From: an uncultured Saprospiraceae bacterium
GTDB lineage: Bacteria; Bacteroidota; Bacteroidia; Chitinophagales; Saprospiraceae
Assembly (NCBI GenBank): GCA_937924145.1
Contig: CALDTJ010000633.1
Location: 1-37,715 of the forward strand
Direction of reading: 5' to 3'
DNA length: 37,715 nt
This document shows positions 1 through 37,715 of this stretch, piece by piece (position 1 is the first letter of the stretch; every line of letters starts with the position of its first letter). The position numbers were made by a program, and so were the translations under genes. The notes beneath the pieces are model-generated. The model saw only the letters and a list, made by a program, of their open reading frames with translations. It was not told the DNA's origin and made no database searches.

Positions 1-1
1 T

Positions 2-253
2 AATCTATCCACCTTAAAAATCAGACCCGGTTACATCAGAATCAAAGGCCAAACCAAATGGAACCTAAAACTAGGTAAGCACAACAAACCAATTCGCTTT
101 AAAGGCATCATCTCCACTCGTTTGAAAAGCTTTGGAAAACCTGATTTGTTGGTCAATTTTCCTGGGGATAAGTTTTTGTTTTTTCGGAAGTATCAGAAAT
201 TGAGTGAGTTGGTGGATTTGAAGGGGATTTTGAAGAAGAAAAGCGATTTGTAG
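2..253 (+). CDS. C-terminal fragment of an unidentified protein (5' end outside window)
   Basis: An open frame runs in from the left edge and stops with TAG at 251-253, giving about 83 residues ending ...GILKKKSDL. It has no start inside the window and is therefore absent from the ORF track. The fragment is basic, with alternating hydrophobic and charged residues (for example LKIRPGYIRIKGQTKWNLK), which suggests beta strands. I do not recognise the family. The promoter of the next gene overlaps its last codons. It could be a chance open frame, but reading through 83 codons without a stop in this AT-rich DNA argues for a real gene end. Confidence 0.55.
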   Translation, partial: NLSTLKIRPGYIRIKGQTKWNLKLGKHNKPIRFKGIISTRLKSFGKPDLLVNFPGDKFLFFRKYQKLSELVDLKGILKKKSDL

Positions 254-277
254 AGTTACCTCATATTTGTATCTTTG
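247..277 (+). promoter_or_regulatory. Housekeeping Bacteroidota promoter for the PorP/SprF gene
   Basis: TTTG at 247-250, then exactly 19 bases, then TATCTTTG at 270-277. This matches the Bacteroidota consensus TTTG-N19-TAnnTTTG. A start of transcription near 283 would leave a leader of about 15 bases before the ATG at 298. Confidence 0.7.
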
Positions 278-297
278 GCATGATATAAAATCCTAAC

Positions 298-1257
298 ATG
301 CAAATAAGCAAACTACTTCTGTGTTGTTTTTTATTTTGTTCTACAACAATACTAGCACAGCAATTACCTATTTTCACTCAATATCGTCAGCATTACGGAA
401 TAATCAATCCTGCTGCTATCAATAGTGATTATTTCCTTTACGAATATAATCTTTCTTTTTCAACTTCCTATAGAAAACAATGGAACTCATTGGAAGGAGC
501 ACCTATCACTCAAAGCATACAAGTAGAATATATTCAAGAAACGGGTGGGTCTGTAGGACTTATCCTAGGAGGCTACGCACTAAATGACCAGACAGGACCG
601 ATTGGCACTACGGGTGTATATGGTAGATTAGGAGGAATTTTATCTAATGACCCTGCTTATAGTGGAATATCTTTTGGTTTGACAGCAGGGGCAGTACAAC
701 ATAGAATAGGATTACAAAATGAAATATTAAAAGATTCGGGTGATTTTTTGGCTAGTATTAACGATACTAAAATTTTTCCTGATGTGGGCGCAGGTATTTT
801 CTACTATCAACGCATCGGTGATTATGACAATTTTTATACTGGGGTTTCTATCCCACAAGTTTTTGGTTTGACGCTTAATATTAATAATGAATTTGGAGAA
901 TATCAGGTTCAGCGACTACAACACTTTTATGGCTTATTAGGGTTTTATAAATTTTTGAATGAGGAGGCTTTTTTAGAACCATCTATATGGGTCAAATATG
1001 TGGCTAATGCACCGATTGGTATTGATTTTAATTTGCGATATCAGCTTTCTAAAGCATTTTGGCTAGGAGCAGGTATTAGCACCAGTAAAAATCTTCATTT
1101 GGAAACAGGTATAGTAATTGGGGAAAATCTTAGTTGGAATAATAATGTGAAAATTGGCTACGGTTACGATAGTGGGTTCAACGAATTTGGTGCAAGATTT
1201 GGCAGTACGCATGAATTTAATGTAACGATAGTATTAGATACTTATAACCGATATTAG
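298..1257 (+). CDS. PorP/SprF family type IX secretion-associated outer-membrane protein
   Basis: A 319-residue protein with a signal peptide (MQISKLLLCCFLFCSTTILA|QQ). The mature start LPIFTQYRQHYGIINPAA is the hallmark of the PorP/SprF family, and the rest is rich in alternating beta strands and glycine, as expected for an outer-membrane barrel of this size. Family members work with the type IX secretion system, and SprF-like proteins are needed for export of particular cargo carrying type-B C-terminal domains. The gene is convergent with, and overlaps by 4 bases, a gene for just such a cargo protein. I infer that this PorP/SprF is the dedicated export or anchoring partner of that neighbour; the pairing is not proven by sequence alone. 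Confidence 0.9.
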   Translation: MQISKLLLCCFLFCSTTILAQQLPIFTQYRQHYGIINPAAINSDYFLYEYNLSFSTSYRKQWNSLEGAPITQSIQVEYIQETGGSVGLILGGYALNDQTGPIGTTGVYGRLGGILSNDPAYSGISFGLTAGAVQHRIGLQNEILKDSGDFLASINDTKIFPDVGAGIFYYQRIGDYDNFYTGVSIPQVFGLTLNINNEFGEYQVQRLQHFYGLLGFYKFLNEEAFLEPSIWVKYVANAPIGIDFNLRYQLSKAFWLGAGISTSKNLHLETGIVIGENLSWNNNVKIGYGYDSGFNEFGARFGSTHEFNVTIVLDTYNRY

Positions 1258-2927
1258 CGAATAATCGTTATATATCCTTGCTTAATTTCACCTTCTCCTA
1301 TATCTAGTTTGAGCACGTAATAATAGGTCGCTACGGGAAGTTCCTTTCCATCTATATTTGTTCCATTCCAGTCATTCCTATATGGTTTTGCTTGATATAC
1401 AACATCCCCCCAACGGTTTACAATAATCAGTTCATTGTTTAGATAATCTTGTGGGTTGTCGTTCAATTCATCAAACTCAAAAGTCTCATTAAGTCCATCG
1501 CCATTGGGAGTAATTACTTGTGGGGCTATCCCTTTTTCCTTGCATCCTTCAGTTTTATCACCAATTGTAACATCAACAGCAGTAGTATTAGACAAATCAT
1601 CAGAAATGGTGACAGTATATAATCCAGTAGCAAGACTTTCAACAAGTAGATTTTCGCCTTCTCCTATTATTGCCTCACCAATCTGAGCGTTATCTACGGA
1701 TGACCATAATAATAAGTAGGGGGGAACTCCTCCGTTTAAAGTTAACTCAAAACTACCGTCCCGCTCCTCAGGACAAGTCGTATTTACGGTTACATTGTGA
1801 GATAAGTCCTCGACTAGCGGCTCTATTCCTTTACATTTACAATCTTCTTGAATAATGTCATTCGTTGTACCAACATCTCCATCATCACAACTGACGCCTA
1901 TTTGATTTTCGCCATTGCACAAGCGAGAAAAGTTTCCTTGCCAAGAGAGTTGGACATTGCCTGAAAAATTATAACCTGTTTCCCAAGGATTTTCACTAAA
2001 ACCAAGAGCACAAAATCTTGTTATTTCTTCGGGAAAGCAACCTTCTAACTGATTATTATGCAAATATAATCTCTCTAAATTAGTCAAATTACCTAGTTGG
2101 GGAGGTATCTCTCCACTTAGTTCATTATCGTATAAATAAATATCTTGAAGATTATCTAAGTTTCCAACTTCTGCTGGGATTTCTCCTACCAATTTACTTT
2201 CCGAAAGGCGTAAAGATTTAAGGTTAGCCAAATTACCTATTTCATTTGGAATAGTGCCACTAATAGAACTTCTACTCAGCCATAGAAATAGTAAATCTAG
2301 ACTGAACAATTCCGTCGGTAAAGACCCTGTTAAGTTATTACCTTCTCCAAAAATGCGACGAAGATTGGATGCTGATGAAATCGTGGAAGGTATTGTACCA
2401 TTAATACTATTTTCACCAAATCTAAAATCTTCCAAACTAGCCATTCCTCCTATTTCTAAAGGTATTTGACCGCTTATATTATTTGCCTCCATGAATAAGG
2501 AACGTAATTTTTTTAATTGACCAATAGTATTAGGTATGCTACCCGTCAGATTTGGATTATTAGCAATAGCCAAATATTCTAACTCTACTAGCTCTCCTAT
2601 TTCATCAGGCAAAGCACCAACTAGGTTATTTCCATCGCAAGGAAAACATACACAATCCACACACAACCGTAAATCTTTTACACAGCCTTCTTCATTCAAA
2701 GTAATTCCATACCAATTATCCATAGGCTGACTCAAATCCCAAGTATTAGTCCAATTTGCCCCATCTGTAGAATTGTAAAGCGCAACCAAAGCAAGAGAAT
2801 CACGCTCTCTACAAGTTTGATATTCAACATTTTCTGTCAAATAGGGACTATTTGATTTCCCAATACCAGTTAATAAATAAAAAAGTCCAAGAAACAGAAT
2901 TGATAAAAAAGGTTGAATGCTACCCAT
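1254..2927 (-). CDS. Secreted leucine-rich-repeat protein with SprB-like repeat and type-B T9SS C-terminal domain
   Basis: A 557-residue protein. Residues 1-25 are a hydrophobic signal or anchor. Residues 40-80 hold the ALVALYNSTDGANWTNTWDL cap typical of bacterial LRR proteins. About eight 24-residue plant-type LRRs (LxxLxLxxNxLxGxIPxxIGxL) follow to about residue 310. Near 380-455 is a segment (VTVNTTCPEERDGSFELTL...GGVPPYLLLWSS) resembling SprB repeats. The last 88 residues (QVITPNGDGLNETFEF...IIVNRWGDVVY...YITIIR) are a gliding-motility-associated, type-B secretion domain. The protein is therefore expected at the cell surface or outside the cell. It is last in the sigma/protease operon, 21 bases after the caspase gene, and its stop overlaps the convergent PorP/SprF stop. 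Its ligand is unknown. Confidence 0.9.
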   Translation of the reverse strand: MGSIQPFLSILFLGLFYLLTGIGKSNSPYLTENVEYQTCRERDSLALVALYNSTDGANWTNTWDLSQPMDNWYGITLNEEGCVKDLRLCVDCVCFPCDGNNLVGALPDEIGELVELEYLAIANNPNLTGSIPNTIGQLKKLRSLFMEANNISGQIPLEIGGMASLEDFRFGENSINGTIPSTISSASNLRRIFGEGNNLTGSLPTELFSLDLLFLWLSRSSISGTIPNEIGNLANLKSLRLSESKLVGEIPAEVGNLDNLQDIYLYDNELSGEIPPQLGNLTNLERLYLHNNQLEGCFPEEITRFCALGFSENPWETGYNFSGNVQLSWQGNFSRLCNGENQIGVSCDDGDVGTTNDIIQEDCKCKGIEPLVEDLSHNVTVNTTCPEERDGSFELTLNGGVPPYLLLWSSVDNAQIGEAIIGEGENLLVESLATGLYTVTISDDLSNTTAVDVTIGDKTEGCKEKGIAPQVITPNGDGLNETFEFDELNDNPQDYLNNELIIVNRWGDVVYQAKPYRNDWNGTNIDGKELPVATYYYVLKLDIGEGEIKQGYITIIR

Positions 2928-2948
2928 AAAATTTGCTAACTAAAATAA

Positions 2949-5900
2949 TTAATTGGATAAAAATAAGATTGGCAGATGTTCCATTCTTTGCTGATTTGGC
3001 ATAAAAGGATGCTGACTTTTACCCTTCACTGTTTTTACCAAAAATGGAACACGTTGTTGAAGAAAGCTATATAATTCGGTCAGGGTCAATGTATGGTCAT
3101 TGTCCATATCAGGAATTAATTGCTTATCTTCTTGTGGAGTCGTCTGATTATTAAATGCCTCTAAAATTGATTTTGTAAAAGCGCCATTCTGCCAAGTAGG
3201 GTCTTCATAGGATAATTCCCCTGCACTACAAGATACAATCGTTCTCAAACCAGGTTTTGCATTCGTTAAATTGACTACTGCTGTTGCTAAATCCGCTGTA
3301 GGATTAGCAGATTTAACGCCATTTGTCATAAACGCAATACTTCCACTATGACAAGCATCAATAAAGAGTAGCTTTTTACAATTTATCCTGTTGAGCACAC
3401 TTAGAATATCCGTTTCATAATCTAACGAATATTGCCTTGGGTATAAAGACCTAAAGTCCGAGGCGTGAATTCTGAAAGAGGTAGCTTGTTGGTCTTCATA
3501 CGCTTGTCCATGAGAGGAAATGAAAAGCATCACTACATCTTTTTCTTGTATTTGATTGACCAGATACTGATTTTCTAAATCTTGAATACTGTTTCTTAAT
3601 GTTTGAATGGTAGTTTCCTCAGGCTCATTTAGCACTTTTAAAAAAACTTTATTAAATAATATATCTGCTTGATTTTTAAAAGTGTTTGCAAAGTCTATTG
3701 CATCTTTTTGAGTAAATTGTAGTCGATTATCAGGGACCCCAACTGCCAAAAGGTGTAAGTTTGGTTTGACAGGATTATGATTGATTATTAATGGAGTTGT
3801 AGCTGATTCACCAGAAGCATTTTTCACACTTACTTGTATTTTATTTTCCCCTTTCCCTAATTGAATTTGATGAATAAAAGTATAAGTAAAACGATTAGAC
3901 GAATCTTTCTTAACAGAGCTTAGTTTTACAATATCAGATTTTGCCCCATTGTCAATGGACGCTCCATTATTATAGATTGAGAAATTATTTACAGTTAGCA
4001 TTTTGTCTGAAATGGCCTTTACTTTGGTAATCACCCTTTCTTTTTCCCAATTCAGTTCGGTTGAGCCTATTTCATCAGGATTAGGAGACAACCATACTAT
4101 TTCTAGAAATTCCTTTTGCTCAGACTTGGTATTAGTTGGTTTAGATGCTTGTCGAAGTACTTCAATAGAAAGCGTTTTTTCTGTACCATATTTTCGGTCT
4201 TGTTCTAATATTTGGCAACCTATTGAAATACTATCCTCAAGAAACTCTTTTTCAGGCAAAAAAGAGTAAGTTATTTCTTTGGTTTCTCCAGATGCTATAT
4301 TTCCTAACGCTTTCATAAGGTCATTCTTGGTGGTGACTTTATAAGGAAAAGAAAACCGAGCTTTGACCACCTCTGCCATTTTATTTCCAGTATTTGTTAC
4401 AGCTAAAACTAATTTCATTTCTTGCTGCGGTATAGCCATCTCTGATGAAAAAGCGGCTTTGGATATAATCAAATTTGGTTTGGGTTTTTCTTGCGTTTGT
4501 ATTTTAAAAGAATACGATTCAGCAGCTTTATCATTCGCTCCTGCTAATTGTATTTGTAATTTATGAACACCTTGCTTTAAAGCAACACCACCTTCGATAG
4601 GAATCATGACGTTAGTAGTCGTATTAGCGGGTAGTTGGTTGACAATATATTTATTTGGAAAATCTATATTTTCCTTTTCAGCGGTCAGTAATAATTTAAT
4701 CCCATTTATTAGTTTATTAGTTTTATTAGCTATTGATACATTTAAAAAACCTTTTTCTAGCGGTGCCAATATTTTATTTTCATCAGTATCTACAAAAGTT
4801 ATCTCTCCTAGTTCTAAGTTATTAAAATCAATAGATTCAATACGCTTTTTTTCCATTTTGTAACTCAACAACCACCCTTCTTCTGTTCCTGCCGTTTTAG
4901 AATTAGTTACACCTCCCACTAATATATTTCCTTCTGGCGTAGCGGCTAAAGTCAATGCTACATCCTCTCCCTTACCTCCAAAATATTGCGTTTCCTGCCA
5001 AATCTCCTTTCCTTCTTTGTCCATTTTTCTAAGCCAACCCTTATTTCGCCTAGCACCTCTAGTATGAGAAGTACTACTACCTGTTAAAAAGTAAGTCGTA
5101 TCTGGAAGAGCAATAATGGCATTGGCTTCGTCCATACCTGCTCCACCATATTCTTTTTTCCAAAGTTCTTGTCCTTGTTGATTATAGCAAACCAAAAGCA
5201 CATTTGTTCTTTTGCGCTTATCAAAACTAATCCCTGTTGCTAGAATTTGCCCATTGGGACTAATACATAAATCCGTTCCTTTGGCCTCCGATATAGTTTT
5301 TTGCCATACCAGTTCTCCATCTTGGTTGATATGCAAAAGAAGGAGTTGATGGTCATTATTAAGTACTTCAAAGCCATTGATTATATATCCTTCTTTTGGA
5401 TGAACTTTAATAGAGGTACCTGTTGCTTTTCCTGCAAAAGGAAATGCTTTTTCCCATATCAATTGACCATCCAAGGACAATTTAACTAAAAAAAGTTCGC
5501 CATTTTTTTCTCCTGTTACTAGAATGTTACCTTGATTATCTATAACAATATCATGGAAGACATCTATCCCATTCCCTCCATAAATTTTATCCCATTCGGC
5601 TCTACCTCTATTTGAAACTTTTATTAACCAACCGTCTTTACTGTCATTTGAAACCGTGGTACCTGCTAATAGATAACCTCCGTCCGTTGATTGTATAATA
5701 GCATTTGGTACATCATCCTGTTTATTCCCCAAAAGGACACCATCTAATAAGTTTCCGTTTGTATCTGCAATTGCCCAAATAATTTCCTTATTAAGCGCTC
5801 TATTAGATTCTAATATTCCTACAAAAACTGGCTCACCTGCAGTATTGACAATCACATCATGTATCGTCTTGATGCGACTATCTCCATAGCTCTTTTCCCA

Positions 5901-5987
5901 TTGTTTGGTAAAACGTTGTTGAGCAGTAAGTCCAAAGACAACTAGAGAAAATAAAACAGTAATTAAATATTGGATGTATTTTTTCAA
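2949..5987 (-). CDS. Secreted propeller / caspase-like (C14) protein with EF-hand loop
   Basis: A 1012-residue protein with a signal peptide (MKKYIQYLITVLFSLVVFGLTAQ). Residues 25-375 contain repeated blocks of the type DGGYLLAGTT / WLIKVSNRG / WDKIYGG, like the beta-propeller repeats of Bacteroidota secreted proteins. Residues 380-740 look like several Ig- or CARDB-like beta domains (VLAVTNTGNKMAEV). From about 745 there is a caspase-like fold with catalytic His826 in SSHGQ and Cys879 in FIDACHSGS. A canonical EF-hand loop, DMDNDHTLTLTE, follows at 960-971, so calcium control is plausible. The ATG overlaps the stop of the upstream C1 peptidase gene by 4 bases, implying translational coupling. 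It has no type-A or type-B T9SS tail that I can see, so it may stay in the periplasm. The substrate is unknown. Confidence 0.88.
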   Translation of the reverse strand: MKKYIQYLITVLFSLVVFGLTAQQRFTKQWEKSYGDSRIKTIHDVIVNTAGEPVFVGILESNRALNKEIIWAIADTNGNLLDGVLLGNKQDDVPNAIIQSTDGGYLLAGTTVSNDSKDGWLIKVSNRGRAEWDKIYGGNGIDVFHDIVIDNQGNILVTGEKNGELFLVKLSLDGQLIWEKAFPFAGKATGTSIKVHPKEGYIINGFEVLNNDHQLLLLHINQDGELVWQKTISEAKGTDLCISPNGQILATGISFDKRKRTNVLLVCYNQQGQELWKKEYGGAGMDEANAIIALPDTTYFLTGSSTSHTRGARRNKGWLRKMDKEGKEIWQETQYFGGKGEDVALTLAATPEGNILVGGVTNSKTAGTEEGWLLSYKMEKKRIESIDFNNLELGEITFVDTDENKILAPLEKGFLNVSIANKTNKLINGIKLLLTAEKENIDFPNKYIVNQLPANTTTNVMIPIEGGVALKQGVHKLQIQLAGANDKAAESYSFKIQTQEKPKPNLIISKAAFSSEMAIPQQEMKLVLAVTNTGNKMAEVVKARFSFPYKVTTKNDLMKALGNIASGETKEITYSFLPEKEFLEDSISIGCQILEQDRKYGTEKTLSIEVLRQASKPTNTKSEQKEFLEIVWLSPNPDEIGSTELNWEKERVITKVKAISDKMLTVNNFSIYNNGASIDNGAKSDIVKLSSVKKDSSNRFTYTFIHQIQLGKGENKIQVSVKNASGESATTPLIINHNPVKPNLHLLAVGVPDNRLQFTQKDAIDFANTFKNQADILFNKVFLKVLNEPEETTIQTLRNSIQDLENQYLVNQIQEKDVVMLFISSHGQAYEDQQATSFRIHASDFRSLYPRQYSLDYETDILSVLNRINCKKLLFIDACHSGSIAFMTNGVKSANPTADLATAVVNLTNAKPGLRTIVSCSAGELSYEDPTWQNGAFTKSILEAFNNQTTPQEDKQLIPDMDNDHTLTLTELYSFLQQRVPFLVKTVKGKSQHPFMPNQQRMEHLPILFLSN

Positions 5988-7480
5988 TGAACTGATATGT
6001 TTATGATTGTTGGCACAATAACACCTGAATTCAAAGGTGCTATGGCTTGAAAACCAATTTCGTTAGTATTGTATTTGATATATTTTTCGTTAATTATTAA
6101 CCCATTAAAACATTTTTCAAGTCTTTCTTTCACGCCTCCACTCTTTGTTCTAATTTGCTGAATTCTCTGAAATATATCTTTGATTGGTTGCTCACTACAT
6201 AAGATAATTAATTTTTCTAAGCCTTCTACGGTCAATTGTAAAGCACGTTCTCTATCTGGTAGCACAAATTCATCTTCTTCAGTTGACACTAATCCTGATA
6301 TGATGTTATCATTAATTAATGTTTGGTCATTTATCGGAGGATAATGCAATTCAATCTTATCTGCGGCGTCCCAGCTAAAAACATATAAGTACTGACCTCT
6401 TATGGCATTTTTAAGAACAACTTGATAAAGGTCATTTTTATTTTTATCAAGTTTATAGCTATTATGAATTGTATCAAAAGTTATTTTTTCTGTTGAAAAA
6501 ACCAGATGTCCATTTTCTAAAAATTTAGGTACTCTGAGTGAAAACAAACCTTGTAAAATAGAATGATTATCCACTCTTCCTTCTCCAAAAGTTAGTAGTT
6601 CTTTCCACGATTCTTTTAATGATGAAATGGTTTTTGATATACTTCCTTCTAATACCATTTTGTACCCATACTTTACTCGACGCCCATATACCTCATAAGG
6701 AATACTTACAAAACCTTCATCTGCCCACTCTGTACCGTAACTATTTAATAATTCAAATTCTTTGGCAATATCATCATATCCAACAACGACCATAGCATGC
6801 CCTCCAATGATTGATTCTTTATTATCTGGATTCCACAGATTTTGTCCTAAAGGTATATTCTGGAAACTATTGGTGATTTCTATGCCAATAACTACGGGGT
6901 TATTCATAGCAAGTGCCAATTTGGTTTGCTCTATTTTCTGTTCTGAACTTTCACGAAGATTAAATAATGCGACATAATCTTTAATACGTGATTCCTCTGC
7001 AGCTTGGAAAGCTTTATCTGATGGTTTTTTGTTGCATGAATTATTATCATTTGGAAAAAAGGAAACCTTACAATCACCTCTATTTTTTAATAATTCAAGA
7101 GCATCATGCAATTTAGCTCCCGTATAACAATTTTCACTTTGATTAATTTGATTAAATATGAAGGAAGAGGAATATGCCTCTCTAGTAATCTGTTGAGTGA
7201 CGGTTAACTCTTTTTTTATGGCATGCAATATACTCAAACAACCATAACCTGTTGCCCAAGCTACACAAGAACCTAAATTAGCTTGGTCTTTAGGTTTTGG
7301 ACAGTATTTTCGCAGACTAACCGAAATAGGAATTTCTTTAAATTTCTCTCCACTATAAGGGGGTAATTGTGGAATAGTATCATAAGCTGCATCATCCCAA
7401 ATTAATCCAGTTGCGTTTTGCCCTAGCATTTGACTAGCACAGCAAAAACTAAGCAACAGTATAAAAAGTAATTGTTTCAT
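5984..7480 (-). CDS. Papain-like (C1 family) cysteine peptidase, exported
   Basis: A 498-residue protein with a signal peptide ending near residue 21 (CCASQMLG|QN). The papain-like domain covers about residues 50-270. The oxyanion Gln66 and nucleophile Cys72 are in KDQANLGSCVAWA, His228 is in GGHAMVVVGYDD and Asn246 is in LLNSYGTEWADEGF, so the full catalytic set is intact. There is no long propeptide between the signal peptide and the catalytic core. The remaining 230 residues are a separate domain I do not recognise; they include YLYVFSWDAADKIELHYPP, which resembles the envelope-side sensing domains seen with Bacteroidota C1 and CHAT proteases. It is translationally coupled to the caspase gene and sits 17 bases after the anti-sigma gene, so the two proteases probably act together in the envelope. 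Confidence 0.88.
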   Translation of the reverse strand: MKQLLFILLLSFCCASQMLGQNATGLIWDDAAYDTIPQLPPYSGEKFKEIPISVSLRKYCPKPKDQANLGSCVAWATGYGCLSILHAIKKELTVTQQITREAYSSSFIFNQINQSENCYTGAKLHDALELLKNRGDCKVSFFPNDNNSCNKKPSDKAFQAAEESRIKDYVALFNLRESSEQKIEQTKLALAMNNPVVIGIEITNSFQNIPLGQNLWNPDNKESIIGGHAMVVVGYDDIAKEFELLNSYGTEWADEGFVSIPYEVYGRRVKYGYKMVLEGSISKTISSLKESWKELLTFGEGRVDNHSILQGLFSLRVPKFLENGHLVFSTEKITFDTIHNSYKLDKNKNDLYQVVLKNAIRGQYLYVFSWDAADKIELHYPPINDQTLINDNIISGLVSTEEDEFVLPDRERALQLTVEGLEKLIILCSEQPIKDIFQRIQQIRTKSGGVKERLEKCFNGLIINEKYIKYNTNEIGFQAIAPLNSGVIVPTIINISVH

Positions 7481-7497
7481 TAATTGGGCTATCGTAG

Positions 7498-8271
7498 TTA
7501 ATTAGATTCGATAATTTTTTCTAGTGCTTTATTCGAATTGGCTTTAAGCTGTTGTTTTTCCTCATTGATTTGAATTGAGTAGTAATTATCATCGACACTT
7601 AAGTAAAATCCATCTGAATTCATTCCTTTTATTTCCCAAACTTGAAATTGCTCGTTTCCTGATAATTCAATAGTACCGTCGAAAATCAACAATTCTTTTC
7701 CAGAAAAAGAATAAGTATTCGAATAGTCTTTTTCCCTATAAATTTTCAAGGCTATTTCTTCTTTCTCAGTTATATTGTTAGGAGCATTGTTCGTTCCTAT
7801 CACAATCCTCGAATGTTTGATACTTTTAGTCGCTTTTAAATTTCTAGGTGTCGCTAATAAATCTTCGTCTATTCTATCTGTATTATTATTATTATCTGCT
7901 ACTGCTCGCTCTTTAGTCAAATAATCCAATGAAAAAAAGCCAATTGTAATTAAGAGCAGAAAAGATGCTGCAAGAGCTAACCACTTTCTATATCCAGATG
8001 GTTTCATTTCAACTATTTTACCTGACGTTGCCGAATCTTCAGATGCAGATACATCTAATGCCAAACGCTCATGTATCCCGTTCAATTTTTTTTTAAGCGC
8101 AGCCTCTGCAGATTGCTCAATACCGACCTTTATTAATCGTTGCTCCCCTACTAACTTTTGTAGCTCCTTATTCTTTGCTAACTGCACCTTAAAATCATCA
8201 TGCTCTTCCCTACTAAGCTCTCCGTTGAGATACTGGTCTATTAATTCTAACATTTCGGTTGATAATTCCAT
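7498..8271 (-). CDS. Membrane anti-sigma factor (cognate partner of the adjacent ECF sigma)
   Basis: About 257 residues from the ATG at 8271. The ORF track starts 9 bases earlier at a GTG; the ATG is preferred because it opens MELSTEMLELIDQYLNGELS, the usual beginning of such proteins. The N-terminal 90 residues form an acidic helical cytoplasmic domain. One transmembrane helix (KWLALAASFLLLITIGFFSL) lies around residues 96-116. The remaining 140 residues are outside the membrane and rich in beta strands (YSFSGKELLIFDGTIEL, EQFQVWEIKGM). I see no HxxxCxxC zinc motif, so it is a zinc-free type. The family sequesters its sigma factor at the membrane. It lies 12 bases after the sigma stop. Its outward domain could be a target of the two peptidases encoded next, which is inference. 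Confidence 0.82.
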   Translation of the reverse strand: MELSTEMLELIDQYLNGELSREEHDDFKVQLAKNKELQKLVGEQRLIKVGIEQSAEAALKKKLNGIHERLALDVSASEDSATSGKIVEMKPSGYRKWLALAASFLLLITIGFFSLDYLTKERAVADNNNNTDRIDEDLLATPRNLKATKSIKHSRIVIGTNNAPNNITEKEEIALKIYREKDYSNTYSFSGKELLIFDGTIELSGNEQFQVWEIKGMNSDGFYLSVDDNYYSIQINEEKQQLKANSNKALEKIIESN

Positions 8272-8283
8272 ATTTGTCACTTT

Positions 8284-8841
8284 TTAAAGATTCAACATTT
8301 TTCTTAAACGAGTCATGCACTTATATTTCTGTTGTTTAGCTGTTTTGGAACTATTATAACTCAATTGTTTTGCTATTTCTTCCATGGACAGCTTGTTGAA
8401 ATAAAATAAGTACAGCAAAGACTGGCAAGGGTCTCCTATTTTGTCAACCGCTAATTTAACCTCATTTATCTTATCCTCAATGATTTTACCTTCACTAATA
8501 CTAAACTCTTCGGAAAGTAGGCTTTCGTAATTAGATATATCCACATTGGCGATACGCTTTTTCTTATTTAGTCTTTTATACCAAAGATTTTTCGCTACAC
8601 CAAAAATATAAGTGCTAAGTGCGCTAGTTAATGTAAAATTGCCCCCTAAAGTTTTTTTGTAAAGCACAATAAGTGCATCTTGATATATATCTTTTGCATC
8701 TGCCTCTTTTCCACTATTATTTAATACATAATTTTTTACAGCTTGATAATTACCTTTCTTGTAAAGCAGCACCCATGCCTCTTCCTCTTTTTGCCTCAAT
8801 CGCTCTAGTAAAATATTATCTGATTGTATTTGATTACTCAT
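8284..8841 (-). CDS. ECF-type RNA polymerase sigma factor
   Basis: 185 residues, the normal length for an ECF sigma factor. Region 2 is seen in KEADAKDIYQDALIVLYKK followed by TLTSALSTYIFGVAKNLWYKRL (about 45-95). Region 4 is GDPCQSLLYLFYFNKLSMEEIAKQLSYNSSKTAKQQKYKCMTRLRKML (about 137-184), with the expected helix-turn-helix. There is no region 1.1 or 3. It heads a five-gene operon with a membrane anti-sigma factor directly after it. A putative housekeeping promoter lies 60-90 bases upstream. A copy of the GGTGACTT-N14-GATA box ends exactly on the ATG, see findings. No other in-frame Met occurs until near the C-terminus, so this start is favoured. Confidence 0.92.
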   Translation of the reverse strand: MSNQIQSDNILLERLRQKEEEAWVLLYKKGNYQAVKNYVLNNSGKEADAKDIYQDALIVLYKKTLGGNFTLTSALSTYIFGVAKNLWYKRLNKKKRIANVDISNYESLLSEEFSISEGKIIEDKINEVKLAVDKIGDPCQSLLYLFYFNKLSMEEIAKQLSYNSSKTAKQQKYKCMTRLRKMLNL

Positions 8842-8868
8842 ATATCCTCTATTTTGTAAAAAGTCACC
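8839..8868 (-). promoter_or_regulatory. ECF-type box overlapping the sigma start codon
   Basis: On the - strand, GGTGACTT (8868-8861) is followed by 14 bases and GATATATG (8846-8839), whose last three bases are the sigma ATG. Spacing and sequence match the boxes upstream of the genes at 9062 and 9692. If used as a promoter, transcription would begin just inside the sigma coding region. Confidence 0.6.
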
Positions 8869-8901
8869 TCTTCTTCTTTCAATTCATTTTATGCCCTCAG
8901 A

Positions 8902-8932
8902 CAAAGGTACGTACAAAGGCTCGCTTTTTAAA
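8902..8932 (-). promoter_or_regulatory. Putative housekeeping promoter of the sigma/protease operon
   Basis: On the - strand, TTTA (8932-8929), 19 bases, then TACCTTTG (8909-8902). The -7 element fits TAnnTTTG perfectly and the -33 element matches three of four bases. It would give a leader of roughly 55 bases before the sigma ATG. Confidence 0.5.
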
Positions 8933-8995
8933 TAAATAGCTAGCTAGTAGGTAATACATCAAAATTTTTATTTTTAAAAAAAGTGAAATGATAGA

Positions 8996-9026
8996 GGTGA
9001 CTTATTTAAAATAGAAAGATAAAGGG
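8996..9026 (+). promoter_or_regulatory. ECF-type promoter upstream of the 9062 gene
   Basis: GGTGACTT at 8996-9003, 14 bases, then GATAAAGGG at 9018-9026. A start near 9030 would leave a leader of about 30 bases. The same two blocks with the same spacing occur at 9622-9652 and at the sigma start codon, and no TAnnTTTG promoter is evident here. Assignment to the neighbouring sigma factor is inference. Confidence 0.65.
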
Positions 9027-9061
9027 TGTTCATTTAATTTTTAATTAAAAAAATATCCATC

Positions 9062-9442
9062 ATGAAAAAGTTATTATTTCTTACCATCACTTTATTAAGT
9101 CTTTTCACTTCTACCATTGATGCACAAACTGTTTACGTTACAAAGACAGGAACAAAATACCACGAAGACTACTGCTCCTATCTGGAATATAGTAAATATT
9201 TCATCAGTCTCTCGAAAGCATTAGAATATGGTTATACTAGCTGTTCTAGATGTAAACCTCCTAAAAAAACCAAAAGCGCAGTAAACGTCGTAAACACTCA
9301 GCCGACCTACCTCTACCAAAACACATCTCAACAACCAACATCTCGAACCACTTACTCAGTTAGATGTAATGGTATTACTCAAAAAGGTTATCAATGTAAG
9401 CGAAAAACGAAAAATGCCAATGGTTACTGCTGGCAACATTGA
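9062..9442 (+). CDS. Small exported protein with two Cys-rich (probable zinc) motifs
   Basis: 126 residues with a signal peptide (MKKLLFLTITLLSLFTSTIDA|Q). The first half has the pattern YVTKTGTKYHEDYCSYL...GYTSCSRCKPP (Cys38, Cys61, Cys64), like the small metal-binding domain found in secreted bacterial proteins and related to Ada-type zinc sites. After a Gln/Thr-rich linker, the C-terminus RCNGITQKGYQCKRKTKN...GYCWQH (Cys102, Cys112, Cys123, His126) matches the DUF5763-type motif. Both are predicted metal or redox sites in the periplasm or outside; the function is unknown. An ECF-type box lies about 36-66 bases upstream, which links the gene to the divergent sigma operon. Confidence 0.8.
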   Translation: MKKLLFLTITLLSLFTSTIDAQTVYVTKTGTKYHEDYCSYLEYSKYFISLSKALEYGYTSCSRCKPPKKTKSAVNVVNTQPTYLYQNTSQQPTSRTTYSVRCNGITQKGYQCKRKTKNANGYCWQH

Positions 9443-9691
9443 TTCAATTCTTTATGCTTATCAGTAAATCTCAAATCCATTTATAGTATAGTTATGAATT
9501 CAAGGTGAATAATTGGAAACCAAAAGGGAAAATAGTGCGAGGTTTTTATATAGAAAAAAGAGGTTGATGCAGGGAAATTACTCAACCTTTAAAGAAAAAT
9601 TAAAAAAAGTTTTACAAGCAAGGTGACTTATTAAACTTCTAGGGATAAAGGACAAGTTTAATATTTTCAAACTAATTAAAAAAACACAATT
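9443..9691. other. Gap with a weak hairpin and an ECF box
   Basis: No open frame worth reporting. A 7-bp hairpin (AGGTTGA 9561-9567 with TCAACCT 9582-9588) followed by an A/T-rich stretch may end the 9062 transcript. The promoter box at 9622-9652 is listed separately. Confidence 0.35.
9622..9652 (+). promoter_or_regulatory. ECF-type promoter upstream of the 9692 gene
   Basis: GGTGACTT at 9622-9629, 14 bases, then GATAAAGGA at 9644-9652, with the gene's ATG 40 bases further on. This is nearly the same as the 8996-9026 box, although the 14-base spacers differ. Conserved blocks around a diverged spacer are what a promoter should look like. Confidence 0.65.
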
Positions 9692-10267
9692 ATGAAAAAG
9701 TTAGCGTTTGCTATTTTTGTTTTAACAGCAACAATTACAGTAGAATCTTTTGGTCAGTTTTCTCTCGGTTCAGGAGTATCTTTACCATTAGGTGAATACG
9801 CCGATGATGACGGTGGTTCAGCAGGCATAGGTTTTATAGTAAAAGGTGGTTGGGAAAAGTTATTAAATGAGAACATAGGAATTACCACAGGTATTGTGAT
9901 TGGCAGTAACCCACTAAAAGAGGATGTCTCAGGAATAGATGCAGGTTCTTGGACTTATTTTCTATTAGAAATAGGGGTATTGATACAAGCCACAGAAACA
10001 CTTAAAATACGAGGAATGCTTGTTCGAGCTGGTTCATCTAGCCCTGAAATTAAACAAGGTTCACAAGTAGTTTTAACATCAGCAAGTGCTGGTTCTTTTG
10101 GTTTTGATATAGGCACGTCTTACGAAGTAGGTCAATTCTATATTGGCGCCAACTACACTTCCTTCAATCCAGAATTTAAGTTTAATTTAAATAGTCTTGG
10201 GGCTGGAATAGTTGAAGAAAAGCAATCAATCGGCATGATAACTTTGACTGGAGGATATATATTTTAA
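9692..10267 (+). CDS. Outer-membrane beta-barrel protein (porin-like, about 8 strands)
   Basis: 191 residues with a signal peptide (MKKLAFAIFVLTATITVESFG|Q). The mature part begins FSLGSGVSLPLGEYADDDGGSAGIGFIVKGGWE and alternates amphipathic strands with Gly/Ser/Asp-rich turns. It ends in a strand closing with aromatic Phe (GMITLTGGYIF), the usual terminal signal for outer-membrane insertion. Size and pattern suit a small eight-stranded barrel of the OmpW/OmpX-like class. The specific role is unknown. An ECF-type promoter box lies upstream, so it is probably induced together with the 9062 gene as part of an envelope response. Confidence 0.82.
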   Translation: MKKLAFAIFVLTATITVESFGQFSLGSGVSLPLGEYADDDGGSAGIGFIVKGGWEKLLNENIGITTGIVIGSNPLKEDVSGIDAGSWTYFLLEIGVLIQATETLKIRGMLVRAGSSSPEIKQGSQVVLTSASAGSFGFDIGTSYEVGQFYIGANYTSFNPEFKFNLNSLGAGIVEEKQSIGMITLTGGYIF

Positions 10268-10938
10268 TGTTGTTATCAGAAAAATCAAAATAACCTTGAC
10301 CTAGAATTACTTACCAATTTCGCTGATTTCTAACTATCATTTTGATTAGGGATAAGTCATAAATAAGCTATCGAATTCTTACACATTCGTACTCGATAGC
10401 TCCTATAAGCTAATACTTACACCAGACTACAAATGCTAAAGTGATAGCAGAAATATGCGAGATTGGTATAATTGAAAACGATTAAAACTAATACCATTTT
10501 TAACAAAAAAATCAATTTTCAATGTCTCTATCTGATGCTGGTTACCATAACGGAGTATACATAAGTCGAATTGATATTATTCAATCATGGATAATGAATA
10601 CAGATTCGTCTTGCACCTCAAAACCCAAAAAAATTGAAAACAAGAAAAATTCTAAAAATTATTAGGCAAGCTTACAGTACAAAATTGAGAATCAGTATCA
10701 TCGTAAGACGGTACTGAATTTCAATTCAAGAAATTGAATTAACAAGTATGAATATAATATCCAACAAAGATTAAAAACTCAAATAGCTGTACAGCCTATA
10801 ATAACTTTTCCATTGTCTTAATAAGATAATATTATTCCACCCTTGTATAATATCAATCTAACTTCTGGTATTTAACTGTTATGACAAATCCCTTACAAGA
10901 ACCGAGTAATTTATGTATAGCTACGCCCTATAAACCAC
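10268..10938. other. Gene-free stretch with a dyad
   Basis: No convincing open frame over about 670 bases of AT-rich DNA. It contains a perfect 9-bp inverted repeat, AGCTATCGA (10366-10374) and TCGATAGCT (10393-10401), about 100 bases after the barrel gene. This could be an end-of-transcript hairpin, but no T run follows. A second short dyad, TTCAATT/AATTGAA, lies at 10720-10738. Confidence 0.4.
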
Positions 10939-10970
10939 AAAAGCCCCGCAGATTTCTCTACGAGGCTTTT
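10939..10970 (-). terminator. Terminator of tRNA-Asp
   Basis: On the - strand, directly after the tRNA, AAAAGCCTCG ... CGGGGCTTTT forms a stem with one mismatch. Confidence 0.65.
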
Positions 10971-10974
10971 TATG

Positions 10975-11048
10975 CGGTCCGGACGGGACTCGAACCCGCG
11001 ACCCCCTGCGTGACAGGCAGGTATTCTAACCAGCTGAACTACCGGACC
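10975..11048 (-). tRNA. tRNA-Asp (GTC anticodon)
   Basis: The - strand reads GGTCCGGTAGTTCAGCTGG...CCTGTCACGC...GGTTCGAGTCCCGTCCGGACC+G. It is 74 nt with a 7-bp acceptor stem, a D-arm with AGCTGGTTAGA, anticodon loop CTGTCAC (anticodon GTC) and TTCGAGTC in the T loop. The discriminator base is G, as expected for Asp. CCA is not encoded. A housekeeping promoter lies upstream and a terminator directly downstream. Confidence 0.97.
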
Positions 11049-11165
11049 TTACTCTTTATAATAGAGGCAATTTACATGCCATTATTTTAACCTAATAGTT
11101 CAATTAAAAGTTTCAACAAACTGAAATAAAGTAAACTATATATTGCTTTTCTTGTAAAGCGAATG

Positions 11166-11196
11166 CAAATGTAAGTTACTTTTAAAAAACATGCAA
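11166..11196 (-). promoter_or_regulatory. Probable promoter of tRNA-Asp
   Basis: On the - strand, TTG (11196-11194), 20 bases, TACATTTG (11173-11166). It fits TTG-N20-TAnnTTTG and points at the tRNA about 110 bases away. Confidence 0.5.
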
Positions 11197-11256
11197 CAAA
11201 GATGTCAAAAAAAATAAAAAAAAATCAGATATTCTTTTCAACCCGCCACTTATTAG

Positions 11257-11264
11257 TAGCTTTG
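11257..11264 (+). promoter_or_regulatory. Possible -7 element for accA
   Basis: TAGCTTTG matches TAnnTTTG. The -33 position has only TTTT. It would give a leader of about 105 bases before accA. Confidence 0.35.
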
Positions 11265-11374
11265 TAGTCTATTCCTTTATGTAGAGATAAAGGAATAATT
11301 TTAATTTGTTTAAAATCTCAATTACATTTTCAGAATTTCAATTTTATATCATTAAGCCGCAAGCAACTTAGTTT

Positions 11375-12349
11375 ATGCAATTTTTAGATTTTGAAGAACC
11401 TCTAGAGGCCTTATATGACCAGCTTGAAAAAATTAAACAAGTTGGTGAAAAAGGAGAAGTAGATTTATCAGCAACGGTAAAGGAGCTGGAAAATAAAATA
11501 AAAAATAAACGGAAAGAAATATATGCGAACTTGACAGGTTGGCAAAAAGTTCAGTTGTCTCGTCATCCAGAAAGACCTTATACTTTATATTATATCAATC
11601 AAATGTGTAAGAAGTTTGTCGAGTTGCATGGGGACAGGTATTTTGGCGATGACAAAGCAATCGTAGGTGGTTTAGGCAGCTTAGATGGGCAGACGGTCAT
11701 GATACTAGGGCATCAGAAAGGAGTTAATACCAAAATGCGACAATACCGTAATTTTGGAATGGCTAATCCAGAAGGATACCGAAAGGCATTGCGATTAATG
11801 AAAATGGCTGAAAAATTTAAGTATCCAGTCGTATGTTTGATAGATACACCTGGAGCATTTCCTGGTATCGAAGCGGAAGAAAGAGGACAAGCAGAAGCCA
11901 TTGCTAAAAATCTATTGGAAATGGCTCAACTAAAAGTGCCGATTGTATGTGTCGTAATTGGAGAAGGTGCTTCGGGCGGAGCGATTGGCATTGGTCTAGG
12001 AGATAGAGTATCTATGCTTGAAAATACTTGGTATTCTGTCATATCGCCTGAGTCTTGTTCTTCTATTCTTTGGAGAAGCTGGGATTATAAAGAACAGGCG
12101 GCAGAGGCATTAAAATTAACAGCTGAGCACATGCACAGTTTCGGCATAGTAGATGATATCATTAAAGAACCTCTAGGCGGTGCACATGGCGCCCCTGAGG
12201 AAATGGCAAAAATATTAAAACGGCACATTAAAAAAGCAATTGCAGAATTAAAAGAATTGAGTCCAGAAGAGCGGATTGAACAACGAATAGAAAAATATAG
12301 TAAAATGGGACAATACGATACAATAGACTTAGAACCAGAGGCTAAATAA
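11375..12349 (+). CDS. accA: Acetyl-CoA carboxylase carboxyltransferase subunit alpha
   Basis: 324 residues, close to the usual 315-325 for AccA. The helical N-terminus ([17 protein letters not shown]) leads into the crotonase-like carboxyltransferase core, with [55 protein letters not shown] and [17 protein letters not shown], all diagnostic. AccA with AccD transfers carboxyl from biotin-carboxyl carrier protein to acetyl-CoA, making malonyl-CoA for fatty-acid synthesis in the cytoplasm. The gene is followed at 57 bases by a DUF6913-type gene and then dapA in the same direction. The three probably share a transcript ending at the 13900 terminator, although their functions are unrelated. Confidence 0.98.
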
Positions 12350-12406
12350 AAAAACTCGTAAACCGTCACGGTTAATCCTATTACTCGATCACCAAAGACA
12401 AAATAT

Positions 12407-12925
12407 ATGAGCATACTGACTCAATATAGAGAAAAGTTGCACTTAAAAAATGTCGAAAAAGACATACACAATCAAAAAAAATCGACTGGGACTTTTACAG
12501 GCTTAAAAACAGTTGGTATTCTGTTAGATGGTACAGACATCAACATTCAGCAGAAGGCACTAGCTTACGCTAAACAAATAGGCAAGAAAGCAGGAACAGT
12601 AGATCTTTTAAGTTATGTGAATGTCAAAGAGTTGAAGGAAGAATTACCTTTCGAAAGTTTTTGTAAAAAGGATTTAGATTGGTTATGGCGACCAAAAGCT
12701 AATGTAGCGACTAAATTCAAACAAAAAAAATTCGACCTATTAATAAATCTCTGCCAAACAGATTGTTTCCCCCTCGAATATTTAGCAGTTTCTCTGAATG
12801 CTAATTACAAAATTGGTGCATTAACCGATTACCCCAACAACTACAACCTGATGCTTGAATCAAAAACTTTAGATAAGTATTTGGAACAAGTCAGTTTTTT
12901 TATAAATAAATTTAGCAACACTTAA
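12407..12925 (+). CDS. DUF6913-type conserved protein upstream of dapA
   Basis: 172 residues, cytoplasmic, no signal peptide. After a charged N-terminus, the sequence TVGILLDGTDINIQQKALAYAKQIGKKAGTVDLLSYVN starts an alpha/beta fold, and KKFDLLINLCQTDCFPLEYLAVSLNANYKIGALTDY is the other clearly conserved block. Bacteroidota genomes commonly carry this small protein directly before dapA, which is the main basis of the name; I recall the family and did not search for it. The function is unknown. It sits 57 bases after accA and 51 bases before dapA, in an apparent operon. Confidence 0.75.
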   Translation: MSILTQYREKLHLKNVEKDIHNQKKSTGTFTGLKTVGILLDGTDINIQQKALAYAKQIGKKAGTVDLLSYVNVKELKEELPFESFCKKDLDWLWRPKANVATKFKQKKFDLLINLCQTDCFPLEYLAVSLNANYKIGALTDYPNNYNLMLESKTLDKYLEQVSFFINKFSNT

Positions 12926-12976
12926 AATTAGTCCATAGATCTATTTCTCGACTAATGAATTATAACCAATAATAAA

Positions 12977-13876
12977 ATGAATCAATTTCGTGGAACAGGA
13001 GTCGCATTAGTCACTCCTTTTAGAGGTGGAAAAATTGATTTCGCAGATTTAGAGCGAATCATTAATTATAATATTGATGGGGGAGTCGATTATCTGGTAT
13101 CTCTAGGTACCACTGGCGAGGCTGTTAATTTGAATGAAAGAGAATGCCAGGAAATTCTAAAATTTACTGCAAAAGTTGCTGATAATCGAGTGCCTTTAGT
13201 AGCAGGACTTTTTGGTGACAATAATACTTACAGATTAGTAAATAGATTGAATAAGTATAATTTAGAAGGCTATTCAGCTGTAATGTCTGCGAGCCCGCAT
13301 TATGTAAAACCAAATCAAGAAGGTATTTTTAGGCATTTTATGGAAATAGAAAAAGTCGCTCCTTTACCTATTATTCTATACAATGTTCCTGGTCGAACTT
13401 CTTCTAATATGAGTGCATCAACTACCTTAAGGTTGGCTAATGCTAGTGAAAAATTTATCGCTATCAAAGAAGCATCTGGGGATATTGTACAAGCTACCAA
13501 AATCATCAAGGACCGACCAGATAACTTCCTAGTTATTTCAGGAGACGACCCGACAGCTTTAGGTTTGATTGCTTGTGGTGGCGATGGTGTCATTTCTGTA
13601 ATTGGCAATGCTTTCCCTAGTCAATTTTCAGATATGATTAGAGCTGCCTTAAATGGTGACTTTGCCACTGCAGCTAAATTAAATGCAAATTTGATCAATG
13701 TACACGATTGGTTATACGTAGATGGAAATCCTGTTGGGATCAAGGCAGCTTTAGAAATTTTAGGATTCTGCAAGCAAGATGTTCGATTACCACTTGGGCC
13801 AATGTCGCAAGGGAATTTCGCTCAATTAAAAAAAGAAATAGAGAAAGCTTTAGCTATTTCAGCAGTTAAAGCTTAG
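12977..13876 (+). CDS. dapA: 4-hydroxy-tetrahydrodipicolinate synthase
   Basis: 299 residues, a normal DapA length, TIM-barrel type. The pyruvate-binding GTTGE motif is at 44-48 (SLGTTGEAVNL). Tyr135 is in ILYNVPGRT and the Schiff-base Lys164 in FIAIKEASGD; GGDGVISVIGN lies near the C-terminal end of the barrel. It condenses pyruvate with aspartate semialdehyde, the first committed step to diaminopimelate and lysine and so to peptidoglycan cross-links. A strong terminator begins 24 bases after the stop. Confidence 0.97.
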   Translation: MNQFRGTGVALVTPFRGGKIDFADLERIINYNIDGGVDYLVSLGTTGEAVNLNERECQEILKFTAKVADNRVPLVAGLFGDNNTYRLVNRLNKYNLEGYSAVMSASPHYVKPNQEGIFRHFMEIEKVAPLPIILYNVPGRTSSNMSASTTLRLANASEKFIAIKEASGDIVQATKIIKDRPDNFLVISGDDPTALGLIACGGDGVISVIGNAFPSQFSDMIRAALNGDFATAAKLNANLINVHDWLYVDGNPVGIKAALEILGFCKQDVRLPLGPMSQGNFAQLKKEIEKALAISAVKA

Positions 13877-13899
13877 TAACGAGTAAACAATATTTTACG

Positions 13900-13930
13900 A
13901 CACTCTAGAAATTCTAGGGTGTTTCTTATT
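13900..13930 (+). terminator. Rho-independent terminator after dapA
   Basis: ACACTCTAG, 5-base loop, CTAGGGTGT (13900-13922), a 9-bp stem with one G-T pair, followed by TTCTTATTTT. Confidence 0.8.
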
Positions 13931-13983
13931 TTAAATAAAAAGGTTAAATACCAACTTATGGTTGGGTTATAAACAAATTTAGT

Positions 13984-15234
13984 ATGGATTTATTTGAAAA
14001 AATTAAAGGTAATTTAGGACCTCTTGGTAAATGGGCAGACGTAGCAGAAGGTTACTGGATTTTCCCTAAATTAGAAGGAGAATTATCTAGTAGAATGCAA
14101 TTCAACGGCAAAGAAGTTATTTGCTGGAGTGTAAATAATTACTTAGGTCTTGGTAATCATCCTGACATTAGAGCAATTGATGCAAAAGCAGCAGCAGATT
14201 ATGGCTTAGCCTACCCAATGGGTTCTAGAATGATGTCTGGTGACTCTGATGAGCATTATAAGCTAGAAGCAGAATTAGCTACTTTTGTAAATAAAGAGGC
14301 GGCTGTACTAGTTAACTTTGGGTATCAAGGGATCATGTCAGCTATTGATTCCATGCTTGATCGTAAAGACGTAGTAGTGTATGATTCTGAATGTCATGCT
14401 TGTATCTTAGATGGTATGAGAATGAGTTTAGCTCGACGAATTGTCTTTGATCATAATGATATCGCAGGACTTGAAAAAGGCCTAAAACGAGCGACTAAAT
14501 TAACAGAGAAATCAGGTGGAGGTATCTTAGTAATTTCAGAAGGAGTATTTGGAATGAGAGGAGACCAAGGGAAATTACGAGAAATCGTTGCCTTAAAAGA
14601 ATACTACAATTTCCGATTTTTAGTAGATGATGCTCATGGATTTGGAACCTTAGGTGCTACTGGTGCTGGTGCTGGTGAAGAGCAAGGCATTCAAGACGAA
14701 ATTGATGTTTATTTCTCTACGTTTGCAAAATCTATGGCAAGTATCGGCGCATTCTTGGCAGGAGATAAGGACATTATCCGTCACTTGAAATACAATATGC
14801 GTTCTCAAGTATTTGCAAAAACGTTAATGATGCCACTAGTAAAAGGGGCGATGTTGCGTTTAGAAATGCTAAAAGATACAACTCATAAAGATAAACTATG
14901 GTCTATAGTTAATGCTTTACAATCAGGTTTAAAAAAGCGAGGTTTGGATATCGGGAACACCAACAGTTGTGTTACACCTGTGTATATGCATGGTAGTATG
15001 GATGAGGCAATGGAATTAGTACGAGACATGAGAGAAAACTACGGTGTTTTCTGTTCTATGGTAATCTACCCAGTAATACCAAAAGGCATGGTTATTCTTC
15101 GGTTGATTCCTACAGCATCTCATACGATGAAAGATGTAGAAGAAACTTTAGATGCTTTCGAGGCAATTGCTAATAAGCTAAAGAGTGGATATTACAAAGC
15201 TGTTGAAGGAAAGTATACAAGTAAGCTAGCCTAA
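13984..15234 (+). CDS. PLP-dependent alpha-oxoamine synthase (serine palmitoyltransferase / KBL-like)
   Basis: 416 residues, fold-type I PLP enzyme of the alpha-oxoamine synthase family. NNYLGLGNHPDIRAI, PMGSRMMSGDSDEHYKLE, the PLP-stacking His in YDSECHACILDGMR, DDAHGFGTLG with the Asp and His contacting PLP, and the Schiff-base Lys in STFAKSMASIGAF are all present. The family joins an amino acid to an acyl-CoA with loss of CO2. Members include serine palmitoyltransferase (sphingolipids, common in Bacteroidota), 2-amino-3-ketobutyrate CoA ligase and BioF. The sequence does not decide between them; the lack of a partner gene such as tdh or other bio genes leaves a sphingolipid role as the mild favourite. 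It stands alone between two terminators. Confidence 0.85.
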   Translation: MDLFEKIKGNLGPLGKWADVAEGYWIFPKLEGELSSRMQFNGKEVICWSVNNYLGLGNHPDIRAIDAKAAADYGLAYPMGSRMMSGDSDEHYKLEAELATFVNKEAAVLVNFGYQGIMSAIDSMLDRKDVVVYDSECHACILDGMRMSLARRIVFDHNDIAGLEKGLKRATKLTEKSGGGILVISEGVFGMRGDQGKLREIVALKEYYNFRFLVDDAHGFGTLGATGAGAGEEQGIQDEIDVYFSTFAKSMASIGAFLAGDKDIIRHLKYNMRSQVFAKTLMMPLVKGAMLRLEMLKDTTHKDKLWSIVNALQSGLKKRGLDIGNTNSCVTPVYMHGSMDEAMELVRDMRENYGVFCSMVIYPVIPKGMVILRLIPTASHTMKDVEETLDAFEAIANKLKSGYYKAVEGKYTSKLA

Positions 15235-15269
15235 TTAATAAGCTAGACATTATAATAAAGAATACAAGG

Positions 15270-15310
15270 GACTTCTGAGGTTTTGAAAACTTCAGGAGTC
15301 TTTTTATTTT
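15270..15310 (+). terminator. Strong terminator after the alpha-oxoamine synthase gene
   Basis: GACTTCTGAGG and CTTCAGGAGTC arms form an almost perfect 31-base palindrome (15270-15300) followed by TTTTTATTTT. Confidence 0.85.
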
Positions 15311-15395
15311 GTAGTAATATTTCAAGTTCTTTAATAAATTCTGCACGTCGATTTATCACAGAACGATACTTCTAACCAAAACGCCCTACTCTACT

Positions 15396-15713
15396 ATGGT
15401 ATTCTTTAGAGCAATTATGAACTTTTTGGCAGATAAACAATATCGGGATTTACTAATTACCAGTATAATTATTCTGATTATTGGCACTTTATCCTATCAT
15501 TATTTAGAAGGTTGGAATTATGTCGATTCTCTTTATTTTTCGGTCATTACTTTAACTACAGTGGGATATGGGGATTTTTCTCCACAAACAACAGGAGGTA
15601 AACTCTTTACTATTTTTTATATTTTTATTGGATTAGGAATGATCTTAAGTTTCTTACAAACACTTTTTGATCATTTTAATGAAGAACGAAAACAGTACAA
15701 TAAGCCTAAATAG
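15396..15713 (+). CDS. Small two-helix potassium channel protein
   Basis: 105 residues. TM1 is LLITSIIILIIGTLSYHYL (about 19-37), followed by a pore helix and filter DSLYFSVITLTTVGYGDFSPQT with the K+ selectivity signature TVGYGD. TM2 is FTIFYIFIGLGMILSFLQTLF (about 75-95). There is a short charged tail and no RCK or cyclic-nucleotide domain. It is therefore a minimal KcsA-type pore that should work as a tetramer in the inner membrane. The start could also be Met8 (15417). It shares a bidirectional terminator with the convergent metallopeptidase gene. Confidence 0.9.
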   Translation: MVFFRAIMNFLADKQYRDLLITSIIILIIGTLSYHYLEGWNYVDSLYFSVITLTTVGYGDFSPQTTGGKLFTIFYIFIGLGMILSFLQTLFDHFNEERKQYNKPK

Positions 15714-15732
15714 TAAGAAATGAGGTAAAACG

Positions 15733-15772
15733 AAAAAAGGCTTAACAGAAATAAATCCATTAAGCCTTTTTT
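15733..15772. terminator. Bidirectional terminator between the channel and metallopeptidase genes
   Basis: AAAAAAGGCTTAA (15733-15745) and TTAAGCCTTTTTT (15760-15772) are perfect 13-base arms, with the A and T tracts serving both strands. Confidence 0.88.
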
Positions 15773-15792
15773 ATTATAACTTAAATTAGGTT

Positions 15793-16482
15793 CTAATCTC
15801 TAGAACCTAAGAACATTACTAACAAATATAGTAGTTGAGCAACTGCCGCCAAAGCACCTACCACATAAGTTCTTGCAGCCCATTTGAGTGCATCTTTTGC
15901 ACCTTCATGTTCTGCTCCTCGAGTGATATTGGTATCCTCTAACCAAGCCAAGGCCCGATTACTAGCATCAAATTCAACAGGTAAAGTAACCACACTAAAT
16001 AATGCAGTCACAGCGAAAGCTGCTACAGCAACCAATAACATTAAACTATTACCTGTAGAACCAGCCAAAGCAAATCCGAACATAAAAATGAAGGATTGTA
16101 CTTTTGAAGAAAGTTGTACGATTGGTACGATAGCTGATCTAAACTGTAACATAGCATACGACTCTGCATGCTGTACAGCGTGACCGACCTCGTGCGCAGC
16201 TACCGCAGCAGCAGCAACACTCCTTCCCCCAAATACCTCTGGACTCAAATTAACAATTTTTGTCTTTGGGTTATAATGATCTGTCAATCGCCCTTTTCCC
16301 TGGGTAATCTGGACATCATAAATATTATAATATTGTAGCATTCTTTCAGCTACTTCTCTTCCAGACAAACCTGAACTAGTAGGCATCTGTGCATATTTTG
16401 AAAATTTAGATTTCAGTTTGTTGCTCACAAAACTACCAATCATTCCAAAAACCGCACTAATAATAATTAATCCTAAAATCAC
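15793..16482 (-). CDS. YugP-type membrane zinc metallopeptidase
   Basis: 229 residues. The ORF starts at a GTG; the first ATG is at codon 14, inside the N-terminal membrane helix (ILGLIIISAVFGMIGSFV), so the GTG start is favoured. The zinc site HEVGHAVQH sits near residue 97 after NPKTKIVNLSPEVFGGRSVAAAAVAAHE. Two or three further hydrophobic helices follow (SLMLLVAVAAFAVTALFSVV; VVGALAAVAQLLYLLVMFLG), with VEFDASNRALAWL between them carrying a probable third metal ligand. Length and layout match the neutral zinc metallopeptidase family typified by Bacillus YugP. The substrate is unknown. The gene is downstream of serS on the same strand with a 174-base gap. Confidence 0.9.
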   Translation of the reverse strand: MILGLIIISAVFGMIGSFVSNKLKSKFSKYAQMPTSSGLSGREVAERMLQYYNIYDVQITQGKGRLTDHYNPKTKIVNLSPEVFGGRSVAAAAVAAHEVGHAVQHAESYAMLQFRSAIVPIVQLSSKVQSFIFMFGFALAGSTGNSLMLLVAVAAFAVTALFSVVTLPVEFDASNRALAWLEDTNITRGAEHEGAKDALKWAARTYVVGALAAVAQLLYLLVMFLGSRD

Positions 16483-16656
16483 AGCGTTTATTTTTTAGTT
16501 ATTGAAATTAAACAATGAATCTTCAATTAAAATTTTTCATTCTTTAGCAAATCTCTAATGAATCGGAATTCACCATATCTGTCAAAGAATCAAACTCTTT
16601 AATGCGTCCCTAAGTTCTAAAAAATCGACGAATTGACCATTAATTTTGATAAAAAT

Positions 16657-17937
16657 TTAACAAATAACCTCCATTCCTACATAACTATGCAATGCTTTCG
16701 GCAATTTGATACCTTCTTCCGTCTGATTATTCTCTAGTAATGCCGCTACAATTCTTGCCAAAGCTAAGGCACTTCCATTTAAGGTATGAGCCAAATGCGT
16801 TTTTTTGTCCGCACCTTTATAACGAACTTTCAAACGATTACTTTGATAAGTTTCAAAATTAGAAACAGAACTCACCTCTAACCATCTTTTTTGCGCAGCA
16901 GAATAAACTTCAAAATCGTAAGTCAAAGCAGACGTAAATCCTAAGTCTCCACCACAAAGCGTTAATATTCGATAAGGTAATTCTAATTTTTGCAATAATC
17001 CTTCCACGTGATTAAGCATTTCTTGCAAAACGTCATAAGATTTTTCTGGATGTACAATTTGTACAATTTCCACCTTATCAAATTGGTGTACTCTATTCAA
17101 TCCCTTAGTATCTTTTCCATAAGACCCTGCCTCTCTTCTGAAACAAGGCGTATGTCCCGTCATTTTAATTGGAAAATCCTTTTCGTTTATTATGACGTCA
17201 CGATACACATTAGTCACAGGTACTTCTGCTGTTGGTATCAAATAAAGGTTATCTTTTGTCGCATGATACATCTGTCCTTCCTTATCAGGTAATTGTCCTG
17301 TAGCTCTTGCAGAATCTTCGTTCACCAACAAAGGCGGTATAATCTCCTCATAACCAGCCTTATGCGCTTCATCTAAAAAGAAATTGATTAAGCCTCTTTG
17401 CAAACGAGCCCCTTTTCCTCTAAAAAGAGGGAAACCAGCACCAGTAATTTTTGCACCTAGACCAAAATCAAATAAATTATATTTTTCGCCTAATTCCCAG
17501 TGTGGTTGAGCTTTATCTCCCATATCTGGTAAATCGCCAGCCCAATCTTGAAGCACCTCATTATCTTCATCTGTATTACCAGCAGGAACTTTCGGGTTTG
17601 GTACATTCGGAATTTCCAAAAGTCCATTGGTCAAGTCTTCTTTGATTTGACGCATTGCACTTTCTAATTCCTTGACTTTTCCTTTTTGGCTCTCTACTTG
17701 CGCTTTCAAACCTTCTGCCTCGGTTCTTTTTCCAGCCTTATACAATCCACCAATTTCTTTTGACAATTTATTATTGGCAGCTAAAATGGTATCTAATTCT
17801 GTTTGGGTACTTTTTCGGCGATCATCTAATGCCAATACTTGATCTACTATTTCTAACCTTGCACCAGCATAATTTCGAGTTTTCAATCCTGCTAAAACTC
17901 GCTCTTTATTTTCTCGAATAAAATTAACTTGTAACAT
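16657..17937 (-). CDS. serS: Seryl-tRNA synthetase
   Basis: 426 residues, the normal length. The N-terminal 100 residues form the long antiparallel coiled-coil arm that grips the tRNA (TELDTILAANNKLSKEIGGLYKAGKRTEAEGLKAQVE). The class II core includes LIPTAEVPVTNVYRD, motif 2 in TPCFRREAGSYGKDTKGLNRVHQFDKVE and motif 3 near LNGSALALARIVAALLENNQ. It charges tRNA-Ser (and tRNA-Sec) with serine in the cytoplasm. Upstream lies a 162-bp imperfect palindrome starting only 24 bases before the ATG, so the leader may be highly structured or transcribed from inside the element. Confidence 0.98.
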   Translation of the reverse strand: MLQVNFIRENKERVLAGLKTRNYAGARLEIVDQVLALDDRRKSTQTELDTILAANNKLSKEIGGLYKAGKRTEAEGLKAQVESQKGKVKELESAMRQIKEDLTNGLLEIPNVPNPKVPAGNTDEDNEVLQDWAGDLPDMGDKAQPHWELGEKYNLFDFGLGAKITGAGFPLFRGKGARLQRGLINFFLDEAHKAGYEEIIPPLLVNEDSARATGQLPDKEGQMYHATKDNLYLIPTAEVPVTNVYRDVIINEKDFPIKMTGHTPCFRREAGSYGKDTKGLNRVHQFDKVEIVQIVHPEKSYDVLQEMLNHVEGLLQKLELPYRILTLCGGDLGFTSALTYDFEVYSAAQKRWLEVSSVSNFETYQSNRLKVRYKGADKKTHLAHTLNGSALALARIVAALLENNQTEEGIKLPKALHSYVGMEVIC

Positions 17938-17960
17938 AAATTTCGCTATTGGTAATTTGT

Positions 17961-18122
17961 AAGTAATATGGATTGATTAATCGGGTAAAATTTAGAGCTA
18001 AGATTTTTTTGATAGTTTTTGCCAAAAAATCAATGAATAGCACCGCTATTGATTTATTTTTTGGTGAAAAATAGCGGAAAAAGATAGCTATAAATTATCC
18101 GATTAATTGAGCCGCATTACTT
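17961..18122. repeat. 162-bp imperfect palindrome (fold-back element) upstream of serS
   Basis: The sequence runs AAGTAAT...ATTACTT, with the outer arms matching around ATTAATCGG/CCGATTAAT and AGCTA/TAGCT. The core arms CCAAAAAATCAATGAATAGC (18022-18041) and GCTATTGATTTATTTTTTGG (18045-18064) pair at 18 of 20 positions across a 3-base loop. Overall the halves are roughly three-quarters complementary. It contains no open frame. It could be a MITE-like insertion or a structured serS leader. Confidence 0.75.
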
Positions 18123-18425
18123 GTAATGTTATAAATGGGACTGCCCTATTATCAGACGTATGTAAAAGAACAAAGGATTCTTTATTTTAGAAAATCCTAA
18201 GATGATAAACACTTAATTTTTTAATTCTCTAACAAAATCTTTAAAACGAGAAAAAATTTATTTTGCAATCATTGATTTCGCCCTATTATATGAACGCAAA
18301 AACACTACAATTCTTTACAAAAAAGAGCGTTTATAATATAAATGAGGTGAAAGCACTTCTTTTTTTTGAATAATTTCAGCATAAATAACTAATTATTTGA
18401 TAATTTAGTTTCCTATACTTTTTTT

Positions 18426-18492
18426 TAAAAAGAGTCAATTTGTTCGCAAAAACGAACAAAAATCGCTCAAATGAGATAAAAAGAGTCAATTT
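18426..18492 (+). repeat. Pair of 16-bp direct repeats in the serS-rho gap
   Basis: TAAAAAGAGTCAATTT occurs perfectly at 18426-18441 and 18477-18492, 51 bases apart. The hairpin TTGTTCG-6-CGAACAA overlaps the end of the first copy. Confidence 0.7.
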
Positions 18493-18592
18493 CTACTTAA
18501 ATATTACGAAAAAATGCCATTTTTTGTACCTACCTTAAAAATGGTATTCTTTTTGCAATATTGATTTTGTCTAAATTTTTGCAAAGATACTA

Positions 18593-18622
18593 TTTGAAAT
18601 TAGAAATATAAATGTATTTTTG
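18593..18622 (+). promoter_or_regulatory. Candidate rho promoter
   Basis: TTTG (18593-18596), 18 bases, TATTTTTG (18615-18622). An opposing - strand -7 element, TATCTTTG (18589-18582), with TTTA 19 bases away overlaps it, giving a divergent pair. Confidence 0.5.
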
Positions 18623-18670
18623 CATCAACAATAATTCATACCTCTGAATTAATTTCCTTTTCGATACCAT

Positions 18671-18689
18671 TTTCAGAGAGTCTCTGAAA
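18671..18689. promoter_or_regulatory. Perfect operator-like dyad in the putative rho leader
   Basis: TTTCAGAGA-G-TCTCTGAAA is a 9-bp perfect inverted repeat around one base. It lies about 45 bases after the candidate start of transcription. Confidence 0.4.
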
Positions 18690-19265
18690 CTAAATTCCTT
18701 CTCTTTCTTCCCAATCCAATGATTTTTCAAAAGATTTAAAAGATTGCTCATTAGGAGTTTAGTAACAACCAAAAGCTAAATACCCAGTCTCTTATTCCAG
18801 TTTCCATAGATTTCGATTTAGAAAACTAGAGCGTTTGACAATTCTTTTCTTTTGAAAAAAAATCTAACTTTTAGATTGGCCCAAGTGGGCGGAACTTTCA
18901 TCAGCAGAAAAAATTCCCCACTAAGAAAATGACGGAAATTAAATCCCGTGTTTTTCAAATATGAGTTTTTTTCCAAAGCAAACCACCTTTTGAAGTTAAG
19001 CTTTATAATAGATTAAAATCTATTAGAAAAATATTCTATTAAGAAACCAATTACGGAAATTACTTTTCAGTCAATATCAAAGAATAATTCCATTTAAAAA
19101 ATAATGAAGAGATAATCTTAAGATTACTAATAGTTCTAAAAGCTAGGACTAGTATTCGTCTTAAAATTTCCTTTACTAATAGATCTTGATAAATACTTTT
19201 CCACTATACATACTAGTTTTTATCTGAAACACACAAATTTTTAACAGTAACATTATATTACCATA

Positions 19266-20963
19266 ATGATATACGATATTCTACAGTTGAATGACATGTT
19301 AGTCCCTGAATTAAGGGAGCTAGCAGAGAAATTAGAACTAAAATCGTATAAGCGATTAAACAAACAAGAGCTTATATACAAAATTTTAGATGCCCAAGCT
19401 TTAGGTAGCAACGGCGAAGAAGAAACTGCGCCTAAAGCAAAAGCTAAGAAAGTTGCTAAAAGTGTAGCAGTAGTTGAAGCAGAAGCGGAGACACCTACCG
19501 AGGAAGACGACAACGACGAAGAAGATGACGACGAGGAGGAAAAAGAAAAGGAAGAAGAAGAGGAAGAGGAAGAACGTCCAAGAAAAAAGATAATCCTCAG
19601 GAAAAAATCCGAAAGATCGGAGGAGGAAAGTGGGGATGACCGAGATAGAGATCGGGACCGTCGCTCAGATCGAGGAGACCGAGACAATAGAGATCGAGAC
19701 CGAGGTAGAGGTAGGGATCGAGATCGTGGTGGTAGAGATCGAGACCGTGACCGTGACCGAGATCGTGGCAGAGGGCGAAGAAAATATGAAGATCAAAATG
19801 TTGAGGAAGAAGATCCAAACAACCCTAAGTTTAATATCGAGTTAGATGGTATTATAGAAGGAGAAGGTATTTTAGAAATGATGCCTGATGGTTACGGATT
19901 TTTACGTTCTTCTGATTATAACTATTTGACTTCTCCTGATGATATTTATGTATCACCATCTCAAATAAAATTATTTGGTCTAAGAACGGGAGATACTGTT
20001 AGAGGAGCTATTCGTCCTCCAAAGGAAGGTGAAAAATATTTTGCCTTACTAAGAGTATCTCGAATCAATGGGCTTTTACCACAAGATATTAGAGATAGAG
20101 TACCTTTCGATTATTTAACGCCTCTTTTCCCAACGGAGAAATTCAAATTAGGTACTTCTCCAACCGGTAGAGATATTGGTGTTAGAATGATTGATTTGTT
20201 CACACCGATTGGAAAAGGTCAACGTGGACTAATCGTAGCACAGCCTAAAACGGGTAAAACATTCTTATTAAAGGATATTGCTAACGCAATTACTAAAAAT
20301 CACCCTGAAACTTATATGATTGTACTTCTAGTGGACGAACGTCCTGAAGAGGTAACAGATATGAGGAGAAATACGAATGCAGAAGTTGTAGCATCAACGT
20401 TCGATGAGCCAGCTGAAAACCATGTAAGAGTAGCAGGTATTGTCTTAGAAAAAGCAAAACGATTAGTAGAGTGTGGTCACGATGTCATCATTCTTTTAGA
20501 TTCAATCACTCGTTTGGCTAGAGCATACAACACGGTTGCCCCAGCAAGTGGTAAGGTATTATCTGGTGGTGTAGAGGCTAATGCTTTACACAAACCTAAG
20601 AAGTTCTTTGGTGCAGCTAGAAATATTGAACATGGAGGTTCTTTGACGATCTTAGCAACTGCCTTAATTGATACAGGATCTAAGATGGATCAAGTTATCT
20701 TTGAAGAATTCAAAGGTACAGGTAACATGGAACTTCAATTAGATAGACAATTGGCCAATAAGCGGATGTATCCTGCGATTGACTTGAATAAATCAAGTAC
20801 TCGTCGAGATGACTTATTAGTAGATAAAGATTCTTTACAACGAATGATTATCTTACGTAATCACTTGTCTGATATGAAACCAGAAGAAGCTTTCTCATTC
20901 TTGAGAAAACAAATGGTGAATTCTTCTAATAATGATGAGTTATTGACTTCAATGAATCGTTAA
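19266..20963 (+). CDS. rho: Transcription termination factor Rho with acidic and Arg/Asp-rich insert
   Basis: 565 residues, versus about 420 in E. coli; the excess is an insert. Residues 1-50 are the Rho N-terminal helical domain ([34 protein letters not shown]). Residues 58-105 are strongly acidic. Residues 117-175 are dense RD/DR and RG repeats, probably disordered. The RNA-binding fold follows ([20 protein letters not shown]), then the ATPase with the P-loop [14 protein letters not shown], Walker [17 protein letters not shown] and [14 protein letters not shown]. It is a hexameric helicase that ends transcription on untranslated RNA. Such inserts are typical of Bacteroidota Rho, and in Bacteroides the disordered part has been linked to condensate formation. 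Confidence 0.97.
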
Positions 20964-20981
20964 AAACGATAAAAAATAAAG

Positions 20982-21017
20982 AAAAGGGGAGACAGTTGCT
21001 ACTGTTTCCCCTTTTTT
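20982..21017. terminator. Bidirectional terminator after rho
   Basis: AAAAGGGGAGACAGT (20982-20996), loop TGCT, ACTGTTTCCCCTTTT (21001-21015), then TT. It is a 15-bp stem with one wobble pair, shared with the convergent gene that ends at 21038. Confidence 0.88.
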
Positions 21018-21037
21018 GTTAGCCCGTTCAATGACTA

Positions 21038-21982
21038 TTATTTATAATCGTATAATTTTTTCAATCGCTTTTCAACTTCTTTTACCACGTTTTCTTGCGT
21101 TTCAATTTCTCTAACTTTCTTTTTTTGATCTTTCTCGTTGGTAATAATTTTTTCCTTAGACTCCTTGATTGTCTTTTTAGCATTTTCAATCGTCTTCTTT
21201 AATTTCTTTTCTTCTTTTTCTGCTTTTTTCTGAACACCTTTAGCACTTTTCACTTTCTTCTCTTCTCCTCTAATAGATTTTTTAATCGTCTTCTTTTCGC
21301 CTTTTGATGTAGCATTTTCTAATAAGACCTCAAGACTATCTTTTTCAATTTCAAAAAGATCCTCCGCTAATCTTACATTTTTCACTGCCTCTTTTTGATC
21401 GTCATCATTGGTAATCAACGCCTTCTCGGAGCTTTCAATATCTTTTTCTGCGTTTTTGATATCTTTATGATAATCTTCATTATCTTTCTTCAACTTCTTC
21501 AAATCCTTTTCAAATTTAGCAAGATTTTTTTCTTCTCCATTTAATTCTTGCTTTACAGTCTCAATTCGAACCTCTAAAGCATAATCATTTAATAGTTTTT
21601 CAGCCTCCTTGAATTCATCATTATGGTCAGCAGAAGATAAATATCCGTCACTCATAGATATCCACATGGACAATTCAACATCATCACTTTCACTTTGGAT
21701 TTGAGCATACACTTTTAAGTTACCTTCGCCAATTCCTGAAATATTTCCACCAGTAGTTCTCCATTCTTCTGCTTTTCGATTCTTTTTTGTTTTTCCTTTA
21801 AATTGCTTAGCATAGTCTTTCCAAACTTTCTCTGCAATTTTAGTAGTAGTGTTAGGAATATTAACCACAACGGCATTATTAACACCTTGGCTCATTGCTT
21901 TCTCTTCTTCAGAGACTTGTGCCAATGTAATAGTAATCGTAGAAATTAATAATAGTATAATTAATTGAATTTGCTTTTTCAT
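21038..21982 (-). CDS. Exported Lys/Glu-rich coiled-coil protein of unknown function
   Basis: 314 residues with a signal peptide (MKKQIQLIILLLISTITITLA|Q). Residues 22-130 form a small mixed domain with VVVNIPNTTTKIAEKVWKDYAKQFKGK and a strand-rich part (GNLKVYAQIQSESDDVELSMWISMSDGYLS). From about 140 to the end it is almost uninterrupted Lys/Glu heptad-like sequence, predicted to be a long coiled coil, with a repeated motif (ESSEKALITNDDDQKEAVKNV; ESKEKIITNEKDQKKKVREI). I recognise no enzyme motif. It probably acts in the periplasm. It stands 128 bases downstream of the nucleotidyltransferase gene and may be independently transcribed. Confidence 0.75.
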   Translation of the reverse strand: MKKQIQLIILLLISTITITLAQVSEEEKAMSQGVNNAVVVNIPNTTTKIAEKVWKDYAKQFKGKTKKNRKAEEWRTTGGNISGIGEGNLKVYAQIQSESDDVELSMWISMSDGYLSSADHNDEFKEAEKLLNDYALEVRIETVKQELNGEEKNLAKFEKDLKKLKKDNEDYHKDIKNAEKDIESSEKALITNDDDQKEAVKNVRLAEDLFEIEKDSLEVLLENATSKGEKKTIKKSIRGEEKKVKSAKGVQKKAEKEEKKLKKTIENAKKTIKESKEKIITNEKDQKKKVREIETQENVVKEVEKRLKKLYDYK

Positions 21983-22110
21983 TTTTTTATTTTTTGTAAA
22001 TAAAGATTAGCAGTACAAGATAATAAATGTCTCCAATTATTAATTTGTTTGCTAGTAAAAAACACTATTAAGACGATACTATACAGTAATAGACACTATT
22101 TATAGTTTTT

Positions 22111-23109
22111 TTAACTAAAATCAATCTCTGTATTATCCCCAATATTTAGACTTTGACGCATTCCCGTAATACCAGCATCATTCCCTACTACAGAATTCTG
22201 TAGTACCACTTCCTTAATAGCAGCGTAGTTACCTATAATGGAATTTTTCACGATAGAATAGTTTATCGTCGTATTTTCACCTATGGTCACATGAGGCCCA
22301 ATAATAGAATTTTTGATAATGCAATCTTTACCAATACTCACAGGATTAATTATAATCGTATTATCATATAGTGGTAAATTAGCCGAAGCATATCCCTTTT
22401 TATCTAGCAGAATAGCATTGGTTTCGAGTAAAATAGAAATTTTACCACAGTCATACCAGTTATTTACGCCCATCGTATCAAAAGAGACTCCCTTCTCCAA
22501 CATCCGCATTAAACCATCCGTTAAAGGAAATTCATCACCAGTTCTGCGATTATTTTTTATATTATGACTCAATGATTTTAATAATAATGGAAGGTCTTTT
22601 ACTTTATAAAGTCCAACCATTGCCATATTAGACTTAGGTATTTTAGGCTTTTCAACTAATCTGGTAACCCGTCCATCATCATCAAATTCTACAATACCAA
22701 AATCTCTAGGATCATCTACTTTTCTCACAGCCAAACAAGAATGTTTAGTTGCCATAAAGGCTTTTAGGTCTATGTCTAAAATAGAATCTCCAAAAACGAT
22801 AATCGCCTCATCTACTCCCTTCAGGGCTTTTCTAGCAGTCCAAATGGCATGCCCAGACCCTTCTCTTTCTTTCTGAGAAACAAATTCCTTCTTAAGGTTC
22901 GGATATTGTTCTTCCACATACAGCTTTATCTTCTCTCCTAAATAACCGATAATAAAAACAAACTCCTCTACCCCAACTTCCAGTAATTGGTCGATGATAA
23001 AGGAAATAATTGGTTTCCCTGCAATTGGAATCAGCGGTTTAGGCTGAGTATAAGTAAGCGGTCGAAGACGTGTTCCTGCTCCAGCCACTGGAATTATCGC
23101 TTTCATCAT
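22111..23109 (-). CDS. Sugar-1-phosphate nucleotidyltransferase with C-terminal left-handed beta helix
   Basis: 332 residues. The N-terminal Rossmann-like domain carries the nucleotide signature GAGTRLRPLTYTQPKPLIPIAGKPI (residues 10-34) and FGDSILDIDL, which holds the metal-binding Asp. From about 250 to the end, hexapeptide-like repeats (IGKDCIIKNSIIGPHVTIGENTTINYSIVKNSIIGN) form a left-handed beta helix. This two-domain plan is that of glucose-1-phosphate thymidylyl- or uridylyltransferases and mannose-1-phosphate guanylyltransferases. The sugar and nucleotide cannot be read from the sequence; the archaeal-type GlmU/RmlA-like group is closest by motif. It would supply activated sugar for surface polysaccharide. 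The start could equally be the second Met. Confidence 0.88.
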   Translation of the reverse strand: MMKAIIPVAGAGTRLRPLTYTQPKPLIPIAGKPIISFIIDQLLEVGVEEFVFIIGYLGEKIKLYVEEQYPNLKKEFVSQKEREGSGHAIWTARKALKGVDEAIIVFGDSILDIDLKAFMATKHSCLAVRKVDDPRDFGIVEFDDDGRVTRLVEKPKIPKSNMAMVGLYKVKDLPLLLKSLSHNIKNNRRTGDEFPLTDGLMRMLEKGVSFDTMGVNNWYDCGKISILLETNAILLDKKGYASANLPLYDNTIIINPVSIGKDCIIKNSIIGPHVTIGENTTINYSIVKNSIIGNYAAIKEVVLQNSVVGNDAGITGMRQSLNIGDNTEIDFS

Positions 23110-23212
23110 ATTTTATACTTAAAGAAGTAGGAAATTAGTCATTAATTTTGAAAAGTTAAGCAGTAATAGACTATTTAATGGACAAACTGCATACTGTCAA
23201 CTGCCTACTACA

Positions 23213-24343
23213 CTATAGTCTTCTTTGTACACGTTCTGCCATATCGGTTTTCCAAGACTTAAATGTACCTAATTCAATGTGCTTTCTAGCCTCTCCTACT
23301 AACCATAAATAGAACGTAAGGTTATGCAAAGTAGCAATTTGAGCACCTAATAATTCTTTAGTGGTAATTAAATGTCTTAAATAGGATTTTGAATAAAATT
23401 GGCTAGTCGAACAAGTACTATTTGCGTCAATTGGAGAGAAGTCTTCTTTCCATTTTGCATTCTTAAAATTAATCACTCCCTCCGAGGTATAGACCAAACC
23501 ATGTCGACCATTTCTAGAAGGTAGTACACAATCGAACATATCTATCCCCAAATCAATACACTCCAACAGGTTAGCAGGCGTTCCAACACCCATTAAATAT
23601 CGAGGTTTTTCTTTGGGTAAAATACCACAAACTATCTCTGTCATTTCGTACATTTCTTCAGCAGGTTCGCCTACTGATAAACCACCAATTGCATTCGCTT
23701 GTTGATCAGATTCTGCAATAACTTCCGCAGATATTTTTCGAAGATCTTTATAGGTACTGCCTTGTACTATCGGGAAAAAAGTTTGCTCATATCCATAATG
23801 TCCTTCCCCTGCATCAAAATGTTTAATACATCTTTTTAGCCAACGATGTGTCATCTGCATCGACCGCTTAGCATAGCGATAATCACAAGGATAAGGAGTG
23901 CATTCATCGAACGCCATAATAATATCCCCTCCAATTACTCGCTGAATATCTATCGCTCTTTCGGGGCTAAAAAAATGTTTAGAACCATCTATATGAGAGG
24001 CGAAGGTTACGCCTTCTTCTTTTATCTTTCGTCGGCCACTCAATGAGTATACTTGGTAGCCTCCACTATCTGTCAATATAGGTTTATTCCAACCATTAAA
24101 CTTATGCAAACCACCAGCTTTGCCTAAAATATCTAGACCAGGTCTCATGTACAAATGATAGGTATTTCCTAGTATAATTTGAGCTTTTATTTCGTCAGTC
24201 AATTCGCGGTGATGAATACCTTTTACCGTTCCTGCTGTACCTACAGGCATAAAAATAGGCGTTTGAATTTTGCCATGGGCTGTTTCAATCACACCAGTGC
24301 GCGCAGCCGAATCTTTAGCAGTATGTTCTATCGTAAACTTCAT
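23213..24343 (-). CDS. tgt: tRNA-guanine(34) transglycosylase (queuine/preQ1 insertion)
   Basis: 376 residues, the usual length. Catalytic residues are in place: Asp92 in LTDSGGYQVYSL and the nucleophile Asp271 in MFDCVLPSRNGRHG; the substrate loop GGLSVGEP is at 220-226. It exchanges guanine at the wobble position of GUN-anticodon tRNAs for preQ1, and tRNA-Asp(GTC) of this window would be a substrate. Unusual feature: the zinc site that normally reads C-x-C-xx-C ... H has Ser309, Cys311, Ser314 and His340 here, so two of four ligands are missing. The protein otherwise looks intact. It lies 66 bases after rodA on the same strand. Confidence 0.96.
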   Translation of the reverse strand: MKFTIEHTAKDSAARTGVIETAHGKIQTPIFMPVGTAGTVKGIHHRELTDEIKAQIILGNTYHLYMRPGLDILGKAGGLHKFNGWNKPILTDSGGYQVYSLSGRRKIKEEGVTFASHIDGSKHFFSPERAIDIQRVIGGDIIMAFDECTPYPCDYRYAKRSMQMTHRWLKRCIKHFDAGEGHYGYEQTFFPIVQGSTYKDLRKISAEVIAESDQQANAIGGLSVGEPAEEMYEMTEIVCGILPKEKPRYLMGVGTPANLLECIDLGIDMFDCVLPSRNGRHGLVYTSEGVINFKNAKWKEDFSPIDANSTCSTSQFYSKSYLRHLITTKELLGAQIATLHNLTFYLWLVGEARKHIELGTFKSWKTDMAERVQRRL

Positions 24344-24409
24344 TTGGCAAAAATAGGGAAAAGTTGGTAAGAAATGACGAAAAAACAGACTAGTGATCTA
24401 GCAATCTTT

Positions 24410-25816
24410 TTATATCCTAAATCTATTACTATCTAACTTTAATACTAAACCAATCATAATGGAAAAAATAAGCAGAGAAGACCCTCCTTTGCTAATAAAA
24501 GGCAGTGGAATACCAATAATAGGCATAATGCCCATGGTCATTCCAATATTGATAAAGAAATGAATAAAAATAATACCTGCTATACCATAGCAATAAAAAC
24601 GAGAAAAATTGGAGCGTTGCCGTTCAGCAACCATAACTAATCGAAAGAGTAATAAAAAAAATAAAATCATCAAAGAAAAACTACCAGCAAAACCCTGCTC
24701 CTCTCCTACTGTACAGAAAATAAAATCAGTAAATTGTTCTGGCACATATTCTAACTTAGTCATAACTCCTTTCAAGAAACCTTTGCCCTGAGGTCCACCA
24801 GAACCAATTGCCATCTTGGATTGATTGACATTGTACAATGCACCTCGAGGATCACTTTTACTTGGGTTCAACCAAACATTAATTCTTTCCTGTTGATGTT
24901 TTTCTAAGGCATTATTAAAGGCATAGCTTGCGGTAAATACTAAAGCACTTCCTGCCAAAAGACCACTTGCAAGTACCATGACCAATCGTTCTTTTCTATT
25001 TTGCCACTCTATCCAGCCATAGCCTAAAAAAGCAGCCATAGCCAATGGTAAAGCATAGATAACAAAATCTAAATAGACTAAATAAATAGTACCGACGATT
25101 ACAGTCAACGCTATTAATAATGGGTTTCTCTTCTTTTTAAAACCTACAGCTAATGCTACAATAGCAACTAAGGTAAGGCCTAGAATAATATTTAAGGCAG
25201 GATACATTAAAGCTAAAATAAAGACTGTACCAACGAAAGCTCCAATGATATAAATATTTGCACTTAACCCCGCACGGTATAAAACAATCATAAAGGAAGT
25301 AAAGACCAATGCAGATCCTGCATCTGATTGTAACAGAATCAAAAACATCGGAGCAATAAATAAGCCTACAGCAATTACTTGATGCTTTAATTCTCGCATA
25401 GAGGTACTAAAAGAACTAAGATAAGTACTGAGAGCGAGACAAGTACCAAATTTGGCAAACTCAGAGGGTTGAAAAGAAAAACCACCGAATATAAACCAAG
25501 AACGAGCACCATTTATTTTAGGCCCTAAAAAGAGCACTAAAACAAGTAAGACAAGTCCAACAATATAAAAAAGGTAAGAAAAGGTCTGAAAGAACTTCCA
25601 GTCGATAAAATACAATAAAAACATACCAACAAAGGATATACCGATCCAAATCGTCTGACGTCCTACTGGTCTAATCAAAAAATCGCTGATTCCATTATAC
25701 CCATCCTCGTAGCCAACAGTAAAAATCATCAACCAGCCCACTAATACCAAACATAGGTATATGGAAAAAGTCGTCCAATCTAAGCCTCTATAGATGCCTG
25801 TTGATGTAAATTTCAT
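24410..25816 (-). CDS. rodA: SEDS-family peptidoglycan polymerase RodA
   Basis: 468 residues with about ten membrane helices. The family motifs are NGARSWFIFGGFSFQPSEFAKFGTCL, LQSDAGSALVF, PRGALYNVNQSKMAIGSGG, the loop Asp in VPEQFTDFIFCTVGEEQG and MGIMPIIGIPLPFISKGGSS. The QPSEF and YNVNQSKMAIGSGG wording favours RodA over FtsW. It polymerises lipid II glycan strands during side-wall growth together with a class B PBP, which is not in this window. It is longer than a typical 370-420 residue RodA because of extra membrane segments around 200-290 (LTVIVGTIYLVYLDFVIYAL). The gene begins 21 bases after the SPOR-domain gene and probably shares its promoter. Confidence 0.93.
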   Translation of the reverse strand: MKFTSTGIYRGLDWTTFSIYLCLVLVGWLMIFTVGYEDGYNGISDFLIRPVGRQTIWIGISFVGMFLLYFIDWKFFQTFSYLFYIVGLVLLVLVLFLGPKINGARSWFIFGGFSFQPSEFAKFGTCLALSTYLSSFSTSMRELKHQVIAVGLFIAPMFLILLQSDAGSALVFTSFMIVLYRAGLSANIYIIGAFVGTVFILALMYPALNIILGLTLVAIVALAVGFKKKRNPLLIALTVIVGTIYLVYLDFVIYALPLAMAAFLGYGWIEWQNRKERLVMVLASGLLAGSALVFTASYAFNNALEKHQQERINVWLNPSKSDPRGALYNVNQSKMAIGSGGPQGKGFLKGVMTKLEYVPEQFTDFIFCTVGEEQGFAGSFSLMILFFLLLFRLVMVAERQRSNFSRFYCYGIAGIIFIHFFINIGMTMGIMPIIGIPLPFISKGGSSLLIFSIMIGLVLKLDSNRFRI

Positions 25817-25837
25817 TTTATCGGTTATCGAAAGTTA

Positions 25838-26239
25838 CTAAATTCTAGAATTCAATAATTCATTTGTTTTAATCTTATCCTTTGCCAAATAGGCATCAGG
25901 GTAATAAATTTTTAGACTATTCAACATTCTTGTTGCGTCTAATTTGGTAGCAAACGCACCTGCTCGTAAACGATACCAAGGACTAGCATGCACCCAATCA
26001 ATAGGAATATTAGGATAACGGTTGATAAAAGTGCCTCTTGCTCCTTCTAATTTAGCTCTGTCCGTTGTAGCGAATAACTGAATACGCCAGCCGTCAATTG
26101 ATTGAGTCGCACGATTCAATTCAATATGTTTCTCTACCAATTGAGTGATACCTGGTGTTTCATTAACTATAACATTTTGTCCAATGACAAAAGAGGTAAT
26201 AGTCAACATAGCAACTAAAGTGAAAACTATTTTTTTCAT
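25838..26239 (-). CDS. Small exported SPOR-domain protein
   Basis: 133 residues with a signal peptide (MKKIVFTLVAMLTITSFVIG|Q). Residues 45-120 form a SPOR domain: GWRIQLFATTDRAKLEGARGTFINRYP, then WYRLRAGAFATKLDATRMLNSLKIYYPDAYLAK. SPOR domains bind glycan strands lacking stem peptides, usually at sites of wall remodelling. The placement 21 bases before rodA fits a role in cell-wall growth. Confidence 0.88.
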   Translation of the reverse strand: MKKIVFTLVAMLTITSFVIGQNVIVNETPGITQLVEKHIELNRATQSIDGWRIQLFATTDRAKLEGARGTFINRYPNIPIDWVHASPWYRLRAGAFATKLDATRMLNSLKIYYPDAYLAKDKIKTNELLNSRI

Positions 26240-26283
26240 TTATTATATATTCTTGTTCTTTTCTGAAATACGTGAATTACTCC

Positions 26284-26314
26284 CAAAGTTAAGCACAAAG
26301 GGATTAGGGAGAAA
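26284..26314 (-). promoter_or_regulatory. Probable promoter of the SPOR-rodA operon
   Basis: On the - strand, TTTC (26314-26311), 19 bases, TAACTTTG (26291-26284), giving a leader of about 38 bases to the ATG at 26239. Confidence 0.55.
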
Positions 26315-26389
26315 TAAAATCGAGTTTTTATTTTCGCAAGGAAGGTTACAAGTCAGTAATTAGAGGAAAAAACGGGTATTTACTAGACC

Positions 26390-26464
26390 TTATTCTAAAT
26401 AAGCAATAGCTGACAGTCCTTCGAGGGGCTGTCAGCTATTGCCTTACGAAAAATTTTAGAATAA
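26390..26464. repeat. 75-bp hairpin element between deoC and the SPOR gene
   Basis: GCAATAGCTGACAGTCC (26403-26419) and GGGCTGTCAGCTATTGC (26426-26442) pair over 17 bp with one wobble. Outer arms TTATTCTAAAT (26390-26400) and ATTTTAGAATAA (26453-26464) extend it. It lies about 57 bases after the deoC stop and may end that transcript, but no T run follows the stem on the - strand. Confidence 0.7.
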
Positions 26465-26520
26465 ACACTACTGGATTTTGGAAACTGTTTAAAAAATCGA
26501 AAAAAAATTGTTCCTACTTT

Positions 26521-27195
26521 TTAACTCATAGAAACGATTCTAACACCAGATGAAGTACCTATTCGGTCAGCACCTGCTTTAATCATCGCTAAGGCATCAG
26601 CTTTAGTACGAATACCACCTGAGGCTTTTACTTTTATTGAAGGCGGCAATATTGATTTTAAATGACTTATATCTTCTGGAGTTGTAATAGTATTATTAAA
26701 ACCTGTAGATGTTTTCACAAAATCTACTCCTGATTTGATAGCTAATTCACATACTTTCAAAATCTCATCTTCTTCTAAAAGGCCCATTTCAATAATCAAT
26801 TTCACCTTTTTACCTCTCAAATGGCTAATCATTGTTGTGCTTTCAATATCATTACTCACTGCATTCCAATCATTATTCTTAATCGCTGCTACATTAACCA
26901 CTACATCTAACTCATCTGCACCATCATTACAAGCTCGCTTAATTTCTTCAACCTTTGCCCCTGTTGTACTATATCCCAAAGGAAACCCAACAACAGAACA
27001 AATCTTCACACTAGAATCTCCCAGTATTTTTTTTGCTTGAAAAATATAATAAGGAGGAATACAGACAGACTTAAATCCATGTTGCAATGCCTCTGAACAG
27101 AGTACCTTAACATCAGCCGTAGAGCAATCTGCTTTAAGGTAGGTATGATCTATGATTGTAGCAATATCAACTTGAGTAGAGGTTGGAGATATCAT
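26521..27195 (-). CDS. deoC: Deoxyribose-phosphate aldolase
   Basis: About 224 residues from the ATG at 27195; the ORF track adds 14 residues (start 27237) that are not typical of the family. It is a TIM barrel with IDHTYLKADCST near the start, the proton-relay Asp in DGADELDVVVNVAAIK, the Schiff-base Lys in DFVKTSTGF and the second Lys in IKVKASGGIRT. It splits 2-deoxyribose-5-phosphate into glyceraldehyde-3-phosphate and acetaldehyde during deoxynucleoside breakdown. No other nucleoside catabolic gene is nearby. Confidence 0.96.
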   Translation of the reverse strand: MISPTSTQVDIATIIDHTYLKADCSTADVKVLCSEALQHGFKSVCIPPYYIFQAKKILGDSSVKICSVVGFPLGYSTTGAKVEEIKRACNDGADELDVVVNVAAIKNNDWNAVSNDIESTTMISHLRGKKVKLIIEMGLLEEDEILKVCELAIKSGVDFVKTSTGFNNTITTPEDISHLKSILPPSIKVKASGGIRTKADALAMIKAGADRIGTSSGVRIVSMS

Positions 27196-27450
27196 GTACT
27201 GATTCGTTTTAGTGAAAATAGTTTCTTGAATCAGCAAGATATTAAAGATTACATTTATTTAGAAACAAATTGATATAAATTTTTTAAATATATAAGAGTG
27301 TATGTCTACAATAAGCACAATATCACTAATTTTCTACCTAAACACCAAGTTTTTCACCGTCTGAGCTATCAGCCTGTCAGCAATAAATACCTTTAGAGTT
27401 AATGCTAATAGACTCAGTAAATTATTTTTATAAAATCGTTTTGTAACAAA

Positions 27451-28296
27451 TTAGGCGTCAGTTTCTACGTACTCTTCTACATGTTGCTTAAATAAATCCA
27501 TTAACTGTTTAGTCGTTTCGCCTATAATTCCTTGATTGATTCGCCAAAAATCTACTTGACGGACAGGCATTACTCCCTTAGTAGAACTAGTCATAAATGC
27601 TTCTTTAGCTGCCATCGTTTCCTTGATTGATAAAGGGCGAATCTCTACATTAAAATGTTTTTGTGCTACTTCTAAAACATGTTTCCGAGTAATTCCCTCT
27701 AAAGCATCTTTATCTGGAGTTATAATCGTTCCTTCATCATTGACAATAAAAAAATTAGAGCGGGCAGATTCAGAAATAAATTCACCATCATGATATAACA
27801 CATCAAAAGCCTCTGCCTCTTCTATTTCTTTTCGAATAGTAATAGGTACTAAATAATTGGTCGTCTTAGTATAAGGTGTTTCTCTGGTGTACTGATAAGC
27901 CATCAATTTCACCCCTTTTGTAAAAACACTTTCTGGATAGGTTGTTAATTTACTAGCAATCATCACAAAATTTGGTTCAACAGGATACCAGCCATCCAAA
28001 GAATAACCTCCTGTCAACACAATTTTAATACCTCCAAACTCCATTTTATTGACTTTCGCCAATTCAACTATTTTGTTGACCATTTCCTCATTTGAATAAG
28101 GAACCTCTAAGCCTAAAATACTAGCAGATTTTTGTAATCGAGTTAAATGGTCTTCAATAAAAACAGGTTTACCTTTATAAATTCTAAAAAAATCGAATAC
28201 ACTATACCCTCTCAAAAATCCCAAATCTCTGACATTAATAACCGCTTTTTCAATCGGCACAATTTCACCGTTAACATTATAATATTTAATCTCCAT
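27451..28296 (-). CDS. Class-IV PLP aminotransferase (branched-chain / D-amino acid type)
   Basis: About 281 residues from the ATG at 28296 (MEIKYYNVNGEIVPIEKAVI). The ORF track start at 28341 adds 15 lysine-rich residues that cover the promoter region and is not favoured. Family IV marks: LGFLRGYSVFDFFRIYKGKPVFIEDHLTRL, the probable PLP Lys in ETPYTKTTNYL, ESARSNFFIVND and EGITRKHVLEVA. The family includes branched-chain and D-amino acid aminotransferases and aminodeoxychorismate lyase. The ESARSNFF block does not settle the substrate, so no symbol is given. Confidence 0.88.
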   Translation of the reverse strand: MEIKYYNVNGEIVPIEKAVINVRDLGFLRGYSVFDFFRIYKGKPVFIEDHLTRLQKSASILGLEVPYSNEEMVNKIVELAKVNKMEFGGIKIVLTGGYSLDGWYPVEPNFVMIASKLTTYPESVFTKGVKLMAYQYTRETPYTKTTNYLVPITIRKEIEEAEAFDVLYHDGEFISESARSNFFIVNDEGTIITPDKDALEGITRKHVLEVAQKHFNVEIRPLSIKETMAAKEAFMTSSTKGVMPVRQVDFWRINQGIIGETTKQLMDLFKQHVEEYVETDA

Positions 28297-28338
28297 TGTT
28301 TTAAGCTTACTGTTTTTATAGTCATTTTTAAAACAAAA

Positions 28339-28346
28339 CAAAGGTA
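28339..28346 (-). promoter_or_regulatory. -7 element of the aminotransferase promoter
   Basis: TACCTTTG on the - strand fits TAnnTTTG and is placed for a leader of about 37 bases. No good -33 element is seen. It supports the shorter protein start. Confidence 0.45.
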
Positions 28347-28486
28347 AGTAAATTCATTCTTTTATAGCTTTTTGGAAACAAAATAATTCAGTTGGTAAAC
28401 TAGAAGATAACCGACCATTTCTAGCAAAACCTTTTGAAATCTTATCTTTTGGAAGTTTTTACCTTTTTAGCAACCTATTTAAAGCG

Positions 28487-28494
28487 TAACTTTG
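28487..28494 (+). promoter_or_regulatory. -7 element of the prfC promoter
   Basis: TAACTTTG fits TAnnTTTG. The -33 position carries TTTT rather than TTTG. The ATG lies 65 bases downstream. Confidence 0.45.
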
Positions 28495-28558
28495 CGGCTT
28501 AATTAGAAAATTAACAGAGTATAAGCAACTCTAATAATTTTCAACAATCTAAATTTCA

Positions 28559-30136
28559 ATGGGATTCAAAGAAGAACTAGGCCGTAGAAAGACCTTTGGT
28601 ATTATTTCTCACCCCGATGCGGGAAAGACAACTTTGACAGAGAAGTTGCTTTTATTCGGTGGTGCGATACAGACAGCGGGAGCCGTCAAATCTAATAAGA
28701 TAAAGAAAAGTGCGACTTCGGATTTTATGGATATTGAGCGGCAAAGAGGTATCTCTGTCGCTACTTCTGTAATGGCGTTTGATTATCGTGGTAAAAAAAT
28801 CAATATTTTAGATACGCCAGGTCACCAAGATTTCCAAGAGGATACTTTTAGAACTCTGACTGCGGTGGATAGTGTAATTGTGGTAATTGACGTGGCAAAG
28901 GGTGTGGAGACACAAACGGAGAAATTGGTTAAGGTTTGTCGAATGAGAGATACGCCCATCATCGTCTTTATCAACAAAATGGATAGAGAAGGAAAAGATG
29001 GCTTTGATTTATTAGATGAATTGGAAACGAAGTTAGGTTTATTGGTTCGTCCATTGAGTTGGCCTGTGGGAATGGGACGAGATTTTCAAGGTGTTTATAA
29101 TCTGTATGAGCGAAAATTAGTCCTCTTTAATCCTCACGGCAAACAAACAGGTGACGTTTTCGAGATCAATGATTTAGATAGCACTGAATTGGATGAACGA
29201 GTTGGGGAAAAAGCAGCAAATACGTTGAGAGAGGAAATCACAATGATTGATGAAATTTATCCTGACTTTGAAAAAGAAGATTACTTAGAAGGCCTATTAT
29301 CTCCAGTATTTTTTGGTAGTGCTATCAACAATTTTGGTGTAAAAGAATTGCTGGATTGTTTTGTGGATATTGCACCAACTCCTTTACCACGTATTACCGA
29401 AGAACGAAAAGTGTTACCAAACGAAGATAAATTCTCTGGTTTTGTCTTTAAGATTCATGCAAATATGGATCCTAAACACCGTGATAGAATTGCCTTTTTG
29501 AGAATCTGCTCAGGAACTTTTGAAAGAAACACGAACTACTTCCACGTGCGACAGGAACGAAAAATGAAATTTTCGAACCCAACTAGTTTCATGGCTGCGA
29601 AAAAATCTATTGTAGAACAAGCTTATCCTGGTGATGTAATTGGTTTGTATGATTCGGGTAATTTTAAGATTGGAGATTCTTTGACCGAGGGGGAAGAGTT
29701 AAATTTCAAAGGAATTCCGAGTTTTTCCCCTGAGCAATTCCGTTATGTGGTCAACAAAGACCCACTAAAATCTAAACAGTTAGCTAAAGGATTGACCCAA
29801 TTAATGGATGAAGGAGTGGCTCAATTATTCTATCGAGAATTTAATAATCGAAAAATCATTGGTACTGTTGGAGCACTACAATTCGATGTCATTCAATATC
29901 GTCTAAAACACGAATACGGAGCATCTTGTGCTTACGAACCCGTCAATTTACACAAAGCCTGCTGGATAGAATGTAAGGATGAAGTAAAACTAAAAGAATT
30001 TTTGAGTCGTCGAAAACGAGATATGGCAACTGATAAAGATGGCAATCACGTCTTTTTAGCGGAATCCGCTTGGACTTTAAATATGGCGCAGGAGAATTTT
30101 CCTGATGTGAAATTTCACTTTACTAGTGAGTTTTAG
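28559..30136 (+). CDS. prfC: Peptide chain release factor 3
   Basis: 525 residues, the usual length. GTPase motifs are G1 [15 protein letters not shown], switch I region [21 protein letters not shown]3 [16 protein letters not shown] and G4 [11 protein letters not shown]. The RF3-specific parts follow: [37 protein letters not shown] and the C-terminal [29 protein letters not shown]. It is a translational GTPase that recycles release factors 1 and 2 from the ribosome. It is convergent with the Uma2-type gene, with only 5 bases between the stops. Confidence 0.97.
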
Positions 30137-30141
30137 GAATA

Positions 30142-30723
30142 CTACTCAGTAATTTCATCAATGAGGTAATAAATATCTTTTAAAGCTATTTCTACATCTA
30201 GTGAATATAATTTTATAGAAGAATCTAGTCCTCTAGCATTTGAAATTCGCCAAATGTTATCCGCCTCTTTATACCAAGATTCTACCTTCGCCTCATATTG
30301 GTCAATCAAGACATATTCTTTGAACGAAGGTAAAGAACGATATTCTGTAAATTTACTTCCTTTATCATAATCTTTAGTTGATTTAGATAAAACTTCGACT
30401 ATCAATAATGGATTCGTAATTACATCTTTTCTTTTTTTATAAAAATCTGCTTTGTCACATATAACTGCAATGTCAGGATAGACACCTTTATTATATTCTT
30501 CAATTCTAATCTTTATTTCGCTATTATTGACTCTACATTTTTTATCTTTTTTTCTTAACTCATTTGATATAGCATTACCCGCATTTTGAGAAATGGTACT
30601 ATGATCTAAGGTACCACCAGCCATGGCATAAATTTTACCATTTTCATATTCACTTTTAAAGTCTGCCTTGTCTTCCAAGGCTAGATACTCTTCAAAAGTG
30701 TAATATTTTTCCTTCTTGTTCAT
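30142..30723 (-). CDS. Uma2-family (DUF820) PD-(D/E)xK-type putative endonuclease
   Basis: 193 residues from the ATG at 30723 (MNKKEKYYTFEEYLALEDKAD). The ORF track start at 30825 would run into a palindromic repeat element, so the shorter start is chosen. Family features: FKSEYENGKIYAMAGGTLDHSTISQNAGNAI, VYPDIAVICDK carrying the catalytic Asp, NPLLIVEVLSKSTKDYDKGSKFTEYRSLPSFKEYVLID with the Glu and Lys. The family is widespread, often many copies per genome, and its role is uncertain; links to restriction or toxin activity are speculative. The neighbouring CACAAAG palindrome suggests it arrived or moves as a mobile cassette. Confidence 0.85.
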   Translation of the reverse strand: MNKKEKYYTFEEYLALEDKADFKSEYENGKIYAMAGGTLDHSTISQNAGNAISNELRKKDKKCRVNNSEIKIRIEEYNKGVYPDIAVICDKADFYKKRKDVITNPLLIVEVLSKSTKDYDKGSKFTEYRSLPSFKEYVLIDQYEAKVESWYKEADNIWRISNARGLDSSIKLYSLDVEIALKDIYYLIDEITE

Positions 30724-30798
30724 TCCAAGATACTTTTGTTTTTCAAAAGATTCGAGTGTGTCAATTGGGGTAAAACATATTATACTCATTACCCTTAT

Positions 30799-30896
30799 TT
30801 TAAACCACAAAGAGACAAAGCACACAAAGGAAATTCACAAAGTGAATTTTATCTTTGTGGAAAGCTTTTGTGGCCTTTGTTTCTTTGTGGTTTAAA
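30799..30896. repeat. 98-bp CACAAAG-type palindrome upstream of the Uma2 gene
   Basis: TTTAAACCACAAAGAGACAAAG (30799-30820) pairs with CTTTGTTTCTTTGTGGTTTAAA (30875-30896) over 22 positions with one wobble. An inner hairpin AAATTCAC-AAA-GTGAATTT follows, with further CACAAAG/CTTTGTG pairing. Related CTTTGTG/CACAAAG elements are widespread in bacterial genomes beside small accessory genes, to my recollection. Confidence 0.75.
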
Positions 30897-30943
30897 GAAA
30901 AATCATAACAGGAAATAATTAGACTAGTTCATTTTGAAATTCC

Positions 30944-32461
30944 TTATAGTCTCTCCGTCAACACTGCAATATAAGTCTTCACCCCATCCACATAATTACC
31001 CAAACGAATATTTTCGTTAGGACTATGCTGATTATTATCTCGGTTTACGATTGGAACAGTAACCGCAGGAATGCCTAAAGTTGTAACAAAAGGCGCAATA
31101 GGAATCGACCCACCACTATTTCTAATTTTAATCGGCGTTTGACCAAAAGCCCTTGTCAGTGCTTTGTCCAACCAAATACCAACTGTAGAATCAAAATCCG
31201 TTCGGTAAGCCAAATAGGAGGTTTCTGTTCGCATAAAAGCGATGCGGTTGTACTTCATTCGTTCTTCCTCAGTCGGTTCTTTATCAACTACATAATAACC
31301 TTGGGCTTGAATGTGACTACGAATTAATCCTAACAACCAATCAGGGTCACTTTCCATCACTAAACGGACATCTATTTCAGCAGTCGCCGTAGCGGGCACA
31401 ATCGTTCGAGAACGAATACCTACCCAGCCAGATCGCATTCCTCTTACATTCAAAGACGGGTATTGAATCGCCTCTTGGTAGTTATTTCCTACTTTATCGG
31501 GGGCAGCGATACCAATACTTTTTTGGATGACCTTTTCATCATCGGGAACTTTAGCCAAAATAGCTTTCGTTTCTTCATCCAAATGAATACCGTCATAAAA
31601 ACCAGGAATCGTTACTCGTCCATCCCCATCTTTCATAGAGGCAATTAACTGTGCTAAACGAATCGCTGGATTAGGGGCATAATTCCCATAATGTCCACTG
31701 TGCTGTGGGACTCTAGGGCCGAATACTGTCAAAGTAATTTCTGCAATACCTCTTGCCCCAAAAGTCAAAGTAGGTTGATTAGAAATATGCCGAGGTCCAT
31801 CAAAAATAATCAACATATCTGCCGCTAATTCTCCACTATATTTATCAACTGCTTTTGGCAATTCTGGTGAACCTAACTCCTCCTCAAAATCCATGATGAC
31901 TTTGATATTAAAATTGGGTTGTGCAATCCCTTTAGTAGCGTCTAAGGCTGCCAAAAATCCATTCGCAGCACCTTTAGAGTCAGCAGTAGAACGAGCAAAT
32001 ATTCTTAATTCTTTGTCATAATTGGTGTGGATATTTTTCCAATCAATCTCTTCCCAATCACCATTAGCTTTCTTTTGTTTTAAGGCAGGTTTCCAAGGGC
32101 TTTCTTGATCCCATTTAGTCTTATCTACTGGTTGTCCATCAATTTGTAAATAGATTAAAACCGTTTTGGTAGCACCTGCTTTTTTACGTTCTGCTAAAAG
32201 TAACGGAACTGTTGGCGTTTCTAATCGGTTAGTCGAAAAACCTCTTTGCTGAAATTCTTTTTCGCACCATTGAATATTTCTTTCAATCTCTTTGGGATAA
32301 TGCGCATCGTTTGGAATGGATAATAATTCGTAGAGGCGGTCGAAGGATTCGGTGGCGTATTTATGGGCTAAGTCGTCTAGGGCTTTGCCTTTTATTTGAG
32401 CGGAGGTCGTTGAATTGAAAAGGAAAAGGAAACTTAGGAGGGCAACTAATTTGAAATTCAT
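30944..32461 (-). CDS. Exported M20-type metallohydrolase with an altered first metal ligand
   Basis: 505 residues with a signal peptide (MNFKLVALLSFLFLFNSTTSA|Q). M20 dipeptidase-like layout: IYLQIDGQPVDKTKW (105-117), RSTADSKGAANG with the bridging Asp161, MDFEEELGSPEL with the Glu pair 194-195, IIFDGPRH with Asp221, and NNQHSPNENIR with His479. The dimerisation lid lies between. The usual HxD metal pair reads Gln106-Ile-Asp108 here, so one zinc ligand is Gln. The rest of the site is intact, so the protein may bind one metal or act on an altered substrate. Carboxypeptidase or dipeptidase function is family inference. It is divergent from the VOC gene with 40 bases between starts. Confidence 0.85.
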   Translation of the reverse strand: MNFKLVALLSFLFLFNSTTSAQIKGKALDDLAHKYATESFDRLYELLSIPNDAHYPKEIERNIQWCEKEFQQRGFSTNRLETPTVPLLLAERKKAGATKTVLIYLQIDGQPVDKTKWDQESPWKPALKQKKANGDWEEIDWKNIHTNYDKELRIFARSTADSKGAANGFLAALDATKGIAQPNFNIKVIMDFEEELGSPELPKAVDKYSGELAADMLIIFDGPRHISNQPTLTFGARGIAEITLTVFGPRVPQHSGHYGNYAPNPAIRLAQLIASMKDGDGRVTIPGFYDGIHLDEETKAILAKVPDDEKVIQKSIGIAAPDKVGNNYQEAIQYPSLNVRGMRSGWVGIRSRTIVPATATAEIDVRLVMESDPDWLLGLIRSHIQAQGYYVVDKEPTEEERMKYNRIAFMRTETSYLAYRTDFDSTVGIWLDKALTRAFGQTPIKIRNSGGSIPIAPFVTTLGIPAVTVPIVNRDNNQHSPNENIRLGNYVDGVKTYIAVLTERL

Positions 32462-32501
32462 AGTATCGTTCTTTTTTTCAAAAAAATAATATTACAAAGA
32501 A

Positions 32502-32858
32502 ATGTTGACACCACAAATTAATTTATTGGTCATTCGGACAAACCAACTTAAAGCACTAGCTGAATTTTATGAATTGTTAGATATGAAATTTGATTATCAT
32601 CGACATGGTAATGGTCCCTATCATTATGCTGCTGAAATGAATGGTTTTACTTTTGAAATTTATCCTTTATTAAAAAGTCAGATGGAGGTTGATAAATCAA
32701 TACGGCTAGGATTTATAGTTGATAATCTAGAAAAAGTAATAGCGAAGTTAGAAAAGCATAATATTAAAATAATAAAAGCTCCATCCAAAACTGAGTGGGG
32801 CTTTCAAGCTATTATTAAAGATATAGATGGTCGGAAAATTGAATTAACTCAGCGTTAG
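32502..32858 (+). CDS. VOC-family (glyoxalase/bleomycin-resistance fold) protein
   Basis: 118 residues, a single VOC unit: INLLVIRTNQLKALAEFYELLDMKFDYHRHGNGPYHYAAEMNGFTFEIYPL, then IRLGFIVDNLEKVIAKLEKHNIKIIKAPSKTEWGFQAIIKDIDGRKIELTQR. The beta-alpha-beta-beta-beta pattern and the final Glu in the KIELTQ strand (a usual metal ligand) are present. Family members bind a metal and act on small electrophiles or bind drugs; the substrate is unknown. The 3' end, together with the hairpin element after it, is repeated 692 bases downstream. Confidence 0.88.
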   Translation: MLTPQINLLVIRTNQLKALAEFYELLDMKFDYHRHGNGPYHYAAEMNGFTFEIYPLLKSQMEVDKSIRLGFIVDNLEKVIAKLEKHNIKIIKAPSKTEWGFQAIIKDIDGRKIELTQR

Positions 32859-33007
32859 TGTAGAGTCGAAAATATAATGGGTTACCGATATTCCTAGTCT
32901 CCAGACTAGGAATCCATATTAAAGTCGTCTCCTGACGACATACAACGTACGCTGGTCTGGAGACCAGCAGATATTGATTTCAAGTCTGGAGACTTGAAAT
33001 ATCGGGG
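32679..33007 (+). repeat. Direct repeat copy 1 (329 bp): VOC gene 3' end plus hairpin element
   Basis: It matches 33371-33699 with about eight substitutions, at a constant offset of 692 bases. The substitutions lie mostly in the coding part and at the edge of the non-coding part; the 121-bp hairpin element has none. Confidence 0.92.
32885..33005. repeat. 121-bp multi-hairpin element, copy 1
   Basis: Outer arms CCGATATT (32885-32892) and AATATCGG (32998-33005) enclose four hairpins: ATTCCTAGTCT-CC-AGACTAGGAAT (32890-32913), GTCGTC-TCCT-GACGAC (32924-32939), GCTGGTCT-GG-AGACCAGC (32951-32968) and TTTCAAGTCT-GG-AGACTTGAAA (32978-32999). All four share a GTC/GAC core, three of them as GTCT-CC/GG-AGAC. 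Confidence 0.9.
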
Positions 33008-33036
33008 ATCAATAAGAAATTTCAACATAAAGCAAA

Positions 33037-33273
33037 TTAACTAGCTAAAGGTAAGACAGTTTGCGCATTTGCAATCCTAGCAGCATACCAAAGACATGCC
33101 CAAATATCCTCTTTTTCAATATATGGATAATCTTCTAAAATTTCCTTTATATTCATTCCACCAGCCATTAATTCCAACATTTGAGCAACGGTGAAACGCA
33201 TATTCCGAATGGTGGGTTTGCCTTTACAAACCTTTGAATTAAGAGTTATTCGAGACAATAATTTTTCATTCAT
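33037..33273 (-). CDS. DUF433-family protein (VapB-like antitoxin type), orphan
   Basis: 78 residues from the ATG at 33273; the ORF track's earlier start is a TTG. The sequence LLSRITLNSKVCKGKPTIRNMRFTVAQMLELMAGGMNIKEILEDYPYIEKEDIWACLWYAAR is a clear DUF433 domain with its winged-helix-like core (GKPTIR..R.TV..ML...A.G.....IL.DYP.L...DI.A.L.YAA). The family is commonly the antitoxin partner of a PIN-like DUF5615 toxin encoded right after it. Here the next thing downstream is the hairpin element and the convergent VOC gene, so no toxin is present. The gene lies between two direct repeat copies. Confidence 0.88.
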   Translation of the reverse strand: MNEKLLSRITLNSKVCKGKPTIRNMRFTVAQMLELMAGGMNIKEILEDYPYIEKEDIWACLWYAARIANAQTVLPLAS

Positions 33274-33370
33274 AAATGGCAATTTTTTCTATTCAACAAT
33301 AAGAAATCTTTTCCAGTTTCATAAAAATAATTAAAAATAACCAAAGAGTTTGTACTAAGCTAAAAAAGCT

Positions 33371-33550
33371 CAGATGGAGGTCGATAAATCAATACGGCTA
33401 GGATTTATAGTTGATAATCTAGAAAAAGTAATAGCTAAGTTAGAAAAGCAAAATATTAAAATAGTAAAAGCTCCATCCAAAACTGAATGGGGCTTTCAAG
33501 CCATTATTAAAGATATAGATGGTCGGAAAATCGAATTAACTCAGCGTTAG
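33371..33550 (+). pseudogene. Truncated copy of the VOC gene (C-terminal half only)
   Basis: The last 59 codons of a VOC gene, QMEVDKSIRLGFIVDNLE...GRKIELTQR, ending at the TAG 33548-33550. The N-terminal half is missing. Compared with the intact gene, most of about seven coding differences are silent; the exceptions are His to Gln and Ile to Val. That pattern suggests it diverged while still under selection and was truncated later. A Met codon at 33374 could start a 58-residue peptide, but half a VOC fold is unlikely to function. Confidence 0.75.
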
Positions 33551-33576
33551 TGTAGAGTCGAAAATATAATAGGTTA

Positions 33577-33697
33577 CCGATATTCCTAGTCTCCAGACTA
33601 GGAATCCATATTAAAGTCGTCTCCTGACGACATACAACGTACGCTGGTCTGGAGACCAGCAGATATTGATTTCAAGTCTGGAGACTTGAAATATCGG
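33577..33697. repeat. 121-bp multi-hairpin element, copy 2
   Basis: Identical in all 121 positions to the element at 32885-33005, with outer arms CCGATATT (33577-33584) and AATATCGG (33690-33697). Confidence 0.9.
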
Positions 33698-33794
33698 GGG
33701 TTCCATAAGAATAAAAAAAAAAAAACAAACAGTAAGTTTATATTAAAACAAAATAAAAAATATTGTTGTAGGAAAATATTAGAGTTATACATTG

Positions 33795-33844
33795 TAAAAG
33801 CTCACCCAAACCAAAAGATTCAAATGAGCTTTTAAAGTATTTTT
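33795..33844 (-). terminator. Terminator after fadH
   Basis: TAAAAGCTCA (33795-33804) and TGAGCTTTTA (33835-33844) form a perfect 10-bp stem with a 30-base loop, 13 bases beyond the stop of the oxidoreductase gene on the - strand. Confidence 0.6.
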
Positions 33845-33857
33845 AGGTATATGATTA

Positions 33858-35900
<2,043 letters not shown>

Positions 35901-35973
35901 TTAATGTTGAATATTAAATGAAAGAAGATTGAATGCACATAAAATACAATCATTCAATTTTACAATCACACAA

Positions 35974-36558
35974 TCATTTTTTACTTAAAAGTTTAAAATT
36001 TATTTCTAGGAAGTCTTCTAACGGTTTAGCAGACTGTTGATATTTCATGGTAACCATTGCTCCATGAAAATTGGTATATAAAAAATCCGCGATTTGTGTC
36101 GGAGTATAAACTTCAATTAATATATTTTGTTCTTGCGCTTCTGTTAGCCACAGAACAAATCTTTCTTTAATAATGGTCATCTGATTTTGAATAGCAGTGG
36201 AAACTTTTTCATTTTGTCCAGCTACTTCGGTCGATAGATTGCCCCAAAAACAAGAGTACTTAAAATTTTGTGCTTTATTTTTTTGGACTAAATGACTAAA
36301 GTAAGCTTTCACTTTTTCTAATGAATTTAGATGCTCCATTTGCTCTATTCGATCTGCCAATCTCAAATTTGCTGCACCATATAGTTCTATTGCCTCAATG
36401 ATATAAGCCTCTTTACTATTAAAAAAATTATAAAAAGACCCTTTTGGAATATTCATACTTTTTAGAATTTCCATAACACCAATATTATGATAGCCCGATT
36501 GGCTCATCAAATCTATCCCTTGCTTTAGTATGTCTTTTCTATTGTATTTATAGCCCAT
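35974..36558 (-). CDS. TetR/AcrR-family transcription regulator
   Basis: 194 residues. The N-terminal helix-turn-helix is typical: RKDILKQGIDLMSQSGYHNIGVMEILKSMNIPKGSFYNFFNSKEAYIIEAI (8-58). The C-terminal helical ligand domain includes CFWGNLSTEVAGQNEKVSTAIQ and TPTQIADFLYTNFHGAMVTMKY, matching the AcuR/YxaF-like subgroup that senses small electrophiles or organic acids. It precedes fadH on the same strand and so probably regulates it and itself. It has a consensus housekeeping promoter. Confidence 0.92.
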   Translation of the reverse strand: MGYKYNRKDILKQGIDLMSQSGYHNIGVMEILKSMNIPKGSFYNFFNSKEAYIIEAIELYGAANLRLADRIEQMEHLNSLEKVKAYFSHLVQKNKAQNFKYSCFWGNLSTEVAGQNEKVSTAIQNQMTIIKERFVLWLTEAQEQNILIEVYTPTQIADFLYTNFHGAMVTMKYQQSAKPLEDFLEINFKLLSKK

Positions 36559-36611
36559 GAGTCATTTAAAATATAAAGGCCTTTCAGAATTAGACCGTTC
36601 TACTTATTTCA

Positions 36612-36642
36612 CAAATGTAGGGTTTAGTTTAAATTTTTCAAA
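36612..36642 (-). promoter_or_regulatory. Consensus promoter of the tetR-fadH unit
   Basis: On the - strand, TTTG (36642-36639), exactly 19 bases, TACATTTG (36619-36612). This is a full match to TTTG-N19-TAnnTTTG, about 54 bases before the ATG. Confidence 0.7.
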
Positions 36643-37008
36643 ATCTATTTTAAGATAGTTTCATAAACTTGAGGAGTCATCTCATTTATGGGATAGGAAA
36701 AGCGATGCAATAAGATGAGGTGTTTTCTCAACTTTTGGAAGATTAATCAGAAAACACTTATTTTTTTAACCTTCCCTCATTCCTAGCTCCCAAAATAAAT
36801 GTCTCCTGATTAAAGGAAAGAAAGCCTAAAATCAAATAATCAGCCATCAATAACGAATAATCGCTTAATCCTTACGAATAATAATACGGCCAGTTTTAAG
36901 GTCAAAAAGCCCTCACCTTTGTATTGTCAGTTGTCGAAAACAAGATTAAAACAGCTGAGTTAATCCACAAAATCAACTTTATTTTTAAAACATCTTAAAA
37001 CCATTATT
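36643..37008. other. Gene-free upstream region of the SH3-domain gene
   Basis: No open frame. A weak promoter candidate, CACCTTTG at about 36914, lacks the TA of TAnnTTTG. I see no strong dyad. Confidence 0.35.
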
Positions 37009-37715
37009 ATGAAAAGGATGCAAATTATTTTAGTAGTAACTATCAGTTTTTTATTTACTCAATTTGGTTTTTCTACCACTATGTATCAACCGGGAGACTC
37101 CATGTATGTATGGGCAAAATCTGGTTTGAAATTAAGAGTCGAACCTAGTTTGAAAGGCGATAAAATATTGACTATTCCTTATGGAACAAAGGTAAAAGTT
37201 GATTCTTACCAAGAAGAATTGCCAGAAGTGAAAGTCAGAGTCGTCAAAGCACAAAAAATCGACGGCATGGAATACAAGAGTTTTTATTTGAAAGGGCATT
37301 GGTGCAGAGTCAGTTATTTAGGAACAGAAGGGTATATTTTTGATGGCTATTTATCTAAGTTACCAACCTTTAATTTAGAACCTTATTTAAATAATACGGA
37401 AGTAAAACAAACGGTCAATCAATCTTTTGAGGAATATGCCAACCAACATTTTGGGTTATTGCAACAGTTAGATTTCGAAAGTCAACCTCAATTAATCAGT
37501 CCAGTTTCTTTGAGAAAAATCTATGGCAATGGGATGATTATCGAAGAAGGTGTTTCTAGAGGTGGTTGGAAACAAAGAATCATTTTGCCAGGCATGTCTT
37601 TCGAAGAAGGGTTCTTATTATTCAGTACCAAGTATAATTTTGAAGAATACGCTACGAACAAAGGAGAAGAAATATACCCCGTGTATAGCGTCACTAAAAA
37701 AAGTACGGACTTTAT
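37009..37715 (+). CDS. Exported SH3-like (SH3b) domain protein, 3' end outside window
   Basis: 235 complete codons run to the right edge with no stop, so the ORF track omits it. Signal peptide MKRMQIILVVTISFLFTQFGFS. Then a bacterial SH3 domain: MYVWAKSGLKLRVEPSLKGDKILTIPYGTKVKVDSY with the LKLRVEPS...G..I..IPYGTKV pattern, closed by GHWCRVSYLGTEGYIFDGYLSKLP. The rest (about 125-235) is a domain I do not recognise. SH3b domains of this kind often bind cell wall or surface ligands. The function is unknown. Confidence 0.85.
   Translation, partial: MKRMQIILVVTISFLFTQFGFSTTMYQPGDSMYVWAKSGLKLRVEPSLKGDKILTIPYGTKVKVDSYQEELPEVKVRVVKAQKIDGMEYKSFYLKGHWCRVSYLGTEGYIFDGYLSKLPTFNLEPYLNNTEVKQTVNQSFEEYANQHFGLLQQLDFESQPQLISPVSLRKIYGNGMIIEEGVSRGGWKQRIILPGMSFEEGFLLFSTKYNFEEYATNKGEEIYPVYSVTKKSTDF

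Follow-up and report, generated by a model that had tools for sequence, protein, structure and literature searches.

A probable REPIN of two-hairpin half-units in an uncultured Saprospiraceae bacterium and its likely partner, a RAYT with group 5 motifs

The window, by which we mean the whole stretch of 37,715 nucleotides that was analyzed, carries two copies of a 121-bp element at positions 32885-33005 and 33577-33697, with 692 positions between their starts. The copies are identical in sequence, and each contains four hairpins with a GTC...GAC pair near the tip, just as a preliminary description of this DNA had reported. Upstream of copy 1 lies a plus-strand gene for a VOC/glyoxalase-like protein of 118 aa (32502-32858; PF00903, 31.7 bits against a cut-off of 20.6). 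The region between the copies holds a minus-strand DUF433 gene of 81 aa (33037-33282; PF04255, 74.7 bits) and, before copy 2, a duplicate of the 3' part of the VOC gene on the plus strand (33365-33550), which was recognized by repeat comparison. The end of the DUF433 gene is 32 bp from the element, and its homologue in genome G002 (L200, 75% identical DNA) continues into other sequence at that point; thus, the junction with the element may mark the loss of a neighboring gene. Elsewhere in the window, positions 30799-30896 hold a 44-nt inverted repeat (82% complementary) that contains CACAAAG motifs and lies where a minus-strand ORF (30142-30825) begins. This repeat is unrelated to the 121-bp element.

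The element is adjoined on its left by a repeat (32673-32884 versus 33365-33576) that reaches into the 3' part of the VOC gene, of which the copy 2 side has only the 3' fragment. We counted 10 differences over the 212 bases of this repeat, in agreement with the roughly 4% divergence described previously for the neighboring coding repeat. Two of these differences lie at the ragged left edge, seven fall in aligned VOC codons (five of the seven are synonymous), and one lies in the non-coding gap just before the element. Given that both copies share an identical junction with the VOC gene, the pair goes back to one insertion that was duplicated later; two independent insertions in the window were considered and rejected, since the flank up to the VOC gene is common to both copies. 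The arrangement would be the product of an ordinary duplication, in which the copied segment included one element from the outset. If the 10 differences were distributed at random over 333 bp, the probability of finding none in the 121 bp of the element would be approximately 0.010, so the lower divergence of the element than of its flank is suggestive, but not strong. Rather than reflecting a recent duplication and chance, the identity of the pair might have arisen through gene conversion among the REPINs of this genome. The contrast between 0/121 and 10/212 differences argues for conversion, whereas the statistics are marginal, the genome contains no further identical copy, and the shared flank requires a duplication in any case; we therefore treat gene conversion as a possibility that we do not favor.

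Within copy 1, two half-units in inverted orientation are separated by an 11-bp spacer (32940-32950), and covariance model R1 matches them at 32886-32939 on the plus strand and at 32952-33004 on the minus strand. The first half-unit begins with CGAT (32886-32889), which is mirrored by ATCG at 33001-33004 and is followed by hairpin 1 (ATTCCTAGTCT-CC-AGACTAGGAAT, 32890-32913, plus strand) and hairpin 2 (GTCGTC-TCCT-GACGAC, 32924-32939, plus strand), both of which are marked by covariation across copies. The inverted half-unit contributes the inner hairpin 3 (GCTGGTCTGGAGACCAGC, 32951-32968) and the outer hairpin 4 (ATTTCAAGTCTGGAGACTTGAAAT, 32977-33000), both on the minus strand and both recognized by their match to the covariance model. 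In copy 2, the corresponding hairpins lie at 33582-33605, 33616-33631, 33643-33660, and 33669-33692. The 121-bp element folds with z-scores of -11.5 as RNA and -9.3 as DNA, and none of 200 shuffled sequences folds equally well. In the computed minimum fold, the outer hairpins 1 and 4 pair together as one long stem because each is nearly self-complementary and the two resemble one another, and the form with four separate hairpins is an alternative. The outer 35-bp arms of the element are 86% complementary.

An alignment of 43 distinct half-units defines the anatomy of the roughly 55-bp half-unit as CGAT, hairpin 1 (11-bp stem, loop of 2 bases), a linker that reads TAT, and hairpin 2 (stem of 6-7 bp, loop of 4 bases). 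Across these half-units, 98.4% of stem cells are paired and 97 double changes are observed, compared to a mean of 27 after shuffling; sliding the structure by a single column abolishes the pairing signal. Covariation is present in both the inner and the outer hairpins. Unlike the stems, the tips, which read TCTCC-N-GA, show hardly any variation. The tetranucleotide at the foot is CGAT in all 43 half-units and not the GT[AG]G of canonical REPs. Likewise, CGTC lies within the stem of hairpin 2 and is variable, rather than forming the unpaired end tag of CGTC REPs.

The preliminary description had likened the element to REP/REPIN-type sequences, and its distribution bears this out. A BLAST search of the bacterium's own genome (G000; 7.01 Mb in a fragmented assembly of 654 contigs) returned 88 matches, covering about 40 further genomic places, and model R1 detects at least 123 half-units among a maximum of 150 scored candidates. 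In the same-genus genomes, the model finds 82 half-units in G001, 114 in G006, 40 in G005, and 15 each in G004 and G007; it has no match in G002, G010, or G017. The best BLAST match outside the window is 96% identical, and no copy in the own genome besides the window pair is identical to the element, so we see no sign of current activity. The earlier suggestion of recent spread or homogenization is weakly supported at best, and the data do not support recent spread in this genome: the difference in identity has a probability of approximately 0.010, the window pair represents one duplicated insertion, and the nearest other copy differs by several percent.

Of 28 copies, which differ in length and completeness, 25 are not located in any ORF of 100 aa or longer. 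Their gene neighbors are convergent at 9 copies, co-oriented at 10, divergent at 3, and unknown at 6, and 19 of the 22 copies with known neighbors adjoin at least one gene 3' end. Such positions, together with the strong computed RNA fold, are what would favor a structured RNA or a set of bidirectional terminators under selection at the transcript level, as opposed to mobile DNA. A search of Rfam with the element found no family above threshold (the best score was 26.6 bits against a threshold of 70, and the sub-threshold eukaryotic matches were taken as chance), and neither dispersed inverted dimers nor the transposase-directed tips and transposase-matched stems described below would be expected of such an RNA. 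We consider this explanation very improbable, although a REPIN could well have a secondary role as RNA, as REPs are known to have.

Half-units occur singly and in both dimer orders. In the own genome, 13 of the 14 pairs listed, with spacers of 4-33 bp and among 62 half-units listed, have their inner hairpins facing one another, and in G001 the outer hairpins face one another in all eight pairs listed; the two orders look as if they had been cut from alternating arrays. The element shares with REPINs the inverted pair with a short spacer, the high copy number, and the extragenic location. Many of these REPINs sit inside larger TIR elements (CCGACACAGATGGG..., CCATAGCCGTCAGGCTAA..., TAGTACTTTGTCA...), as if carried along, with examples at L014, L024-L030, L045, L062, L072, and L073 in the own genome and at L254-L262 and L266-L273 in G001. 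For the larger CCGACACAGATGGG element without a REPIN inside, a search of six genomes gave 0 matches. Likewise, a search by synteny identified a VOC ortholog without the element in G004, but the DNA downstream of it is unrelated, and no pair of occupied and empty sites was found in the VOC synteny or the carrier element.

These larger elements, found in the own genome and in a sister genome, and the 86% complementarity of the outer 35-bp arms raise the question of whether the 121-bp unit is itself an ordinary MITE of a DDE transposase, in which case the arms would be its terminal inverted repeats and all four hairpins would be incidental. Solo half-units and both dimer orders are unexpected for a MITE of this kind, as is covariation in inner and outer hairpins alike, and the half-units are linked to a RAYT gene instead. 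We judge it highly unlikely that the element is such a MITE, and turn to the transposase with the REPIN reading as our preferred one.

Six places in the own genome match the Pfam family Y1_Tnp (PF01797), and the hairpins of the element are found at one of them only, on contig C171. The other five were rejected as partners because no half-units lie nearby. The gene on C171 (approximately 8751-9335, minus strand, corresponding to L053 1752-2336) is surrounded by half-units at L053 1602-1654, 1682-1734, 2428-2466 (incomplete), 2555-2607, and 2636-2687. The two half-units closest to the gene turn their inner hairpin towards it, so that the gene takes the place of the 11-bp spacer in the window element. 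A RAYT gene flanked by matching hairpins is what the preliminary description had proposed to look for in this genome. The encoded protein matches NF047646 (REP-associated tyrosine transposase) with 85 bits against a cut-off of 80, scores 19.7 against PF01797 (below the cut-off of 23), and is the only protein of its kind at this level in the own genome. It contains the motifs NHLH (58-61), WQ, and YIHQNA, the last ending in A and not P, and its catalytic residue Tyr144 is intact; H59, H61, and Y144 are invariant across 15 sequences. A structure model of the protein (pLDDT 89.7) has as its best fold match in the PDB 4er8, TnpA-REP with a REP hairpin (E 6.8e-9, TM 0.63/0.73), compared to an E-value of 0.02 for the same pair by sequence alone.

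To place this gene among its relatives, we assembled 80 loci with related RAYTs from named genomes, nearly all of which belong to Bacteroidota. The nearest relatives come from uncultured Saprospiraceae, followed by Phaeodactylibacter and Lewinella, and a relative with 78% identity (L077) has the same hairpins on its flanks. At many of the 80 loci, a flanking two-hairpin unit is directed at the gene, as in Ilyomonas limi (TGGCGTAGTCTCCCGACTACGTCA and GCAAATCTCCAGATTTGC). The stems are wholly unlike one another between genera, and TCTC(C)NGA is found again and again as the tip. In the 62 kb that lie no more than 400 bp from the 80 RAYTs, 51 hairpins with this tip point inward and 7 point outward, compared to 3 inward and 5 outward in the 271 kb lying further out. 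These tips occur at 22 of the 80 loci, the remaining loci having other hairpins or none that were recognized. When the tip type is mapped onto a tree of 62 RAYT proteins, 8 changes are required, compared to a mean of 15.7 for shuffled assignments, and none of 500 shuffles is as low.

The stems, likewise, go with the transposase. Each of three exact stem patterns, searched for in 14-17 genomes, was found only where a RAYT is flanked by that stem: the own pattern occurs 58 times in the own genome, 7 times in G004, and 0 times in 15 other genomes, and the Ilyomonas pattern has two copies only, both beside the RAYT gene. Contig C169 of G001 starts with the C-terminus of a RAYT (GVTDFYVFTG and one residue, then a stop), followed by a half-unit dimer ordered as in C171; we therefore withdrew an initial assignment of G001 as lacking a RAYT of this clade. 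No RAYT of this clade was detected in G005, G006, and G007, which have 15-114 half-units each, possibly due to their fragmented assemblies. Single hairpins flank other RAYTs of the same genus (L234, L237, L240, L244, and L245, in G006, G001, G008, and G003), and their tips are of the TGT or TGCA type, not TCTCC.

We thus hold with considerable confidence that the element is a REPIN and a non-autonomous substrate of a single-copy RAYT of group 5 (Bertels), or TnpA-REP subclass 2.6 (Quentin), encoded elsewhere in the same genome. The 121-bp element is very probably a small mobile piece of DNA that is handled by the C171 RAYT, with linkage and specificity pointing to mobilization by this protein. 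The placement in group 5 or subclass 2.6 is made by sequence motifs and fits well. According to Quentin et al. 2018 (PMC6006769), genes of subclass 2.6, mostly from Bacteroidetes, are flanked by atypical structures without GT[AG]G, copies of which lie elsewhere in the genome; the C171 gene shares this arrangement as well as the phylum, the NH[LIV]H, WQ, and YIH[QN]N motifs, and the protein length. The same text gives the motif as YIH[QN]NP (YIHQNP), in contrast to YIHQNA here, and describes the structures as weak but gives no anatomy, whereas those reported here are strong, with two hairpins per half-unit, a tip that does not vary, and CGAT at the foot. Relative to the texts consulted, what is new is a half-unit made of two hairpins, its constant tip, stems that covary, and the correspondence of stem and RAYT across genomes, with overlap with Table S1 of PMC6006769 being possible.

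The REPINs of Pseudomonas (Bertels and Rainey 2011, PMC3116915) are likewise dispersed, non-coding inverted REP doublets tied to a RAYT, but each REP there consists of one hairpin with a GTAG foot, compared to two hairpins per half-unit and no GTAG here. In the REP/TnpA-REP systems of E. coli and Stenotrophomonas (PMC8266576), an HUH single-strand endonuclease acts on a hairpin with a 5' tetranucleotide, an organization that resembles the present one except that the foot is GTAG and not CGAT. The E. coli system requires the GTAG foot and does not read the loop, whereas group 3 systems depend on particular positions of the loop (PMC8266576). Given an invariant loop and a foot that is not GTAG, the present element fits the group 3 style rather than that of E. 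coli. CGTC-tagged REPs (PMC3733652) are also small palindromes, some of them in Bacteroidetes, and CGTC is present in hairpin 2; however, their tag is an unpaired end with no transposase linked to it, whereas here it is part of a varying stem and a RAYT is linked. Since the defining tags are absent from the element, membership in the GTAG and CGTC superfamilies (PMC3733652) was excluded. A literature search for nested palindromes in hairpins or for REPs of Saprospiraceae found no papers.

With regard to mechanism, the half-units would fold as single strands and the RAYT would bind them through the TCTCC-N-GA tips. The CGAT foot, at the position that GTAG has in canonical REPs, would act as a guide that fixes the cleavage site, Tyr144 would cleave near the foot, and the doublet would be moved as one unit. 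The hairpins of group 5 RAYTs were previously called "atypical" and were found by eye, and a defined anatomy makes the substrates of these proteins searchable. It also supplies the exact oligonucleotides for cleavage experiments, such that target choice by a RAYT without GTAG becomes directly testable, and it provides a case, spanning several genomes, of a transposase and its substrate changing together.

Interruptions are common in the stems of hairpin 1. In 17 distinct hairpin 1 contexts, a palindrome of 24 bp, CCTGCCCGCAAGCATTCAGGCGGG, occupies one and the same position, within the 3' arm and three bases away from the loop, and it is also found in the arms of other hairpins (own-genome loci L046, L275, L009, L288, L291-L293, L286, L287, and others). 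When CCTGCCCGCAAGCATTCAGGCGGG is excised in silico, the stem becomes perfect again (9-11 bp) at 10 of 22 sites, two of which are hairpins unrelated to the REPIN, and at several of the remaining sites the opposite arm of the stem has already been lost. The palindrome looks like a hairpin-targeting mini-element that inserts cleanly, with neither loss nor duplication of its target. A broader reading, which we offer tentatively and would not yet bet on, combines two proposals: that RAYTs of group 5 recognize a code in the tips, TCTCC-N-GA on two tandem hairpins, while the stems drift freely, such that REP families would diversify by stem and share one key across much of the phylum, and that the stems would serve as landing sites for the 24-bp palindrome. 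If this is true, the palindrome would represent a novel type of miniature mobile DNA that targets hairpins.

Other palindromes were observed in the same hairpins. An 18-bp palindrome, TGCCGATAGCTATCGGCA, is present at 21 places in the own genome, and almost all contexts examined have it in place of five bases of hairpin 1, AGTCT or AGACT; at L062, L071, and L072, it stands in for the entire sequence that separates the outer feet of a REPIN. A related palindrome of 27-28 bp, CCAGCCCGAATGCCTTCTGGCGGGCGGG, is located at the foot of hairpin 1 at L022, L045, L070, and L073. Finally, locus L210 of G007 carries a longer palindromic MITE with TAGCCGTCAGGCTAA ends within hairpin 1, accompanied by an apparent 8-bp target duplication, CTCCAGAC.
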